Notes under the pieces: model-generated
Database searches by the model: none
Told to the model about the DNA's origin: nothing
The model's input: the letters and a program-made list of their open reading frames with translations, nothing else
Shown here: in pieces, positions 1-64,000 of the stretch
Layout: each line of letters opens with the position of its first letter
Numbering within the stretch: position 1 is the stretch's first letter
Translations under genes and position numbers: made by a program
From: a virus
IMG/VR virus record: IMGVR_UViG_3300043444_000523
Location: 1-64,000 of that record
DNA: 64,000 nucleotides
Reading direction: 5' to 3' (one strand)

Positions 1-165
1 GCGACCTACGCTGCGGCCGACGCTGCGACCTACGCTGCGACCCGCGATGCGACCCGCGCTGCGACCTACGCTGCGACCGACGCTGCGACCCGCGCTGCGA
101 CCCGCGCTGCGACCTACGCTGCGACCCGCGATGCGACCGACGCTGCGACCCGCGCTGCGACCGAC
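1..165 (+). repeat. 12-bp in-frame tandem repeat
   Basis: About 13.75 copies of a 12-bp unit (GCGACC followed by TACGCT, GACGCT, CGCGCT or CGCGAT). It is in frame with the gene that follows and gives an AAT(Y/D/R) tetrapeptide repeat. The array enters from outside the window, so its full length is unknown. Confidence 0.95.
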
Positions 166-852
166 GTGTTTATTGATCTGTCCAAGGAAATTCTTGGAGA
201 CAACTGGATTCTAGGAATCAAAGAGTCATCAAAATGGGGCACTTACTACCAAGGTGGAAATATGTGGGCTGGATATGAGTGCTACATGACCGCTTGCAGA
301 GATATTATTGGATTGAAACTTGATCAACATGAGAAGTATAAGTATTGGGAATCTGCTTCAATTGAAGGCGGATTCAGGTTCATGCACGAAGAATTTTGCA
401 TGGTGTGTGACTTCCCAGAAGTTCTCAAGGTTGAAAACAATCTCCCTCATTGCACGGATGGTCCATCCCATAAATGGAGAGATGGGTGGTCTTTATGGCA
501 TATTGAAGGGGTCGCTGTCGATGAGCAGATAGTGATGAGGCCGGAGACACAAACTATCAAACAAATAGCTTCTGAGTCAAACGCCGATGTCAAAGCAATC
601 AGGATTCAGAGATACGGATGGACAAGGTATCTTGAAGCCATTGGAGCAAAGTGCTTGCATCGAAGGAGGAACCAGATAGAAGGAACACTAGAAGCGTTGT
701 TTGATGCCGGTGAGTTTGGGAAACGTCTTGTTGCCACATGCCCGACCGGAAGAGTGTTTTCGATGGGAGTACCATCGGAAATAAAAGATTGTGAGCAGGC
801 CCAAAACTGGCTTGCTGGTGAACGACCGTTCCGTGTTTTGTCAAGAACCTAA
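1..852 (+). CDS. DUF6745-like protein with N-terminal AATX repeats (5' partial)
   Basis: The frame is open from base 1 through the tandem repeat into a 228-residue unique part that begins at a GTG (166). So this is the 3' end of a longer gene, not a gene starting at 166. The unique part has [17 protein letters not shown], the PET..I..I..ESNADVK segment, and a C-terminal [20 protein letters not shown] block ending in QNWLAGE. These are the landmarks I associate with DUF6745 proteins, frequent in Gemmata-type planctomycetes. Function unknown. The gene is followed 12 bp later by a protein that often accompanies this family. Confidence 0.75.
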
Positions 853-864
853 AAAGGAGAAGCA

Positions 865-1317
865 ATGAGCGTAGCAATCATCATTCGAGAAATCGAATCG
901 CACGCAAAAGTGTTGGCTGAAAAAGTCAGCCCAGGAATGCCAGCGGTTATCAACGAGGCCGCAAGCATCGGCGATGGCGTATGGCAAGGCGACCTTGGCC
1001 TTGAGGTCGTTGGCAGAATTCCTGATGGCTATGTAATGGTCAAGAAGCCATCAACAAAGGACAAGCAACTTGTGCCGGGAAACACACAAGGGAGCAAGCA
1101 TGTCATCAAGGATGTTTCCACGGTTGAATTGTGGCTCCCCAAGACATGGCCTCAAATTGACGGTCTTTGGGGGCCATGCTTTGTGGCAATCAAAGAAACA
1201 GTGATCGAGCATCCGACTCACGGACCAGTAACTATTGCCACTGGCCATACTATCCTTTGCCGATACCAGCGTGAGTGGGATCAAGATCAGAAAAAATCAC
1301 GTCGGAATGCAGACTAA
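865..1317 (+). CDS. Conserved hypothetical protein, DUF6745-associated type
   Basis: 150 aa, with a good ribosome site (AAGGAG) 6 bp before ATG. The second half has a GSKHVIKD segment, then EHPTHGPVTIATGH and a terminal CRYQREWDQDQ. This matches a common small phage/plasmid family of the pattern G..HHVI, EHP.HGP and YRV.RQREY. I know of no established activity. It probably forms one cassette with the upstream gene. The family match is from memory. Confidence 0.6.
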   Translation: MSVAIIIREIESHAKVLAEKVSPGMPAVINEAASIGDGVWQGDLGLEVVGRIPDGYVMVKKPSTKDKQLVPGNTQGSKHVIKDVSTVELWLPKTWPQIDGLWGPCFVAIKETVIEHPTHGPVTIATGHTILCRYQREWDQDQKKSRRNAD

Positions 1318-1335
1318 CCAACAACCGGAGAGCCA

Positions 1336-1974
1336 ATGAAGATCATCGAATGCGCCCAGCTCAGCCCTGAATGGTGGGAGGCCAGAAAAGGCATCCCAAC
1401 GGCGTCTAATTTCGACAGGATCATGACGCCAAAGAAAATGGTCCTGTCTTCACAGTGCGAGCCGTACATCGCCGAATTGATCGCCGAACAGATATGTCTT
1501 AATCCGAACTACTTCACCGAGCAAGGGAGGCCGATTACTCAGGCAATGACAGATGGCGTTGACAACGAGCCTGAAGCAAGACGGTTCTACGAGATTGAGA
1601 GAGATGTTACAGTCCAGCAAGTTGGCTTCGTCACAACAGACGACTCAAGGTTCGGCTGCTCGCCGGACGGGCTTGTTGGAGAAGACGGCGGGCTTGAGTT
1701 GAAATGCCCGATGTTGAAAACCCAGGTCATGTATGTTCTAAATGGACAAGTGCCAGACGAGTATCTTGCTCAAGTTCACGGGAGCCTGATTGTCACTGGC
1801 AGAAAGTGGTGGGACTTCCTGAGTTATTGCCCAGGCGCTCCTCCATTGTTGATCCGTGTCACACCGAATGCGTTTACTGAAAAACTGCGAGCGTGCCTTG
1901 AGCAGTTTTGGACCCTGTACCAAGAGTCATTGGCCAAGTTCATCAAGGGCGTAAGCGTCCAAGTCCAGAAATAG
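1336..1974 (+). CDS. YqaJ-like viral recombinase, PD-(D/E)XK exonuclease
   Basis: 212 aa, the usual length for lambda-Exo/YqaJ nucleases. Residues 9-25 (LSPEWWEARKGIPTASN) are the typical N-terminal RxxGIxAS-like motif and NEPEAR (78-82) supplies the first acidic residue. GCSPDGLV (108-114, D111) followed by LELKCP (E121, K123) forms the PD-(D/E)XK core. It should resect DNA ends 5' to 3' for annealing recombination. No annealing protein of the Beta/RecT type is seen in the window. The stop codon TAG lies inside a copy of the dispersed palindrome. Confidence 0.88.
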   Translation: MKIIECAQLSPEWWEARKGIPTASNFDRIMTPKKMVLSSQCEPYIAELIAEQICLNPNYFTEQGRPITQAMTDGVDNEPEARRFYEIERDVTVQQVGFVTTDDSRFGCSPDGLVGEDGGLELKCPMLKTQVMYVLNGQVPDEYLAQVHGSLIVTGRKWWDFLSYCPGAPPLLIRVTPNAFTEKLRACLEQFWTLYQESLAKFIKGVSVQVQK

Positions 1975-1992
1975 GCGCGAATCGCGCCTATT
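1970..1992. repeat. Dispersed palindrome, copy 1
   Basis: Arms AATAGGCGCGA and TCGCGCCTATT around a central A: a perfect 11-bp inverted repeat. The TAG of the left arm is the stop codon of the YqaJ-like gene (AAA TAG). Confidence 0.97.
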
Positions 1993-2018
1993 ATTCACAA
2001 CCCCCAAGGAGTCCCGAA

Positions 2019-2258
2019 ATGCCCCGGCTGACTTTTGAAGAAGAGATCGCTATCATTGCGAAACTGGAGTCTTCGTCAAAGCCATTCCAAATGGGATCAA
2101 GGTTCACTTGCCCAGTCTGCAAAATGCTGTGTCCTGACAACGAATTCTTCGCATATCGGCGGCATGAGGATTGCTCATATCTGATTAAACTGCCAATGAT
2201 GAGCCGTCAACCAAGGGCGGCAATCCCAATTCGTGTTTCTTCGGAATTTCCTGGTTGA
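2019..2258 (+). CDS. Small hypothetical protein with one CxxC
   Basis: 79 aa, starting at the ATG after CAAGGAG. CPVCKMLCPDNEFFAYRRHEDC looks like a zinc-binding finger. The C-terminus (SRQPRAAIPIRVSSEFPG) is less compact. Function not recognised. It lies between the recombinase and the ParB-like gene. Confidence 0.6.
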   Translation: MPRLTFEEEIAIIAKLESSSKPFQMGSRFTCPVCKMLCPDNEFFAYRRHEDCSYLIKLPMMSRQPRAAIPIRVSSEFPG

Positions 2259-2395
2259 CAATCATCCTGAAACAGATTAAACTCGACTTTCTCCTGCCCG
2301 GAGCAACCAAACAACTTGGCACTGCCGCCCCGATGGCTCTTTCGCCGGGCAGGGGAAATTTCCAAAGGGGCGGCGGCTTTCATGGAACCAGACAC

Positions 2396-3322
2396 ATGCC
2401 AACAGAGGCCCACGAGTATGCCGAAATTTTCCCACTTCACGAAGGACAGACGCTTTTCGAGCTTTCCGAAGACATCAAGAAGAACGGCCAGCGAGAGCCG
2501 ATTGTTCTCCTCGATGGGAAAGTGCTTGACGGTCGGCGAAGAGAGAAAGCCTGCGAGAACGCCGGGGTAACTCCCAAGTACAGGAAATTCGGAAGCATCC
2601 CATCTGATGGTTCTGACCCGCTTGACTTTGTGTGGTCAAAAAACTTTCACCGGCGTCATTTGACAGCCAACGAAAGGGCTTTCGCTGCCGCACTGTATTC
2701 GACGGCAGAAGCCGGTAGGCCAAAATCGGCGCAACTCGCGCCTATTTCCGAACCCGTGACCCGCGAAGAAGCCGCAGATAAATTCGGCGTGTCCGTCGAT
2801 GCTGTCAAGCGGGCCAGGGCAATTGTATCAGGCGGATCAAAGGCCCTTGTTGACGCAGTGAAGAAAGAAGAGGTCAGTATCAGCGATGCGGCCTCTGTCG
2901 TGAGTTTGCCAAAGAAAGAGCAAACAGCGGCGGTCAAGGCTGTTCTGGCCGGAGACGCTGGAACCGTCAGAGAGGCCGCAAAAACACTATCAGAAGAAAC
3001 AAACGAAGCAGCGATTGAAGAAGAGTCAGAGGCCAGAGAAGAGACAATCGCTGACCAGATAAAGCGAGTGAATTCCAGCATCGAGACGTTCTGCCGTGAT
3101 CTGATGAAATTCTTCAACGAGAACTGCCCAGACGACCCGTGGATTAGCGAAGAGGGAACGCTGGAAGGCGCACGCAAGAAAGTCCAGAACGCTTGCTCGG
3201 CACTGAGGACTGCCAAGTGTGAGGCCGAGTGCAGCAAGTGCGGCGGAGGCGGATGCCAGAAGTGCTACAGAACAGGAAGAATGCCGAAGTTCGTTCTTGA
3301 GCAAATGGGGCTAACTAAATAG
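2396..3322 (+). CDS. ParB-like nuclease-domain protein with HTH
   Basis: 308 aa. An N-terminal ParB/Sulfiredoxin-type domain includes LSEDIKKNGQREPIVLLDGK and the VLDGRRREKA signature (GRRR). An HTH region follows (TREEAADKFGVSVDAVKRA), then a helical tail ending in a Cys cluster (CEAECSKCGGGGCQKCYRTG), probably a zinc knuckle. I prefer ATG 2396 because homologous domains begin at this point; the frame is open to a TTG at 2255. Between the ParB domain and the HTH, KSAQLAPIS is encoded by a copy of the palindrome. In phages such proteins act as DNA-binding regulators, replication factors or nucleases; which applies here is not clear. Confidence 0.8.
   Translation: MPTEAHEYAEIFPLHEGQTLFELSEDIKKNGQREPIVLLDGKVLDGRRREKACENAGVTPKYRKFGSIPSDGSDPLDFVWSKNFHRRHLTANERAFAAALYSTAEAGRPKSAQLAPISEPVTREEAADKFGVSVDAVKRARAIVSGGSKALVDAVKKEEVSISDAASVVSLPKKEQTAAVKAVLAGDAGTVREAAKTLSEETNEAAIEEESEAREETIADQIKRVNSSIETFCRDLMKFFNENCPDDPWISEEGTLEGARKKVQNACSALRTAKCEAECSKCGGGGCQKCYRTGRMPKFVLEQMGLTK
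2724..2746. repeat. Dispersed palindrome, copy 2 (coding, inside parB-like gene)
   Basis: Arms AATCGGCGCAA and TCGCGCCTATT around a central C. The left arm has TCG where intergenic copies have TAG, so the reading frame passes through and encodes SAQLAPI. Confidence 0.93.
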
Positions 3323-3331
3323 GAGAGTCCC

Positions 3332-5572
3332 ATGTCAGAAGCAACACTGTTTGAAGAGCCAGTGAAAAGCCGAGCGTTGATAGTTCCAAGGGACTACCAG
3401 ACAGAGGCTCATGATAATGCGCTCAGGCTGATGGACGACGGGGTTCCTGGTGTGCTGCTCAGGATGGCCACTGGGTCAGGGAAGACCCTTACTGCCTCTC
3501 TTATTATCGACTCCTGGCTGCGTCGAGGAGATGATTATCGGGCGATGGTGATCAGCTATGAGACGCAGCTTGTGTGGCAGTTTGCCAAGGAAATCGAGGC
3601 CTTCATTGGCATTCAGCCTGGAATCGAGATGGAGAAGAACCGTGCTGATTCATCAAACAAGGTTGTTGTTGCATCTCGACAGTCTCTGCTCCAGCATCCG
3701 CCACCTACGCAAGAACAGATTGACGAACTAAAGGCACTTGGGATCGCCGAAGTCAGATGCATAACCAAGAAGATGGCCGAATCGTACATCAAGTACCTTC
3801 GCAAAGGGATCAGCGTCGATGAAGTCTTGGCAGACATCGAAACCAAGAGCCAGCAACCAGAGGCGGCAAACGGTAAGTGGAGTCGTGTTCATAAGTTTGA
3901 TTGGCGGCTCAACTGGCTGTTGTGCTTTGACGAAGCACATCGACATTCTCATAATCTTCTAAGCGTCGGGCACATCGTCGATTGGTTTGAACAGAATCCC
4001 AAAACGGCTCGTGCAGGCCTTACAGCAACTCCTAAACGCAGCGATGGCGTGTCTATCGGGAGCAAGATGTTCCCTGGGATCGCCATTGATTATCCTCTGT
4101 TCAGCCGCGAAGGCCGATGTGCATTGAAAGACGGTTATGCGGTCCCTTACTTGCAAAGATACATCGAGGTCGAAGGGGTTGATTTCAAGCAGATCAAGAG
4201 AATCACTGAGGGGGGAGACTTTGACGAGGCCGAATTAGCCCGCGTCCTTGGAGAAGACAAGCAATTAGCTGGACTCGTTGACCCGATGCTAGACATGGTT
4301 GGTGATCGGCCAACACTGATATTCAGCCCTACTGTGGAAATGGCCAAGAAGGTGGCCAGATATATCAATGCCCGATGCGAGGCCAAGTGCGAATGCGGGA
4401 TGACTCGGTGGTATCCACGTCAACTCGTTGGTGATGGCGCAACATGCGAATGCGGTCGATTCATAACACAAGAAAACGTCACCAAAGACAAAGAGCAGGC
4501 TGTTGAGCTTGATGGCGAAGTCCCGCATCACATCCGAGACGAGTATTATCGGAAGTTTGAAGAGAAGCATTTTCAGATGCTGTCTTTATGCGGTCTAGGG
4601 CGAGAAGGGTTTGACGCTCCTTCGATTGCTTGCGTTGCAGTGTTTCGGCCAGTGACAAAGAAGGCATCATCTCTTGCGGAACAAATGAAAGGAAGAGGAT
4701 GCAGGCCGCTTAGAGACATTGCCAAGATTCTGCACACGCTTCCGACTGCCGAAGATCGGCGACGGATGATCGCAGAAAGCAATAAGAAGGACTGCCTCGT
4801 AATAGACTTGGTTGGCATTACTGGCCTAGCCGACTGCGCCTCAACTGCTGAGATTTATGCCGAAGGTCTTCCAGACGAAGTAATCAAGAGAGCAGAAGAG
4901 ATTCTGGCTGACAAGGGGAAAGACGAAGAAATTGATGTGCAAGAGGTTCTTGAACAAGCCGAGAAAGAAGACAGAGAGGCCAAGGAGCGGATCAGGAAAG
5001 AGCGAGAAGCGGCTGAGCGTCTTGCCAAGGAAGAATTCGAGAAAAGAGCCAAAGCAGACCCCAGGGCGCGATATACGACCCATGAACGTGGCGTTGGCAG
5101 CAATTATGACCCCAATGAAGCAAGTCCTGAACAATACAACTTTATCAAAGCGCTTGGGATGGACATTGATGATGTTCTGAGCCGACGAAAAGCCGGTCGC
5201 ATCATTAGTATGCTCAAGCAAAGGATGAGCCCAGCTGACGTTGCCTACAAGAACGGGATTTCGGCTTGGGAGGCAACTCCGCCAAGTCCCAAGCAGAAGT
5301 ATGCTTGCAAAACACTTGGGTACGAGTCTGTGTCGTCTTCTTACGAAGCCAGCCAGATATTATCTGCGGCAAGGAAGCCGCAGGAATTTCGAGACAGGAA
5401 ACTAAAAGACATTCAATCAGCCAAAAACGATGGAGACCTAACAGCGGTCGGAATCGACATGCGGCTGGTAAGGAAAGTTTGCCCACCGGAGATATGGGCG
5501 GAGATAGTGGCCGCTGGAACAGCCAAGCGAAAGCAGCTCGCGCCGATCATGGCCGAAGACATTCCCGAATAA
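3332..5572 (+). CDS. SF2 DEAH helicase (ResIII/type III restriction-like)
   Basis: 746 aa; GGAGAG precedes the ATG. Walker A GSGKT at 48-52, Walker B/motif II DEAH at 200-203, motif III LTATPKR shortly after, and a second RecA domain with REGFDAPS and EQMKGRGCRP (motifs V and VI). A zinc-ribbon-like insert (CECGM...CECGR) sits near residues 353-380. A coiled, charged segment and a domain with EASPEQYNFIKALG follow the core. It probably unwinds or remodels DNA in phage replication or recombination. The last residues include QLAPIM, resembling a half palindrome. The gene ends TAA TAG at the next palindrome. Confidence 0.88.
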   Translation: MSEATLFEEPVKSRALIVPRDYQTEAHDNALRLMDDGVPGVLLRMATGSGKTLTASLIIDSWLRRGDDYRAMVISYETQLVWQFAKEIEAFIGIQPGIEMEKNRADSSNKVVVASRQSLLQHPPPTQEQIDELKALGIAEVRCITKKMAESYIKYLRKGISVDEVLADIETKSQQPEAANGKWSRVHKFDWRLNWLLCFDEAHRHSHNLLSVGHIVDWFEQNPKTARAGLTATPKRSDGVSIGSKMFPGIAIDYPLFSREGRCALKDGYAVPYLQRYIEVEGVDFKQIKRITEGGDFDEAELARVLGEDKQLAGLVDPMLDMVGDRPTLIFSPTVEMAKKVARYINARCEAKCECGMTRWYPRQLVGDGATCECGRFITQENVTKDKEQAVELDGEVPHHIRDEYYRKFEEKHFQMLSLCGLGREGFDAPSIACVAVFRPVTKKASSLAEQMKGRGCRPLRDIAKILHTLPTAEDRRRMIAESNKKDCLVIDLVGITGLADCASTAEIYAEGLPDEVIKRAEEILADKGKDEEIDVQEVLEQAEKEDREAKERIRKEREAAERLAKEEFEKRAKADPRARYTTHERGVGSNYDPNEASPEQYNFIKALGMDIDDVLSRRKAGRIISMLKQRMSPADVAYKNGISAWEATPPSPKQKYACKTLGYESVSSSYEASQILSAARKPQEFRDRKLKDIQSAKNDGDLTAVGIDMRLVRKVCPPEIWAEIVAAGTAKRKQLAPIMAEDIPE

Positions 5573-5593
5573 TAGGCGCGACTCGCGCCTATT
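5571..5593. repeat. Dispersed palindrome, copy 3
   Basis: Perfect arms around a central C. It overlaps the helicase stop (TAA, with TAG next in frame) and sits just before the ribosome site of the following gene. Confidence 0.97.
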
Positions 5594-5605
5594 TTGGAGA
5601 CGCCA

Positions 5606-5803
5606 ATGCCAAGAAGCAAAGATGATTTCGTCAAAGCATGGAAATACCACCTTACCGGACTTTCGCTGTTCGGATATGTCAGCGAATCCAAGGACGGCCA
5701 AATGGAGCGGCTGAAGAGGGTCCATGAGATTCCTTCCGAGTCGGAAAGAATACTGGCCAATATGTACGATTGGATCATGGGTAGCAAAAATGGCAAAGAA
5801 TAA
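5606..5803 (+). CDS. Hypothetical protein
   Basis: 65 aa, ATG after TTGGAGACGCCA. Helical and basic at the N-terminus (MPRSKDDFVKAWKYHLTGLS). No recognised family. It directly follows the helicase and palindrome 3. Confidence 0.5.
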   Translation: MPRSKDDFVKAWKYHLTGLSLFGYVSESKDGQMERLKRVHEIPSESERILANMYDWIMGSKNGKE

Positions 5804-5868
5804 CTTGCCGGATTTGTGAATTGCAAATACAATACGCTCTGTCAATAGATTATACGAGAATTCGGCAC

Positions 5869-6129
5869 ATGAACGCCACAAATTGCGACAAATGCGGATA
5901 CAGACCACGGAACACAGCTAACTTGATCCGGTGCGGGTTCGCCAGTTACTGCGCCGAGTGTAACAAGGTATGGCGAGCGCAGCGTAAGGCTGGCGGAAAA
6001 AAGGGCGCACGTGTTCGTGTCGAACGTGAAACTGAAACGATGGCCGAACTGGACGCGATGATTGCGGAACAACGGAAGCGCCTGCCGAAGTGGTGGTCGA
6101 ACTGTCGGGCGTTCGTGAAGGGCGACTGA
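5869..6129 (+). CDS. Zinc-ribbon hypothetical protein
   Basis: 86 aa from ATG 5869. CDKCGY ... CGFASYCAEC is a four-Cys zinc ribbon. A basic stretch follows (QRKAGGKKGARVRVERE) and could contact nucleic acid. The frame is open to a TTG at 5821, but the ATG fits the domain start. Weak promoter-like sequence (TTGCAA, 17 bp, then AATAGATT) lies just upstream; unproven. Confidence 0.55.
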   Translation: MNATNCDKCGYRPRNTANLIRCGFASYCAECNKVWRAQRKAGGKKGARVRVERETETMAELDAMIAEQRKRLPKWWSNCRAFVKGD

Positions 6130-6141
6130 CCAGAAAGGGGA

Positions 6142-6651
6142 ATGACATACATGTTGACGTTCAAGCAAATTGGCAACAGTGTCAAAGTTTATGACGATGG
6201 ACATTTCGTTGGCACGGTTGAGGACGATGGTCTTTTTATTACAGTCCTCCGCCAGATCGCGGACGAAATCGACCGACTAGCATGGGCGCGGGAGCGCGAG
6301 GAACTGGTCAAGATCGGCGATGGGGCGGTGAGGTGCTTCAGGTCCGAGGCAGACGGCCGTTGGGTTGTTGCAGCCGACCATGACGGACCAGATGGCGTGT
6401 ACTTCACAAGTAAAATTCTCGACAAATCCAAAGTGCCGCTGTGTGAACTAACTAAGGATCACTCGTCTCTGACGCTATCAAACCTACTAGCCTATTGCCC
6501 CGTTCACGCTCGCAAACCAGTAGCCGACTTCATCCGTGCGACCCGCAAACGCATCGACGCGGCCAAGTGCGACCAGTCACCAGTTGACACCAATCCATCA
6601 CACAAGACGATCATGCTTGACGGCGTGACGTACAACCTTGTGCCAGTGTAA
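6142..6651 (+). CDS. Hypothetical protein
   Basis: 169 aa. A start at ATG 6142 follows AAAGGGG closely; a second ATG at 6151 has more usual spacing. The N-terminal half (QIGNSVKVYDDGHFVGTVEDDGL) looks like a small beta domain. The middle has LLAYCPVHARK, and the C-terminus ends HKTIMLDGVTYNLVPV. No family recognised. Confidence 0.55.
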   Translation: MTYMLTFKQIGNSVKVYDDGHFVGTVEDDGLFITVLRQIADEIDRLAWAREREELVKIGDGAVRCFRSEADGRWVVAADHDGPDGVYFTSKILDKSKVPLCELTKDHSSLTLSNLLAYCPVHARKPVADFIRATRKRIDAAKCDQSPVDTNPSHKTIMLDGVTYNLVPV

Positions 6652-6664
6652 CCGGAGTCCGATC

Positions 6665-6994
6665 ATGGCGAAGAAACTGACCAAGCGGCAGGCATGGCTG
6701 TGGCTGGCGGAAAAGTGGGCGAAGCCGCAAAAGAATTTTCGCAACGAGATGGTTGTGTACATCGGCATGGTGGTGAAAAATCTTCACGAATCGGTCATCG
6801 GTATGTTTCTGGACGGCATGATCAGCAAGCGAACCTATGCCAGTATGATTTCGGCTATCGCAAAAATACGGCACAAAAAAGTCCCTTATTGGCCGCGTGA
6901 CGATGCTGGCGCACGCGAGCGGGCCGCATTCTGTCGGCGGCAGGCGAAACTGTTGACCCGTAAGCCCAGCAAACGAAAGGCGGTGTGCAAGTGA
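6665..6994 (+). CDS. Hypothetical basic protein
   Basis: 109 aa, ATG 6665. Begins MAKKLTKRQAWLWLAEKW, is helical, and ends in a Lys/Arg-rich tail (RRQAKLLTRKPSKRKAVCK). It could be a small nucleic-acid-binding protein; that is inference from composition only. Its stop overlaps the next start. Confidence 0.5.
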   Translation: MAKKLTKRQAWLWLAEKWAKPQKNFRNEMVVYIGMVVKNLHESVIGMFLDGMISKRTYASMISAIAKIRHKKVPYWPRDDAGARERAAFCRRQAKLLTRKPSKRKAVCK

Positions 6995-7305
6995 CCGACG
7001 AACTGCGAGCGGCGATCCTGGCTTGGTGCGACTGGTTCGCTGACGAAAGCCGGTGGTGCAAGGATGAGTACTCCAAGTACGATGGGAAAGGAAAGGAGCC
7101 TACTAGTCGCTGTGCTGAAGGGGCGACGTTTTTGGGCAGAGAATTTGGCATTGGCATGTCCATGCAAGTCAGAGACTTCCTCTCGCAGCATCGCCCTGAA
7201 GGCTTCATTAGCATCGTCGCCTTCAATGACGCCCCCGACACCACATGGCCCGTATTCAAGCAGTGGGTTGACAGCATCCGAGCGGCTGCGATGGCCGCGA
7301 ACTGA
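6991..7305 (+). CDS. DUF6197-like protein, copy 1
   Basis: 104 aa from GTG 6991, overlapping the upstream TGA. The N-terminus (DELRAAILAWCDWFADESRWCKDEYSK) and TSRCAEGATFLGREFGIG parallel the gene at 13863 (FADKSRWTQGAFARR, SGDAACWCLLGG), so the two are diverged paralogs. Family link is from memory; function unknown. Confidence 0.55.
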   Translation: MTDELRAAILAWCDWFADESRWCKDEYSKYDGKGKEPTSRCAEGATFLGREFGIGMSMQVRDFLSQHRPEGFISIVAFNDAPDTTWPVFKQWVDSIRAAAMAAN

Positions 7306-7319
7306 AAGGCAGGCTGACG

Positions 7320-7550
7320 ATGGCAGATGTACGGTACACGACTGGTCTTGAGCAACCGGCCCGCGTCCATACTGGCGGACTTGCGAGCGAGATGACCGTG
7401 CGGCAGTTTGCGGTGATCGAGATGGCGAAGGCATTGGTATCTCGCAATGTGCCTTGGGATGGCCAAGCGTTGGCGCTCCTGGCAATCCAGTACGCCGACG
7501 ACATTCTTGCCGCTGAGCGCGACAGTCGGCAAACGAAAGGCGATTCGTGA
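7320..7550 (+). CDS. Hypothetical protein
   Basis: 76 aa, starting after GGCTGACG. A helical segment (VRQFAVIEMAKALVSRN ... ALALLAIQYADDILAA) resembles small phage proteins that begin with a residue count of candidate helices. No function can be assigned. Overlaps the next gene. Confidence 0.5.
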   Translation: MADVRYTTGLEQPARVHTGGLASEMTVRQFAVIEMAKALVSRNVPWDGQALALLAIQYADDILAAERDSRQTKGDS

Positions 7551-7831
7551 TGGCACGCAAACGGACAGCAAAGAAAACGATCCGCCTTGGTTGCTACGAG
7601 TGCAACCAGGAAGCGTATGACGGCATCACTGCCGACGAGCTTCGCAAGTTGAGGAGCAAGGCAGGCGGCTGGAAGGAAGTTGTCCGTGTGCAGACCTACG
7701 CACAGTCGATCAAGACTTACGATGACCCGAAAGATGCGCCGTCGGGATACAGTGTTTTAGATTGGGAAACGCATAAGGGCGTGTGCCAGGACTGCGTGAA
7801 AGAACGCGAAACGAAAGGCAACCCGCAATGA
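7550..7831 (+). CDS. Hypothetical two-CxxC protein
   Basis: 93 aa from ATG 7550 (a GTG at 7547 is one codon upstream). CYECNQEAYDG near the N-terminus and CQDCVKERE at the C-terminus probably bind one zinc. The central SVLDWETHKGVC region is conserved-looking. ATGA overlap with the next gene. Confidence 0.55.
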   Translation: MARKRTAKKTIRLGCYECNQEAYDGITADELRKLRSKAGGWKEVVRVQTYAQSIKTYDDPKDAPSGYSVLDWETHKGVCQDCVKERETKGNPQ

Positions 7832-8028
7832 CCACCGACGAACTCATCAACAGCCTACCGCTCGCCGTCCGCAATGCCGCATACGAGGACGCGGCAGTCG
7901 GAGCCGAGACATGGAACACGTGCGAGCATGGAAGGTGCGACTCCCTATTCGGCTACTTTCACTATGGCAAACAGCCGCTGCAATTCAGTCCGGCGTTGCC
8001 ATTCACCGACGACCCCACATTCGGTTGA
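7828..8028 (+). CDS. Hypothetical protein, possibly 5' part of a split gene
   Basis: 66 aa. Begins MTTDELINSLPLAVRNAAYE and contains CEHGRC. The stop TGA (8026-8028) is followed in the same frame by the 8035 ORF with no other stop between, so the two may be one gene broken by a nonsense change. Confidence 0.45.
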   Translation: MTTDELINSLPLAVRNAAYEDAAVGAETWNTCEHGRCDSLFGYFHYGKQPLQFSPALPFTDDPTFG

Positions 8029-8034
8029 CCGGCA

Positions 8035-8220
8035 GTGAAGTTTGCGGCCCGCGTGCCGGGCCTTACGCCAGTGAAGGCAGTGGAGCACTTGCATAAAGTC
8101 TACTGCGATTTTGAAGGCGTCGAAGAAGCCGGCTACGCGCGAGACATCGACAACGGCCTCGGCGAACAGGTCGCCAGGGCGTTCAGGAGCATGATCGCGC
8201 CAGTGCCGTCCGCCGCGTGA
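8035..8220 (+). CDS. Hypothetical protein, possibly 3' part of the preceding gene
   Basis: 61 aa from a GTG without a clear ribosome site. The composition (TPVKAVEHLHKVYCDFEGVEEAGYARD) looks coding. It is in the same frame as 7828-8028. Either a separate small gene or its downstream remnant. Confidence 0.35.
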   Translation: MKFAARVPGLTPVKAVEHLHKVYCDFEGVEEAGYARDIDNGLGEQVARAFRSMIAPVPSAA

Positions 8221-8230
8221 TCCGGGCAGC

Positions 8231-8253
8231 GATGGCCGCGAACGGCGTGCCGA
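8231..8253 (+). repeat. Cassette-boundary repeat, copy A
   Basis: A 23-bp sequence starting GATGGCCGCGAACGG that recurs exactly at 9108-9130. Its first 13 bases also occur at 7290. All three sit at gene ends. Confidence 0.9.
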
Positions 8254-8272
8254 AAACGAAGGGCAGGAAAAC

Positions 8273-9109
8273 GTGAACGAGTTGCACATCCTCAACCTTG
8301 GCGCTGGCGTACAGTCAACCGCGCTCTACCTGATGGAGATGGAACACATATGGGGGCTGCGTTTTGACTACTCGATCTTTGCTGATACGAAGAACGAGCC
8401 GAAGAAGGTGTACCAGCATTTGAAGTGGCTCAGGTCTTTGAATGGCTCGACGATCCTGACTGGCAGTAAAGGCAGCCTGTTGTCCGACCTTCTTGTCGGC
8501 CAAAAGACGACTAAAAGGAGCGCCTCTATCCCATCGTATACCAAAGGACCGAACGACACGAAGGAAGGAATGACAAAACGGCAATGCACAAAAGAGTACA
8601 AGACTGATGTTATCTACCAAATTATTCGCAGGAACATACTAGGCTTGGGAAAAGGCCAACGGGTGCCAAAAGACGTGATAGTTCACCAGTATTTCGGCAT
8701 CTCGACCGATGAATCCAGGAGAATGTCGAAGATAATCAAACGGCTTCCAAAGTGGTCTGTTGGCCATTTTCCGTTCATTGATCACGGCTGGGGCAGACGC
8801 GGTATCCAGGAATGGCTCAAAGATCGAGTGCCGCACGATGTTCCGCGTTCAGCGTGCAAGATTTGTCCGCTCCGCAACGACCACGAGTGGGCCGAGATGA
8901 AACAAGAGGAACCGACAGAATTCAAAGAAGCGTGCGACCTGGACGACAAACTGCGTGAGCCGGGAACAGTTTGCAATCGCGGCATGGACAATCCGATGTA
9001 CCTGCACCGATCTTGCATTCCGCTCAAACTGGTGGACTTCGACAACTTGCCGCCGCAGCAGTTGGACGGGTTCACTTTGTACGATTGCTCTGGCGCATGC
9101 GGAAACTGA
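8273..9109 (+). CDS. PP-loop ATP pyrophosphatase (PAPS reductase-like family)
   Basis: 278 aa from GTG 8273. The N-terminal LNLGAGVQSTALYLM is a PP-loop (SGGxDS-like) and is followed by YSIFADTKNEPKKVYQHL, typical of phage PAPS-reductase/QueC-like proteins. A later ACKICPLRNDHEWAEM gives a CxxCP metal site. Such enzymes adenylate a substrate with release of pyrophosphate; in phages some belong to base-modification pathways, but no queuosine or Dnd genes are seen here. Confidence 0.75.
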   Translation: MNELHILNLGAGVQSTALYLMEMEHIWGLRFDYSIFADTKNEPKKVYQHLKWLRSLNGSTILTGSKGSLLSDLLVGQKTTKRSASIPSYTKGPNDTKEGMTKRQCTKEYKTDVIYQIIRRNILGLGKGQRVPKDVIVHQYFGISTDESRRMSKIIKRLPKWSVGHFPFIDHGWGRRGIQEWLKDRVPHDVPRSACKICPLRNDHEWAEMKQEEPTEFKEACDLDDKLREPGTVCNRGMDNPMYLHRSCIPLKLVDFDNLPPQQLDGFTLYDCSGACGN

Positions 9110-9130
9110 TGGCCGCGAACGGCGTGCCGA
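9108..9130 (+). repeat. Cassette-boundary repeat, copy B
   Basis: Exact second copy of the 8231-8253 sequence, spanning the stop codon of the PP-loop gene. Downstream (to 9206) one frame reads EVNALRAQLGIGVKYREWDEG without a start, which looks like the tail of a lost gene. Confidence 0.9.
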
Positions 9131-9202
9131 GGTCAACGCACTGCGGGCACAGTTGGGCATCGGCGTGAAATACCGTGAATGGGATGAAGGACCGGAGGTG
9201 AC

Positions 9203-9949
9203 ATGAGCGAGCTAATTAGTTTTGACAAAACGGCAATGAGCGAGCCATTTCAGCATGCGCCATGGGATGTTCGCGCAGATTGGCTTGAAGAACAAGGCCA
9301 AGGCGCTGAAGGTGAATTATCCAGGATGCCGTTCACTGCACAAATAGGGCCAGCGGTTTTTTCGGCTGTTGGCTTTTTGGGGCGTGGGAGCGGGAGCGGG
9401 CGCGGGAGCGGGCGCGGGAGCGGGCGCGGGATCGGGAGCGGGAGCGGGATCGGGAGCGGGAGCGGGCGCGGGAGCGGGAGCGGGAGCGGGAGCGGGAGCG
9501 GGCGCGGGATCTGGATCGGGAGCGGGAGCGGGAGCGGGAGCGGGAGCGGGAGCGGGAGCGGGAGCGGGCGCGGGAGCGGGAGCGGGCGCGGGAGCGGGAG
9601 CGGGCGCGGGAGCGGGAGCGGGCGCGGGAGCGGGAGCGGGCGCGGGGGCGGGAGCGGGATCGAACTTATACGGAGTTACGAAATGCAACACGGCAAAAAC
9701 TATTTGGTTCACTGCGGAGACTGGCACACGTTCGTTGGGAAATTTGTGCGATTCGTTTCGCCGTCGATTGCGGAATTCGAGTCTGTATCGAAAATCCGAG
9801 AAACCAGAAACGGAGACAATTGGAATAAACTGGCAAGCGGCGACCAATCCGCCCGCGATGCCTGCGATTATCAGCACTATACCACGCCGACATTCCTGCC
9901 CATCTCGATTGCCGTATTCGAGTGGGTTGGTGAACTGCCGCGTCGATGA
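9203..9949 (+). CDS. Gly-Ser/Gly-Arg repeat protein
   Basis: 248 aa with a strong ribosome site (GGAGGTGAC). The first 35 residues (FQHAPWDVRADWLEEQGQGAEGELSR) resemble the start of a TIGR02996 domain. Then comes a low-complexity (GS/GR)n block of about 95 residues made by a hexanucleotide array, and a C-terminal part with KNYLVHCGDWHTFVGK. Function unknown; the repeat probably forms a flexible linker and may vary in length. Confidence 0.6.
   Translation: MSELISFDKTAMSEPFQHAPWDVRADWLEEQGQGAEGELSRMPFTAQIGPAVFSAVGFLGRGSGSGRGSGRGSGRGIGSGSGIGSGSGRGSGSGSGSGSGRGIWIGSGSGSGSGSGSGSGSGRGSGSGRGSGSGRGSGSGRGSGSGRGGGSGIELIRSYEMQHGKNYLVHCGDWHTFVGKFVRFVSPSIAEFESVSKIRETRNGDNWNKLASGDQSARDACDYQHYTTPTFLPISIAVFEWVGELPRR
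9380..9660 (+). repeat. 6-bp in-frame tandem repeat (GGGAGC/GGGCGC)
   Basis: About 47 hexamer units with scattered ATC and TGG variants, wholly inside the 9203 gene. Because the unit is 6 bp, length changes keep the frame. Open frames in the other phases (Gly-Ala, Pro-Ala) are by-products. Confidence 0.95.
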
Positions 9950-9977
9950 TGGACCGGAAACCAAGTGAGGGCTGACG

Positions 9978-10427
9978 ATGGCAACGACAAAACACAAATT
10001 GTTCATCCGGTGGATGAATCGCCGCGACATGCCAGAAGTTCTTGCAATCGAGCAAGCCAGCAACGACGAGCCGTGGGCTGAGGATGATTTCTTGAAATGC
10101 TTGCGAGAACGAAATTGCATCGGAATCGTTGTTGCCCAAGGCGAAAACGTGATCGGATTCTCGATCTATGAACTTCAAAAAGGTCTGCTCGGAATCATCC
10201 GACTTTCTGTTCATCCGGCGCATCGCAGACGCGGTATCGGGAAAATGATCCTTGAAAAGCTGATTACAAAACTTTCGCTTGCGCGTCGAAATCGACTTTC
10301 AACCGTGATTTGTGAGACGGAACTTGCAGGTCAGTTGTTTCTGCGGAAAAACGGATTCAAAGCGATGAAAATGATTCGCGGGCACTTCGGCTCTCGTGAC
10401 GGAATCATGATGGAGTACGAACTGTGA
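9978..10427 (+). CDS. GNAT-family N-acetyltransferase, RimI-like
   Basis: 149 aa, ATG after GGGCTGACG. RWMNRRDMPEVLAIE is the usual RimI-type opening. RLSVHPAHRRRGIGKMILEK carries the acetyl-CoA-binding R/Q-x-x-G-x-G/A loop, and the end (FLRKNGFKAMK) is the conserved Y/FxxxGF motif. It would acetylate a protein N-terminus or small molecule with acetyl-CoA. The substrate is unknown. Confidence 0.88.
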   Translation: MATTKHKLFIRWMNRRDMPEVLAIEQASNDEPWAEDDFLKCLRERNCIGIVVAQGENVIGFSIYELQKGLLGIIRLSVHPAHRRRGIGKMILEKLITKLSLARRNRLSTVICETELAGQLFLRKNGFKAMKMIRGHFGSRDGIMMEYEL

Positions 10428-10496
10428 TCCGCTACCTCGACCGCAAGCTAACCGCCCGACAAGCCGCTATGCGGTGAGAAAAACGAAAGGCTAAAC

Positions 10497-10730
10497 ATGA
10501 CACCCGCCTACCGCTGGCCGAAACCTGGAACCGACTCGACGCCGACCGAGCCGGGGCACTACTGGCTCAGGAACGCAAAACAGTCGTCAGGGCTATTGAT
10601 CCCCGATGACGTTTACGAAGTGAGTCTGTTCGCGGGAATACTGATGATCCACGATTACGGACCAGTATACGTCCACGACATCATCGGCGAGTGGTGCCGC
10701 GTGCCGGAGCCGGGAGAGCCGGGAGCGTGA
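10497..10730 (+). CDS. Hypothetical protein
   Basis: 77 aa. The pattern PTEPGHYWLRN ... HDYGPVYVHDIIGEWCRVPEP resembles short phage proteins of the EPGWYWFR...EWCGPIP type (DUF551-like). Function unknown. The TGA overlaps the next GTG. Confidence 0.5.
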   Translation: MTPAYRWPKPGTDSTPTEPGHYWLRNAKQSSGLLIPDDVYEVSLFAGILMIHDYGPVYVHDIIGEWCRVPEPGEPGA

Positions 10731-11008
10731 AACGTCTGACCACAACTGAACGCAACCGCCGCATCTCGGAAGGGCTTCGGCTTGCGTGGAAACGGAGGAA
10801 ACAAATGGCCGCACTTTGGATCAACGTCGAATTCGAGTCAGTCAAACGAATCACCGACAAGGCGATCCTATTCGTTGTCGATGGTGAGGATGTTTGGATT
10901 CCAGTGAGCCAGATTGCGCCCAGCGACCGTGACCAGTACGAAGAGGGCGATACTGATGGAAGCGTTTCCGTCAGCGAGTGGTTTGCAAACCAGAAAGGAT
11001 TAGCATGA
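10727..11008 (+). CDS. Hypothetical protein with WIPxSQI domain
   Basis: 93 aa from GTG 10727; an alternative ATG at 10805 has the better ribosome site (GGAGG) and would give 67 aa. The N-terminal RNRRISEGLRLAWKRRK is basic. The rest (DKAILFVVDGEDVWIPVSQI ... VSVSEWFANQKGL) matches a short phage family of unknown function ending in a WLA.KGL tail. The leader at 10778-10800 is repeated before the gene at 11385. Confidence 0.6.
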   Translation: MKRLTTTERNRRISEGLRLAWKRRKQMAALWINVEFESVKRITDKAILFVVDGEDVWIPVSQIAPSDRDQYEEGDTDGSVSVSEWFANQKGLA

Positions 11009-11127
11009 ATACGATCAGCAAGTTTCATTTCGGGAATGGCATCACGTTCTGCCGACTTGATGACGGCAGCGTTCGTGTCGAGGGAATGCAAGACAAAGAA
11101 TCTGTCGTGATTGACCCGTATTCGTAG
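11005..11127 (+). CDS. Micro-gene, 40 aa
   Basis: ATG overlaps the preceding TGA; ends in TAG. Begins MNTISKFHFGNGITFCRLDD. One of four very short, tightly packed frames. No family recognised; coding is inferred from overlap phasing and codon use. Confidence 0.45.
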   Translation: MNTISKFHFGNGITFCRLDDGSVRVEGMQDKESVVIDPYS

Positions 11128-11217
11128 ATGTCGATTATCGACGCTGTTGGGTTCAACCCTGGGCAGACGATTGGACTGGCCAACGAAATTCATCGAGGGA
11201 TTGGGAGTAACGTATGA
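11128..11217 (+). CDS. Micro-gene, 29 aa
   Basis: ATG immediately after the preceding TAG, ending as ATGA with the next frame. Begins MSIIDAVGFNPGQTIGLANE. Could be translated by reinitiation. Function unknown. Confidence 0.35.
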   Translation: MSIIDAVGFNPGQTIGLANEIHRGIGSNV

Positions 11218-11357
11218 ACCGACTTCGCGCTATCTGGTTGTTTCTTCGCATCGTTTGGCGTCCGTGGGACACGTACCCGGACGGCGACAGGATTCGCACA
11301 TATCGAATTTCTGCAAAAACCGCGTGGGAAGTTTCACAAACTGTTTGGCTCGATTAA
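11214..11357 (+). CDS. Micro-gene, 47 aa, Trp-rich
   Basis: ATGA overlap start. MNRLRAIWLFLRIVWRPWDT is hydrophobic and basic and might contact a membrane. Function unknown. Confidence 0.4.
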   Translation: MNRLRAIWLFLRIVWRPWDTYPDGDRIRTYRISAKTAWEVSQTVWLD

Positions 11358-11384
11358 CGGCTTGCGTGGAAACGGAGGAAGAAA

Positions 11385-11534
11385 ATGAGCGAACAAGCAA
11401 AATGCCAACTGTGTGGCGAACCAATGCCCGCTGGCGAAGAAATGTTCAATTTCCACGGCTACAGCGGGCCATTGCCGAGTTCTGCGAACAGAAAACGGCA
11501 GAACATCGGCGCAAGGCGCATCATTTGCAACTGA
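11385..11534 (+). CDS. Small zinc-finger-like protein, perhaps truncated
   Basis: 49 aa with a strong ribosome site (GGAGGAAG). CQLCGEPMPAGEEMFNFHGY resembles short planctomycete proteins that have this Cys motif and then a Pro-rich tail. Here the frame ends soon after. A different frame, open to 11572 (FPRLQRAIAEFCEQKTAEHR), looks coding, so a frameshift near 11460 is possible. Confidence 0.45.
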   Translation: MSEQAKCQLCGEPMPAGEEMFNFHGYSGPLPSSANRKRQNIGARRIICN

Positions 11535-11561
11535 TTATCGACAAATACAAGGAGAGCGACC

Positions 11562-12299
11562 ATGAATCTTGACCGCGTTACCATTACCGGACCCGATGAC
11601 AGCATTCGGCCTGAAGACTTGATCGGACTGACAAAGGAATTCCCGTTTGTGGAGTGGGGCATCCTTCATTCCGCGAGCAACCGTGGGAACAATCGATTTC
11701 CAAGCCACAAGTGGATGTGCGATCTGCAAGACTTGGCTGGCAAAGAACACTTGCCGCTGTCGCTGCATCTCTGCGGTCGATACGTCCGCGAGCTTCTCTT
11801 TGGCGGCATCCCAGAAAGCGTGCTGACGTTCCTTCCCATGTTTCGCCGCGTCCAACTGAACTTTCATGCCGAGCGAAACGAATGCCATCCGAAATCGTTT
11901 TTTGAGGCGCTGAAGAAAATCAGCGAAGGGCAACGCGAATTCATCTTCCAACTTGATGGCGCTCTTGGCAATCAGCACATGGACGCGGTACGCGCGATTG
12001 GTGAACTCAACACGTTCGGCTTGTTCGACGTGTCCGGCGGTGCTGGCATTCTGCCAACCGAATGGCCGTCACCGATCTACTATCGCGACATGCGACCGGA
12101 CTACCACGGCTACGCAGGCGGTCTTGGGCCGGACAATCTCGCCGAGCAGATGCCGCTGATCGGCAAAGCCGCGAAAGGTTGTCGATTCTGGATTGACATG
12201 GAGACGCGGGTGCGGTCGGACAACGACCGGCAATTCGACCTTGCCAAAGTGCGGAAATGTTTGGAGTTGTCGCGGCCGTTCGTGAAAGGGCCAGCATGA
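11562..12299 (+). CDS. TIM-barrel-like protein, TrpF-like
   Basis: 245 aa, after AAGGAGAGCGACC. Segments fit a phosphoribosylanthranilate isomerase-like barrel: an early substrate loop (WGILHSASNRGNNRFPSH), RVQLNFHAERNECHP, LFDVSGGAGILP and GYAGGLGPDNL near the phosphate-binding end. No other trp genes are present, so a tryptophan role is unlikely. The family is seen in phages with unknown substrate. Confidence 0.55.
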   Translation: MNLDRVTITGPDDSIRPEDLIGLTKEFPFVEWGILHSASNRGNNRFPSHKWMCDLQDLAGKEHLPLSLHLCGRYVRELLFGGIPESVLTFLPMFRRVQLNFHAERNECHPKSFFEALKKISEGQREFIFQLDGALGNQHMDAVRAIGELNTFGLFDVSGGAGILPTEWPSPIYYRDMRPDYHGYAGGLGPDNLAEQMPLIGKAAKGCRFWIDMETRVRSDNDRQFDLAKVRKCLELSRPFVKGPA

Positions 12300-13063
12300 A
12301 CCACGAATCCGCCTTCCTCGCCGCCATCCGCGACCAGCCCGCCGACGATTTCCGCCGACTCGTATATGCCGAGTACCTGGATGGGCAGGGCGATCCGAGA
12401 GGCGAACTGATACGGGTGCAGTGCGAGTTGGCGAAGATGACTTGCGACAAGTGTAACATGACTGGCACTTTCATAGCCGACAATGGAAAACATTACGTGA
12501 AATGCAGCACCTGCTGGCCTCTGCGAGAACGTGAAATCGAACTGTTCCATTTCCATTGGAACGAATGGGCCAAACCGTTTGACGCACTCAGACGGATCAA
12601 CCCGCTGCCGTTCACCGTCCGCTTCGTTCGCGGCTTCCCCGAAGTCTCGCTGACGATTAGTGCGTTCCTGGGTGAGCGGTGCGAATGGCACGTTCACACC
12701 GGCAATTCTCGCAGTGGCAATTTCAGCAAGTGCCTTTACTGCCACGACACCGGCTACCGCAACGGCCTCGCCGGTCCGCTGTTCGCCGCGTGCCCGGACA
12801 TCATGGCCGTGCGACTGACGGATCGGGAGCCAGATTTTGTTGACTGGTGGAACGCGGATCGGCCGCATCCAAACTCTTCTACTCTTCATCCAGAATCAGA
12901 ATTACCATTCGTGCTCTGGAAGAATCTCGACATAACTGGTCGTGATCGGTGTAAACAAGCCGACTCCCCCGCTCATGCTCACGCCGCCATGTCCGCCGCG
13001 TGCATGAAGCTGGGGCTGGAGTGGGCGGAACTGGAACACGAACGAAAGGCGGTGACGGCGTGA
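12296..13063 (+). CDS. TIGR02996 domain protein with zinc motifs
   Basis: 255 aa, ATGA start. Residues 1-45 (ESAFLAAIRDQPADDFRRLV, then YAEYLDGQGDPRGELIR) are a clear TIGR02996 domain, very common in Gemmata-type planctomycetes. A two-CxxC zinc ribbon (CDKCNMTG ... CSTC) and CLYCHDTG follow. The rest is unrecognised. This is the best host marker in the window. Confidence 0.8.
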   Translation: MNHESAFLAAIRDQPADDFRRLVYAEYLDGQGDPRGELIRVQCELAKMTCDKCNMTGTFIADNGKHYVKCSTCWPLREREIELFHFHWNEWAKPFDALRRINPLPFTVRFVRGFPEVSLTISAFLGERCEWHVHTGNSRSGNFSKCLYCHDTGYRNGLAGPLFAACPDIMAVRLTDREPDFVDWWNADRPHPNSSTLHPESELPFVLWKNLDITGRDRCKQADSPAHAHAAMSAACMKLGLEWAELEHERKAVTA

Positions 13064-13635
13064 ACATCGAAATACTGTGCTGGAAGTGCGGGACTGGCTT
13101 GAAGTATCACTTCTACATCAGCCCAATAGTAGACAATTCATTGAGTATGGAAATCGATCCATGTCCAAAGTGCTGTCCACATCCGGTAGCCGTGGACAAG
13201 ACAGACACGGAGTCAATCAGGAAGATGGAAGCGGCAATGGCGGAATACTTGAAGAGTTACAACGAACCGATAACCGCACTCACCGACGAACTCGGCAGAC
13301 CGGCTGGGGCTGTCTGGAAAAAAGCAAATGGGTACAGAATCGTACTACAAATAACAAAAGAATCTGACGGCAGATTTTCAGCCGTGGCACTGAATCTTCC
13401 AGGGGCGGGAAGCTGTGGTGATACTGCCGCCGAAGCCGAAGCCAATGCCAAGGAAGCGATTCTCGCAGCTATTGAAAGCTACGGCGATTACATTCCGTGG
13501 ACGGAACCGCGACTGACAAAAGATACGGGGATTGTGAAATATATCATGCTGAAACGTGAATCGGAACCCGTTGACGACTTCCCGAATCAATACGACGACT
13601 ACGTTCGCGGGCTGCGAAAGGAAGGCAAGCTGTGA
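13060..13635 (+). CDS. Zinc ribbon - HicB-like fusion
   Basis: 191 aa from GTG 13060. The N-terminal CWKCGTG and CPKCC make a zinc ribbon. Residues about 85-135 (GYRIVLQITKESDGRFSAVA, LPGAGSCGDTAAEAEANAKE) match the HicB antitoxin fold (beta-alpha-beta RNase H-like). No HicA mRNA interferase gene is adjacent, so it is an orphan or has another job. A C-terminal extension of about 50 residues follows. Confidence 0.65.
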   Translation: MNIEILCWKCGTGLKYHFYISPIVDNSLSMEIDPCPKCCPHPVAVDKTDTESIRKMEAAMAEYLKSYNEPITALTDELGRPAGAVWKKANGYRIVLQITKESDGRFSAVALNLPGAGSCGDTAAEAEANAKEAILAAIESYGDYIPWTEPRLTKDTGIVKYIMLKRESEPVDDFPNQYDDYVRGLRKEGKL

Positions 13636-13859
13636 GCCGCAAAACCGGGAACCTACGAAAACGCCCTGCTATCGAGTCAGCAAAATGCAAGGCGTTACCA
13701 AAACGTGCCACGGCAATTCAAAGATTGCTGCAATCTACGTTCAAAGTTCATATAGACGCTGGGCGGGATCAAATCGTGTTTGATGCCGTATACGTCACTG
13801 ACGTTACGCCACAGACGCTGTTCTTGAAAGCAGTAGGAATGACCACCATTTTGGGGTAA
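13632..13859 (+). CDS. Hypothetical protein
   Basis: 75 aa from a GTG overlapping the preceding TGA. Basic first half (RKTGNLRKRPAIESAKCKA), then FDAVYVTDVTPQTLFLKAV. No family recognised. Confidence 0.4.
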   Translation: MSRKTGNLRKRPAIESAKCKALPKRATAIQRLLQSTFKVHIDAGRDQIVFDAVYVTDVTPQTLFLKAVGMTTILG

Positions 13860-13862
13860 GCC

Positions 13863-14195
13863 ATGACCGACCTGCAAAGAGCCGCGATTGCACTGGATGA
13901 ATTGTTTGCGGATAAGAGCCGATGGACGCAAGGGGCGTTTGCACGGCGGAAAGACGGTAGTGAATGCTCGTCACGTTCTGGTGATGCTGCTTGTTGGTGT
14001 TTGCTGGGAGGGATAAATCGTACCGCAGAGTGTCTTATTGACTGTGGAATTTTGCAAAAAATGGCCGAAGATATAAGTCATGAACAGCACCTTTCTTATA
14101 CCGCAATAGATGTCAACGACTTCAGAGGCTACGATGCCGTCATGCAGGTGATCGGTGAGGTGCGCAAGCGGCTTGGTGTACCGAGGGCAGAATGA
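13863..14195 (+). CDS. DUF6197-like protein, copy 2
   Basis: 110 aa. DLQRAAIALDELFADKSRW, then TQGAFARR and SGDAACWCLLGGINR, then a C-terminal VMQVIGEVRKRLGVP match the DUF6197 layout as I remember it. Paralog of the 6991 gene. Function unknown. ATGA overlap with the HNH gene. Confidence 0.65.
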   Translation: MTDLQRAAIALDELFADKSRWTQGAFARRKDGSECSSRSGDAACWCLLGGINRTAECLIDCGILQKMAEDISHEQHLSYTAIDVNDFRGYDAVMQVIGEVRKRLGVPRAE

Positions 14196-14524
14196 AAATA
14201 ACCAACAGGCATCTGCTCAGGGAGTTTTCCAGGAAGCCAGCATGTGAGTTTTGCGGCAAGAGGAACACTCATGGCCTCGACCCGCACCATTTTTGGGTCA
14301 AGAGAGGCATGGGCGGAGGAAGCCGACTGGATGTGGCCATAAACCTGATTGCACTTTGCCGAATTCCGTGCCACCATGATGCCGAACACGGGAAGATCAC
14401 CAAAGAGACACTGCTGAAGATCGTGTCCAGAAGAGAGAAGAGGACAGAAGAGAGCATCATCAAAGAGCTGACGAGGCTCAGGTGGTCGATTGGCAAAGAA
14501 CAACAAACAGACACATGGCAATAA
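14192..14524 (+). CDS. HNH-like nuclease
   Basis: 110 aa. CEFCGKRNTHGLDPHHFWVK gives CxxC plus the HH of the betabetaalpha-metal motif; then NLIALCRIPCHHDAEHGKI supplies the Asn and the last His with the second Cys pair. It may be a homing-type or packaging-associated nicking enzyme. It ends at palindrome 4. Confidence 0.75.
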   Translation: MKITNRHLLREFSRKPACEFCGKRNTHGLDPHHFWVKRGMGGGSRLDVAINLIALCRIPCHHDAEHGKITKETLLKIVSRREKRTEESIIKELTRLRWSIGKEQQTDTWQ

Positions 14525-14545
14525 TAGGCGCGACTCGCGCCTATT
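14523..14545. repeat. Dispersed palindrome, copy 4
   Basis: Perfect arms around a central C. The TAA of the HNH gene overlaps its left edge (TAATAG). Confidence 0.97.
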
Positions 14546-14565
14546 ATTTCGGTATCCGTTTTTTC

Positions 14566-14592
14566 TTGACGGCGAATCGCTTTTGCTATACA
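14566..14592 (+). promoter_or_regulatory. Candidate sigma70-type promoter
   Basis: TTGACG (14566) and TATACA (14587) are 15 bp apart, with a TTGC extended -10. It lies between palindrome 4 and the 14618 gene, in the first real gap of the operon. Spacing is short, so this is moderate evidence. Confidence 0.5.
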
Positions 14593-14617
14593 CTGTCCTA
14601 AACCCAAGGAATTGAAA

Positions 14618-14929
14618 ATGAAAATCCGAGATGCAGCAATTCGAGTCATGGAACGTGGCCATTCTCGGTTCCCAAGACTCGCCCAACACTACTTGGCCAG
14701 AAACGTCGTTGCCGAGTACATTCACTCAAATCCAGAGTTCGGCAAAGAAGAAGTAGGCGATGCCCCTGACGCACTCAAGGAGTCGCTTCGGGCCGCTTTT
14801 GATGCTGTTGAAGCACGGCTTGAGTCAAACGGGAAAACGGTCCTGTTGTCACTGGTTCAAGCAGCTGAATATGTTCTGATTGACGCCGGGCTCATTGACG
14901 TTCTGTGGGATATGTGGTTCAAAAAGTAA
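14618..14929 (+). CDS. Hypothetical protein
   Basis: 103 aa from ATG 14618, 7 bp after AAGGAA. All-helical (IRDAAIRVMERGHSRFPRLA ... ALKESLRAAFDAVEARLE). No family recognised. First gene of a probable lysis/host-interaction block. Confidence 0.5.
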   Translation: MKIRDAAIRVMERGHSRFPRLAQHYLARNVVAEYIHSNPEFGKEEVGDAPDALKESLRAAFDAVEARLESNGKTVLLSLVQAAEYVLIDAGLIDVLWDMWFKK

Positions 14930-14962
14930 TTTCACTTGAAAGGGTCTATCATGGCCGAATAA

Positions 14963-15205
14963 TTGAACAAGCCTGTTGCTGGCTGGAAGTCCAGTGAGTT
15001 CTGGAGTAACCTTCTTTCGCAGGTGACTCCTGTTGTTGGGCTGCTAGTCACTCTTGGAGTTGTAACACAAGTCCAAGGCGATGCATGGTCGAAGACTGGC
15101 GTGGCCATCATTGGCGCAATTGCGTCCATCGTTGCCGCTTTCGCTGGCAGCAGCACGGCAAAGAACTACACCAACAACCGAACGAAGCTGAAATCTGGTG
15201 AGTAA
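14963..15205 (+). CDS. Holin-like membrane protein with nonsense codon 4
   Basis: 80 aa from TTG 14963. The natural start appears to be ATG 14951 (after GAAAGG), which reads M-A-E and then TAA before LNKPVAGWKSSEFW. Two hydrophobic stretches (VTPVVGLLVTLGVVTQV and VAIIGAIASIVAAFA) and a charged tail fit a small holin. Restart at TTG directly after the stop is possible. Or it is a mutation or base error. Confidence 0.55.
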   Translation: MNKPVAGWKSSEFWSNLLSQVTPVVGLLVTLGVVTQVQGDAWSKTGVAIIGAIASIVAAFAGSSTAKNYTNNRTKLKSGE

Positions 15206-15207
15206 AA

Positions 15208-15306
15208 ATGAACGGCTACGAAATTGCAGCTATCATCGTTGCTTGTGCGGTCGCGTTCATGTTGATTACGGCTACGCTTCGTGCTAAGTACAAAAAGGAC
15301 TCATAA
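15208..15306 (+). CDS. Single-span membrane peptide
   Basis: 32 aa: EIAAIIVACAVAFMLITATL, then RAKYKKDS. Its TAA overlaps the next ATG. Between a holin-like and a secreted coiled protein, it may belong to the lysis functions; inferred from position. Confidence 0.5.
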   Translation: MNGYEIAAIIVACAVAFMLITATLRAKYKKDS

Positions 15307-15866
15307 TGTCACGCATCCTGATCTTACTGATCCTGTCCTGTCCCGCGTTCGCACAATCGCCGCCGTCAATCGAAAAACTCGTTGACGATCTTGCGGCACT
15401 ACGGGCGCAACGTCTGGACCTGGAGAAGAAAGAGGCCGAGAAGTCGGCAGAATTAAAGTCACGGCTGGCGGAGTTGCAGCGCCGCATCGACGATCTTGTC
15501 GGGCCGGTCAAGCCAGACACGAATGCGGAGTTCCTATCGGCGGTCAAAGCCGCTCTCGCAAAAGAATCGGACGCCGACAAGTTGTTACTGCCCAAACTGA
15601 TTAGCCTGTATCGGGCCGCATCGCAGACGGTATCGGCGGCAACGACCTGGGGCGCGTTATGGCAGGCAATGGCATCGACCGCGACACAACTTGGCATAGC
15701 TGGCGGCAAGTTGCCCAACGTACAAGCCGCTGTAAGCAAAGAGTTAATCGCACGTTTGCCGATCAACCCGCGTGAGAAACCGGCTGAGACTCTGACGGCG
15801 GATCATGCGAAACTACTGGCGTCTGAGTTTGCCCGCGTTGTCACCGTACTGGAGCAAGTGAAATAA
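15306..15866 (+). CDS. Secreted coiled-coil protein
   Basis: 186 aa. Signal peptide (SRILILLILSCPAFAQ) with AxA-type cleavage after residue 16. A coiled coil follows (VDDLAALRAQRLDLEKKEAE, then KSRLAELQRRIDDL), then a helical domain. Could be a spanin-like or periplasmic phage protein. No family recognised. Confidence 0.55.
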   Translation: MSRILILLILSCPAFAQSPPSIEKLVDDLAALRAQRLDLEKKEAEKSAELKSRLAELQRRIDDLVGPVKPDTNAEFLSAVKAALAKESDADKLLLPKLISLYRAASQTVSAATTWGALWQAMASTATQLGIAGGKLPNVQAAVSKELIARLPINPREKPAETLTADHAKLLASEFARVVTVLEQVK

Positions 15867-16477
15867 TGGAAAAACTCATAATTACATCAGAGCACGTTCG
15901 AGAAGGTAAATACATTGGAACGCCTGTCAATGACTGGCATGGCCACATTGAGATAGAAGCTAATCTTGGAATTGTGTTTTTCAACGGAAGCATAATTGCC
16001 AAAGGCAAGGTCGTTTCAAAAGCTGGTTCTGGAATCAAAGCCGGTGAGGGAATCGAAGCCGGTGAGGGAATCAAAGCCGGTGAGGGAATCAAAGCCGGTT
16101 GGGGAATCAAAGCCGGTGGTGGAATCAAAGCCGGTTGGGGAATCGAAGCCGGTGGTGGAATCAAAGCCGGTGAGGGAATCGAAGCCGGTGAGGGAATCAA
16201 AGCCGGTGAGGGAATCAAAGCCGGTGGTGGAATCAAAGCCGGTGGTGGAATCAAAGCCGGTGAGGGAATCGAAGCCGGTGGTGGAATCGAAGCCGGTTTA
16301 TCGATTGTATGCAAGTGGATTTTTTCAAAGTTTCGTATTTTTGCTGGTCTGTGTATATGGAAAAATCCTGACCAAAGCGAAATGGAGATTCGCGGACAGC
16401 TTCGCTCAGGCACAATAGCGTTTGGGACTCACGTTGTTCCAAGTACAAAAGAAGAACCAGAAAAGGCGGCTGTATGA
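15866..16477 (+). CDS. Hexapeptide-repeat protein (GxGI(K/E)A)
   Basis: 203 aa. The centre is about 15 copies of a six-residue unit G-(E/G/W)-G-I-(K/E)-A encoded by an 18-bp tandem repeat. A regular Ile every six residues suggests a beta-solenoid (left-handed beta-helix or bactofilin-like); this is inference. N-terminal part EKLIITSEHVREGKYIG and C-terminal part LSIVCKWIFSKFRIFAGLC are unique. Role unknown. Confidence 0.6.
   Translation: MEKLIITSEHVREGKYIGTPVNDWHGHIEIEANLGIVFFNGSIIAKGKVVSKAGSGIKAGEGIEAGEGIKAGEGIKAGWGIKAGGGIKAGWGIEAGGGIKAGEGIEAGEGIKAGEGIKAGGGIKAGGGIKAGEGIEAGGGIEAGLSIVCKWIFSKFRIFAGLCIWKNPDQSEMEIRGQLRSGTIAFGTHVVPSTKEEPEKAAV
16025..16299 (+). repeat. 18-bp in-frame tandem repeat
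   Basis: About 15 units of GGAATCAAAGCCGGTGAG with variation only at the K/E codon and the E/G/W codon. Entirely within the 15866 gene. Confidence 0.95.
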
Positions 16478-17517
16478 GCAACGCATTCGATTTCAGTCAA
16501 GTCGGTGGCGTGAGAATGTTTCAGGCGACCGACGACCCCGGTGATCCTGACGCTGGAGTGTGGAACTTTGGACTGGTTCCGTCCGCAATCGACCAGAATT
16601 TGTCGCCGCCAATTCGCAATGAGTTTTTCTCGCGTGTTGCATCTGATGTGATTGACATTTGCCCACGACTCCCAGACTTCCACGAAGCCGCGCCATCGCT
16701 TGCTGGTAGGTGGGACGGGAAAACGTCTATCAGTCTTTGGCTTGCTACTCAGAAAGTGGACAAGGGCAACCTTGGCAGAATCGGCGTCTTTCTGCCAGCA
16801 CAAAATCAGCCTCGTGGGACGTGTGTTGGACGTGGATGCTCAGGCGCTGGCAATGTGCTGCAATGCGTTCAGATCGTGGCCGGATTGTCTCAGTCAGAGT
16901 TTAGGTCGCTATCGCACGCATGGCTATATGCTGGCGCTCGAAAGAAGGGCGGAATGCTCCGTTCGTGGTCTGATGGCGCACCAGGAGCATATGCCGCATT
17001 GTGGGCACAGGAGAAAGGGCTTATCACTCAAACCGAAGGCAATGACGAGAACTACTACGGGGCAGGATCGGATGACGTTGCCGTAAAATGGGGATATTAC
17101 GGACCACCTGTTGAACTTGAACCGGAAGCCAGTGACAACCCATTCCAAGAAGTTGCTTACTGCCGATCATTTCAGCAGTTTGCCGACACTATCGCATCCG
17201 GTGGAGTCGTGACAGTTGCCAGCAATCAAGGCTTCACGATGGAGAGGGATGCGGACGGAATCTGCCAACCGAAAGGGTCATGGGCACACCAGATGTTTGG
17301 CGCTGGCGTTGTCGTAATCAAGGGCACGGCTTACGGGCTGATCGGTCAATCATGGGGCAACAACGTGCCGTCCGGCCCCACCGCACTTGGATCGCCGGAT
17401 TATGTGTTTGCGGTCCATCACGAAGTTCTTGACCGCATGTTGCGGCAAGGCGACTCGTGTTCGATCCTGTCTCTGAAGGGATGGGGCGCAGTCAATCCTG
17501 ATCCGTGGGTGTTCTAG
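16474..17517 (+). CDS. Papain-like (C1-type) cysteine peptidase
   Basis: 347 aa, ATGA start. QPRGTCVGRGCSGAGN gives the catalytic Cys and helix, SWAHQMFGAGVV the His, and LIGQSWGNNVP the Asn-containing strand, in C1 order. No signal peptide is evident. In phages such proteins may be virion-associated or act on host proteins; target unknown. It lies in the block of small membrane and secreted genes. Confidence 0.7.
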   Translation: MSNAFDFSQVGGVRMFQATDDPGDPDAGVWNFGLVPSAIDQNLSPPIRNEFFSRVASDVIDICPRLPDFHEAAPSLAGRWDGKTSISLWLATQKVDKGNLGRIGVFLPAQNQPRGTCVGRGCSGAGNVLQCVQIVAGLSQSEFRSLSHAWLYAGARKKGGMLRSWSDGAPGAYAALWAQEKGLITQTEGNDENYYGAGSDDVAVKWGYYGPPVELEPEASDNPFQEVAYCRSFQQFADTIASGGVVTVASNQGFTMERDADGICQPKGSWAHQMFGAGVVVIKGTAYGLIGQSWGNNVPSGPTALGSPDYVFAVHHEVLDRMLRQGDSCSILSLKGWGAVNPDPWVF

Positions 17518-17528
17518 GAGAAATCATC

Positions 17529-17672
17529 ATGGCTGTTAAATGTTCTGTACCGCAAGGGCAGCAAGCGACTATTGATCATCTAAAATCTACGCTGACAACT
17601 GTAATCCAGTCCTGGATTGATGAATCCTATCGATGGTGGTACATGGTATGGTCTAGGCTCTTTCGTTGGTAA
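17529..17672 (+). CDS. Small ORF, 47 aa
   Basis: ATG after GGAGAAATCATC. AVKCSVPQGQQATIDHLKST, then a Trp-rich end. It overlaps the next frame (17620) by 53 nt. Either two overlapping genes or one gene with a frame change between 17620 and 17672. Confidence 0.4.
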   Translation: MAVKCSVPQGQQATIDHLKSTLTTVIQSWIDESYRWWYMVWSRLFRW

Positions 17673-17772
17673 TAACATCGCATCATTCATGAGCAAAGCC
17701 GCCATTGCTGTCATTGAAGCCGTAGTTGATACTGACAGATACCACAAAGAAAACAAAACGTCGTTTGAATAA
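17620..17772 (+). CDS. Small ORF, 50 aa
   Basis: MNPIDGGTWYGLGSFVGNNI, then ASFMSKAAIAVIEAVVDTD. Glycine-rich followed by an amphipathic helix. Ends 8 bp before the next ATG. See the partner frame at 17529. Confidence 0.4.
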   Translation: MNPIDGGTWYGLGSFVGNNIASFMSKAAIAVIEAVVDTDRYHKENKTSFE

Positions 17773-17780
17773 GGCATGAA

Positions 17781-18665
17781 ATGCGAAACATCGCTTCCAT
17801 TCTGATCGTTCTGTCATTGGCGTCCGTCTTACGTGCTGACGACGACGCGCGAGCAATCATGCTCATGCTCATGCGCATCGCGTTGGCGAACCCGTCGAAG
17901 CAGGCTGAACAGCCTGTCACTGAATCCAAGCCGTCAATCTGCATCACGCTCGCAGATTTCCCTTGCGCTCCGTGCGAAGCCCTGAAGCGGTACGATTGGT
18001 CCGCGTTCAATGTTGAATGGAAGATCGGCGGCGCAGATTCATACCCGCAAATAACGTGGTACGAAAACGGTGAACGATGGGGCGTCAAAGGGTTGTACAC
18101 GCCGGAACAAATTCTCAAGTACGTCCGACCTGTGAAGGCGTCACAAGCCCCGACGCCGATAGACGAGGTGCGGCGCATTCTTGCGCTGCTCAAGCCGACT
18201 CGCGCCGAGACGTTCATCGACTATGGTTGCGGAGATGGTCGTTGGCTCATTGAAGCCGTGCGATCCTACAGGTGCAAAGCAATAGGTATCGAGATTGACC
18301 CGGCACAAGTCGAAAGAGCCCGTGTCGCCGTCAAGGATGCCGGACTCGACAACCTTATCCGCATCATCGAAGGCGATGTAACGACTGTTGACGTACAAGC
18401 CGATGTTGGTGTGGTGTACCTATACCCGGACACGCTGACACGGCTCAAGCCGAGATTGACGCAATTGAATCGGTTCGCATCATACATGCACCGCGTTGAC
18501 GGGCTTGTGATGCATCAGGACGGCGATGTATGGCTGTGGGAACGCCAACCGGAACAGCGGCACGCCGTATGGGGCGGCAGTGTGTATTCAGGGCCGGTCT
18601 GCTCGAATCCAGGATGCGTTATGTGCCAGTCGATCCGGCAACAACTTGGACAGAGGACACGATGA
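17781..18665 (+). CDS. Signal peptide + thioredoxin-like + SAM methyltransferase fusion
   Basis: 294 aa. Residues 1-19 (MRNIASILIVLSLASVLRA) form a signal peptide. A thioredoxin-like part has FPCAPCEALKRYDW (redox CAPC) and SYPQITWYENG. Then a class I methyltransferase: FIDYGCGDGRWLIEA (SAM motif I), AIGIEIDPAQVERAR (motif II acidic residue), IIEGDVT and VVYLYPDT. The order suggests an exported redox-methyltransferase hybrid, which is unusual because SAM is cytosolic. A nonfunctional signal or gene fusion are alternatives. Confidence 0.65.
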   Translation: MRNIASILIVLSLASVLRADDDARAIMLMLMRIALANPSKQAEQPVTESKPSICITLADFPCAPCEALKRYDWSAFNVEWKIGGADSYPQITWYENGERWGVKGLYTPEQILKYVRPVKASQAPTPIDEVRRILALLKPTRAETFIDYGCGDGRWLIEAVRSYRCKAIGIEIDPAQVERARVAVKDAGLDNLIRIIEGDVTTVDVQADVGVVYLYPDTLTRLKPRLTQLNRFASYMHRVDGLVMHQDGDVWLWERQPEQRHAVWGGSVYSGPVCSNPGCVMCQSIRQQLGQRTR

Positions 18666-18787
18666 CTGGGAATGGTGGGACTAACCGACGTGTACAGGCC
18701 AACATAGACCCAGGCGACCAAGGGATTGACTCATGCAAACCGCTTCCCAACAACAACACGCCGATCGCGCCGCTGCCGACAAGATGA
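18662..18787 (+). CDS. Small ORF, 41 aa
   Basis: ATGA start after the methyltransferase. MTGNGGTNRRVQANIDPGDQ; no family. Overlaps the next frame by 55 nt, so coding is uncertain. Confidence 0.3.
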   Translation: MTGNGGTNRRVQANIDPGDQGIDSCKPLPNNNTPIAPLPTR

Positions 18788-18900
18788 GGCGGACGGCAAA
18801 ACGGGCCGCGAACAACGCTCGGTCGGTCGAGATTCAGTGCAGCAAGACTGCCGCGCACGCTGCCGCGCTTCGTGCTCGGAAAGCAACGGGTCGTTCATGA
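18733..18900 (+). CDS. Small Ala/Arg-rich protein, 55 aa
   Basis: HADRAAADKMRRTAKRAANN and HAAALRARKA: helical, strongly basic, possibly nucleic-acid-binding. ATGs and stops fit tight packing. No family recognised. Confidence 0.4.
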   Translation: MQTASQQQHADRAAADKMRRTAKRAANNARSVEIQCSKTAAHAAALRARKATGRS

Positions 18901-18969
18901 ACCGGATTAGAACAAGGTCAGTCATAATGGTATGACAGCAGAACATTGACATGGGTTCAAGGTGTAACA

Positions 18970-19173
18970 ATGAAACCTATGCACCGCAACGTGATGAAGT
19001 TCCTGATATCCGATGAGGATGCCGCCGCCGATCCGATCATGGCAACGCCGTGCGAAAAATGCGGATCGGCACGTATTGCGGCCGAGGCCGCAGCATACGG
19101 GCACAAGTGCGAGAACTGCGTCCACAAGAGCCACAAGCACTGCGTCACGCATATACCGCCGAGGGTGAAGTAA
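18970..19173 (+). CDS. Zinc-ribbon protein, 67 aa
   Basis: CEKCGSARIAAEAAAYGHKC and ENCVHKSHKHC give at least four Cys plus His ligands. Start ATG 18970. TAATG overlap with the next gene. Confidence 0.5.
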   Translation: MKPMHRNVMKFLISDEDAAADPIMATPCEKCGSARIAAEAAAYGHKCENCVHKSHKHCVTHIPPRVK

Positions 19174-19439
19174 TGCTCTCACGCATGTACCGACGCTGGT
19201 GGTTCAGGCACTCGTTGGCAACGGCGCGAATGGAACGGGCGATACGCAGAGAGGAAAGCGAGCGGTTCCAGATACGTTGGCGAATGACGTTTCCAACATT
19301 ATCTCATATGGCAAGCTCAATTGATGCACTCGCCACAGCGCTTAGAAACTTTGTAGAAGTAATCCACAATGCATTCCCGTCAGAGGCAGTACAACAACTG
19401 GCAGAAACGCTTGAGCTACAAGCATGGGGTGAAGAATGA
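19173..19439 (+). CDS. Hypothetical helical protein, 88 aa
   Basis: Basic N-terminus (LSRMYRRWWFRHSLATARME), then helices (SIDALATALRNFVEVIHNAF). Start chosen at the overlapping ATG. Unknown function. Confidence 0.45.
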   Translation: MLSRMYRRWWFRHSLATARMERAIRREESERFQIRWRMTFPTLSHMASSIDALATALRNFVEVIHNAFPSEAVQQLAETLELQAWGEE

Positions 19440-19651
19440 CCGACCTACTCGCCGAAGTCACGGACCATGCTGTTGAGCCGCCACGACCGGACCTGTACGT
19501 TGTCGTAGCGTATTATCATCAGCTAGGTGTATGGGAAGTCACGTGCGACTCGTTTACCACACGCGAACAAGCGGAAGAGTACGCAACCAGGCACCCACGA
19601 GCTAAAGCATGGCTCTATCCGAAGATCGTCAGAATACCGGGGGTCGAATGA
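19436..19651 (+). CDS. Hypothetical protein, 71 aa
   Basis: DLYVVVAYYHQLGVWEVTCD followed by SFTTREQAEEYATRHPRAK has the beta-beta-alpha look of small phage proteins with F.t.eeA..fa (SPOR-like or DUF-type). No function assigned. Confidence 0.5.
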   Translation: MTDLLAEVTDHAVEPPRPDLYVVVAYYHQLGVWEVTCDSFTTREQAEEYATRHPRAKAWLYPKIVRIPGVE

Positions 19652-19794
19652 ACTACATCTGCCACAAGTGCAAACTGCCGACGCCACCGGACGATATTGT
19701 CAACGGGCTGTGCAAACATTGTCAGCCGAAGGGTAGACGTTTTCCATCATCAAAGAAAGGATTCTTCAATCATGGGCACCGTAGGAATAGTTGA
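19648..19794 (+). CDS. Zinc-ribbon peptide, 48 aa
   Basis: CHKCKLPTPPDDIVNGLCKH followed by C: a compact CxxC/CxxC knuckle. ATGA start. Overlaps the next frame by 23 nt. Confidence 0.45.
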   Translation: MNYICHKCKLPTPPDDIVNGLCKHCQPKGRRFPSSKKGFFNHGHRRNS

Positions 19795-19927
19795 TGACGA
19801 GCCGGAAGACGGATCGAGGCCTCACGGTCTTATGCGAGGGAAGGACATGGTTTCTGAGAATGAAGAAACGCCATTGAATCAAAAGAGTCTTGATGAAAGC
19901 CGAACCCACTCGTCGTGGGAACGGTAA
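19772..19927 (+). CDS. Small acidic ORF, 51 aa
   Basis: GTVGIVDDEPEDGSRPHGLM and NEETPLNQKSLDESR. An AAAGAAAGG ribosome-site-like sequence lies about 10 bp upstream. Last + gene before a probable terminator. Confidence 0.35.
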   Translation: MGTVGIVDDEPEDGSRPHGLMRGKDMVSENEETPLNQKSLDESRTHSSWER

Positions 19928-19972
19928 AGACCGCTGCTGTGGTAGGAGTTCCGAAGCAGTGGGCTTTGCTCT

Positions 19973-20023
19973 CCCGGCTTGGTGTTGCATCGGCCCTCCT
20001 GTGCGACATCAGGCCGGGTTTTT
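19973..20023 (+). terminator. Possible rho-independent terminator
   Basis: CCCGGC (19973) pairs with GCCGGG (20013) followed by TTTTT. The loop is long (34 nt) and partly self-paired, so strength is uncertain. Position fits the end of the accessory operon. Confidence 0.4.
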
Positions 20024-20064
20024 GTTACAATGAGTAGGTGGTTTTGTTTTTCACAAAGGAGTGT

Positions 20065-20418
20065 ATGATGCGATTTGTTCTCTGCTTGATTGCGTTGATG
20101 GCCATTTGCGTATTTGCCAGTGCCAATGACAAATCGACAGTGGCAAAGGCACCGTCTGTTGCTGCTCCGTGCGGCCCAAACGGATGTCCGATCCGATCCC
20201 GGTCACTGACTCTGCATTTTGAGAGCCAAGGCGCATGGAATTTCGACGGCCATCGCGTGTCTGGGTTCTTCGGGCGAGTCCGTGCCGTTGCCCAGGCATT
20301 TGCGTTCAAGGCTGTTCATTTTGTATCTGCTGTGAAATGCAATGTCGCTGGCATGGTTGTGAATCGGCCACGGCTTGTTCACCGAGAACGCCACTTTGTT
20401 CTTGTCAGGCGTCGATAG
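20065..20418 (+). CDS. Small secreted Cys-containing protein
   Basis: 117 aa with AAAGGAG before ATG. Signal peptide MMRFVLCLIALMAICVFASA, then PCGPNGCP and an Arg/Phe/Val-rich end. Gemmata-type planctomycetes have many small exported proteins of this style (PCGPGGCP). Role unknown. Confidence 0.6.
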   Translation: MMRFVLCLIALMAICVFASANDKSTVAKAPSVAAPCGPNGCPIRSRSLTLHFESQGAWNFDGHRVSGFFGRVRAVAQAFAFKAVHFVSAVKCNVAGMVVNRPRLVHRERHFVLVRRR

Positions 20419-20469
20419 ACTGTGTTCAACATCAGGGCGGGGAAACCCGCCCGCTTCTTTTGGTGGGAC

Positions 20470-20673
20470 ATGAAATTCATTTTGCTACGAAAACGATCTG
20501 TGATGACTGACGAAGGATGGAAGGCACTGGGGCAAAACGTCGAGGCCTTAGTGTGGGACAGGGAAATCGACGCACTTGCCTACATGGTCGATATGCCGCT
20601 TACAAAAAACAAGAAACGCGGTGTTCTTGGGGCAGTCATATCACCACTCATTACCAAAGGGGATTTGCAATGA
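20470..20673 (+). CDS. Hypothetical protein, 67 aa
   Basis: ATG after GGTGGGAC. KFILLRKRSVMTDEGWKALG; no family recognised. Upstream 20419-20469 appears noncoding. Confidence 0.4.
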   Translation: MKFILLRKRSVMTDEGWKALGQNVEALVWDREIDALAYMVDMPLTKNKKRGVLGAVISPLITKGDLQ

Positions 20674-20876
20674 AGCCTAATTGGGAAATGGTCGGAGACG
20701 TTGGAGCCTATCACTACTCCAAAGGCGAGCAGGACGGCTACCAGCAAGGGTTGGACAACAGCATGTCGTCTCTTGGGTCTGTGATTGGCACTGCCATCGT
20801 AGGGGCGTTGTGTGTTGTCGGACTTGCCGCCGTCTCGTCTTGGATCAGCGGCGGATCAGCAGAAGAATTATCGTAG
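20670..20876 (+). CDS. Single-span membrane protein, 68 aa
   Basis: An N-terminal hydrophilic part (SKGEQDGYQQGLDNS) precedes one transmembrane helix (IGTAIVGALCVVGLAAV). Its 3' end converges with and overlaps the - strand operon end by 32 nt. Confidence 0.5.
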   Translation: MKPNWEMVGDVGAYHYSKGEQDGYQQGLDNSMSSLGSVIGTAIVGALCVVGLAAVSSWISGGSAEELS

Positions 20877-21249
20877 CAGCAAACGAAACTCCAACCAGCA
20901 GGCCGAATAAGATTCGCTGCTGGTTGCCAATTATCTCTCTCATCTTGTCTCTAGTCTCTTCAAGCACTCGACTTGTGAACAGTTCGCTTCTCATGTCGCT
21001 CAAGATCACGTCCATATTCACGTCATCGAACGATGATGCCGGGATGCCGATTCTGTCAAGCTCAGACACGGTTGCATTGTGAAAGATTTTGCAAGAGATC
21101 AGAACAATGTCTGGCCGCTTATCCCTTGCAAACTCTACTGCTTCTGGCCCGTTGTCAAAATAGCCGTCAACATGATGCCCAAGGTCGATGAGGCTTCTGA
21201 CAACCTGCGATCTTCGCTTTTCGTCTTTGTCGGCTACGACAACTCTCAT
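20845..21249 (-). CDS. Receiver-like domain fused to a C-terminal membrane anchor
   Basis: 134 aa. MRVVVADKDEKRRSQVVRSL and KRPDIVLISCKIF have the CheY-like beta-alpha-beta pattern with acidic residues after strand 1 and D near strand 3. The last 30 residues include a transmembrane helix (ILFGLLVGVSFAATIILLL). The second half of a normal receiver (K in strand 5) is not evident, so it may be degenerate. Last gene of the virion operon. Confidence 0.5.
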   Translation of the reverse strand: MRVVVADKDEKRRSQVVRSLIDLGHHVDGYFDNGPEAVEFARDKRPDIVLISCKIFHNATVSELDRIGIPASSFDDVNMDVILSDMRSELFTSRVLEETRDKMREIIGNQQRILFGLLVGVSFAATIILLLIRR

Positions 21250-21446
21250 CGGAGCCTCGCTAGTTTTGGCTTATCTGAATCGTCATCGATCTTTTTTTTG
21301 AATGGCATGTAGCCGTTAGTGATTTTCGTTTTTTTTCTAGGCTTCGACAATTCAGATATGATCTCAAACACCATGAGGATTGAGGCCATGATGGTGAATG
21401 AGACAAGAAAAAGCCTTATTGCAACCAAGGCGAATTCCAAGTTCAT
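21246..21446 (-). CDS. Small membrane protein, 66 aa
   Basis: One transmembrane helix (LVAIRLFLVSFTIMASILMV) and a basic cytosolic tail. ATGA overlap with the downstream gene. Holin-class size, function unknown. Confidence 0.5.
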   Translation of the reverse strand: MNLEFALVAIRLFLVSFTIMASILMVFEIISELSKPRKKTKITNGYMPFKKKIDDDSDKPKLARLR

Positions 21447-21455
21447 GGGGTCTCC

Positions 21456-21692
21456 TTACTTTGTCACGCCGTTCTTCTCAGCGGCAAGCGAAGAGCCCCA
21501 TGACCGCTCTCTCTTGGCCCGGACTTCACACAGAAGCGACTGTGCTCTTTCGTTGAGCTCGAAAGACCTCTTCTTGATTTCAGAAGCCTCACGAACCCAC
21601 TTCCTGAACTTGAAGGCGGCAAAAGCGCCAAAGATAATCACTAAAGCCGTGATAAAGCTAAGAATCTGGTCAACTGTTGTTACGGCCAGCAT
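21456..21692 (-). CDS. Small membrane protein with coiled tail, 78 aa
   Basis: Transmembrane helix (LSFITALVIIFGAFAAFKF) then a charged helix (VREASEIKKRSFELNERAQS). Possibly holin or spanin-like by position among membrane genes; unproven. Confidence 0.5.
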   Translation of the reverse strand: MLAVTTVDQILSFITALVIIFGAFAAFKFRKWVREASEIKKRSFELNERAQSLLCEVRAKRERSWGSSLAAEKNGVTK

Positions 21693-21963
21693 CTTTGATC
21701 GCCTTCCAATAAGAATGTATGTCGGTCAACTGAAGACGGATTTGGACCATTTCTTCAGATAGCTTTGATCCAAGCTGTTCAGTTCCATCGGCTGTTTCTT
21801 TATGCGCTTTTGCCAGCGCATCAATCGCACTTGTGTTATTAGCCTCTTTTTCCTTGAAGTGCTTCAAAAGCATCCAGTTGGCAGCAAGTGCGCCGAGGAT
21901 CACAGCACCTGCTACACCGGCGTTTGCTATTTTGGCAACAATGCCGATCATTGTTTCGTCCAT
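21670..21963 (-). CDS. Membrane protein with coiled tail
   Basis: 97 aa from ATG 21963; an ATG at 21975 overlaps the previous gene. Transmembrane helix (IANAGVAGAVILGALAANWM) then a helical tail (ALAKAHKETADGTEQLGSKL). Together with neighbours it resembles a holin/antiholin group. Confidence 0.5.
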   Translation of the reverse strand: MDETMIGIVAKIANAGVAGAVILGALAANWMLLKHFKEKEANNTSAIDALAKAHKETADGTEQLGSKLSEEMVQIRLQLTDIHSYWKAIKDAGRNNS

Positions 21964-21965
21964 CG

Positions 21966-22112
21966 CTACTCGCATGGCGTTTGTGCAGGTTCGTACAGGT
22001 AACTCCCAGGCGCAGACGGTATTGCGCACATTTTCCCAACTGGGCAGGCGTGAGGATGCGCAGGGTCTTCGGACCATTGCTCTCCATCCCAGAACCAATG
22101 GCAGCTGTTCAC
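21966..22112 (-). CDS. Cys-containing small protein, 48 aa
   Basis: GTG 22112 overlaps the previous TGA (GTGA) and follows AAAGGAG, so I prefer it to an ATG at 22148. CHWFWDGEQW ... ACPVGKMC. Unknown function. Confidence 0.45.
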   Translation of the reverse strand: MNSCHWFWDGEQWSEDPAHPHACPVGKMCAIPSAPGSYLYEPAQTPCE

Positions 22113-22588
22113 TTCTTCTCCTTTAGCCTTTTGACATGGACGGTGCAAGCAACGTCTCCTCCGCGATGGCCAGAAACAAACTCTCCCATAGCACCGTCAA
22201 TGTCCCCGCGTTTCTTGAGGATCAGGCCACGGATCAAATGAGCCCGATTCCGTGCCTCTCGGCTTCCATTCAGACTCTTTTGAGTGTAGTAGAAAGCGCC
22301 ATCGTCGTCGCCAAGATACATGCAGCACTCGGCAGAGTCCAAATCGAGATTGTTCGCCTTAAAGATTCTCAAGGCTTCGTGATACTCACGATTGGACATA
22401 TGCAAGTTGGCACGGGCAACTTCAGACATTTCGACCTTTGACATTTTGCTAACCAGTGGAAGGACTGCGACAAACGATAAAAGGCCAGCAGCCACGATGG
22501 CAACCGGCCTCTGCCTCAACGCAATGCCGAGCAAGACGGCGGCAAGTGCGATTCCTGCAATGATGATGGCGTGCTGCACGTTAAACAC
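22109..22588 (-). CDS. Membrane protein with TPR-like C-terminus
   Basis: 159 aa from GTG 22588. Two hydrophobic helices (AIIIAGIALAAVLLGIAL and AIVAAGLLSFVAVLPL), then repeats such as HEALRIFKANNLDLDSAECC and RGDIDGAMGEFVSGH that look like degenerate TPR/Sel1. Probably inner-membrane; role unknown. Confidence 0.5.
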   Translation of the reverse strand: MFNVQHAIIIAGIALAAVLLGIALRQRPVAIVAAGLLSFVAVLPLVSKMSKVEMSEVARANLHMSNREYHEALRIFKANNLDLDSAECCMYLGDDDGAFYYTQKSLNGSREARNRAHLIRGLILKKRGDIDGAMGEFVSGHRGGDVACTVHVKRLKEKK

Positions 22589-22716
22589 TCGCCTCGATTG
22601 ATCGAGTCAACATCAGACATAGGTCTCTTGCATGTCTTGCACTTCGGCTTGTGAACGCAATCACAAGGCCAAGTTCTGAAACAGTACAAGCATACCGTAG
22701 GCGACGGGTCATTCAT
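22516..22716 (-). CDS. Cys-rich small protein next to tRNA
   Basis: 66 aa; its ATG begins 2 nt after the tRNA discriminator base. CLYCFRTWPCDCVHKPKCKT and CLTC suggest zinc binding. It overlaps the next gene by 73 nt, which is long, so confidence is moderate. Confidence 0.45.
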   Translation of the reverse strand: MNDPSPTVCLYCFRTWPCDCVHKPKCKTCKRPMSDVDSINRGECLTCSTPSSLQESHLPPSCSALR

Positions 22717-22718
22717 AA

Positions 22719-22790
22719 TCGCAGAGATGGGAATCGAACCCATTACCTGCTGGTTATGAGCCAGCCGAGATGCCAATTCTCTACTCTGCT
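22719..22790 (-). tRNA. tRNA-Met(CAU) type
   Basis: Cloverleaf on the - strand: acceptor AGCAGAG/CTCTGCG (6 of 7 pairs), D arm GAG...CTC, anticodon arm GCTGG-CTCATAA-CCAGC, T arm ATGGG-TTCGATT-CCCAT. CCA is not encoded. The anticodon stem lacks the GGG/CCC of initiators, so it is elongator Met or Ile2 (lysidine CAU). It sits inside the virion operon. Confidence 0.9.
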
Positions 22791-22792
22791 AC

Positions 22793-22864
22793 AGGCTTCA
22801 GGCTGCTGCCTTCTTTTGTACTGCTCAACAGCCACACGTCGGCGGTTCAAGACGACGGAAGCCT
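22793..22864 (-). ncRNA. Candidate three-helix structured RNA upstream of the tRNA
   Basis: Read on the - strand: P1 AGGCTTC/GAAGCCT (7 bp) encloses P2 CGTCG/CGACG (5 bp, 11-nt loop) and P3 GGCTGTTG/CAGCAGCC (8 bp with one G-U, 17-nt loop). A CCCTATAA motif lies just upstream. On the + strand the same sequence ends in ACCA after P1 and has GGTTCAA in the P2 loop, so a degenerate tRNA-like element is an alternative. Confidence 0.4.
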
Positions 22865-22877
22865 ACCATTTATAGGG
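22861..22877 (-). promoter_or_regulatory. CCCTATAA start motif, copy 1
   Basis: CCCTATAAATGGTAGGC on the - strand, aligning with three copies placed at gene starts. It would start RNA at about the first base of the structured element. Confidence 0.5.
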
Positions 22878-22910
22878 AGAAGAAACCGGATTACTCTAAG
22901 AGAGGTAGGA

Positions 22911-23258
22911 CTAAGACTTGAATGGCCCAACGTGCGGATAGCTTGGCTTAACGTGATCGTTCATGAACTTGCCTTTGCTGCTTGCTGCCAGCATTTTCTT
23001 GTACACTTCAAACGGAGCCGATGGATACCAGTAAATCGACTGGTTTCCAGTGGCCTTCCCGTCTTTCCCTTTGGAAACGAACCAAACTCCAAGCCCGTGC
23101 TTGGTCTTGTCTTCTTCTTCGGACTTCCAGCAAATGTAGCCGACGTTTGAAGACGACACCGGCGTCCAGTTCGACGCCTGCTGAATCTCTTGCGCCTTGA
23201 ACTTGGTGATCGGCTTGTCGCGGACCAATCTGCCGTTGCGAAAGAACGGTCTGGCCAT
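22911..23258 (-). CDS. KTSC-like domain protein
   Basis: 115 aa; the start overlaps the upstream TAA and follows AGGAG. SSNVGYICW ... LGVWFVSKG ... SIYWYPSAPFEVYKKMLAAS and SKGKFMNDHVKPSY follow the KTSC layout (SSNV, YxYxxVP, SxGKFxNxxIK). KTSC domains occur in phage and toxin-associated proteins; the mechanism is unclear. Confidence 0.7.
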   Translation of the reverse strand: MARPFFRNGRLVRDKPITKFKAQEIQQASNWTPVSSSNVGYICWKSEEEDKTKHGLGVWFVSKGKDGKATGNQSIYWYPSAPFEVYKKMLAASSKGKFMNDHVKPSYPHVGPFKS

Positions 23259-23554
23259 TAACGAACACTCCTGACGTAGAACGAATAATCGCCGTAGGTG
23301 ACGGTCGTTGAGCCGTCTGTCACCTTCCAGTATCGACGCCAAGTGCCGGATGTGTCAAGGTCGCTGGCCGAGGTCGTGAATCCCCAAATGTAAGTCGAAA
23401 TACTGGTTGCTGTTTTGGGAATCACAGTCCCGTCTGGCTTGACGAGATACAGAGTGGCCGCAGTCAGAACCCAAGCGACTCCGCCTTTGGTAGTGTTCAC
23501 GGCCCGAAATCTCTTGATGTCGCCAGTGAAGTAAACTCTGGTGTCTTGGATCAT
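23258..23554 (-). CDS. Virion-associated beta-rich protein (start uncertain)
   Basis: 98 aa from ATG 23554. TRVYFTGDIKRFRAVNTTKG and TSISTYIWGFTTSASDLDTS, then DGSTTVTYGDYSFYVR: similar in style to the BppU-like N-terminus of neighbouring fibres. The same frame is open to about 23744, reading WGSSW repeats and Asp-rich sequence, but has no ATG, GTG or TTG. Confidence 0.5.
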   Translation of the reverse strand: MIQDTRVYFTGDIKRFRAVNTTKGGVAWVLTAATLYLVKPDGTVIPKTATSISTYIWGFTTSASDLDTSGTWRRYWKVTDGSTTVTYGDYSFYVRSVR

Positions 23555-23723
23555 TCTCGCACTCGATTCCGTGTCGCCGACATTGAACGTGTCGTCGATG
23601 TCGTAGTCAAAGTCGAACGTGTCGTCAATGACTGGAATATTATCCGCCTCTTCGATGTCCCACGAAGAGCCCCAACTGCTGCCCCAAGAACTTCCCCATG
23701 TTGACGGAATGACCGAACTCCAT

Positions 23724-23746
23724 AATAGGCGCGAATTGCGACGATT
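23724..23746. repeat. Dispersed palindrome, copy 5 (degenerate)
   Basis: Left arm intact (AATAGGCGCGA); right arm TTGCGACGATT has several changes. It lies between the fibre gene and the 23258 gene. Confidence 0.85.
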
Positions 23747-23764
23747 ATCTTATTATACCTTGTA

Positions 23765-26524
23765 TTACGGCCCCCACGTACTGCCTGACTGGCCGTTTCC
23801 GGTGATCAAAACGTCGTTGACCCTCTGGACGTTACAATCGAGATTTGCAGCCACAGTGAACGTCAGGCTATCAGTCTTGGCCTTGATTGCCACGATGCTC
23901 GCATTGGCCGTCAAAGCGTCGTCGCACTCACTCTGGACCTCTGTGTCCCAGTTCGTGTTCCAAGCTATCGAGTTGGATGTCACGGTCATGGTATTGACCT
24001 GGAATGTGGCCGCTGTTCCGCCATGCGTCACATTGGCCAAGTAAACGCTCAGGTTGCCACTGGACAGCGTGTTTGGCGTCGTCCCTAGCCATGAGCCCAA
24101 ATCGACGCGATTGAACGGCAGGACGGCAAATGTGCTCGACGAATCGGGGTTTGTGGCCCAGTTCGGCTCAACCGTCGCAACCTTGGTCGATCCAACGTAG
24201 TCGCTGACCCTTCGGCACTGTCCAACGCCGGTCCCGCCAGTGATGTAGACCCAGCAGTCGTTGTAGAAGTCATCGACCGCACTTGCCGACGCATCCAGGG
24301 TGATGTTCCCTGCTGCCCCGGTTTGTGCCGTGCTGCTTCGGATCGTTTGCATTCCGGTGTCGGCTGCAAACGTGGCCCGATCAATGGCCCCGTCTGCGAT
24401 AGAAGACGCTGTGATGACGCCGGTTCCAAGCGAGCCAATGTACGAGTCCATTCGGCCAGACACAAGAGAGGCAGGCAACCGGCTCTGAATGTCCTGAGTA
24501 TCGGTCTCGATGTCGGTCTGCTTGTCCCTTACGGCCTCCAAGCTGTCTGTGGTGTTGTCGTAGCTTGAGTACGCCGGAGTTGCAGACTTGCTGTGCAACT
24601 TGGCCCACAGAGACGAATTGGCCACGATAGAGCCAGGATCAGCCACTTGAACCAAGTGGTCAAGTTGATTGACCTCGATGGCGTCCTGAACTTCGGACTG
24701 AACTTCGGCGTCCCACGATGCGTTCCACGGCACAGTCGTGAGGGCCGCGCCAGTCGTGCCGATGTTGTCCCGATTGGCCTCAAGGGAATCCGTAGTGTTG
24801 ACGTAACTGCTCCAATCGGCGGTTGCACTCTTGGACGCCAACTTAGCAATGATCGAGTTGTCAACTACATCGTCTGCATCGGCCACGGCAACTAGATGGT
24901 CGAGCTTTTGGGCCACAAGAGCATCATTCACTTCGGACTCGACTTCTGCCTTGGCCGAAGTGGTAAATCCGCCGATTGTGCCAGACAGATTGCCGGTGAT
25001 GTTTCCGGTGATTGATCCGGTTATATCTCCACGGATAGGAACCCCCCCAGTTCCTGCAACAGCCTTGATACCGTCGCACGTTCCTGATGTTCCGCCAGTT
25101 GCAAGAAGACCGTGCTTGCTTGAGCCAGCAGATATAAGGTTAAGCCCATTACCAGACGTAGTTGCCTCGCATTTCAAAGCATCATTACTTGTGCTCAGTA
25201 CATATATCCCTGTCCCTGTCCCATTTATCCCGCTTTGGAACAATGCCCCATATGTACCTGATCCAGAACCACTGCCACCAGATACTGATAATCCAGACCC
25301 ATTATCCGATCCAACTATTCTAATTCCATCAGAAGCTCCTGTTCCAGCAGAGCCTATATCTAAGCCAACAGAACTGGCCCCAGACCCGCTTGTGATTCTA
25401 AATCCACATCCTGATCCGTTGCCCGTAGACAACATTCCATGACCGTTACCTCCACTGCTCGAACACGTAAACCCTGTCCCACTCGCATTCGTATACGTTG
25501 CCCCGCCACTAACCGTGAATGCACCAGTGATCGTCAGAGAATGCAGCGTGGCCAATCCGCTCGACAGAATGTTGTTGAAGTCCAATCCGGCCTCGCCGGT
25601 TGCTGCCACATCCAGCGTCCTGTTCATGACGGTCGGCTTCAAGGCGCGATCGGCGATGATCGTCACAATGTCCGTTGTGGCCATCGTGAACACTGCCGGA
25701 TCAGTGCGAAGCGTGATGGTCTTGGTTGAGCCGGTGTAGTCGTCAACAACGCCCACAGCCTTCTGCGCGGCCGTGCTCGCATCCTCAATCACGATGATGC
25801 AGTCGTTGTACGCATCATTGTCCGATGAGCCTGCTGTGAGAGTAAACGAAGTCTGGCTTGCCAAGGTTGCAATCGTCGTGCGCTGCAACACTTGGCCGTA
25901 CCCTGTGCCGTCGTATTGCTTCTCAAGATTATCAGCCGCCGCTGTGTCGCCTGAGATAGCAGTGGCATCAGAATCCATCTTGCCACTGACCAGAGCGGCT
26001 GGCAATCTGGATTGAATATCTTGGGTATCAGTCTCAACATCAGTCGCAGTCTTGACTGTGGTTCCGCTCAGAGTAACCGTCGTTGACGGGCTTCCAACAT
26101 TTGCCCAATCAACACCCGCTTCGCCTCCAGACGAAACATCCAGTTTTCGGCCAGCAGTCGTTGGTCTCAGAAGATTTCCAAGCACCAGATAGTAAGTAAA
26201 TCGGACAGTTTGGCTGTCCACGGTGATCGCGTTGATGTTCACCCAATACTGAGAGCCATCGGCCCAAAAACTGGCATCCGAGTTGTCCGAAGTGTCGATG
26301 CTGAATCCGTGAAGACCAGTCGTGGCATCAAAGTCAATGCCGTCTGTGTCTAGGAGCGTATATCCGTTGTCGCTGGCTCTCTGTGTCGTTGAGCCGTTTT
26401 TGTATACTTCAATGTCGGTGACTGCCAAGCCGGTGATCGTGACCGACCCACCGGAGCTGTCATATGTGTCAAACGGGAAATAGATCGTGTCGCCTGAGTT
26501 GAAACAGGCTGGCATGACAAACAT
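23765..26524 (-). CDS. Large tail fibre or tail spike-like protein
   Basis: 919 aa. BppU-like N-terminus (CFNSGDTIYFPFDTYDSSGG), repeated ETDTQDIQSRLPA(A/S)LVSG and SLEA(N/V)RD segments, and duplicated STKTITL/STKVATV blocks. A central Gly/Ser-rich domain (GHGMLSTGNGSGCGFRITSG) is probably a beta-helix. Long repeats and low-complexity turns fit a fibre. It should bind the host surface late in the particle. It sits distal in the tail block. Confidence 0.75.
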   Translation of the reverse strand: MFVMPACFNSGDTIYFPFDTYDSSGGSVTITGLAVTDIEVYKNGSTTQRASDNGYTLLDTDGIDFDATTGLHGFSIDTSDNSDASFWADGSQYWVNINAITVDSQTVRFTYYLVLGNLLRPTTAGRKLDVSSGGEAGVDWANVGSPSTTVTLSGTTVKTATDVETDTQDIQSRLPAALVSGKMDSDATAISGDTAAADNLEKQYDGTGYGQVLQRTTIATLASQTSFTLTAGSSDNDAYNDCIIVIEDASTAAQKAVGVVDDYTGSTKTITLRTDPAVFTMATTDIVTIIADRALKPTVMNRTLDVAATGEAGLDFNNILSSGLATLHSLTITGAFTVSGGATYTNASGTGFTCSSSGGNGHGMLSTGNGSGCGFRITSGSGASSVGLDIGSAGTGASDGIRIVGSDNGSGLSVSGGSGSGSGTYGALFQSGINGTGTGIYVLSTSNDALKCEATTSGNGLNLISAGSSKHGLLATGGTSGTCDGIKAVAGTGGVPIRGDITGSITGNITGNLSGTIGGFTTSAKAEVESEVNDALVAQKLDHLVAVADADDVVDNSIIAKLASKSATADWSSYVNTTDSLEANRDNIGTTGAALTTVPWNASWDAEVQSEVQDAIEVNQLDHLVQVADPGSIVANSSLWAKLHSKSATPAYSSYDNTTDSLEAVRDKQTDIETDTQDIQSRLPASLVSGRMDSYIGSLGTGVITASSIADGAIDRATFAADTGMQTIRSSTAQTGAAGNITLDASASAVDDFYNDCWVYITGGTGVGQCRRVSDYVGSTKVATVEPNWATNPDSSSTFAVLPFNRVDLGSWLGTTPNTLSSGNLSVYLANVTHGGTAATFQVNTMTVTSNSIAWNTNWDTEVQSECDDALTANASIVAIKAKTDSLTFTVAANLDCNVQRVNDVLITGNGQSGSTWGP

Positions 26525-26535
26525 CTTTCATGCTC

Positions 26536-26727
26536 CTACTTCTGAAGCTCGGCAATCAACTTGCCTTGCTCGTAAAGTTTCTCATCACGCATCTTGGCAT
26601 CTTGTCGAGCCTGAAGGTATCTGGCCGCAAGATCATCACGATCCACAGATTTCAGAAGCTCAAGGTTCTTAGACTTGTTAGCTTTCAGTTCCGCAAACGT
26701 CTGATTCTCGATTTCGCCCCAGTTCAT
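26536..26727 (-). CDS. Coiled-coil small protein, 63 aa
   Basis: ATG after GTGAGG. NWGEIENQTFAELKANKSKN and ARYLQARQDAKMRDEKLYEQ form one long helix. It lies between two structural genes, perhaps a fibre chaperone; no direct evidence. Confidence 0.5.
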   Translation of the reverse strand: MNWGEIENQTFAELKANKSKNLELLKSVDRDDLAARYLQARQDAKMRDEKLYEQGKLIAELQK

Positions 26728-26734
26728 GTCTGCC

Positions 26735-27280
26735 TCACAGTTTTCCAGAGAGTTTGCCAGCAAGTTTTCCAAGCAACTTTGGGACTCCGCCAGCCGTGTA
26801 GTACACCGTCATCTGAACGTAATCCACTTTGGCCAGAAACGCCATCGAGTCGTAAAACGCCCCGTATCCGACCTTGACTCCGTTGATCGTCGCGCCAGCC
26901 GGTATCGCGCTGAAGTCAAAGTTCGTTGCCTTCAGATACTCAGAGGCATTCAGAGCGCCGTCCCAAACGGCCAAGACACACCCGAAATCGCTTGACTTCA
27001 CCTGTGCCGCAGTCGGCGTCAATCCCCAAAGAACCGCTGCTCCACCGTAATCAAGCAACGTCTCGCTTCCAGGAAGAGTTGCCGCATTGTCGGCCACTCT
27101 GTTGTCGCCAGAAACAGACCCGCCAACAACCAGCTTAACCACTTCCACGTCCGTAAGCAGAGACACCGTGGCATAGGTGTCGTTGTTCGACGCCGCATTT
27201 GAAGCATCAGTCCACGCCGCAGAGCCGTGGCTGTTGTCGCTCGCAAGAGTTCCAGGTGCTACTGCTCCGGTGTCGGCCAT
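26735..27280 (-). CDS. Structural beta-rich protein
   Basis: 181 aa starting at the ATG of a CCCTATAA motif. ATVSLLTDVEVVKLVVGG ... SAIPAGATINGVKVGYGAFY ends with VDYVQMTVYYT, a pattern seen in phage and bacterial surface proteins with P.ga.I.GV.V. Gly/Lys-Leu tail. Probably virion. Confidence 0.55.
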   Translation of the reverse strand: MADTGAVAPGTLASDNSHGSAAWTDASNAASNNDTYATVSLLTDVEVVKLVVGGSVSGDNRVADNAATLPGSETLLDYGGAAVLWGLTPTAAQVKSSDFGCVLAVWDGALNASEYLKATNFDFSAIPAGATINGVKVGYGAFYDSMAFLAKVDYVQMTVYYTAGGVPKLLGKLAGKLSGKL

Positions 27281-27293
27281 ACTACTTATAGGG
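27277..27293 (-). promoter_or_regulatory. CCCTATAA start motif, copy 2
   Basis: CCCTATAAGTAGTATGG on the - strand; its ATG is the start of the 26735-27280 gene. No ribosome site is visible between motif and start. Confidence 0.55.
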
Positions 27294-27323
27294 TCGATGC
27301 CGGATTTTTACGTCAGAACGGTA

Positions 27324-28505
27324 CTACGGTATGATCCGATACTTGATCCACGATCCGGCCATCACCCTAACAGCTGTTCCGCTTGTCTCACTCGCCAACT
27401 GAATCCGCGTCAATCCGCTCGGTGACGCCCCGGCAATCACCGTCGCCATCACCGCAACCGGCCAACTCTGCGTCGTATTAGGAATCCCGCCGACTGCTGC
27501 CAGCAGAGATGCTGCAATGTTCCCGCGCGTTGTCAATTGCGATGTCGCAGTCTGAGCCGTGTCAATCGTCGCAACGCCGTCAGATAAGCCCGTTGACCAT
27601 GCGAGCCCCACTCGCGGATTCACTGTCGCCGTTGCCGTGCGAATCATAAGCGTGCCTTCGACTTCGTACCGCGAGTTCGCGGCAGGCGTGAACCCAAGGG
27701 CCGCACCGCCAGGGGCGACAAGCACATCACCTGCCGCCGTTGCCGTAGTCGAGTGGTCGGACGTGACTCGCACATACGTCCACGGGTCGGAACCCGCCGC
27801 TGGAAGCTGAGCAGACGGAACCTTGCCGTCTGCGCCGAGGCTTGCGTATCCGTTGGCCGCACCCTTCTGCGACGTTTCTTGCTTTGCTGAAAGAGCCGTC
27901 ACAAGGCCGGTTACATCAGATTGAGCATGAGAGTGGGACGAGGACGCTTTGCCGTCAAGTGACGTTTGCAATCCGGTCACATCGCCAATGGCGTGCCCAT
28001 GAGCCGTAGGAGTCCTGGCGTCCGAAAGCCTTGAGTCATTATCGACAACTGCTGTTCCAGTGATGTCGCTTGGGGAATGAGCATGGGCGGTTGGGGGGCG
28101 TGCGTCTGAAAGCCTTGAATCATTCTCAACTACCGCAGTCCCAGTGATTTCACTTGGAGGATGGGTGTGTGATGAAGGATTGAATGATGAAGGGACTCCA
28201 GCAAGACTGGAATACTGCCCATCGAATGCTTGACCGGCACTGGACGCAGCCCCAATTGCATTCCTCGCAGCCTCAAGACATGCACTCTGCTCTGATGTTG
28301 CAGCCGATGCAAGACCAGACCTCCAAGCAACTGCTCCCGAAGTGTCATCCCATGATGTCCCGTTCCAGTGTTTCAGGTATGTATTCACCGGGTCATATGA
28401 CGGCAGCGTTATCCACTCTGCGCCAGAGAACAACTCTGGATGAGACGTTTTCACAATCTCAACACAGATGTCCGACCCGTCAAGTCTTGCTTTGACAACT
28501 GGCAT
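27324..28505 (-). CDS. Tail fibre protein
   Basis: 393 aa. After an N-terminal domain (VVKARLDGSDICVEIVKTSH) come fibre repeats typical of tailed phages: SEITGTAVVENDSRLSDARP, HAHSPSDITGTAVVDNDSRL and HAIGDVTGLQTSLDG. Then LGADGKVPSAQLPA and a C-terminal beta domain with TVNPRVGLAWSTGLSDG. Confidence 0.85.
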   Translation of the reverse strand: MPVVKARLDGSDICVEIVKTSHPELFSGAEWITLPSYDPVNTYLKHWNGTSWDDTSGAVAWRSGLASAATSEQSACLEAARNAIGAASSAGQAFDGQYSSLAGVPSSFNPSSHTHPPSEITGTAVVENDSRLSDARPPTAHAHSPSDITGTAVVDNDSRLSDARTPTAHGHAIGDVTGLQTSLDGKASSSHSHAQSDVTGLVTALSAKQETSQKGAANGYASLGADGKVPSAQLPAAGSDPWTYVRVTSDHSTTATAAGDVLVAPGGAALGFTPAANSRYEVEGTLMIRTATATVNPRVGLAWSTGLSDGVATIDTAQTATSQLTTRGNIAASLLAAVGGIPNTTQSWPVAVMATVIAGASPSGLTRIQLASETSGTAVRVMAGSWIKYRIIP

Positions 28506-28506
28506 G

Positions 28507-30801
28507 TCACCAATCCACTATGGGGAATCGTGCCGTATAAGACAAATGGACGTTAGTGTTGCTCAATGCGTAATGGCCGCTTGAAACTGCTCCAGACGTA
28601 GCCTGAATCTGCAAATTGGATGTATCATAAACCCTAGCCGAGCATAATGCGATAGTTCCTGTTCCAAGAGAAGCAGTTCCACTTCCAACGGTCGAAGGCA
28701 TATCCGTGTGTGCCGACATTGCGCCAGCAACGACAAGTCCAGTGTCAATCACCGAACTCCCTGGAGTCGGAATCACGAACAAGTAAGTGCCTGTTCCAGC
28801 AGCCCCAGCCGCCGTTTGTTCATAGAAGAAACTCAACAGCATGTCCTGCCCTTGCCGCTTCCATGCGCACAGTTCCTCTCTCGTAGCGCCCTTTGTTGGG
28901 TTTGCAGTAACTGCATTGATTGTTGGGGTATAAGTTGTCCAGTCCTTGTGAACATGAGACACCACTTGCCAACCGCTTAGGCCCATTGATCGAACAACCA
29001 GCTGTTCACTTGCAAGAACGATCAGATAACGCCGATTCCCATTGAGTGAATTAGCACCGAAATCAAGCCTGACATACGCCGAAGTCATTGCTGAATCACC
29101 CTTGAAGTGCAGATACCTTCCGGCATCCTCTGACTTCAAAGTTGAAACAGTAACATCGTACCCACCAGTTGAGAGAGTGATTTCACGTCCAAACTCGTCA
29201 GCGTCAATCGTTGTTGCGCCTGTGACGCTTAATGCTTCACGGCCTCGCCATTGAAGAACGTCATCGTTGTACGGCTCGCAATGGAAGCTATCGACATGGA
29301 AGTCAATTGCCGTAGCGTCAGTCGTTGCAATGTGAACGAACAGCCGGTAGCTTGAACTACTTGACCCTAGCCGAGTGATGAAACAAATGTCACTCCCGGC
29401 AGTGCCAACTGAGTCAACACGAGAGAAGCCGCTAAGCAGTGCAGCCCCGGTCACATCGTAAATGCCAAACCTGAGAACCCCATTTGTCGTGTCTGTGACA
29501 GTGGTGCTTCCTCTGACCATCGCCCTGACAATGACCGCTTTGCTCCTCATCGTGTCAGGAACAGTGAAATCGTAGCTGATGCCTTCGCCCTGTCTATTGG
29601 CCGCGCTCTTGGTGATCTTGAGAGACTGAGCACCTTCCATGTACGTCGTGGCATCAACGGCAATCGTGATGTTTGTAGCGCCGCCGGTCGCGTCTACTGG
29701 AGTAGTTCCAGCCGCATCGGCATAAGTTGACCATCCGGTTGTTCCGTCCTCAAAGTCCGCGTTGGCAATGTAATTGATCGGCATCCGTGACCGATTCGCC
29801 GCACTCAGAGTCGCCGCCCCAGAAGTGAATGTTCCATCGGCATTCTGAATCAGCGTGTTACCGGCACTTCCAGACGCCGAAATGATCTGCTCAGGAACTA
29901 CGGCCCCTGTCCACGGATAACGCCATCCACCGGGAGGAGCCTGTGACCATCTTGGGTCAGGGAACAGCCCTGGCCCTGGCATCGGAAACGGCATCGGCCC
30001 AGGCTTGGGAAGAATGCCAATGATCGGCGATATAATCGGCCAAATAGGCGAAGGGAGCGGATTAGGCGGGATTCCACCAGGAGGAATTGGCCCAGGCATC
30101 GGCGGAACAGGAGGCCACGGCGGGATTCCGCCTCCACCAGGGGGAATTGGCGACGGCATTGGCGGGACCGTTCCTCCGCCGCCTGGGGGCATTGGAGGCA
30201 TCGGATAGCAATCAGGAAGATTCATCCCAGGGCACATCGGGAGAATCAACGGATATTCCGTATAAAATGGGTAATCTCTTAATTCAACCCATACGCCATT
30301 CCCCTTGTAACGAATAAATGGTCCAGTCGTCTGTGATTGCCCACACAGAACATACGCTCTTTGGATGTCTCCAACTGAAAAACAAGTAGCAGCAGTTGCA
30401 ATCACATAGCAGCATTTTGATGGAGGAGGAGGTTCTGGATCAGTTCCCCACGGCGTACAAGTTGCACAAGCCGATCCGATGATGTCATAAACGTAATCGG
30501 TGTATACGTTAGTCTGGCCTCTGATCCGAAGCCAGACCAAATCTCCAACATTGAAGCATCCGCAGTTCAAGTCAACAACAAAAGCCGGAGCACCTTCAGG
30601 AGCTACGCCAGATGCGCCCTCTCGGCCCATCGGATGATCGTCATAGACCAATCCACTTGGGTTAAGCTGAAGCTCTTTCCACCCATAAGGTGTAAGCACA
30701 TTCCCATCGCTGTCGGCGACATTTGCGCCGACAGACGTTATCTCAGCCAAGAATATGTCGCCAGCTGGCTGAAGGTTCGGGTCATACCAATCATGTGCCA
30801 A
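28507..30801 (-). CDS. Tail-tip/fibre protein with Pro-rich segment
   Basis: 764 aa from TTG 30801. A Cys-containing N-terminal part (ECGC-like spacing: DLNCGCFNVGDLVWLRI; GSACATCTPWG; SKCCYVIATA), then a Pro-Gly-Met-rich stretch of about 100 residues (MPPMPPGGGGTVPPMPSPIP). A carbohydrate-binding-like beta sandwich follows (NADFEDGTTGWSTYADAAGT), then a terminal domain. Likely adhesion function. Confidence 0.7.
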   Translation of the reverse strand: MAHDWYDPNLQPAGDIFLAEITSVGANVADSDGNVLTPYGWKELQLNPSGLVYDDHPMGREGASGVAPEGAPAFVVDLNCGCFNVGDLVWLRIRGQTNVYTDYVYDIIGSACATCTPWGTDPEPPPPSKCCYVIATAATCFSVGDIQRAYVLCGQSQTTGPFIRYKGNGVWVELRDYPFYTEYPLILPMCPGMNLPDCYPMPPMPPGGGGTVPPMPSPIPPGGGGIPPWPPVPPMPGPIPPGGIPPNPLPSPIWPIISPIIGILPKPGPMPFPMPGPGLFPDPRWSQAPPGGWRYPWTGAVVPEQIISASGSAGNTLIQNADGTFTSGAATLSAANRSRMPINYIANADFEDGTTGWSTYADAAGTTPVDATGGATNITIAVDATTYMEGAQSLKITKSAANRQGEGISYDFTVPDTMRSKAVIVRAMVRGSTTVTDTTNGVLRFGIYDVTGAALLSGFSRVDSVGTAGSDICFITRLGSSSSSYRLFVHIATTDATAIDFHVDSFHCEPYNDDVLQWRGREALSVTGATTIDADEFGREITLSTGGYDVTVSTLKSEDAGRYLHFKGDSAMTSAYVRLDFGANSLNGNRRYLIVLASEQLVVRSMGLSGWQVVSHVHKDWTTYTPTINAVTANPTKGATREELCAWKRQGQDMLLSFFYEQTAAGAAGTGTYLFVIPTPGSSVIDTGLVVAGAMSAHTDMPSTVGSGTASLGTGTIALCSARVYDTSNLQIQATSGAVSSGHYALSNTNVHLSYTARFPIVDW

Positions 30802-30815
30802 GGTCTATCCCCAGA

Positions 30816-30838
30816 AATAGGCGCGACTCGCGCCTATT
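30816..30838. repeat. Dispersed palindrome, copy 6
   Basis: Perfect arms around a central C. It supplies the TAG stop (AAA TAG) of the - strand gene 30834-31142. Confidence 0.97.
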
Positions 30839-31142
30839 TCAGTTCAGGCCATTTGTTCAAGCCACAATCCAAGCCAATCCATCTCGACTTGCCCGCTTTC
30901 CCGAATACCGGGTCTCTATGCGGAATGATGTCAAGCCAGCATCCACACTCCGCGCATCGCTGGTCTTCGTCTCTGTACATCTCGCACTTCGAAGTCTCGC
31001 CATCACCACGGCATATTCTGAGCCGAATCTGAACCCTGTCTTCGTCAAGCGGGCCTTTCTTTCGGATTGCTGCGGCAGCATAGTTCGCCGCCATCTGCAA
31101 ATCCGAAGGCAAAGGAGTACAACCTGTGCATGGTTCACTCAA
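30834..31142 (-). CDS. Cys-rich hypothetical protein
   Basis: 102 aa from TTG 31142 (TTGA overlap). CTGCTPLPSDLQMAANYAAA, CRGDGETSKC and CAECGCWLDI suggest one or two zinc sites. Resembles small phage proteins found among tail genes; no function known. Confidence 0.55.
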   Translation of the reverse strand: MSEPCTGCTPLPSDLQMAANYAAAAIRKKGPLDEDRVQIRLRICRGDGETSKCEMYRDEDQRCAECGCWLDIIPHRDPVFGKAGKSRWIGLDCGLNKWPELK

Positions 31143-31552
31143 GCGTACACTTCTCCCTCAGCCGTCAACTCGTAAGTGATTCCAGCGTGTGTGCTGGCAA
31201 TCAGTGTATCGCTCGTAGTTGGAAGCTCAACCTTGCCGCCAATGATATAGCACAGCCCATGCGGAGCCACAGTCGGAGGCGGTCCAACGCCCGGCGCACC
31301 AGACGGCTGCACAATTGCAAATCCGGCAAACTGCGCCCTTGAGCCGTTCTTCTTGAACAACTTGATGATGTCAGCGCCAGTGGCCGTAGTCACCGTCGAG
31401 TTGAACTTGACCATGTAGACCTTCTTCCGGCCACTGGACGTGCCAGTAGCCAGAGTAGCATACGTCCCAGTCGTGCCGTCCCAGTTCGTATTGGCCACAC
31501 TGATCGTTTGCTGATCTGACGTTTCAGATGTTGGGAAACCTGGACCTGCCAT
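31139..31552 (-). CDS. Structural protein
   Basis: 137 aa, AGGAG 7 bp before ATG. TISVANTNWDGTTGTYATLA and KKVYMVKFNSTVTTATGADI: beta-rich, Thr/Gly-rich, like phage decoration or tail proteins. Same family style as 35876 and 37997. Confidence 0.55.
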   Translation of the reverse strand: MAGPGFPTSETSDQQTISVANTNWDGTTGTYATLATGTSSGRKKVYMVKFNSTVTTATGADIIKLFKKNGSRAQFAGFAIVQPSGAPGVGPPPTVAPHGLCYIIGGKVELPTTSDTLIASTHAGITYELTAEGEVYA

Positions 31553-31561
31553 GAATATCTC

Positions 31562-32689
31562 CTAAGCGATTACGCCTGGATTCGTGAAAAGAAATTGATA
31601 AGGGAAAGATGGTATGATCGGTCTTCCGCTTGAAGCCGCGTGTCCAGGAACTTGTGTTTTTACATAGTACCAAGACGACGTATGGGCGAACGGAACAAGA
31701 TTGTGTCCGTGCGGAACGTCTTGAGTTCCGGTTGTGACAGCAAGCTCAGCCGCCCCTCTTGTCGGATTCATCTCGGTGAAAAAGAACGTGATGTCAACAA
31801 GTTTCTGATTGGCAAAAACCCCTGCCGATCCAGACCATTCTAAAACATCTGGAACAATCGGCGTGTATCGAACGACGTTGATCCCTTCCAACAGAAGCGT
31901 GCCTTTGCCATAATTCCACCAATCATACTGGTTCACCTTGCCTATTGTCCGATCAATGTATGATTCAATAGTCGGGTCTTGTGTGTTTACATAAAGCTCC
32001 GGGACGTGATACCACGTCATCTTGATTGTTTTCTTTTTGAGGAACATCCTCAACTGGCCATTGCCAGCTGACTTACCATGAGGGACCGCACTGGCCGCAA
32101 CGTCAAATATGAATCTTCCTGCGTTTGCAGTGACGTACTCTCCAGATGGGATAGTCTCTACGTCAACATATCTGAGCCACTCTTGCGCATACGTTACATC
32201 CGATTGAACTGTTCCGTTTTCTCGATAGATGCTAGTAACGCCAGTTGGGATGCTGTCATCTTTAAGAACAGCAAATGGCCTTGGGGTGAATGAACAGCCT
32301 CCGAATCTCCATCCAGGATACATGGCAGACTTAGAGATCAGTGATGCCTCAAAAATACCTGGTCCATCTGTCGTAAATTGTGACGGCCTGCCGACCCCTC
32401 GAATGTCGCTTATCCCTTCACAGTAACACCACCAGAAAAACGGATCGGCCTTTGGTTGTACTCTTTTTAGCCTGTAGCCGTCATTGTGCGTGTGCGTGCT
32501 TCCTGTAAGCTCAATTATTGCGTCTGTAACCTCTATAGGGTCTGTGATAGCCTCATGTCCTGTAGCCGTCTGACCGTCTTGGCCGATGATGTAGTTGCGA
32601 ACAGACTTCAACCCACCTCGAACCGACACGCTTGCCGTGCTTGGGCTGACTCCAGCCGTTGTCTCCATGTATAAGCGAAGATCAGCCAT
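31562..32689 (-). CDS. Tail structural protein (distal tail/baseplate candidate)
   Basis: 375 aa. ADLRLYMETTAGVSPSTASV and SVRGGLKSVRNYI at the start; central MTWYHVPELYVNTQDPTIES; NPTRGAAELAVTTGTQDVPH near the end. Placed directly after the tape measure-like gene, so distal tail or baseplate hub is the best positional guess. No family recognised. Confidence 0.5.
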   Translation of the reverse strand: MADLRLYMETTAGVSPSTASVSVRGGLKSVRNYIIGQDGQTATGHEAITDPIEVTDAIIELTGSTHTHNDGYRLKRVQPKADPFFWWCYCEGISDIRGVGRPSQFTTDGPGIFEASLISKSAMYPGWRFGGCSFTPRPFAVLKDDSIPTGVTSIYRENGTVQSDVTYAQEWLRYVDVETIPSGEYVTANAGRFIFDVAASAVPHGKSAGNGQLRMFLKKKTIKMTWYHVPELYVNTQDPTIESYIDRTIGKVNQYDWWNYGKGTLLLEGINVVRYTPIVPDVLEWSGSAGVFANQKLVDITFFFTEMNPTRGAAELAVTTGTQDVPHGHNLVPFAHTSSWYYVKTQVPGHAASSGRPIIPSFPYQFLFTNPGVIA

Positions 32690-32700
32690 TCAAAATCCTC

Positions 32701-33891
32701 TTATCGACGGAAGTGCATAAGACGGTCAAGTTTGTCGAGCCCCATCTCAAATGATTTCCCAACAGCCTTTGCCTTCGTGTATTCTGTCTCAACGTCACCA
32801 GCCAGCCTCCTGGCAGCACTAGCAACATCCTTCACATCATTGAATATGCCAGTGACTTCCTCCTTCTTAGCCTCAAGCCACTTCTGCGCCATCTCGGCAG
32901 ACTCTTTGATCTTCTCAACTGTCGGCATCTTTTCTTTAACCAAAGCTACAAGGTCTTTGATCTCGTTGACCGTCTTGTTTGTTCCGTCATCCCCATTGGC
33001 AATCAGCTTCTCAAGTTCACCCTTGATCTGGCCAAGGAACTCAACTGCCTGCTCTGCCGGGTCTTTCTTTTTGTCGTCTCCGTAAGCACTGGCCCGAAAC
33101 GCCTCAAGCTGAACGCTCTTGGCCAAATCCCCGATAGCTTTGAACGCAGGATTCATCAACACCGCTGTTCCGCCAGACTCTTCTTTTTCAGATTTCCCGG
33201 TTTTGCCGAGTCCCTTGATCAGCCCCTCGATCCCTTTGGTCCATCCGAATGACGCCATCAGGCGAGCAGAAAACAGTATCATGTCTTTGATCAGGTTCCT
33301 TACCGTCTCACGAAGTTCCTTCATCACGTCCTTAACCGACTTGCCCTCTCCAATAAGCCCGCTCATCGTCCCTTTGACCATCTCTGCAAGGCCGCGTGAG
33401 AACGCCGTGAAAGAAGACCAAACATCTTTCATGATGTCGATGACGCCAACCATCACATCCTTGATCATTCTCAATGTCGGCATCATGCCATTGATCATGA
33501 TCGACATATCATCGAACGACTGAATCAACACATCGCCAATTGCCTGTGACAGCTCCTGGATCATCGGCTCAAGTTTACGCATGATCGGCAGCAACTTGTC
33601 CGACAAATCCTTTGTGACCTCTCTGGCCACATCGACCATTGGCCGCATTGCAACGCCAATCACGGCGTTCAGGTCTCTGAACTTCCTCCCAAGATCATCG
33701 ACAAGAGCCGGATCGATTGCTTTGACAAAGTGAGATGCAATGTCTGTGAGCTGCTCAAACGGAACAATCATCATCTTCATCTGACCGACGAATGTTCTCG
33801 TCATGTCAACGAACGGCTGTACGATGCTCGACATACCCGGAGTAGCAAACCCCGCAGCCATCGCGCCAGACATCTCTCCAAACGAAGCCAT
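32701..33891 (-). CDS. Tape measure-like protein
   Basis: 396 aa, mostly helical with hydrophobic patches: MIVPFEQLTDIASHFVKAID, DVAREVTKDLSDKLLPIMRK, MVGVIDIMKDVWSSFTAFSR, and a charged coiled tail. Gene order (chaperones upstream, tail-tip genes downstream) supports tape measure. It is short for the role, implying a short tail or a split function. Confidence 0.6.
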   Translation of the reverse strand: MASFGEMSGAMAAGFATPGMSSIVQPFVDMTRTFVGQMKMMIVPFEQLTDIASHFVKAIDPALVDDLGRKFRDLNAVIGVAMRPMVDVAREVTKDLSDKLLPIMRKLEPMIQELSQAIGDVLIQSFDDMSIMINGMMPTLRMIKDVMVGVIDIMKDVWSSFTAFSRGLAEMVKGTMSGLIGEGKSVKDVMKELRETVRNLIKDMILFSARLMASFGWTKGIEGLIKGLGKTGKSEKEESGGTAVLMNPAFKAIGDLAKSVQLEAFRASAYGDDKKKDPAEQAVEFLGQIKGELEKLIANGDDGTNKTVNEIKDLVALVKEKMPTVEKIKESAEMAQKWLEAKKEEVTGIFNDVKDVASAARRLAGDVETEYTKAKAVGKSFEMGLDKLDRLMHFRR

Positions 33892-34184
33892 TAAACACCT
33901 AATTCAAGTCGCTTGAGAACAGCAATCACATAGTCCCGGCTCACTCCCTTGGGGAGCAACACAGACGGCCCCTTCGGCTTGCCGTCTACAACCGGGTGAA
34001 TGATCCTGATCCGCATTTGCAGAAGCCTCCCGATGTTGTCACGGGAGTTATCAGGGACGAACTTCAGTCCCTTCGGGAACTCGATTCGTTCGCCGTCCGT
34101 CATGATCGCAAATGCCGGATCGCCGCTGCTGTCCACTTCGCTCAGGACTGCTTCGGCAACTGCTTGTTCATCTGAGAAAGACAT
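33891..34184 (-). CDS. Small tail-region protein, 97 aa
   Basis: ATG 34184 after GAGAGA. ERIEFPKGLKFVPDNSRDNI and LPKGVSRDYVIAVLKRLELG. It overlaps the end of the chaperone fusion by 43 nt. No family recognised. Confidence 0.5.
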   Translation of the reverse strand: MSFSDEQAVAEAVLSEVDSSGDPAFAIMTDGERIEFPKGLKFVPDNSRDNIGRLLQMRIRIIHPVVDGKPKGPSVLLPKGVSRDYVIAVLKRLELGV

Positions 34185-34903
34185 GCTTCTCTCACTTTCT
34201 TCATTTTGAAACACTTCACCAAATGATCGTAAGCATCCGCAAGATTCGGCGTATCATTGCTGACGCCGTAGTTTGCCAACTCTCCAGACTCTGCCATTGC
34301 AGAGAAAGCCGACAATCCATCACGATCCGGCATCTGGAGCACATTGACAAGTTTGTCGTAAATCCGGCAATTCTCTTTCCACGACGTATCGAAGAAGTTC
34401 CTTATGGCCTCTTCATTGGCTTTCTTGTCATTGCTCATGACGCAACCATAATTCTGCAACTGGCCGTGCATGGCCAACGTGGCAATCATGACGTATTGCC
34501 GATCTTTGGTGACATCACGCGGCACACTGAACGGGTCTTTATCGTTCTCGCCGGGATAAACATCAAAGCACTTGTGCTGGTCCAATCCAAGACCGCCGAT
34601 CATCTGAAGACCGCTCTTCGCCATGTCATCCTCTTCTTTCTGTTCTTCGTTCTTCTCGTTTTGCTTGTCTGGTTCCAACGGCGGAATCACCAGAGCACTT
34701 GCCATCTCTTTGTTCTTCTCAAGAACGCCGCTAATCGACTCGCTCATGCTGTTCAGCATCTGCCAAAGCTCAAACGTCCTTCGTGGAGTCTGATTCGCTA
34801 TCTCTTCGTCTGAGCAACTCAGTGGCCACGACTTCAGCTGGCAGAACGCCCTGTTCCAGTCCATCTTGAGGTCTTCCCTGTCCTCAAGTTTTGGGACACT
34901 CAC
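34142..34903 (-). CDS. Tail assembly chaperone, frameshift (T) part
   Basis: 253 aa if it starts at GTG 34903, but the frame is open back into the upstream gene and there is no ribosome site. It is best read as the -1 frameshift extension of the 34921 gene (GT-like fusion of about 421 aa). Acidic linker (PDKQNEKNEEQKEEDDMAKS), SESISGVLEKNKEMASALVI and helical segments. Expected to bind tape measure during tail assembly. Confidence 0.7.
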   Translation of the reverse strand: MSVPKLEDREDLKMDWNRAFCQLKSWPLSCSDEEIANQTPRRTFELWQMLNSMSESISGVLEKNKEMASALVIPPLEPDKQNEKNEEQKEEDDMAKSGLQMIGGLGLDQHKCFDVYPGENDKDPFSVPRDVTKDRQYVMIATLAMHGQLQNYGCVMSNDKKANEEAIRNFFDTSWKENCRIYDKLVNVLQMPDRDGLSAFSAMAESGELANYGVSNDTPNLADAYDHLVKCFKMKKVREACLSQMNKQLPKQS

Positions 34904-34933
34904 TGGCCCTGAATGTCCCCCTACTCTTTTGGG
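34893..34933 (-). promoter_or_regulatory. Programmed -1 ribosomal frameshift signal
   Basis: Slippery heptamer C CCA AAA (34933-34927) in the frame of the upstream gene, a 7-nt spacer, then a hairpin GGGACATTCA/TGAGTGTCCC (10 bp with one G-U, 7-nt loop). The zero-frame stop TAG is at 34923-34921, two codons after the heptamer. The -1 frame runs straight into the 34142 gene. This is the standard G/GT layout of tailed phages. Confidence 0.85.
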
Positions 34934-35406
34934 GGCGACGGCAATCCATTCTTCATGGTCAAAGAAATCTTGGCCCTCAGTTCCTCCGGCTTAGCCGCCA
35001 TCAACTCAATCGACTCGTCAAACGAAAGGCCAGTGAACAGAGAGACCAGAACAACGCTTCCCTCGAATATCACGCCAGACTCTTTCGGTGCGGCCTCGCC
35101 CCTGTCCGCCATGCCCATGATCTTCATCATGATTGGGCTTCCGAATGAATATGTCCCATTCTCAACACAATCATCGGAGAAAGAATTTTCCAAGGCATCG
35201 ACTTGCTCCTGCGTCATCAGCCCCATTTCTTTTTTCTTCTTCCACAGAACCAGTTTCACACCAAACGCGCGGTCGATCAGATACGACTCAACAGCGGAAA
35301 TGATTGACTTCCACTTCAATGGCATGATCTGGACAGTGCGCCCTTTGAACTCAATCTCCAAAGGCGATGCTTGCCCACCAAGACCGGCTGAAACGCTCGC
35401 AGACAT
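34921..35406 (-). CDS. Tail assembly chaperone, G part
   Basis: 161 aa. PLEIEFKGRTVQIMPLKWKS is a typical tail-chaperone opening; helices follow (EMGLMTQEQVDALENSFSDD). Ends SPPKE at the frameshift site. Most product should stop here, a minority extending into the fusion. Confidence 0.7.
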   Translation of the reverse strand: MSASVSAGLGGQASPLEIEFKGRTVQIMPLKWKSIISAVESYLIDRAFGVKLVLWKKKKEMGLMTQEQVDALENSFSDDCVENGTYSFGSPIMMKIMGMADRGEAAPKESGVIFEGSVVLVSLFTGLSFDESIELMAAKPEELRAKISLTMKNGLPSPPKE

Positions 35407-35414
35407 AAGGCCCC

Positions 35415-35879
35415 TTAGAAGGTAACTGAGAATGATCCGTTGGATTCAATCGACACAGAAGCACGAGCCACGGCATTGCTTGTAGCAGTGCTAAGCCGAA
35501 TATCGGCAACACGGAATGTGATCGTGAAACTTGAACCGCCGCCGCCAAGAGCAAATACCATCGAAATGCTCTGCCCTTGAGTTAATCCAAGAGAACTGTT
35601 GTAAGGCCCTTCGACAGTGCCCTTACACGCGAAAATGCCAGCCTCATTCGACTGATAACCGCTAGATGTAAAATTCGTTGTCGGAATGATTTCTGCTGGG
35701 AATGACAAGTCAACCTTGTCCATCGGCTGAGAAGTTGCGCTCCAAGTCCAGCTACTCGCCTTTCCCGGATAAAAGGTGCCAAGCAGAAGAAGAAACGGCA
35801 GCAGCAAGATTAGATAATCAAGCCACTTATCAGCGTCTTTCAAAAACTGAAATAATTCAAACATTTCTTCTCCTATCAC
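35415..35879 (-). CDS. Tail protein candidate with hydrophobic N-terminus
   Basis: 154 aa. Begins with a hydrophobic helix (WLDYLILLLPFLLLLGTFYP), unusual for a tube protein. The rest is beta-rich (TSQPMDKVDLSFPAEIIPTT, SSFTITFRVADIRL) and sits where the tail tube gene is expected. Tail tube or tail-associated; uncertain. Confidence 0.5.
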   Translation of the reverse strand: MIGEEMFELFQFLKDADKWLDYLILLLPFLLLLGTFYPGKASSWTWSATSQPMDKVDLSFPAEIIPTTNFTSSGYQSNEAGIFACKGTVEGPYNSSLGLTQGQSISMVFALGGGGSSFTITFRVADIRLSTATSNAVARASVSIESNGSFSVTF

Positions 35880-36367
35880 GCAGTCTTGAGAACAACCGCA
35901 AGTGTGTACGTCAATGTCCCAGACCCGGCTGTGTTTGTCAGTCTGATATTTCTTGTAGTGTTGTCAACGGTGGTCGCCGTCGTTGCTCCGAACGCAAACA
36001 AGCCGCCAGAGGCTCCATTGACCTGCGGGCCTGTGCCAGCAAGAAACCAACTCAACGGATTCGCCGCACCAGGGTCATATCTCCATGTCGTGCCAGAGGT
36101 CTTTACAAATATCATGTAAGCGCCGGTTGGCGTCAACGCCGTTCCGAATGCCGTCTCTGTCAGCGACCGAATATCGATTGTCACTGCGGCAGCTGCTGAT
36201 AAAGTCCCCTGAACGAAGTAAACTTCACTGGCATCGCTGGCCCCGATTGTCGGGACTATTTCGCCAACTAAAGCACTTGAATGCGTCGATGAATCAAAGC
36301 CGGTGATGGTATGGAGCTGTGTCCACGCCATACTTACATCAAGCCGCGCTGTGACCAGATTCGCCAC
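35876..36367 (-). CDS. Structural beta protein
   Basis: 163 aa. QLHTITGFDSSTHSSALVGE and TAFGTALTPTGAYMIFVKTS; Thr/Ser/Gly-rich. Could be tail tube or decoration. Overlaps the downstream gene by 4 nt. Confidence 0.5.
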   Translation of the reverse strand: MANLVTARLDVSMAWTQLHTITGFDSSTHSSALVGEIVPTIGASDASEVYFVQGTLSAAAAVTIDIRSLTETAFGTALTPTGAYMIFVKTSGTTWRYDPGAANPLSWFLAGTGPQVNGASGGLFAFGATTATTVDNTTRNIRLTNTAGSGTLTYTLAVVLKTA

Positions 36368-36822
36368 TACTTACCGCCTCTCACAGCCGCAAGGATTTTC
36401 TGCTTGTGTGCTTCTTCAGCAGCAATCTCTTTGTTGAATCTCTGTGTGTCCTTGGGGCAATCGACGTAGGACACCTGATCGCCCTCTCCTCTGGCCCGCT
36501 TGATGATCGACTTCACGCATGAAGGAATCGAGTCCAGGAAGGATTTACAAGATGCTTCACGCTCCTTGAGGCTGCTCGACTTCCAGCAGTCTTCGCACAT
36601 CACCGCCTGACTCTTCTCGCCGTCAATCATCAAGACGTTATCAGTCGGCTTTCGATGGATGTTCTCAACAACCAGCTTCCCAACTTCGTAGGAGATGTAA
36701 TGGAACGGCTTCCATATCATGCTGTCCTTGCACTTCGGGCATTCCATCATTCCAAGCGACTTCCCCTTGGCGTTCTCTGCCGCTATCTCTTCAGGGGAAT
36801 ACTCGATTGTCACCTTTGGCAT
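36367..36822 (-). CDS. Zinc-finger protein in connector region
   Basis: 151 aa; ATG 36822 after GTGAGG. CPKCKDSMIW, CEDCWKSSS, and further Cys (CKSFLDSIPSCV, DCPKDTQRF). Helical tail with EEAHKQKILAAVR. Not a known connector; function unknown. Confidence 0.55.
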   Translation of the reverse strand: MPKVTIEYSPEEIAAENAKGKSLGMMECPKCKDSMIWKPFHYISYEVGKLVVENIHRKPTDNVLMIDGEKSQAVMCEDCWKSSSLKEREASCKSFLDSIPSCVKSIIKRARGEGDQVSYVDCPKDTQRFNKEIAAEEAHKQKILAAVRGGK

Positions 36823-36829
36823 CGCATCC

Positions 36830-37381
36830 TCACGGTCGAGTATCGTCAGCAGACAAATCCCAGTTGAACTCAAGTTCCAATGTCAGCCTGAACGGACGCC
36901 ATGTGCTTGTTCCAGGCCCCGGAGGCTCAAACGAAACCCACAGCATCGGCCTCTTCAGGATCGCATCACCATCGGCATTGAGAAGGTCTTCTTCCCAAAA
37001 CGCCGCAAACAACCGGCCAAGAAGCCTATTCCCCCTCGGTGGAGGAGAAGCGGCCTCATCTACTGCCGCCTCTGCTCTCCAAAACAAATCGAGATCGTTC
37101 CTCATCCACAGCGTAATCCGCACCTGCCCCTGAACAATGAACTCGCTGATGTTCCCGCCGCCTATGAACACATCGCCATGCGCCCAAACAAGACTCGGAT
37201 ACCTGACCGTGATAAACCTGTCCGAGAACGGCATGTTCCCAGGCAACGCCTCATCATCCAAAGTCATGTACACCTGCGATGAATCGACTATGTTCGCATC
37301 AATCACCTTCTGGGCCATCCGCTTATGGACCGTATCAAGCGATGTCCCAGAAAGCCGAGTCACATCCGGGTCGAAGGCCAT
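36830..37381 (-). CDS. Neck/tail-completion protein candidate
   Basis: 183 aa from ATG 37381, overlapping the upstream TGA. VDEAASPPPRGNRLLGRLFA and RPFRLTLELEFNWDLS; the strand-rich end with FNWDL resembles minor tail or head-closure proteins. Position between a DUF1320-like connector and tail genes supports this. Confidence 0.5.
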   Translation of the reverse strand: MAFDPDVTRLSGTSLDTVHKRMAQKVIDANIVDSSQVYMTLDDEALPGNMPFSDRFITVRYPSLVWAHGDVFIGGGNISEFIVQGQVRITLWMRNDLDLFWRAEAAVDEAASPPPRGNRLLGRLFAAFWEEDLLNADGDAILKRPMLWVSFEPPGPGTSTWRPFRLTLELEFNWDLSADDTRP

Positions 37382-37920
37382 CAATTAGTCCCCGTCAACG
37401 GATTGCTCGTCCAGTTATCCGACCGGCTTCCAAAGAACCGGCTGAATACTTCCGTTGGCCGATTGGAAATCCCGTCTGACCGCTTGCTGACATCCACCGT
37501 AGAAATCTGGCCTGCCTCAGCAGCCTCTTGGATGCCAAACACCAACTCGCCCTTGTTCAATGCGTCCAGCATTTCACGGGCCTCTTTGTAGCCGGACACC
37601 TTCTCAGGCTCAGGGATTCTCCTCTTGGCCAAGTGATAGAACGCCAAATCGCACACAAGCCCCTTCAGTGCAGCCTGACTGGCCCCTGTCAATGCGGCCA
37701 AGTCTGTTGGTGTGTACCTTTCGCCGCGATAGCAAGCCATTTCCACTTCGCCAGATGCCCGAAGCAAAGCCTTCGACACGATGTTGTTGGTCGGCAAGTC
37801 TCCAGGCGTCAACGTCACACCAGCATCGCTCGCATAATGGCAAATCTTGTTCACATCATGTGCGTCAACAAGATCGTCAGAGTCGGCGTATGACGTTGCG
37901 CTAGAAACAATCGTGGCCAT
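37381..37920 (-). CDS. Head-tail connector, DUF1320/gp6-like
   Basis: 179 aa. YADSDDLVDAHDVNKICHYA, ALLRASGEVEMACYRGERYT, LKGLVCDLAFYHLAKRR and YKEAREMLDALNKGELVFG match the helical layout of adaptor proteins that sit on the portal. The C-terminus is Ser/Asn-rich and extended. Confidence 0.65.
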   Translation of the reverse strand: MATIVSSATSYADSDDLVDAHDVNKICHYASDAGVTLTPGDLPTNNIVSKALLRASGEVEMACYRGERYTPTDLAALTGASQAALKGLVCDLAFYHLAKRRIPEPEKVSGYKEAREMLDALNKGELVFGIQEAAEAGQISTVDVSKRSDGISNRPTEVFSRFFGSRSDNWTSNPLTGTN

Positions 37921-37941
37921 TCATTCACCAGTCCTACAACG

Positions 37942-37974
37942 AAAAAACCCGTCGCCGCCAAGGGCGACGACGGG
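37942..37974 (-). terminator. Rho-independent terminator
   Basis: On the - strand: CCCGTCGTCGCC, loop CTT, GGCGGCGACGGG, then TTTTTT. Twelve pairs with one G-U. It follows the 37997 gene and would trim transcripts after the head genes, so tail genes need read-through or another promoter. Confidence 0.9.
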
Positions 37975-37996
37975 CGGCGTAACGGAGCACAATCAA

Positions 37997-38563
37997 TCAA
38001 ATGACCCGATGCTCTTTCCACACAATCGTCGATGCGTAGAGAGCCACGCTTGCCTTCGTGCAAGCCAAGTAAACCAAAACTCCAGACGGCACAATCAGAG
38101 AACCATTGAACTCGTGAACAGCCGCAGTCGTTGCGTGCGCGGTTCCTGTGTCTGCTTCAAGGTTGATCGTGAACAGCGTTCGCATCCATTCGGTTGCAAC
38201 ACCAGCAGTGACAGTGTTTGTTCCGGTATTCGAGCAATTGATAGACGACGACTTGCCGAAAAACAACCGGCCATTGACAGGCCTGTTTGTTTCATCAAGA
38301 GCCGTCATAAGCTGGCCGGTAGCAATTGCAGTCAGTCCCCTTCGTGCCATCAAACCAATTGCGCCGAAGTCTGCCGTCCCAGAAGTCCTTGCACAACTCA
38401 CAGAAACCAACTCGATGTCAACGCCAGACTGCGGCGGATTCCAGATCGGCAATGCACCGCCGCCAAGGGCCGTCGCTGTATAGATCGGGATCGCAAGCCC
38501 AAGCGGGGTAGTGCTCAGGCTGAACGTGATCCCGTCTTTTGTGTCCTGATACATCGCTGTCAT
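37997..38563 (-). CDS. Head-region structural protein
   Basis: 188 aa. GITFSLSTTPLGLAIPIYTA and STIVWKEHRVI at the end. Beta-rich and without Lys-rich areas. Directly after the capsid gene and before the terminator; perhaps a capsid decoration protein made in high amount. Confidence 0.5.
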   Translation of the reverse strand: MTAMYQDTKDGITFSLSTTPLGLAIPIYTATALGGGALPIWNPPQSGVDIELVSVSCARTSGTADFGAIGLMARRGLTAIATGQLMTALDETNRPVNGRLFFGKSSSINCSNTGTNTVTAGVATEWMRTLFTINLEADTGTAHATTAAVHEFNGSLIVPSGVLVYLACTKASVALYASTIVWKEHRVI

Positions 38564-38584
38564 TCTCCCAAGTCATCGATCAGA

Positions 38585-39682
38585 TTAGATCGGGCTCAGA
38601 ATGTTCTGAATCAGCCAGCCAGAGGCTGGGGCAGCAAGCACTTCCTGAATTTCTTCCGTGACGTAGCCGCGTGTCATGCGGTTCTCAGGATCATCGAACG
38701 TCTCAAGTTCGATTTCCTTGCCGTAGTAGTACAATTGCAAGGTCGAGAAGTTGGACGAACTTGCCATTCCGTCCAAGCCTCCGATTCGAGATAGAACAAT
38801 GGCCGAACTGTCATCCTTGATAAACCGGCGTCCAGGGACAGCGCCAGTCACCGAGGCCTCAGAACCGATTGCGGCCGATGCGGAATCACGTTCGGTCACA
38901 ATGCTGGCGTCTTCGACCAGAATGTCCCAGCCATAAAGCTGATCCGGCAGACCCCACTGAGAATTCTGCCCAGGCTCACGACCCTTCACCTGTGCCATCG
39001 CAAATGGCGATTCACGCAAGTAATCATGAATTTCAGGAGACCGGCTGACTCGAAGGGCCGCATTCGGGCTCAACATCAAACGCAACAGACCCTTGTTTCG
39101 GAAGTTCACTGCGCCGTTGGTGTACAAGTTGATCCGAGCGCCAACGGTATCCAGCGTGCTCTTGATCGCAAGGTAGTTGCCGCTGCCAGGATCAGACGAG
39201 GACAAATCCCAGAACCCGCGACCGCCGTTCAAAGAGTTGGCCGTCGCCGTGTTATTGCCCCAGCCGCTTGTCGTCTCAAGCAACGTAATTGCTCGCTGAG
39301 TTCTGGCCGTCATAAGTCGGCTTCGTGCTTGCATGGACTCCACATCGAGAACCTTGATGTCGGCTTGTTCGATGAGCTTCCAGTCAAGGACGAACTTCTC
39401 AAATCGCCGTTCGGTCTGGAACTCAACGGTATCGAACTTCGCACCGTTGAAGTCGCCGATGTCTCGGCGCATTCCGCCTTTCCAGACGTTTTCCTTGTCG
39501 TTCACAGAGCGAACGAACGAATCCACGCCGATCCTGTAATAGAGACCGACCGTTTTCTTGGTCTCAATCAGCTGGGCGTAGTCATTCAACAGGAAGTTCT
39601 TGGGGTCGCGGGCAAACATAATTGCTTGCCCGGTCGCTTCTGGAACAAAGGCGTTGAATTCACCGAAAAAGTTCAAGGCCAC
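38585..39682 (-). CDS. Major capsid protein (HK97-fold candidate)
   Basis: 365 aa from GTG 39682 after AAGGAG. Early VPEATGQAIMFARDPKNF; E-loop-like VKGREPGQNSQWGL is later; FEKFVLDWKLIEQADIKVLD and RTQRAITLLE are typical spine-helix content; NKGLLRLMLSPNAALRVSRS fits the A-domain. Size, scaffold-decoration-capsid order and the following connectors support this. Confidence 0.75.
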   Translation of the reverse strand: MALNFFGEFNAFVPEATGQAIMFARDPKNFLLNDYAQLIETKKTVGLYYRIGVDSFVRSVNDKENVWKGGMRRDIGDFNGAKFDTVEFQTERRFEKFVLDWKLIEQADIKVLDVESMQARSRLMTARTQRAITLLETTSGWGNNTATANSLNGGRGFWDLSSSDPGSGNYLAIKSTLDTVGARINLYTNGAVNFRNKGLLRLMLSPNAALRVSRSPEIHDYLRESPFAMAQVKGREPGQNSQWGLPDQLYGWDILVEDASIVTERDSASAAIGSEASVTGAVPGRRFIKDDSSAIVLSRIGGLDGMASSSNFSTLQLYYYGKEIELETFDDPENRMTRGYVTEEIQEVLAAPASGWLIQNILSPI

Positions 39683-39715
39683 GGCCTTCTCCTTGCAAAA
39701 TTATTGCAATACCAA

Positions 39716-40105
39716 TTAGACAGATCGTTCAAACGTCTTGACCTGTACACGAATCTGCTGGCCAGACGTTCCGCTGACAATGGCGCGAGCGCCAACGTCA
39801 TCAAGGTCTGTGCTTGAAGTCACGCCCTTGCCGTCTGCGTCAGACTTCAGATAGTCGCCAGCAGTGACGGTCCCGCCAAGCTCAAGCAGGCACTCTTCGT
39901 TTTCGAGGTAAACGCCGACAGGCTCGCCAGCGATTGCCGCGCGGCCAAGAGTTTCCACATACGGAGTCCGGCGAGTATCACGCTGGCTAATTCCGTAAAC
40001 CCGGCCGTTAGCGCCAGATTGCGTAACTTGGCCGCTGTCCGTTGTGTCCTTGATGACAAAACGGCACGGATAAATAGCTGCACTTGCAATTGCCGAAGCA
40101 GGCAT
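39716..40105 (-). CDS. Capsid decoration protein, DUF2190-like
   Basis: 129 aa. YPCRFVIKDTTDSGQVTQSG, GISQRDTRRTPYVETLGRAA, GEPVGVYLENEECLLELGGT and TAGDYLKSDADGKGV fit the small beta-barrel cement proteins of DUF2190 type, normally found just before the capsid gene. Confidence 0.7.
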   Translation of the reverse strand: MPASAIASAAIYPCRFVIKDTTDSGQVTQSGANGRVYGISQRDTRRTPYVETLGRAAIAGEPVGVYLENEECLLELGGTVTAGDYLKSDADGKGVTSSTDLDDVGARAIVSGTSGQQIRVQVKTFERSV

Positions 40106-40122
40106 GTTTCTCTCCAGTCAGA

Positions 40123-40926
40123 TCAGCTAACTCGAATCATGTCAAACGTCGTGGCCGCAGTCTTGCGAAGCAAGTATGTGCCGCCAGTGGTCGTTACAGC
40201 GCCAGAACCGATCAGCGTCACATCGGTTCCGCCAGAAAGCGTCGATGTATTCGATGCGTGATTCGCGTAATGGAACACAAGCAAAGAATCCCCAGTTCGC
40301 AATTCTGGGAAGTCGCCAGCAGTCTGAGTCCCTGTGCGAGTCGTCATCGTGACGTTTCCGCCAGATGCGTCCTGGAACAAAACCCGACCGCGAAGATTCG
40401 CTGCCGACACAGTACCAGCGTTCGCAACCGTTTCCTTGGACGTGTAGAACGGCAAGCCCTGGGCAAAAACAGTCGCCGCATACCAAAGAGTAGCCGATGT
40501 CGGGATGAACAAAGCCATCGTTCCGGCTTCCATCGTGAAAGCCGCATCTTCGGCCAATGCGTTGATATTGTCGTTGCCGCCGTTCACCGGATATACAAGC
40601 AACTTCGCAGTAGTATCGTTGATGACCCAGTACGGGCCAACCGTTGTCGCAGCCGCAGGCAACGCAACACCCTTCGCGTTGTCAGCACCAGTAACAACCG
40701 TCACTTGATTCACGATCACAGCGGCATCAGTGGCACTTGAGCCAGCTGCCGCCAGTGTTCCACGCGACAGACCCCACATGCTGCTTGCAGGCATCATGTG
40801 ATTGCCAGACGAGTCCAGCACAACCGCTTTGCTGGCAACGCCAGTACCGGCTGTAGCGCCGTCCAAGACCGCTTCTTCAGTGGTCGTCAGCGTACCGGCA
40901 GAATTAACAGGACGGCCATAGCCCAT
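40123..40926 (-). CDS. Head structural protein
   Basis: 267 aa from ATG 40926 (GAGGAG 8 bp upstream). SKAVVLDSSGNHMMPASSMW and TEEAVLDGATAGTGVASKAV; the centre has KGVALPAAATTVGPYWVIND, a motif common in phage decoration and capsid-fibre proteins. Starts next to palindrome 7. Confidence 0.6.
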   Translation of the reverse strand: MGYGRPVNSAGTLTTTEEAVLDGATAGTGVASKAVVLDSSGNHMMPASSMWGLSRGTLAAAGSSATDAAVIVNQVTVVTGADNAKGVALPAAATTVGPYWVINDTTAKLLVYPVNGGNDNINALAEDAAFTMEAGTMALFIPTSATLWYAATVFAQGLPFYTSKETVANAGTVSAANLRGRVLFQDASGGNVTMTTRTGTQTAGDFPELRTGDSLLVFHYANHASNTSTLSGGTDVTLIGSGAVTTTGGTYLLRKTAATTFDMIRVS

Positions 40927-40941
40927 GATCCAACTCCTCAA

Positions 40942-40964
40942 AATAGGCGCGAGTCGCGCCTATT
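40942..40964. repeat. Dispersed palindrome, copy 7
   Basis: Perfect arms around a central G. The TAA stop of the - strand gene 40963-41640 overlaps its edge (TAATAG). Confidence 0.97.
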
Positions 40965-41640
40965 AACGACCCGTGTAAATTGCTGAGACCTTTTCAAGAA
41001 CGCCAGCATTCGTGGCATTGCCTGAATGCAAAATCATCGGCTCGTTCATGCCGTCAAGCGGCCATTCAGTGATCGCAAGACCAGGGATGGTCCCAACAAA
41101 ACCAGCAACGCCTTCGCCAGCGTCGGAACCAAGGTAAGTCGTGATGCTCGCAGGGAGCGTGTATTGCGGATGGGCCAAGTTGTCGTTCGGATTCGTGTCC
41201 GTGATGATCCCGAAGAACCAGAACGGAGCACCCTTCAGAACCGTCGAAGTCGGCACGTTCGTCGTCATCGTGATCGCCAGCGTCGATACGCTGGAAACCG
41301 TGTCGAGAACGTAATTGCCATCGGCAGTCTGGTAAACGCAAAAATCGTTTGCCGCAATCGCGTTGTTCGATGTGTTCACAGTGCCAATCGCACTGTAAGC
41401 GCCAGGGTCTCGCTCAATGTTGATAACGGCTTGAGAAGTCGCAGCCGCAGCAGATGCGAACGTCTTTCCTAATGGCCTCATCACTGTAAGAGTGTGAGCT
41501 GTTGCGCCAGCTGTGTACCAAACGCTCGTCAAACGAGTGAAACTCTTTTCACGAGGCGGCACAAGCCGAGTAATCACCGTGCCTGCGGTTTGGGTCAGTT
41601 TCCCATGCCCAAAAACGCCATGTCCTGGAATCGAAATCAT
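40963..41640 (-). CDS. Head structural protein
   Basis: 225 aa; ATG 41640 after AAGGAG. RLVPPREKSFTRLTSVWYTA, SSVSTLAITMTTNVPTSTVL, GTIPGLAITEWPLDGMNEP. Beta-rich with no recognised family. Order after scaffold suggests a capsid-associated protein. Confidence 0.55.
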   Translation of the reverse strand: MISIPGHGVFGHGKLTQTAGTVITRLVPPREKSFTRLTSVWYTAGATAHTLTVMRPLGKTFASAAAATSQAVINIERDPGAYSAIGTVNTSNNAIAANDFCVYQTADGNYVLDTVSSVSTLAITMTTNVPTSTVLKGAPFWFFGIITDTNPNDNLAHPQYTLPASITTYLGSDAGEGVAGFVGTIPGLAITEWPLDGMNEPMILHSGNATNAGVLEKVSAIYTGR

Positions 41641-41696
41641 CACTTCTCCTTAGCTGCGTCTGGTGTCGGACAAGCCGATCATGCCGAGCGCACGGG

Positions 41697-42602
41697 CTAA
41701 TTGTTGACGACCACTTCGCCTGTCATCGCGTATTGCTTGCACTGTTCCCAAGTCGCCTTGGGGTTTTTCTTCATGTAATCGCGGGCTTTGTCCAAAGAGT
41801 CCTTGCCGAATGCTTCGCCCTTGCCGCTGTTGACCTTCTGGTCAGTGATCTGGAGGAAGTCGCCAATCGGCGCGCCCTTGGCCGCGTACTGGACTGCTTC
41901 GTCTTTTTCCCAGTAGGCAAGAATCTGAGCTGCTTCTGCTTTGCGAGAGACCTCGTTCATGCCAAGCAACTTCTTCTTGATTTCGGCTTTCTTCTTTGGA
42001 TCGCCGAGTGCTTTGACACCAGCATATTCAAGCTGGTAGATGAGGTTGTCCGTGTCTTTTTCAGCGGCCTTGAGAGTCAGCTTGGCCAACTCCGCGTCTT
42101 TCTTCGTGCGGTCGCTCTTGAGGCTGGCAATCTCTTGCCGAAGCCCACCAATCGCGTTGGCAACCTGCTCAAAGGCCTCAGCATAAGTGATGACCTGATC
42201 GCTGTTTTGCATCGCAAGAGCCTCTTCGGGTTTCTGTTCACCTTCCGGCAGCGGGACTTCTTCAGCACCGCCGCTCATTGCTTCCTGAGTGGCCGCTTCT
42301 TCAGCCGCCTGTGGATCAACAGGCTGCTCTTCTTGACCGCCTTGGTCAGCCATCATGTGTTCGTAGAGTTGTGCCAGACCGTACAGAGTCGGATTGGTCT
42401 GGAGTGCGTATTCAAAGTTGGCCAGCCATTCCGCATGACCAGGAGGTTCTTGCGGACCTTGCTCAGCACCCATGTCCATCTCGGCATCGGGAGTAGCAGC
42501 CTCGCCGCCGCTCTCTTCCTCGCCTTCGTAGGATTCGGATTCGTGGCCTTCACGCTCTTCGCGGTCTTTTTTCTCTTGCTCTTCGTCTCTCTCGTCAGCC
42601 AT
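41697..42602 (-). CDS. Scaffolding protein
   Basis: 301 aa from ATG 42602 (AAAGGGG upstream; an in-frame ATG lies at 42635). Very acidic N-terminal third (EEQEKKDREEREGHESESYE), then a coiled coil (IGGLRQEIASLKSDRTKKDA), then a helical basic C-terminus (GKDSLDKARDYMKKNPKATW). This charge pattern and place before the capsid gene are classic for scaffold. Confidence 0.75.
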   Translation of the reverse strand: MADERDEEQEKKDREEREGHESESYEGEEESGGEAATPDAEMDMGAEQGPQEPPGHAEWLANFEYALQTNPTLYGLAQLYEHMMADQGGQEEQPVDPQAAEEAATQEAMSGGAEEVPLPEGEQKPEEALAMQNSDQVITYAEAFEQVANAIGGLRQEIASLKSDRTKKDAELAKLTLKAAEKDTDNLIYQLEYAGVKALGDPKKKAEIKKKLLGMNEVSRKAEAAQILAYWEKDEAVQYAAKGAPIGDFLQITDQKVNSGKGEAFGKDSLDKARDYMKKNPKATWEQCKQYAMTGEVVVNN

Positions 42603-42624
42603 GATGGCCCCTTTGGAGACCTTG

Positions 42625-42798
42625 TTATCGGCCAAACTTCTTTGCGAATGATTTCGCTTTGGCAGCGATTCGCGCCGTCTGATAACTGATAGGCGCAGAC
42701 TGGCTCATGCCATCAAGACAGGTAGATGGGATCGAGTCAGATTGAAACGCTTGATAATCAGGCGGAACCATCTTTGCCACAGGAAGAGGAGGAGCCAT
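42625..42798 (-). CDS. Small ORF between protease and scaffold genes, 57 aa
   Basis: APPLPVAKMVPPDYQAFQSD, then SQSAPISYQTARIAAKAKSF. Pro-rich then basic helix. SAPIS recalls the peptide encoded by the palindromes, and GATAGGCGCAGAC in the DNA resembles a half copy. The stop lies 23 nt upstream of the scaffold ATG. Confidence 0.45.
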   Translation of the reverse strand: MAPPLPVAKMVPPDYQAFQSDSIPSTCLDGMSQSAPISYQTARIAAKAKSFAKKFGR

Positions 42799-42843
42799 CT
42801 TGGCAACAGGCGGCTTTTCAGCCGGAAGAACATCAAGAACTCG

Positions 42844-45800
42844 CTATTGCCGTTGCGGCTTGAATCCATTAGCCGGACTTGACTGCTTCCCTGATTGAGC
42901 AGCAACATTCGGCTTATCGCCAAGAGAATTCCGAATCGCCTTCCTTGCGCCAGCAGCAACAAGAGCGACCAAAATTGACTTTGTTAGAGCCCTTCTCTGT
43001 GTTCCAGGATCGCCAAGCAACAAGTTTCCGAACTTCTTCAACGGCGAGTCTTTGCCAAAGTTGATTAACTTCTTTTGGTCTGGATGAGCCCGCTGAATAA
43101 ACGAAGGCGGGATGTAATCCCCTTCGCCAAACTTCTGCCCCTCAAGCGTGATGCCGCCCTTCGGAGCACGCGGCCCCTTGGCCATGCTCTTCGGCATGTC
43201 CTGCGGAATCCGCATCAGCAACTTCCGGTTCAACTCGTGCAATTCTTCAGGCGTTGCATTCGAGATGAAGTCGCCGACATGGCCAGAGAGAGTCTCATGC
43301 AAGTGCTGCTGCAACTCTTTCTGAACTTCAGGAGGAGCATCGGCAATGAAGTCACTCACAGTTTGCTTGAGTTCAGGATCGAGTCGCTTTGGGACCGATG
43401 GCGATACTCCAAAAGCCTTACCAAGTCGCTTTTTGACACTCTCAGACATCTTCTGCCTAATTGCGCCGCCCATCGTCTTTGGCTGAGTTGGGATCGGCTT
43501 GCGACCGTCGCCCTCTTGGGCCTTCTTGAGTTTGGCCTTCTCTTCAGGAGTCGCCGACTCCAGAACTTCGGACGGAATGAATTGACCGCCGATGTACTTC
43601 TTGCCTTGAAGAGTCACACCACCAACCGGAGCGCGTTCGGCTGCGTAGGGAACCGGCCGTGTCTTTGATTGATCGGTAACTGCACCAAGTCCTGCACCGC
43701 CAGCAGCACCCATCGTCCCGCCAATGGTAGCACCAGCAAGTGAGCCAACTGGACCAAGGATGCTCCCACCCACAGCGCCAGCAGCAGCACCGCCAGCACC
43801 TCCCATTAACCCACCTTTGGCAAGTCCTTTGAAGAAGTAAGGGACTGGAGACTTCTTCCCCTTGTTCTCAACCGGCGTGTCCTTCACACCAGCCGCCTTC
43901 AGTCCCTTCTCTGCGACCCAACCGACTGGGCCAGCCACTTTGCCGCCCATCTTTGAGCCGAGTTTCTCACCGAGGAATCCGCCTGCAATTCCGCCGACTG
44001 TAGAAGTGATCGGGGCCGCTGGTCCTCCGAGCATACCCAAGGTAGCACCAGCTGCGCCACCGCCGATTGCGCCAACAACTCCGCCAGCGTTGTTGTTCAT
44101 CTTGGGCTTCGGGACTTCGTACCGGACTGGATTCTTCTTCCCGGCAGATACAACCGCGCCTTTCATCTTTGGCATGGATTTCACGTTCCTTAGCCACGGA
44201 GGATCAGCGTTCCCTGAATCACCTTGGGCAACAGCTGCAGCAGCCGGAGTCGCAGCCGGTGCAACATCCTTCGGCTTCCTCACATACTTCCTCTTCGGTT
44301 TCGGACTGTCCTGAACAGCAGTTGCAGCCGGAGCCTGTGCCGGATCGGCAACAACCGCTTTCCCAGGTGTTGCATTGGCGTTGATTGAACCAAGCAAATC
44401 GTCTCCGTCCGTGCCAGCTGCTTTCGGAGGAGGAGCACTTCTTCGTCCAGCGCCTGGGGGCGTTGTCTTTGGAGTCGGCTTATTTGCCGTAGGCGGATTG
44501 CCTTTGCCAGCAACTGGAACATCGCCGTAAAGGCCAGCCAAAATGTCTTTGCCAAGCATCTCTGTCGCAGGTTGTCCAGTATTCCCGCCGTTCATCGGAC
44601 CAGGGAAACCTCCCTGTGTTCCTGTCGGCGGAGTAGAAGGCTGACCGGCCAATCGCGCTGGGAATCCAGGCTGAACTCCTCCAGTGTCAGCTGGCAATGC
44701 TTCCATTCCAAGCCTTGACGGGAACCCTGGCTGTGCGCCATTGCTCGCTGCTGGAGTCGGCTTAACTGCCCCAGGAATTACCTTGTTCCTTTCAATCCTC
44801 TTTGCCCTATCTTGTGCCCGCTGAGCCACAGATTGCCTTGCTTGAGAACCCATACCCAACATTGCGCCGCCGCCAATTCCGGTTACACTACCGGCAATAG
44901 CGCCTTGTTTGATTGCCGTTCCAAGCCTTGATCGATACTCTTCGTCGGTCTCTCCAGGCTGTTGCCCATCAGCCATAATTCCGCTGCTGATACCAGTCAG
45001 CGCAGCACCGCTCAGTCCGCCAAGTGCCGATTGCTTCAGCACTTCGCTGGTTCGTGGGCTTTCACGCCGGAATTTCTGAACTGCACGAGACATCCTCTGG
45101 CCAAGTGATCTGTTGACCGGCGCATACTCTGTCGCCTGATTCTGAGTCGGTCCCATAGCTTTCCCGATCTGGTCTGCGGCCACCATAGAGCCGACTTGAG
45201 CGGCCCCTTGTTGGACAGCCGGATTACGAACTGCCTTGCCAGCACCTTTCGCAATCGCACCGCCTGCCTTGGCCAACGCTGCGCCGAAGCTGTACTGCTC
45301 GGCATCTTTGGTTTTCCCAAGTGCAACGTCGAACTTGCCATACTGCACCGGCTTCGCTTGCCCCATGCACATCGACTTCTGATCCGGCGTCATGGACCGA
45401 GCAAACGACGGCGGGATATGATGGCCAGCCTTAAAGTGATGGCCACCAATCTCGATGCCGCCTTTCGGGGCACGAAGAGAAGAGGCGTCGTATTTACCAA
45501 CGGTCTTTCCTGCACCTGGGAAGAGTTCAGCGTTGACTTTTTTCATAAACTCGGCCCCCTCTTTCCCTGTGACAATTCTCGTTCCAACAGGCTTCGAAGG
45601 GCGAATCATAAACCGTTCTCTTGGGGTCAGACCAGCAGTAGTGCCAATTGCCATCCCCCTACTAATCAAGGCAGGCACTTGCTCTTTGCTGAAATTGAGT
45701 TTCTTGGTCAGACTCTTGATGAGTTCTTGATCGCCCTTCTCTGGGTCGATTTTCGTCAATTGATGCGTGATTCTGTCGGCCCGTTCCTTGTTTTTCGACG

Positions 45801-47265
45801 CCCTATCAAACGCAATCTTGGCCAATGTGATCCTTCGGTCTGCCGCCATCCCCTTCATCACGCCAGCGTATTCCTTCGGCCCTGCCGGACTCACTGGCGC
45901 ACCGAAAGACATGCCAGCGTAATTCGCCGGTTGGCCAGATACTATCGAGTCTGCAATCGCGTCGATGTTATTGCCGCCTGTATACTTCGCTGGCTTGCCT
46001 TTGCACGAACTCGTCAATGGCCGATTCTTGGCCGGATCAAATCCAGACACCTCCTTGGTCATTCGGTCAATCTCTGCCTGACGAGCAGCGTTCTTCTGCT
46101 TTTGCATCGCTGCCGGATCAGCAGTTGGCTTGGCCGCAACAGACGTGCCCTTGGATGATTGCAAATCACGCGGCAACGGCTCTTTGAAACTCAAGAAGCC
46201 GCGCTGCGGAACGCCAACAGTCGCACCGGCGTACTTCGTCGGCTTCGTCTTGCCTGCAAACTGCCTTACTTTGGTTTCTTGGTTGTTCGGCAACATCGCC
46301 CGACGCGCCATGATGGCGTCGTTCTTCTGCTGCTTCATCGCCCCACGAACCGCCGCTGCCGGAACTCCTGCTGCCTGAGCAAGAGTCGTCTTCCCAGCCG
46401 CTTGTGCAACCGCATCTGCCTTGGACGGAATCGCCGAGGCTCTTGTATTGGCCAACTTCTGTGCCGCTTCACCAACCGGAGTCTGCCTGAACTGACCTGC
46501 GGCCTCGTGCGCTGCACCGGCCAAGATGCGAACCGGGTTCTGTTTCAACGCTTGCCCGGTTCGCTTCAGCCGCTCCAGTTTGGCTTGTGCTTTTAGGCCA
46601 GGGGATACGTATTGTTGCGCCTCGTACATCGCCACATAGTTCGGCGGGATCGGCTGGCCGGATTTGAACCTGTATCCGCCGATTTGGATGCCGCCTTGGG
46701 GGGCAACGCATCGTTTGCCGACAGTTTTCTTCTCCATGGCGCGAACGATGCTCGAATACGGCATCGAATTGGCCTGATACGACACGATGCCCATCGGCAG
46801 GAACGGGTCGCGCTTCAAAAGCGCAACGCCAGTGACCTTGTTCGAGTTCGGATAGAAGTCAACACTGCGGAACGGGTATTTTTTCGTGTCTTCCCAGTGT
46901 TCTTTGTCGTAGTACAACGTGGCCAAGACTGCCGGAGTACCCTTTGGCCCGAATGTGCCAACTTTCGCATTGCGAGCAACGCCAACAATGTCAGGCTGGA
47001 GCTTTTCAGGGTACGAAGGGTCGCTTTGTTGCCGATGGCCGATGGTCATGATCGGCGGAACGCCGTATTCGGCCTCTCGCACATTGATCTGGTCCGCAAT
47101 GAGCGGCAAATCCTGCGCAGTGACCACTATGTCAACTTCTTCCCCGTTTGGCCCTCGCGTTTTCCGCGTGTGCGGCACGAAGATCGGCACATTCTCCACT
47201 CGAATGTACCGATTCGGGTCATTGATCTTGGCCAGGAAGTCGAGAGTTGGGTCGTTGGTTGCCAT
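42844..47265 (-). CDS. Giant head protein: Mu-I-like maturation domain + repeated modules + Gly-zipper regions
   Basis: 1473 aa from ATG 47265 at a CCCTATAA motif. The N-terminus (VENVPIFVPHTRKTRGPNGE, PPIMTIGHRQQSDPSYPEKL, YPFRSVDFYPNSNKVTGVAL) follows Mu gpI-like head maturation proteins. Four copies of an AP(K/V/Q)GG(I/V) module lie near nt 46.6-46.7, 45.4-45.5, 43.5-43.6 and 43.1-43.2 kb. Several PxxYAG/PxxY motifs occur between. Two long Gly/Ala-rich zipper stretches (GGAAGATLGMLGGPAAPITS; GGAGGAAAGAVGGSILGPVG) could insert in membrane. Perhaps a polyprotein whose pieces act in maturation and DNA ejection; inference. Confidence 0.65.
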   Translation of the reverse strand: MATNDPTLDFLAKINDPNRYIRVENVPIFVPHTRKTRGPNGEEVDIVVTAQDLPLIADQINVREAEYGVPPIMTIGHRQQSDPSYPEKLQPDIVGVARNAKVGTFGPKGTPAVLATLYYDKEHWEDTKKYPFRSVDFYPNSNKVTGVALLKRDPFLPMGIVSYQANSMPYSSIVRAMEKKTVGKRCVAPQGGIQIGGYRFKSGQPIPPNYVAMYEAQQYVSPGLKAQAKLERLKRTGQALKQNPVRILAGAAHEAAGQFRQTPVGEAAQKLANTRASAIPSKADAVAQAAGKTTLAQAAGVPAAAVRGAMKQQKNDAIMARRAMLPNNQETKVRQFAGKTKPTKYAGATVGVPQRGFLSFKEPLPRDLQSSKGTSVAAKPTADPAAMQKQKNAARQAEIDRMTKEVSGFDPAKNRPLTSSCKGKPAKYTGGNNIDAIADSIVSGQPANYAGMSFGAPVSPAGPKEYAGVMKGMAADRRITLAKIAFDRASKNKERADRITHQLTKIDPEKGDQELIKSLTKKLNFSKEQVPALISRGMAIGTTAGLTPRERFMIRPSKPVGTRIVTGKEGAEFMKKVNAELFPGAGKTVGKYDASSLRAPKGGIEIGGHHFKAGHHIPPSFARSMTPDQKSMCMGQAKPVQYGKFDVALGKTKDAEQYSFGAALAKAGGAIAKGAGKAVRNPAVQQGAAQVGSMVAADQIGKAMGPTQNQATEYAPVNRSLGQRMSRAVQKFRRESPRTSEVLKQSALGGLSGAALTGISSGIMADGQQPGETDEEYRSRLGTAIKQGAIAGSVTGIGGGAMLGMGSQARQSVAQRAQDRAKRIERNKVIPGAVKPTPAASNGAQPGFPSRLGMEALPADTGGVQPGFPARLAGQPSTPPTGTQGGFPGPMNGGNTGQPATEMLGKDILAGLYGDVPVAGKGNPPTANKPTPKTTPPGAGRRSAPPPKAAGTDGDDLLGSINANATPGKAVVADPAQAPAATAVQDSPKPKRKYVRKPKDVAPAATPAAAAVAQGDSGNADPPWLRNVKSMPKMKGAVVSAGKKNPVRYEVPKPKMNNNAGGVVGAIGGGAAGATLGMLGGPAAPITSTVGGIAGGFLGEKLGSKMGGKVAGPVGWVAEKGLKAAGVKDTPVENKGKKSPVPYFFKGLAKGGLMGGAGGAAAGAVGGSILGPVGSLAGATIGGTMGAAGGAGLGAVTDQSKTRPVPYAAERAPVGGVTLQGKKYIGGQFIPSEVLESATPEEKAKLKKAQEGDGRKPIPTQPKTMGGAIRQKMSESVKKRLGKAFGVSPSVPKRLDPELKQTVSDFIADAPPEVQKELQQHLHETLSGHVGDFISNATPEELHELNRKLLMRIPQDMPKSMAKGPRAPKGGITLEGQKFGEGDYIPPSFIQRAHPDQKKLINFGKDSPLKKFGNLLLGDPGTQRRALTKSILVALVAAGARKAIRNSLGDKPNVAAQSGKQSSPANGFKPQRQ

Positions 47266-47278
47266 ATCCTTTATAGGG
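47262..47278 (-). promoter_or_regulatory. CCCTATAA start motif, copy 3
   Basis: CCCTATAAAGGATATGG on the - strand; its ATG starts the 1473-aa gene. Confidence 0.55.
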
Positions 47279-47313
47279 GGATGCAATATGGCAACCGAAC
47301 GACGGATGATGTG

Positions 47314-48018
47314 CTATTTAAGAGGTTTGGCCCCTTCGATGTCGTCGATATGTCCGCCCGGCAGCTTTTTACCAGCGTATCCAACTGGCTTTGTCTCTTC
47401 TTCGTCAGGCAGCGAATCCATCACATATGCCGGTAGCTCTACAATGTCGTGATTGCGAGCCTTCCTGATCCGATGCCGACCATCAATGATCTTTGTGACG
47501 CCATCCTTGTGCCAAATGAGAAGAGGATGCGACAAATCGCATTCTTCTGCCCTCTCCACAAACGCCGGTGAACGGTCATGTTCGTCCGATTCCGAGTCCT
47601 GCATGAGTTTTGACAACTCATCGACTGGCACAAACATCAACTTGGCCGACTCTTTCGCAAATTCGGCCAATTCGGGGATTCGATACTCCTTGCCACCCTC
47701 TTCTAACGACCACGTTTGGCCCCAGAACGGCTCTTTCTTGCCAACCACCGTGACCGCGTGCTCTTCAGAAGGATCGTCTTCAGTCGGCCTCTTGTGCTCC
47801 TCGACAATCAATGCCCCATCATCGCCGATATAAACGACCGGATTTTCGTCGTCTTGATTTTCTACAGGCGCATCTTCTTGTGTGGACTCATCTTGTGGAC
47901 TAATCGGCGCAATTTGCGCCGATTCTTCTGGGTTGTATTCGTCGTCTTCGATAAGCAAATCCAATACAAATCCATTTGCATGAATGTGCCCTGAGAAAAT
48001 CTCTTCCAGTTCAGGCAT
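47314..48018 (-). CDS. ParB-like nuclease-domain protein in the head operon
   Basis: 234 aa. Acidic N-terminal half, with SAQIAPIS encoded by palindrome 8. C-terminal LSHPLLIWHKDGVTKIIDGR, then HRIRKA: the ParB/Srx-like DGRHR signature. It ends with ETKPVGYAGKKLPGG, sharing the PxxYAG motif with the giant proteins. Between portal and maturation genes it may act in packaging; unproven. Confidence 0.65.
   Translation of the reverse strand: MPELEEIFSGHIHANGFVLDLLIEDDEYNPEESAQIAPISPQDESTQEDAPVENQDDENPVVYIGDDGALIVEEHKRPTEDDPSEEHAVTVVGKKEPFWGQTWSLEEGGKEYRIPELAEFAKESAKLMFVPVDELSKLMQDSESDEHDRSPAFVERAEECDLSHPLLIWHKDGVTKIIDGRHRIRKARNHDIVELPAYVMDSLPDEEETKPVGYAGKKLPGGHIDDIEGAKPLK
47902..47924. repeat. 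Dispersed palindrome, copy 8 (coding)
   Basis: Perfect palindrome of variant arms AATCGGCGCAA/TTGCGCCGATT around T. Both arms changed together compared with the main type, as expected if p pairing or dyad symmetry is selected. Read as SAQIAPI on the - strand. Confidence 0.95.
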
Positions 48019-48019
48019 G

Positions 48020-51000
48020 TTACACCAGATTGTTCTTTTTCAACACAGCCCAGCACTTCGGGAATTTTGCTTTGGCTACATTTGGCTTGGTTATGGCAAG
48101 ACGAACATACTCTGCCCACCCCTCGTGAGCATTAGACATTGCATATGAACTTAGCGGAGCTTTTTTCTCGTCTTCGTGCAGGATTTCAATAACCCATGCT
48201 TTTTTCCAATCAAAATCACTGCTGTAGGACAAATCGCCCAATTTGCCGTCAATAATATGGCCAATCTCATGGGCATAAACGCTGGACATTCTTGTGTCCG
48301 CAAGTTTCCCTTCGTGTTTTATACTCGGCGCGCCGTCAAGAAACATGCCGCCAGAACCAACCTCGACGGCTCCTCCAACTCTACCGTCATTATCCGTCGC
48401 TGTGGATTTTGATATATCTTCAGAAAGCCTCTTTGATGTTGGATAGAACTTCACATGCCGAAGGTTCTTCAAAAGCGAGCCTTTCATCTTTGGATTCATA
48501 CTGGAAATCGTCTTAACAATTCCAGACTTGAACTCGCTCTTGAGGCCATTCGGAATATCCTTGTCTTTGTCTATTGATGAATGAATCGCTGACACAAGAT
48601 CATTGCTGTTCTTTGGATTGGCGGAAATGATATTCCCTTTTATCCACCTGTTTGGGTTTTCTGAAACAGGAGGGCGTGCAAATGCCGCAATTACACCGCC
48701 TACAGCCGCTGACGCTACCGCAGACTTACCAGCAACAACCAGTGCGTGTTCTACAGAATCGCCTAATGCCATATTGCGTACAAATACAAGAGCCCCAGCA
48801 GTAGCAGCACTTCCAAAAGCGCCTTTCAAAAAGTTCACAGCCCTTGCAGTAACAACGCTGTGCCCGTGAGTCATTCCTGGAACTTTTTCTTTTCTAACAA
48901 CAGACGATCTTTTCCCAGGCGACAATGCCGCCTTTTCGCTCGAACTTGCTCTGGCAATCGCTTCTTTGGGTATAAACTCTCCGCCCTTGAAGTGCTCTCC
49001 GCCAACTTCGATTCCGCCCTTGGGGGCATGGACAGCCTCGTATCCAATTGCCTGATTCATAATCGGTGCAATTTGCGCTGATTTCTGGGAGTACGACTCC
49101 AGCGCCCTTGCAACAGCCGGTGCTAACGCGGACGCCTCTGCATTTGCCAGTTCTTCAAGGGCCACTTCGGACACTTGAATGCCACTACGCCGAATGCGGT
49201 TCTTGATCTTGTCCCGAATCCATAGCGATACAGCGCCTTCGCTGTGGCTGTCCGAAGACGGTTTATTGAGCAAATGAACCAACGCATCTCCAGCCACGTT
49301 CTTGGCGACATTTTTGATGTGTGCCCTCAAGTCTTCAGTCGGCTTGGATTCCGGCATTGGCTTTTCGCCGTCGATGCCAGACATGCTGAGCATCAGCGGC
49401 GCATACCGCTCTGCCGCTTCAGATGCCTCGCTCACCAAGTCTTCCTCAGTGGCCTCGATTCCGGCCTCTTTCATGGCCTCTTGCATCTTGCCCTTGAACA
49501 ACTCGACAAGGTATTCGTGCATCACCGCCGAGGCCGGAACTTCATCCTGATAACCGACCATCCACTCGTCATCCTGGCTCGTTACTAAGCTGCCGCCCTT
49601 CTTTTTCATGAGCACGTCGAATAGCTTCGGGATGAGCATCACGCCCTTCTTGATGCCCAACACAGCCAAGTCCATCGTGGCCTGTGTCGCTGCCCGAAGA
49701 GCGAGTCTCTTCAAAGCATCTTTCTCGTTTGGAACCCTAGAAGACTTACCTGTCACCGGGTCTATCACGAGTTTTGTTTCATTAGGATCGATGCCAAGAG
49801 AGATTGCTGTCTTATCAAACGCTCCCTGTGCCAACGGGCTCTTGGCGATGTCTCGCCTCAGTTTCTTAGGGTCTCTGATCATCCGTTCCGCGATCTTGCC
49901 AGCGTACTTGGCCGTCTCGTGAGCCGCCTTCGGCACGCCTCTGAGGCTCTGCTTCTTGTCAAACGCCTTCGACCGATTGCCGGAATACTGGTCGATGATC
50001 CGAAGCGCCATCGTGGCCACGGTGTCTTCGCCAGTGGCTGTAACTTCGCGCTCACGTTGATAAGCCCGACCACGGGCACGGGCATACTCATGCGGCGTTA
50101 GGCTACCGAATTCCTTGATCTTGTTCATCACATATGGCCGAAGTTTGAAGTCCGTCTTCAGCCAACGCTCGGTCTCTTGGATCAAGTCATACTCGTTGCC
50201 CATCAGGATCGGCTCATCAGGCTTCGGAGCCCGAATCCCAGCCTGTTCCAGCATGTCATCGACAGTGGCCGGTTTGTCTTCTTGTTTTTCAGACCTGTCC
50301 ATGCCGGTTTGCTGCGTCTCAGGCTTCTTGCCATGATCCTGCGGCCTGGAAGCAGGCATCTCCGGCACTTTCTCGCCTGAAATCGCCTTCTGGCCAGCCA
50401 ATGCCGCCTTCTCCTCCGGCGATGCGCGGGCAATCACAGAGCCAGGAATAAACTGGCCACCTTCGTAGTGCTTACCGGAAATGTCAATACCACCCACCGG
50501 CGCACGAGTCGCCTTGTACTCAATCGTGAACTCATCATCAGACACCGCCAAATACTCGATCACAAGGCCATCGTTGGCCATCGACACCTGCCCACCCTCT
50601 TCAGGCGGGGCCGGATCAAGAGGAACACTCGTCCCGTCAGCCAAACGAATGTAATTCCCGTCTTCCGTCTCGTCTGTGTTCTCTTCGCCCATGATTTCTT
50701 CAAGTATCTGATCAACCGTCATATCGCTGGCCTCTTCGGCCACTTGCTCGTCCCGCTGGACCTGTTGCTCTTGCTGCTCTTGGGCCGCTTGCTCCTGGGC
50801 TTGCTGTTCCTGTTGTTCCGCTTGCTGCTGCTCTGCGGCTTGTTCTTGGCCCTGTTGCTGCACTTGGGCCTCTTGATCTTGCGGCATCTCTTGAGGCTGG
50901 CCCTCTGCTGGAACTTGCATCTGTTGTTGCGCAGCTGCTTGCTGTTGCTGGGCCTGCATTTGCTGCTGCATCTGGGCTTGTTGGGCCTCCATCTGAATCT

Positions 51001-52459
51001 GCGTTTGCGCCTTGAGCAACTCAATCTGCGTCTCTGTTTGAACCTTGGACTGAACCTTAAGCAACATCTCCTGGTTAAGAATTTCATCGTCAGGCTCAGG
51101 AGCCTTGAGGCCAGCGTTGGCCAAAAGCTCGTCTTTCCTGACAGAGCCGCCCATCTGAAACACCGCCGAAGCATTCTTCAACTTCGCATCGGCCTTTGGA
51201 TCATCAACATCAAATACAAATCTGACCCTGAAGTTGGCCTTGGGGAAATTCCATCGCTGAATTACAGGGATATAATCTTCAGAAAAAGTGTCGGCCAAAT
51301 TGTTTGCGTCAAACTTCAGGATGCGCCATTTAGTGTTCTCATGGAACTGAGATACTCCGCTGCCAAGTCCCGTTGCCTCTGCATTGGCGCTCAAAGTCTG
51401 GCCGATGATCAATCGCTCGATGTGCTGCTCAAAGTATTCCTTGACGATATTGATCAGGATGTTGATGCCGCCGCCTTCAAACCGAAGCAAATCAACACCG
51501 GCGGTATCCTTGCTCTGCCCACGGGTCTTCGGCATTGCGATGGCGTATCGTTCGCCGACGTTTTGGGCTGCGGCCTCGGCTTCTGCCTTGGAATTTGGAT
51601 TGCCTTCATCATAGTAGAACACCATGATGCCACCGATGCTCATCTTCTTCAGGTGGTTGATCGCCCACCCAAGCATCTCGTCACGAAGCTGGAAATTCCA
51701 GTAAATCTGAGACCGCAAGCCAACGCCATGCACGCCGCCTGACATCTCGCCTTCAAAGAAGTCGGCGTCAACGCACTGGTGTTTGTGGATGATGAACCGC
51801 TGCCGCCACTTCGGGTCTTTCAGCCGAAGCACCATCGACCTTTGATCCGAGAAAAGGTCTTCTTCCTTGACGATGCCGCGTTCTTTCAACGTCCGGCCAA
51901 TAGAGTGATTGACCATCACCCTTGGAACATCGTCATGGCCGTACAGGATTTTGTCGCCATTGACCGGCTTGTGCCCGACGACTCCAAGCCGATTCTGGCC
52001 ATCAATCGGAATCGCGCCCCACTTGACCTGATTCGCGTATCGGCCATACCAGATCGCCCAAGCCAGCTGCCAAACGAACGGCGTCCACCGCGACGTATTG
52101 GCCACGATCTTCGACATATCATCAGTTACGGCCTTTTGAATCTTGCTCTTTTGGTTCTCAGGCTCAAGATGCCAGCCAAGAGCCGAAAGCTGAAGGAATC
52201 TCTCGTTCATGCATCCCAAAACGAACGCATCACGAAGCATCGCCAGCGCGTTTTCGCGGCTGTGCTTCGTGGCCTCGTCATGAGTCCATCGATGAGACCG
52301 AGTTACGGATTGATAAATTGATGAGAATGTTCTGTGCTGCGGCAACAGAAAGCCGCCCTCGTCTTCGATGGGTCGGCCATTGTGATCAAGCAGCCGAAGC
52401 GGTCCACTCCCGTTTCGGCTCATCAGGCCATTAACGTCTGGTTCTGGTAGCAGTGCCAT
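48020..52459 (-). CDS. Giant portal protein (DUF935-like) with modules and C-terminal HExxH peptidase-like domain
   Basis: 1479 aa, three times a normal portal. The first ~450 residues match DUF935/Mu gp29-like portals (QLSALGWHLEPENQ; WTPFVWQLAWAIWYGRYANQ; DADFFEGEMSGG). Then a Gln-rich coil (QQMQAQQQQAAAQQQMQVPA). AP-GGI modules lie at about nt 50.4-50.5 and 48.9-49.0 kb, with helical domains around them. The last ~60 residues contain VYAHEIGHIIDGKLG and NAHEGWAEYVRLAI, an HExxH...E zincin of the anthrax lethal factor-like type. It starts at a CCCTATAA motif. Confidence 0.7.
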   Translation of the reverse strand: MALLPEPDVNGLMSRNGSGPLRLLDHNGRPIEDEGGFLLPQHRTFSSIYQSVTRSHRWTHDEATKHSRENALAMLRDAFVLGCMNERFLQLSALGWHLEPENQKSKIQKAVTDDMSKIVANTSRWTPFVWQLAWAIWYGRYANQVKWGAIPIDGQNRLGVVGHKPVNGDKILYGHDDVPRVMVNHSIGRTLKERGIVKEEDLFSDQRSMVLRLKDPKWRQRFIIHKHQCVDADFFEGEMSGGVHGVGLRSQIYWNFQLRDEMLGWAINHLKKMSIGGIMVFYYDEGNPNSKAEAEAAAQNVGERYAIAMPKTRGQSKDTAGVDLLRFEGGGINILINIVKEYFEQHIERLIIGQTLSANAEATGLGSGVSQFHENTKWRILKFDANNLADTFSEDYIPVIQRWNFPKANFRVRFVFDVDDPKADAKLKNASAVFQMGGSVRKDELLANAGLKAPEPDDEILNQEMLLKVQSKVQTETQIELLKAQTQIQMEAQQAQMQQQMQAQQQQAAAQQQMQVPAEGQPQEMPQDQEAQVQQQGQEQAAEQQQAEQQEQQAQEQAAQEQQEQQVQRDEQVAEEASDMTVDQILEEIMGEENTDETEDGNYIRLADGTSVPLDPAPPEEGGQVSMANDGLVIEYLAVSDDEFTIEYKATRAPVGGIDISGKHYEGGQFIPGSVIARASPEEKAALAGQKAISGEKVPEMPASRPQDHGKKPETQQTGMDRSEKQEDKPATVDDMLEQAGIRAPKPDEPILMGNEYDLIQETERWLKTDFKLRPYVMNKIKEFGSLTPHEYARARGRAYQREREVTATGEDTVATMALRIIDQYSGNRSKAFDKKQSLRGVPKAAHETAKYAGKIAERMIRDPKKLRRDIAKSPLAQGAFDKTAISLGIDPNETKLVIDPVTGKSSRVPNEKDALKRLALRAATQATMDLAVLGIKKGVMLIPKLFDVLMKKKGGSLVTSQDDEWMVGYQDEVPASAVMHEYLVELFKGKMQEAMKEAGIEATEEDLVSEASEAAERYAPLMLSMSGIDGEKPMPESKPTEDLRAHIKNVAKNVAGDALVHLLNKPSSDSHSEGAVSLWIRDKIKNRIRRSGIQVSEVALEELANAEASALAPAVARALESYSQKSAQIAPIMNQAIGYEAVHAPKGGIEVGGEHFKGGEFIPKEAIARASSSEKAALSPGKRSSVVRKEKVPGMTHGHSVVTARAVNFLKGAFGSAATAGALVFVRNMALGDSVEHALVVAGKSAVASAAVGGVIAAFARPPVSENPNRWIKGNIISANPKNSNDLVSAIHSSIDKDKDIPNGLKSEFKSGIVKTISSMNPKMKGSLLKNLRHVKFYPTSKRLSEDISKSTATDNDGRVGGAVEVGSGGMFLDGAPSIKHEGKLADTRMSSVYAHEIGHIIDGKLGDLSYSSDFDWKKAWVIEILHEDEKKAPLSSYAMSNAHEGWAEYVRLAITKPNVAKAKFPKCWAVLKKNNLV
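49061..49083. repeat. Dispersed palindrome, copy 9 (coding, degenerate)
   Basis: Arms AATCGGTGCAA and TTGCGCTGATT with two mismatches. Read as SAQIAPI in the portal gene; the amino acids are kept although the symmetry has drifted. Confidence 0.85.
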
Positions 52460-52472
52460 ACCAATTATAGGG
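52456..52472 (-). promoter_or_regulatory. CCCTATAA start motif, copy 4
   Basis: CCCTATAATTGGTATGG on the - strand; its ATG starts the portal gene. TATAAT is a consensus -10, which would put the transcript start at about the ATG. Confidence 0.6.
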
Positions 52473-52489
52473 ATATGGAGACACTCAAG

Positions 52490-52744
52490 CTAAAGTCTGG
52501 TAGCCGACTGAATTGCCCAGACAATCAAGTTGCCGATGACCGTTCCAACCAAGATCGAAGCGGTCAGAACCAATGACCACTTGAACAAACTCGGCAAAGG
52601 AGGCCGCTTGTCGATGATCTCGATTCCGCCTTTGACCGGCACTACATCAATGTAAGGCGGCTTGATGATGTCTATGTGGACCGGATGGCCATTCTCAGGC
52701 CCATACTCGACATCGTACCCGTCATCGTCCTGTTTGTAGTCCAT
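52490..52744 (-). CDS. Membrane protein, 84 aa
   Basis: ATG 52744. Acidic N-terminus (MDYKQDDDGYDVEYGPENGH), VKGGIEIIDKRPPLP (similar to the GGIEI of the head modules), then one transmembrane helix (ASILVGTVIGNLIVWAI). Unknown function. Confidence 0.5.
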   Translation of the reverse strand: MDYKQDDDGYDVEYGPENGHPVHIDIIKPPYIDVVPVKGGIEIIDKRPPLPSLFKWSLVLTASILVGTVIGNLIVWAIQSATRL

Positions 52745-52763
52745 CTTTGGCTCCAGTTTCAGA

Positions 52764-52786
52764 AATAGGCGCGAGTCGCGCCGATT
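52764..52786. repeat. Dispersed palindrome, copy 10
   Basis: Arms AATAGGCGCGA and TCGCGCCGATT around G. Overlaps the TAA stop of the - strand gene 52785-53093. Confidence 0.93.
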
Positions 52787-53093
52787 ATTGCATGTCCCGA
52801 AGTTCTTGAGAGGTCTTCCCGCAATCAGGGCATCGGTCAAGTTGAGGGTCGAACTTGTTGTGGAAGCACTTATCCGGCTCTTGGGGCTTCTCCACTGAAT
52901 CAATGCTGCCAAACGACACCTTGCCGGATTCTACCACGGCGTCACTCGGCAAATTCGTCTCTACTTTCGCTGGCACGCCCATCTTGGCCAATAGCCCAGT
53001 ATCACGAAGCACAGTCATCATCTCGTTGACCGAGCAGAAACCAAGCTCATGCCAGCCTTGACCGTCGTGCCATTTATAGTACAGGCCACTCAT
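52785..53093 (-). CDS. Hypothetical protein with zinc knuckle
   Basis: 102 aa. SGLYYKWHDGQGWHELGFCS at the start, then NEMMTVLRDTGLLAKMGV, and C-terminal CFHNKFDPQLDRCPDCGKTS. A CxxC knuckle like those seen in small phage proteins. ATGA overlap with the gene upstream. Confidence 0.5.
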   Translation of the reverse strand: MSGLYYKWHDGQGWHELGFCSVNEMMTVLRDTGLLAKMGVPAKVETNLPSDAVVESGKVSFGSIDSVEKPQEPDKCFHNKFDPQLDRCPDCGKTSQELRDMQ

Positions 53094-53350
53094 TTCGACT
53101 CACCACCGTCTTGCGGCACTTGCTGCATCAAATGGCCGAGTAATCCCAAACTCGGAATATCCCTGAACGACTTGTAGCCGACCGTGGCACACCAAATCTT
53201 GTACGACAATTCTAGGCAATACGCTTCGGCGCACTTCGCATGAGACTCCGAGCTTTCAAACGACGAACTTTCGCTGATAACGCCTTTGAGTTCACCGGCC
53301 CCTTTTGTGATGTGCTTGATGGCCGCATTGAATTCTGAATAGTCAATCAT
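53090..53350 (-). CDS. Hypothetical helical protein, 86 aa
   Basis: EFNAAIKHITKGAGELKGVI and ESHAKCAEAYCLELSYKIWC. ATGA overlap. Second gene of the virion operon, unknown function. Confidence 0.5.
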   Translation of the reverse strand: MIDYSEFNAAIKHITKGAGELKGVISESSSFESSESHAKCAEAYCLELSYKIWCATVGYKSFRDIPSLGLLGHLMQQVPQDGGESK

Positions 53351-53514
53351 TTGTGCCCCTTGATAAAGGAAAGAACCACGCCCCTGAAATACGAAGACAA
53401 ATCGCGGCCAGCAACCTTACGAGCGGCCTTCATCTCCTCTTGCGTGAGGAGAATCTGAAGCCGCTCGGTACGCTTCATGTTTTTAGGCATTGCCGTTCTG
53501 CCGCGTTTTCGCAT
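53347..53514 (-). CDS. Ribbon-helix-helix-like protein, 55 aa
   Basis: MRKRGRTAMPKNMKRTERLQ then ILLTQEEMKAARKVAGRDL and SSYFRGVVLSFI: a beta strand followed by two helices in the Arc/CopG order. Probably a DNA-binding regulator. It is the first gene of the long - strand operon and next to the divergent start, so autoregulation of both directions is plausible. Confidence 0.6.
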   Translation of the reverse strand: MRKRGRTAMPKNMKRTERLQILLTQEEMKAARKVAGRDLSSYFRGVVLSFIKGHK

Positions 53515-53548
53515 ACTATATCATTATCATAACTATAGAGGATCGGCA
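53515..53548. promoter_or_regulatory. AT-rich divergent start region
   Basis: 34 bp between the divergent ATGs of the RHH-like and methyltransferase genes, holding ATATCATTATCATAACTATA-type sequence with -10-like TATCAT/TATGAT on both strands. The + ribosome site is AGAGGA. Too short for two full promoters, so any -35 lies within the coding sequences. Confidence 0.4.
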
Positions 53549-54568
53549 ATGGTGAATGTCGGCAAACACGAGTTGCACCACGGCAATTGCCTTGACATTC
53601 TCAAGTCCATGCCGGACAAGAAGGTGTCTCTGACACTCACGAGTCCGCCGTATGAAGACTGCCGAACCTACGGCATTGATTTCTCTGTCAAAGGCCAAGA
53701 CTGGGTTGATTGGTTTATCCCCATAGTCATCGAATGTTGCCGAATCACTGATGGCCTAGTGCTTGTAAACGCAGCCGGGAAAGTCCGTGACTTCAAATAC
53801 TCGCCGGTCATGGAATGGCTTGTGGCCGATCTGACACGCAAACACGGCATCGTATGCGGCCCGTCGCCATACGTCTATTACAGAGTCGGAATCCCAGGCA
53901 GCGGAGGCCATCACTATCACCGCCGAGACTGGGAGCCTGTCTATGCCTTCGCTCTTCCAGACCGACTTCCATTGAACTGGTCGGATAATAAAGCCACTGG
54001 CCACAAACCAAAGTGGGTTCCTGGCGGAGAAATGTCATACCGGCTTGGAGACGGCAAACGTGCTAACCACAAATCTCAAGGACGAGACAAGTGGGGAAAT
54101 GCTGGCGAATCATCCGGCGAAGGAAGAAACGCCGATGGCAGCAGAAAGAAGAGGAAGCGATTCGGTGCCAATCCTGAAGGCGACGTAAAAGTCTCACACG
54201 ACAGAGACATTGTTGATATTGCCAACGCTGGCAATCGAATAAGTGAGATGTACGACGCCGACATGGTTAAAAAGCTGCTCGACGACGGAGACGCGGGCGA
54301 CATCGTTCACTGCAAAGTCGGCGGCGGTCTTATGGGGCATCCTTTGGCGTCACAAAACGAAGCCCCGATGTCTCTCACGCTGGCCTCTTGGTTCGTTCGC
54401 AGCTATGCGCCGCCAGGAAGCTACGTCCTTGATCCGTTCATGGGCAGCGGAACTTCTCTGCACGCCTGCCTCGAAACCGGCCGAATCGGAATCGGCATTG
54501 ACATCAGGGAATCCCAAGTGGAACTGACAAAGAGCCGTCTTGAGTCTGTTACACCGTCTATGTTCTGA
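53549..54568 (+). CDS. DNA methyltransferase, TSPPY type
   Basis: 339 aa from ATG 53549. TSPPYEDCRTYG (residues 31-42) is the catalytic SPPY of N4-cytosine (beta-class) or related N6-adenine enzymes. SAM motif I FMGSGTSLHACLETG and IGIGIDIRESQVEL lie at the C-terminus, so the order is catalytic-first. SPPY favours N4-methylcytosine. No cognate nuclease is adjacent; a solitary protective methylase is likely. The target site is unknown. Confidence 0.85.
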   Translation: MVNVGKHELHHGNCLDILKSMPDKKVSLTLTSPPYEDCRTYGIDFSVKGQDWVDWFIPIVIECCRITDGLVLVNAAGKVRDFKYSPVMEWLVADLTRKHGIVCGPSPYVYYRVGIPGSGGHHYHRRDWEPVYAFALPDRLPLNWSDNKATGHKPKWVPGGEMSYRLGDGKRANHKSQGRDKWGNAGESSGEGRNADGSRKKRKRFGANPEGDVKVSHDRDIVDIANAGNRISEMYDADMVKKLLDDGDAGDIVHCKVGGGLMGHPLASQNEAPMSLTLASWFVRSYAPPGSYVLDPFMGSGTSLHACLETGRIGIGIDIRESQVELTKSRLESVTPSMF

Positions 54569-54600
54569 GTTCTATTCGCCGAGACGACTGAGGAGTGATC

Positions 54601-55062
54601 ATGGACTGCCAATGCCAGACCTGCCAGAATGCGTGCAAGTACAAGCCGGGATGGTTCCGCCCAGGAGAAGTCGAGAAAGTCGCCGACTTCCTCCAAATTT
54701 CTCTTAACCGGCTGTTCAAAGAGAAACTGGCCGTAGACTTCCTCTACAGGTCGGACGATGGCAATTCTCCGGTGTTTGTTTTGTCGCCTGCAACGACATC
54801 AGGCGACCCAGGGAAGGAATTCCCTTTCGACCCACGAGGCCAGTGCGTGTTCTACAAGGACGGCAAATGCGAGATTCATCCCGTTAAGCCGCACGACTGC
54901 CGAGCATACGACCACACGCAAACAGGCGATCAGTCATTGCCAACTCACTACGAAACCGGGGATTCTTGGAGCGACCATCAGGATCAGATAAAATCACTGC
55001 TTGGACGCGACCCTGAGTTGCCATCTGTAGGCTTATTTGACTTCTTAAACATCATGACATGA
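54601..55062 (+). CDS. YkgJ-like Cys-cluster protein
   Basis: 153 aa. CQCQTCQNACKYKPGWFRPG and GQCVFYKDGKCEIHPVKPHD, then CRAY: the zinc/iron-chelating Cys pattern of the YkgJ (UPF0153) family. These are found in phages beside modification genes; activity not established. Confidence 0.7.
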   Translation: MDCQCQTCQNACKYKPGWFRPGEVEKVADFLQISLNRLFKEKLAVDFLYRSDDGNSPVFVLSPATTSGDPGKEFPFDPRGQCVFYKDGKCEIHPVKPHDCRAYDHTQTGDQSLPTHYETGDSWSDHQDQIKSLLGRDPELPSVGLFDFLNIMT

Positions 55063-55069
55063 GGGGAAC

Positions 55070-55282
55070 ATGAAGCCAACTCAGCAGACTACAAAACAGG
55101 TTAATAGACCATCTCGGTCATGCGTTTGTGCCACTTGCACTCTTGACGAGAGGCTCAGAAGCAATGGCTTCAAGATTCTAGCTAGGCCAAGAAATTCTCA
55201 GCCGATCTGGATAAAGGACGGGAAGCAGTTTCTTCAGTCTGACGCCGTTCAGCAGTGCAAACCTTTGCCAGCAAAAAGGTAG
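55070..55282 (+). CDS. Hypothetical protein, 70 aa
   Basis: ATG after GGGGAAC. SCVCATCTLDERLRSNGFKI and LARPRNSQPIWIKDGKQFLQ read like a helix-winged protein with a Cys pair. The gene may continue in the +1 frame (see 55283-55478). Confidence 0.5.
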   Translation: MKPTQQTTKQVNRPSRSCVCATCTLDERLRSNGFKILARPRNSQPIWIKDGKQFLQSDAVQQCKPLPAKR

Positions 55283-55478
55283 TCACGCGATTCCCAACCG
55301 AAAGCGTAAGCCGTCTGAAAAGCCGCCTTCGTATTGGGCAGAGCATGTAAGAATTGTCGAAGAAGAAAACAAAAAGCTGCGAACCATCATAGTTGACATG
55401 ATGCACAAAATGCAGCAAGCAGCTGAAATTGCCTCTCCGTTCTTCAGAAAGAGCAACCGTGAAGCTACTCTTGAATAA
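55283..55478 (+). other. Coding-like open frame without start codon
   Basis: The +1 frame relative to the 55070 gene reads AIPNRKRKPSEKPPSYWAEH and IVEEENKKLRTIIVDMMHKM with no stop to 55476-55478. The first ATG is late (55397 region). Likely a frameshifted second half of the upstream gene or a gene with a weak start. The sequence ACAAAAAGG-like A-run at the junction could be an indel site. Confidence 0.35.
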
Positions 55479-56049
55479 CTGGAGAACGCCAGCAACCGGA
55501 TACAAGCTGAAAACACTCGGCTGCGCGTCCATCGTCGCAACCGAATACCCCAAGGGCGTATATCCGATGCACGGTGAGTCCGGCTTCTCAGACTTCCAGT
55601 GCCTCAGTCCGATCCGAATCACCATGCTGGCCATCAATGAACACGTTTCGATGTGGGACGAGCCTCCTCATTGGTACGGCATCCAGCGATGTGCCAGGGC
55701 CATGCACGGGAAAGTCCTTGTCGCTGGCCTCGGTCTTGGCCTAATCGCCCATGCCCTCAAATGGAACAAGGCTGTCCGCGAAATACTGATCATCGAAAAC
55801 AACCAAGACGTTATCGACCTCATCGGCCCCATGTGCCCACGCTCGGCACAAATCGAACACGCCGACTGGTATCGATGGGAAGGCCGATTCGAGCCAGATA
55901 GCGTACTCATGGACTTGGCAGATGGCGATTACACCAAAGAACGTGTGGCCGACGAAACCGAGAAATGCCGACAAAGGTTCCCATCGGCGACAACGATCTC
56001 CGTCCACGGAAGCGTAGAGTCTAGGCAGAACGAGATGAGTGCTTTCTAA
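55459..56049 (+). CDS. SAM-fold (spermidine synthase/methyltransferase-like) protein
   Basis: 196 aa from GTG 55459. GKVLVAGLGLGLIAHALKWN (motif I-like GLGLG), EILIIENNQDVIDLI (acidic end of strand 2) and SVLMDLADGDYTKE. It lacks a clear catalytic signature, so it may be a degenerate or small-molecule enzyme. Last gene before the IS200/IS605 element. Confidence 0.6.
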   Translation: MKLLLNNWRTPATGYKLKTLGCASIVATEYPKGVYPMHGESGFSDFQCLSPIRITMLAINEHVSMWDEPPHWYGIQRCARAMHGKVLVAGLGLGLIAHALKWNKAVREILIIENNQDVIDLIGPMCPRSAQIEHADWYRWEGRFEPDSVLMDLADGDYTKERVADETEKCRQRFPSATTISVHGSVESRQNEMSAF

Positions 56050-56074
56050 CAACGAAAGGAGATTTCGTAAACAA

Positions 56075-56095
56075 CCCCACGGCTGAAGCCGGGGG
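56075..56095. repeat. IS200/IS605 end hairpin, tnpB side
   Basis: CCCC, bulged A, CGGC, loop TGAA, GCCG, GGGG. Matches the hairpin at the other end in length, bulge and loop. Confidence 0.85.
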
Positions 56096-56111
56096 GCTTT
56101 GCCGCTGGGTT

Positions 56112-57185
56112 TTAGCCCGCGACTTTTGGGGCCGGTTTACTGACGGCCCAAGCCCTCAAATTGAGGGCAGCGTTTCGGTCGGCATTTGTGGAGTGCCCGC
56201 AATGTTTGCAGACAAACTCAGACTGGCTCTTTCGGTTGGCACGCTCGCAGTGGCCGCAGACATGGCACGTCTGGGAACTGTATCGCGGGTCAACCAAGAC
56301 TACGGACACGCCTGCCCGTCGGGCCTTGTACTCCACAAACTGCCGAAGCTGAAAGAAACTCCAGTTGCCAAGTCGTCGCCGGAAACGCCTAGAAGCCGTT
56401 TGCTCACAACGGTCACGCAAACCGGAGAGGTTCTCCAGAGCGATACCGATGCCGAGTGTCTTGGCTTTGCCGACAAGACTCTTGCTGATGGCGTGGTTTA
56501 CCCATGCTTGATAGCGGGACTGCCGCCCCGCCATCCGCTTCAACCGTCGCTTGGCAGACTTGGTTCCTTTCCGTTGGTACTGCTTACGGGCTGTCATCCG
56601 GCGCTTGCGGTTTCGTTCGACACCCGCACCGGAGAACGATTCCCCGGTGGAGTCGGTAGCAATCTGGACAATGCCAAAGTCACAACCCAAGTATTCGGTA
56701 ACCGGCTGTGGGTCGGAAACGGTCGCCTTGACTTGAACATGCAGAAAGTAACCGCCATCGCGTTTGACAAGTGCAGCGCTGGTCGGAACCTTCCCCGCAA
56801 GCGCGGTTCGCTGAAAGTCGCCAAGTTGGGTCGTCAGTCGATGCCGCCCATGCAACAGGGTCAGGCTGAAAGTCCAGTCGGATTCTCGGAAGGAAAAGAT
56901 TCGAGCATCGTAGTTCACGCTCGTAGGAGCAAATCGGGAGAGGTCTTTTACGGCGGCAACGCGACCGATGGCACGAACGGCCAGATTCGCCGACAGCCCG
57001 AACGCAGTCCGCGTTTCGCGGTAGGCCAATTTGTGCAGAGCGAGATGTCCTTTAGTCTCTGTCTCTGCCGCACGACGAACCAAGTGATTGCACGCCGCAG
57101 CGAAAGCCACAAGTGTAACGTCGATTTCAACCGCCTGTTCAGCGGTCGGAACCAGCTTGCAACAGATGGTACGGATGGCTTCCAT
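56112..57185 (-). CDS. tnpB: TnpB, RNA-guided nuclease of IS200/IS605
   Basis: 357 aa. RuvC-like acidic residues: D169 in YLGCDFGIVQ, E in GIALENLSGLRD, D in STNADRNAALN. Zinc finger CHVCGH ... CKHCGH between the last two. All catalytic landmarks are intact. TnpB cuts DNA guided by an omega RNA from the element end, here expected to overlap the 56070-56200 end. It starts directly next to the tnpA stop. Confidence 0.9.
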   Translation of the reverse strand: MEAIRTICCKLVPTAEQAVEIDVTLVAFAAACNHLVRRAAETETKGHLALHKLAYRETRTAFGLSANLAVRAIGRVAAVKDLSRFAPTSVNYDARIFSFRESDWTFSLTLLHGRHRLTTQLGDFQRTALAGKVPTSAALVKRDGGYFLHVQVKATVSDPQPVTEYLGCDFGIVQIATDSTGESFSGAGVERNRKRRMTARKQYQRKGTKSAKRRLKRMAGRQSRYQAWVNHAISKSLVGKAKTLGIGIALENLSGLRDRCEQTASRRFRRRLGNWSFFQLRQFVEYKARRAGVSVVLVDPRYSSQTCHVCGHCERANRKSQSEFVCKHCGHSTNADRNAALNLRAWAVSKPAPKVAG

Positions 57186-57578
57186 TCAGACACCCTTCTG
57201 GTTCTCGATGTACTGCTTGATAACGGCCAGAGGCGCGCCGCCAACAGTCGCGACAAAGTAGGAGTTCGTCCAGAGCGATGGCAACCGGCTACGCAACGCT
57301 GGGTACTCCGTGCGCAGGAACCGGGACGAACGGCCCTTGACCAACTTTATCAGCCGGTGGATTCCGAACTGTGGATCGACTTCAACGAGCAGATGTACGT
57401 GATCGGGCATCACTTCCATCTCGATCAGTTCCGAACGGGTTTCAAGGATCACTTCCCGAATCAGATTCTTGAGCCGTTCATCAACGCCGTCGATCAAGAC
57501 CTTGCGACGATACTTGGGGCAGAAAACAACGTGGTACTTGCAGCAGTAGGACACGTTGTTATTGCTCTTGAGCCTCAT
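57186..57578 (-). CDS. tnpA: TnpA, Y1 (HUH) transposase of IS200/IS605
   Basis: 130 aa from ATG 57578 after CAGGA. SYCCKYHVVFCPKYRRKVL at the start, MPDHVHLLVEV (HUH motif), and catalytic Tyr in LAVIKQYIENQ. Normal length and intact. It catalyses single-strand transposition. Confidence 0.92.
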   Translation of the reverse strand: MRLKSNNNVSYCCKYHVVFCPKYRRKVLIDGVDERLKNLIREVILETRSELIEMEVMPDHVHLLVEVDPQFGIHRLIKLVKGRSSRFLRTEYPALRSRLPSLWTNSYFVATVGGAPLAVIKQYIENQKGV

Positions 57579-57646
57579 TCCTGTATTATACACGTCCGAG
57601 ATGTCGAATGCCACCTCAGTAGCGTGGATTCGCCGTCTCCATTCCT

Positions 57647-57667
57647 CCCCATGCCTGAAGGCAGGGG
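57647..57667. repeat. IS200/IS605 end hairpin, tnpA side
   Basis: CCCC, bulged A, TGCC, loop TGAA, GGCA, GGGG, about 70 bp upstream of tnpA. Confidence 0.85.
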
Positions 57668-57684
57668 TTTCTTGGAGACATTTC

Positions 57685-57780
57685 ATGAACAGCAAAGCCA
57701 AATTTTGGTTTGTGTTCGCTATTGTGTCTTCATGCTTTTGTGCGTTCTTATTCTCAATCTACTCATGGAAAGTCTGGTAG
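57685..57780 (+). CDS. Small membrane peptide, 31 aa
   Basis: ATG after TTGGAGACATTTC. NSKAKFWFVFAIVSSCFCAF and LFSIYSWKVW: one transmembrane helix. Its TAG lies within the left inverted repeat of the next TnpB unit. Probably a phage gene caught between two insertions. Confidence 0.45.
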   Translation: MNSKAKFWFVFAIVSSCFCAFLFSIYSWKVW

Positions 57781-57799
57781 TGGCTCAACATGGTGTTGA
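57776..57799 (+). repeat. 24-bp inverted repeat, left copy
   Basis: GGTAGTGGCTCAACATGG then TGTTGA. Its exact reverse complement is at 58992-59015. Confidence 0.95.
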
Positions 57800-57830
57800 C
57801 AACCTGGACGACCCTGATAGAGTTATCCTT

Positions 57831-64000: not shown

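Follow-up and report, generated by a model that had tools for sequence, protein, structure and literature searches.

Are the two adjacent minus-strand open reading frames that precede a tape-measure-like gene in this phage genome two separate genes, or do they encode one short protein and one fusion made by ribosomes that change frame between them? The sequence belongs to a 104,736-base IMG/VR virus record, and its first 64,000 nucleotides, hereafter the window, were analysed here. The junction between the two frames is very probably a programmed -1 ribosomal frameshift site of the lambda G/GT type, where we infer the slipping, its rate and the chaperone function of the products from the sequence. 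The mechanism is a known one, and this is a new example of it in an undescribed phage lineage. The features of the locus are listed in Table 1.

Table 1. Coordinates of the putative G/GT-type frameshift locus and its neighbours in the window.
Feature	Position	Strand	Evidence
Tail-tube candidate, 154 aa, just upstream of G	35415..35879	-	Weak match to PHROG 1407 'major tail protein'
G-like gene, 161 aa, zero frame, ATG with Shine-Dalgarno AAGGGG	34921..35406	-	ORF, position, L006 homologue
Slippery heptamer C CCA AAA	34927..34933	-	In phase with the G gene; sequence and L006 4505-4511
Spacer GAGTAGG (7 nt), within which the zero-frame stop TAG lies (34923-34921)	34920..34926	-	Sequence
Stimulatory hairpin (predicted), 7-nt loop 34909-34903	34893..34919	-	RNA folds, random-position test, L006 stem
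T-like frame of 263 codons counted from the slip, then a stop codon; GT-type fusion PK-RVGG (predicted)	34142..34933	-	Open frame, protein-level conservation
GTG in the T frame, rival independent start, not conserved	34901..34903	-	CAG in L006
First T-frame ATG common to L006 (MDWNRAFCQLK)	34862..34864	-	Without conserved Shine-Dalgarno; conserved coding sequence upstream
Internal ATG (MAKS...), candidate additional start within T for its C-terminal part	34622..34624	-	GAGG-type ribosome site in both genomes
107-aa gene following T, whose end it overlaps, and preceding the tape measure gene	33891..34214	-	Conserved in L006
Tape-measure-like gene, 396 aa	32701..33891	-	PHROG 305 (E 2.1e-7), PHROG 4197

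On the minus strand, the G-like gene ends with CCC CCA AAA GAG TAG, which contains a heptamer of the form X XXY YYZ in the zero-frame phase, with the stop codon as the second codon past it. The heptamer differs in its last base only from the AAG-ending form, which is cited as highly prone to shifting. The distance from the heptamer to the downstream structure is 7 nt, within the commonly studied range of 5-9 nt (PMC5009743). The predicted structure is a 10-bp stem in which GGGACATTCA (34919-34910) pairs with TGAGTGTCCC (34902-34893); its minimum free energy is -16.3 kcal/mol (z -2.5), and 2 of 200 shuffled sequences fold equally well. Ribosomes that slipped would read PKRVGGHSGPVSVPKLEDREDLKMDWNRAF..., a frame that is open to 34142. 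An earlier note made from the window had described the heptamer in its correct phase, the spacer, stem and loop lengths and the stop two codons on, all of which are borne out; it had also described a long open -1 frame, which is present, at 263 codons instead of the 250 given there.

Slippery heptamers alone are not special in this genome. In the 25 minus-strand genes (9,346 codons), 20 in-phase XXXYYYZ heptamers were counted, six of them of the usual slippery types, compared with 27 and 16 in the two phases used as controls, which shows no overall enrichment. The unusual feature is the placement of the heptamer, 13 nt before the stop codon. Moreover, among 3,000 positions drawn at random from the same strand, only 0.37% have a hairpin as stable as this one starting 5-9 nt on. 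The chance of meeting such a heptamer and hairpin together at one or other of the 25 gene ends is estimated at about 1e-3, with conservation not counted.

To follow the locus beyond the window, relatives were searched for by protein scans of viral contigs, which returned nothing beyond one essentially identical contig (3300047554_000629), with the same sequence at the frameshift site, and one diverged relative, the 74-kb record IMGVR_UViG_3300044511_000090 (L006), found via the genes on the tape measure side. The protein scan of genome contigs found zero relatives, and the G-like and T-like proteins had no significant tblastn hit in 50,697 phage records. The evidence for conservation therefore comes from a single independent relative, L006, whose G-like protein and -1 product share 66% and 58% identity, respectively, with those of the window.

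In L006, the G-like gene ends with GGG TTG CCG TCG CCC CCA AAA GCG ATG GGG GAC AGC CGG GGA TAA. The heptamer lies at the homologous codons (GLPSPPK), and TTG CCG TCG CCC CCA AAA is identical in the two genomes at all synonymous positions. The zero-frame stop has shifted downstream, and the position of the slip site is unchanged. Conservation of the heptamer in relatives had been named beforehand as a check on which the frameshift could fail, and the heptamer is kept in L006. In addition, both the 104.7-kb record and the 74-kb record of L006 contain CCCCCAAAAG a single time, at the slip site. A strong stem, GGGGACAG/CTGTCCCC, begins 7-8 nt past the L006 heptamer; since the two genomes have identical outer pairs, covariation carries little information about the hairpin. 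A second C CCA AAA is present in the window on the 3' arm of the hairpin (34895-34889, minus strand), in the phase of the T frame; it was set aside, as L006 has GTC CCC AAA C and no heptamer there.

The -1 frame is also conserved as protein ahead of its first shared ATG. Over the last 12 codons before this ATG, SVPKLEDREDLK in the window and SVPKLEDRKELQ in L006 differ by 11 base changes, and 9 of 12 residues are identical; the SVPKLEDR block in particular is conserved as protein, with mostly silent changes. When the changes in the 12-codon block, which was picked after inspection as the ungapped part, were permuted, 0 of 20,000 permutations reached the observed BLOSUM score and 0.12% reached the observed identity. 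Conservation is weaker than in this block over the seven codons next to the slip. No ATG, GTG or TTG upstream of the SVPKLEDR block is shared by the window and L006: GTG 34903 of the window is CAG in L006, and GTG 4460 of L006, which lies upstream of its heptamer, is GAG in the window. Frameshifting is thus the sole entry route into this frame that both genomes have. These substitutions indicate selection on the T frame ahead of every start codon that the two genomes have in common.

The frameshift may be real and still be accompanied by an independent start at ATG 34624, which would yield a third product of about 160 aa corresponding to the C-terminal part of T. This ATG (4793 in L006) is preceded in both genomes by GAGG-type ribosome sites at suitable distance (-5.8 and -5.9 kcal/mol), and it follows an acidic linker of variable length, after which sequence conservation resumes at MAKS. 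The GAGG, however, is explicable by conserved Glu-Glu codons alone, and the linker is in frame and free of stops in both genomes despite its difference in length, which favours continuous translation through it. An additional start here is possible, if rather unlikely.

Far less probable is that T is a separate gene, with an independent or coupled start at GTG 34903 or ATG 34864, next to which the heptamer and hairpin are coincidental. GTG 34903 lies 17 nt past the G stop, begins exactly at the conserved SVPKLEDR block and is preceded at 12 nt by GGGGGA, for which a pairing energy of -8.4 kcal/mol was computed. The claim of the earlier note that a ribosome site is missing from the downstream gene was therefore too strong for the window. 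What stands of that claim is that the tract is buried in the hairpin stem and that the GTG is absent from L006; the spacing between GGGGGA and GTG is also long. ATG 34864 lacks a conserved ribosome site (-4.9 vs -1.1) and has conserved coding sequence upstream of it. Moreover, the separate-gene reading leaves the conservation of both the heptamer and the hairpin unexplained.

Sequencing or assembly errors within one longer gene commonly appear as two neighbouring open reading frames in different frames, as found here, but the identical second contig and the same frame arrangement in the diverged L006 make such an error extremely improbable. Slippage of the transcribing polymerase on CCCCCAAAA, for which short homopolymer runs do exist at the slip site, is likewise of negligible probability, as polymerase slippage generally calls for longer runs than the five C and four A found here and would have no need of a stable hairpin at ribosomal distance.

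The position of the gene pair is that of G/GT. On the minus strand, the gene order is a head-tail adaptor (PHROG 195, E 3e-11), two small genes, a 163-aa gene, the 154-aa gene, G, T, the 107-aa gene and the tape measure gene, so that tail-tube-like and tape-measure-like genes flank the pair and the G/GT-type location claimed earlier is confirmed. The pair thus lies between tail tube and tape measure, with a weak tail-tube candidate (the PHROG 1407 match of the 154-aa gene has an E value of 0.093 in the window and 0.0027 in L006) and with the 107-aa gene intervening. The tape measure protein has a weak match to the tape measure of Streptomyces phage Triumph (E 4e-3), the sole match in the phage collection. 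Between two small tail genes just upstream of G, L006 carries a LAGLIDADG-type homing endonuclease gene (PF14528; 2394-3440, minus strand) that is absent from the window.

Gene order fits the earlier naming of G and T as tail chaperone genes, and support from sequence profiles is absent: neither protein has a chaperone match among the PHROG, Pfam or NCBIfam profiles. Known tail assembly chaperone families are themselves very divergent, and the missing match therefore weakens the chaperone identity without excluding it. The structure models of G and T are of low confidence; that of G (pLDDT 54) has an N-terminal beta-hairpin followed by helices. Among the 50 viral fold matches listed for the G model, seven are called tail assembly or pre-tape-measure chaperones, the best with an E value of 0.41; the search gave no viral match at E<=0.001 and no useful PDB match. 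The putative tail chaperone role of G and T is suggested by gene position and recoding, with the weak structural match as supportive only.

In lambda, the tape measure is bound by gpG, and a -1 slip by a minority of ribosomes yields gpGT, whose T part recruits the tail tube (PMC5009743); the -1 shift is widely conserved among long-tailed phages (PMC5009743). The present locus resembles lambda G/GT in the -1 direction, the heptamer near the end of the upstream gene, the location before the tape measure gene and the long fusion (PMC5009743). It differs in the use of C CCA AAA with a simple 10-bp hairpin, in a T part of 263 codons, in the presence of one more gene (107 aa) separating T from the tape measure gene, and in having no similarity to known chaperone profiles. 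In Streptomyces phage Triumph (Janusvirus), genes 18 and 19 are a chaperone and a frameshifted chaperone annotated as a joined gene, and the order of tail terminator, major tail protein, chaperone, frameshifted chaperone and tape measure matches the order found here apart from the 107-aa gene. The Triumph chaperones have no detectable relation to G and T (hhalign probability 0.1), and the sequence of the slip region differs. Counterpart -1 frameshifting is also described in the archaeal siphoviruses HCTV-1, -2, -5 and HVTV-1 of Haloarcula (PMC5009743), with XXXYYYZ g-t shift sites given for HCTV-1, -2 and -5 (PMC5009743); these viruses differ from the phage studied here in having archaeal hosts.

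We propose that ribosomes translating the G-like gene would be paused by the hairpin while CCA and AAA occupy the decoding sites. Most would then terminate and release the short protein, and a minority would slip back by one base, from C CCA AAA to CCC AAA, bypass the TAG and read on in the T frame. The few slipping ribosomes would produce a fusion with the junction ...SPPK-RVGGHSG.... By analogy with lambda, coating of the tape measure protein may fall to the short part and recruitment of tail-tube subunits to the T part. The likely correct annotation of the gene pair is accordingly that of one short protein and one fusion, not of two separate genes. Such a reading extends the tail-chaperone frameshift to a phage lineage whose chaperones escape all profile libraries, suggesting that a recoding signal together with gene order can find chaperones that are missed by sequence search.

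The phage probably infects planctomycete bacteria. A Gemmata-like host is hinted at by a TIGR02996 domain in a phage gene (window 12305-12433, plus strand; 64.7 bits, over the cut-off), as the name of the model, rpt_mate_G_obs, refers to Gemmata obscuriglobus; a weaker second copy lies at 9257-9328. The more extended picture, namely a G/GT lineage without detectable relatives among described chaperones, probably with Gemmata-like planctomycete hosts, whose -1 frame gives both the fusion and a third protein from the conserved internal start, is improbable when taken as a whole.

Other parts of the window also carry features of note. A region at 56112-59006 contains two divergently oriented TnpB-like genes (Cas12f1-like TNB domain), one of which adjoins an IS200-type TnpA (57186-57701, minus strand); within the phage, this stretch is a mobile element region that has TnpB twice. 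A genome scan using the IS200 TnpA kept 80 loci, among which planctomycetes were absent. Two repeat-rich phage open reading frames, at 9203-9949 and 15866-16477 on the plus strand, have Gly-Ser/Arg runs and an EAGEGIKAG-like repeat. Finally, a Mu-type portal domain (PF06074, E 1.2e-35) was found in a 1,479-aa open reading frame with one of 1,480 aa nearby (48020-52459 and 42844-47286, respectively, both on the minus strand), which together contain six copies of a APKGGIEVGGEHFKGGEFIP-like motif, possibly linkers or processing sites of virion polyproteins.
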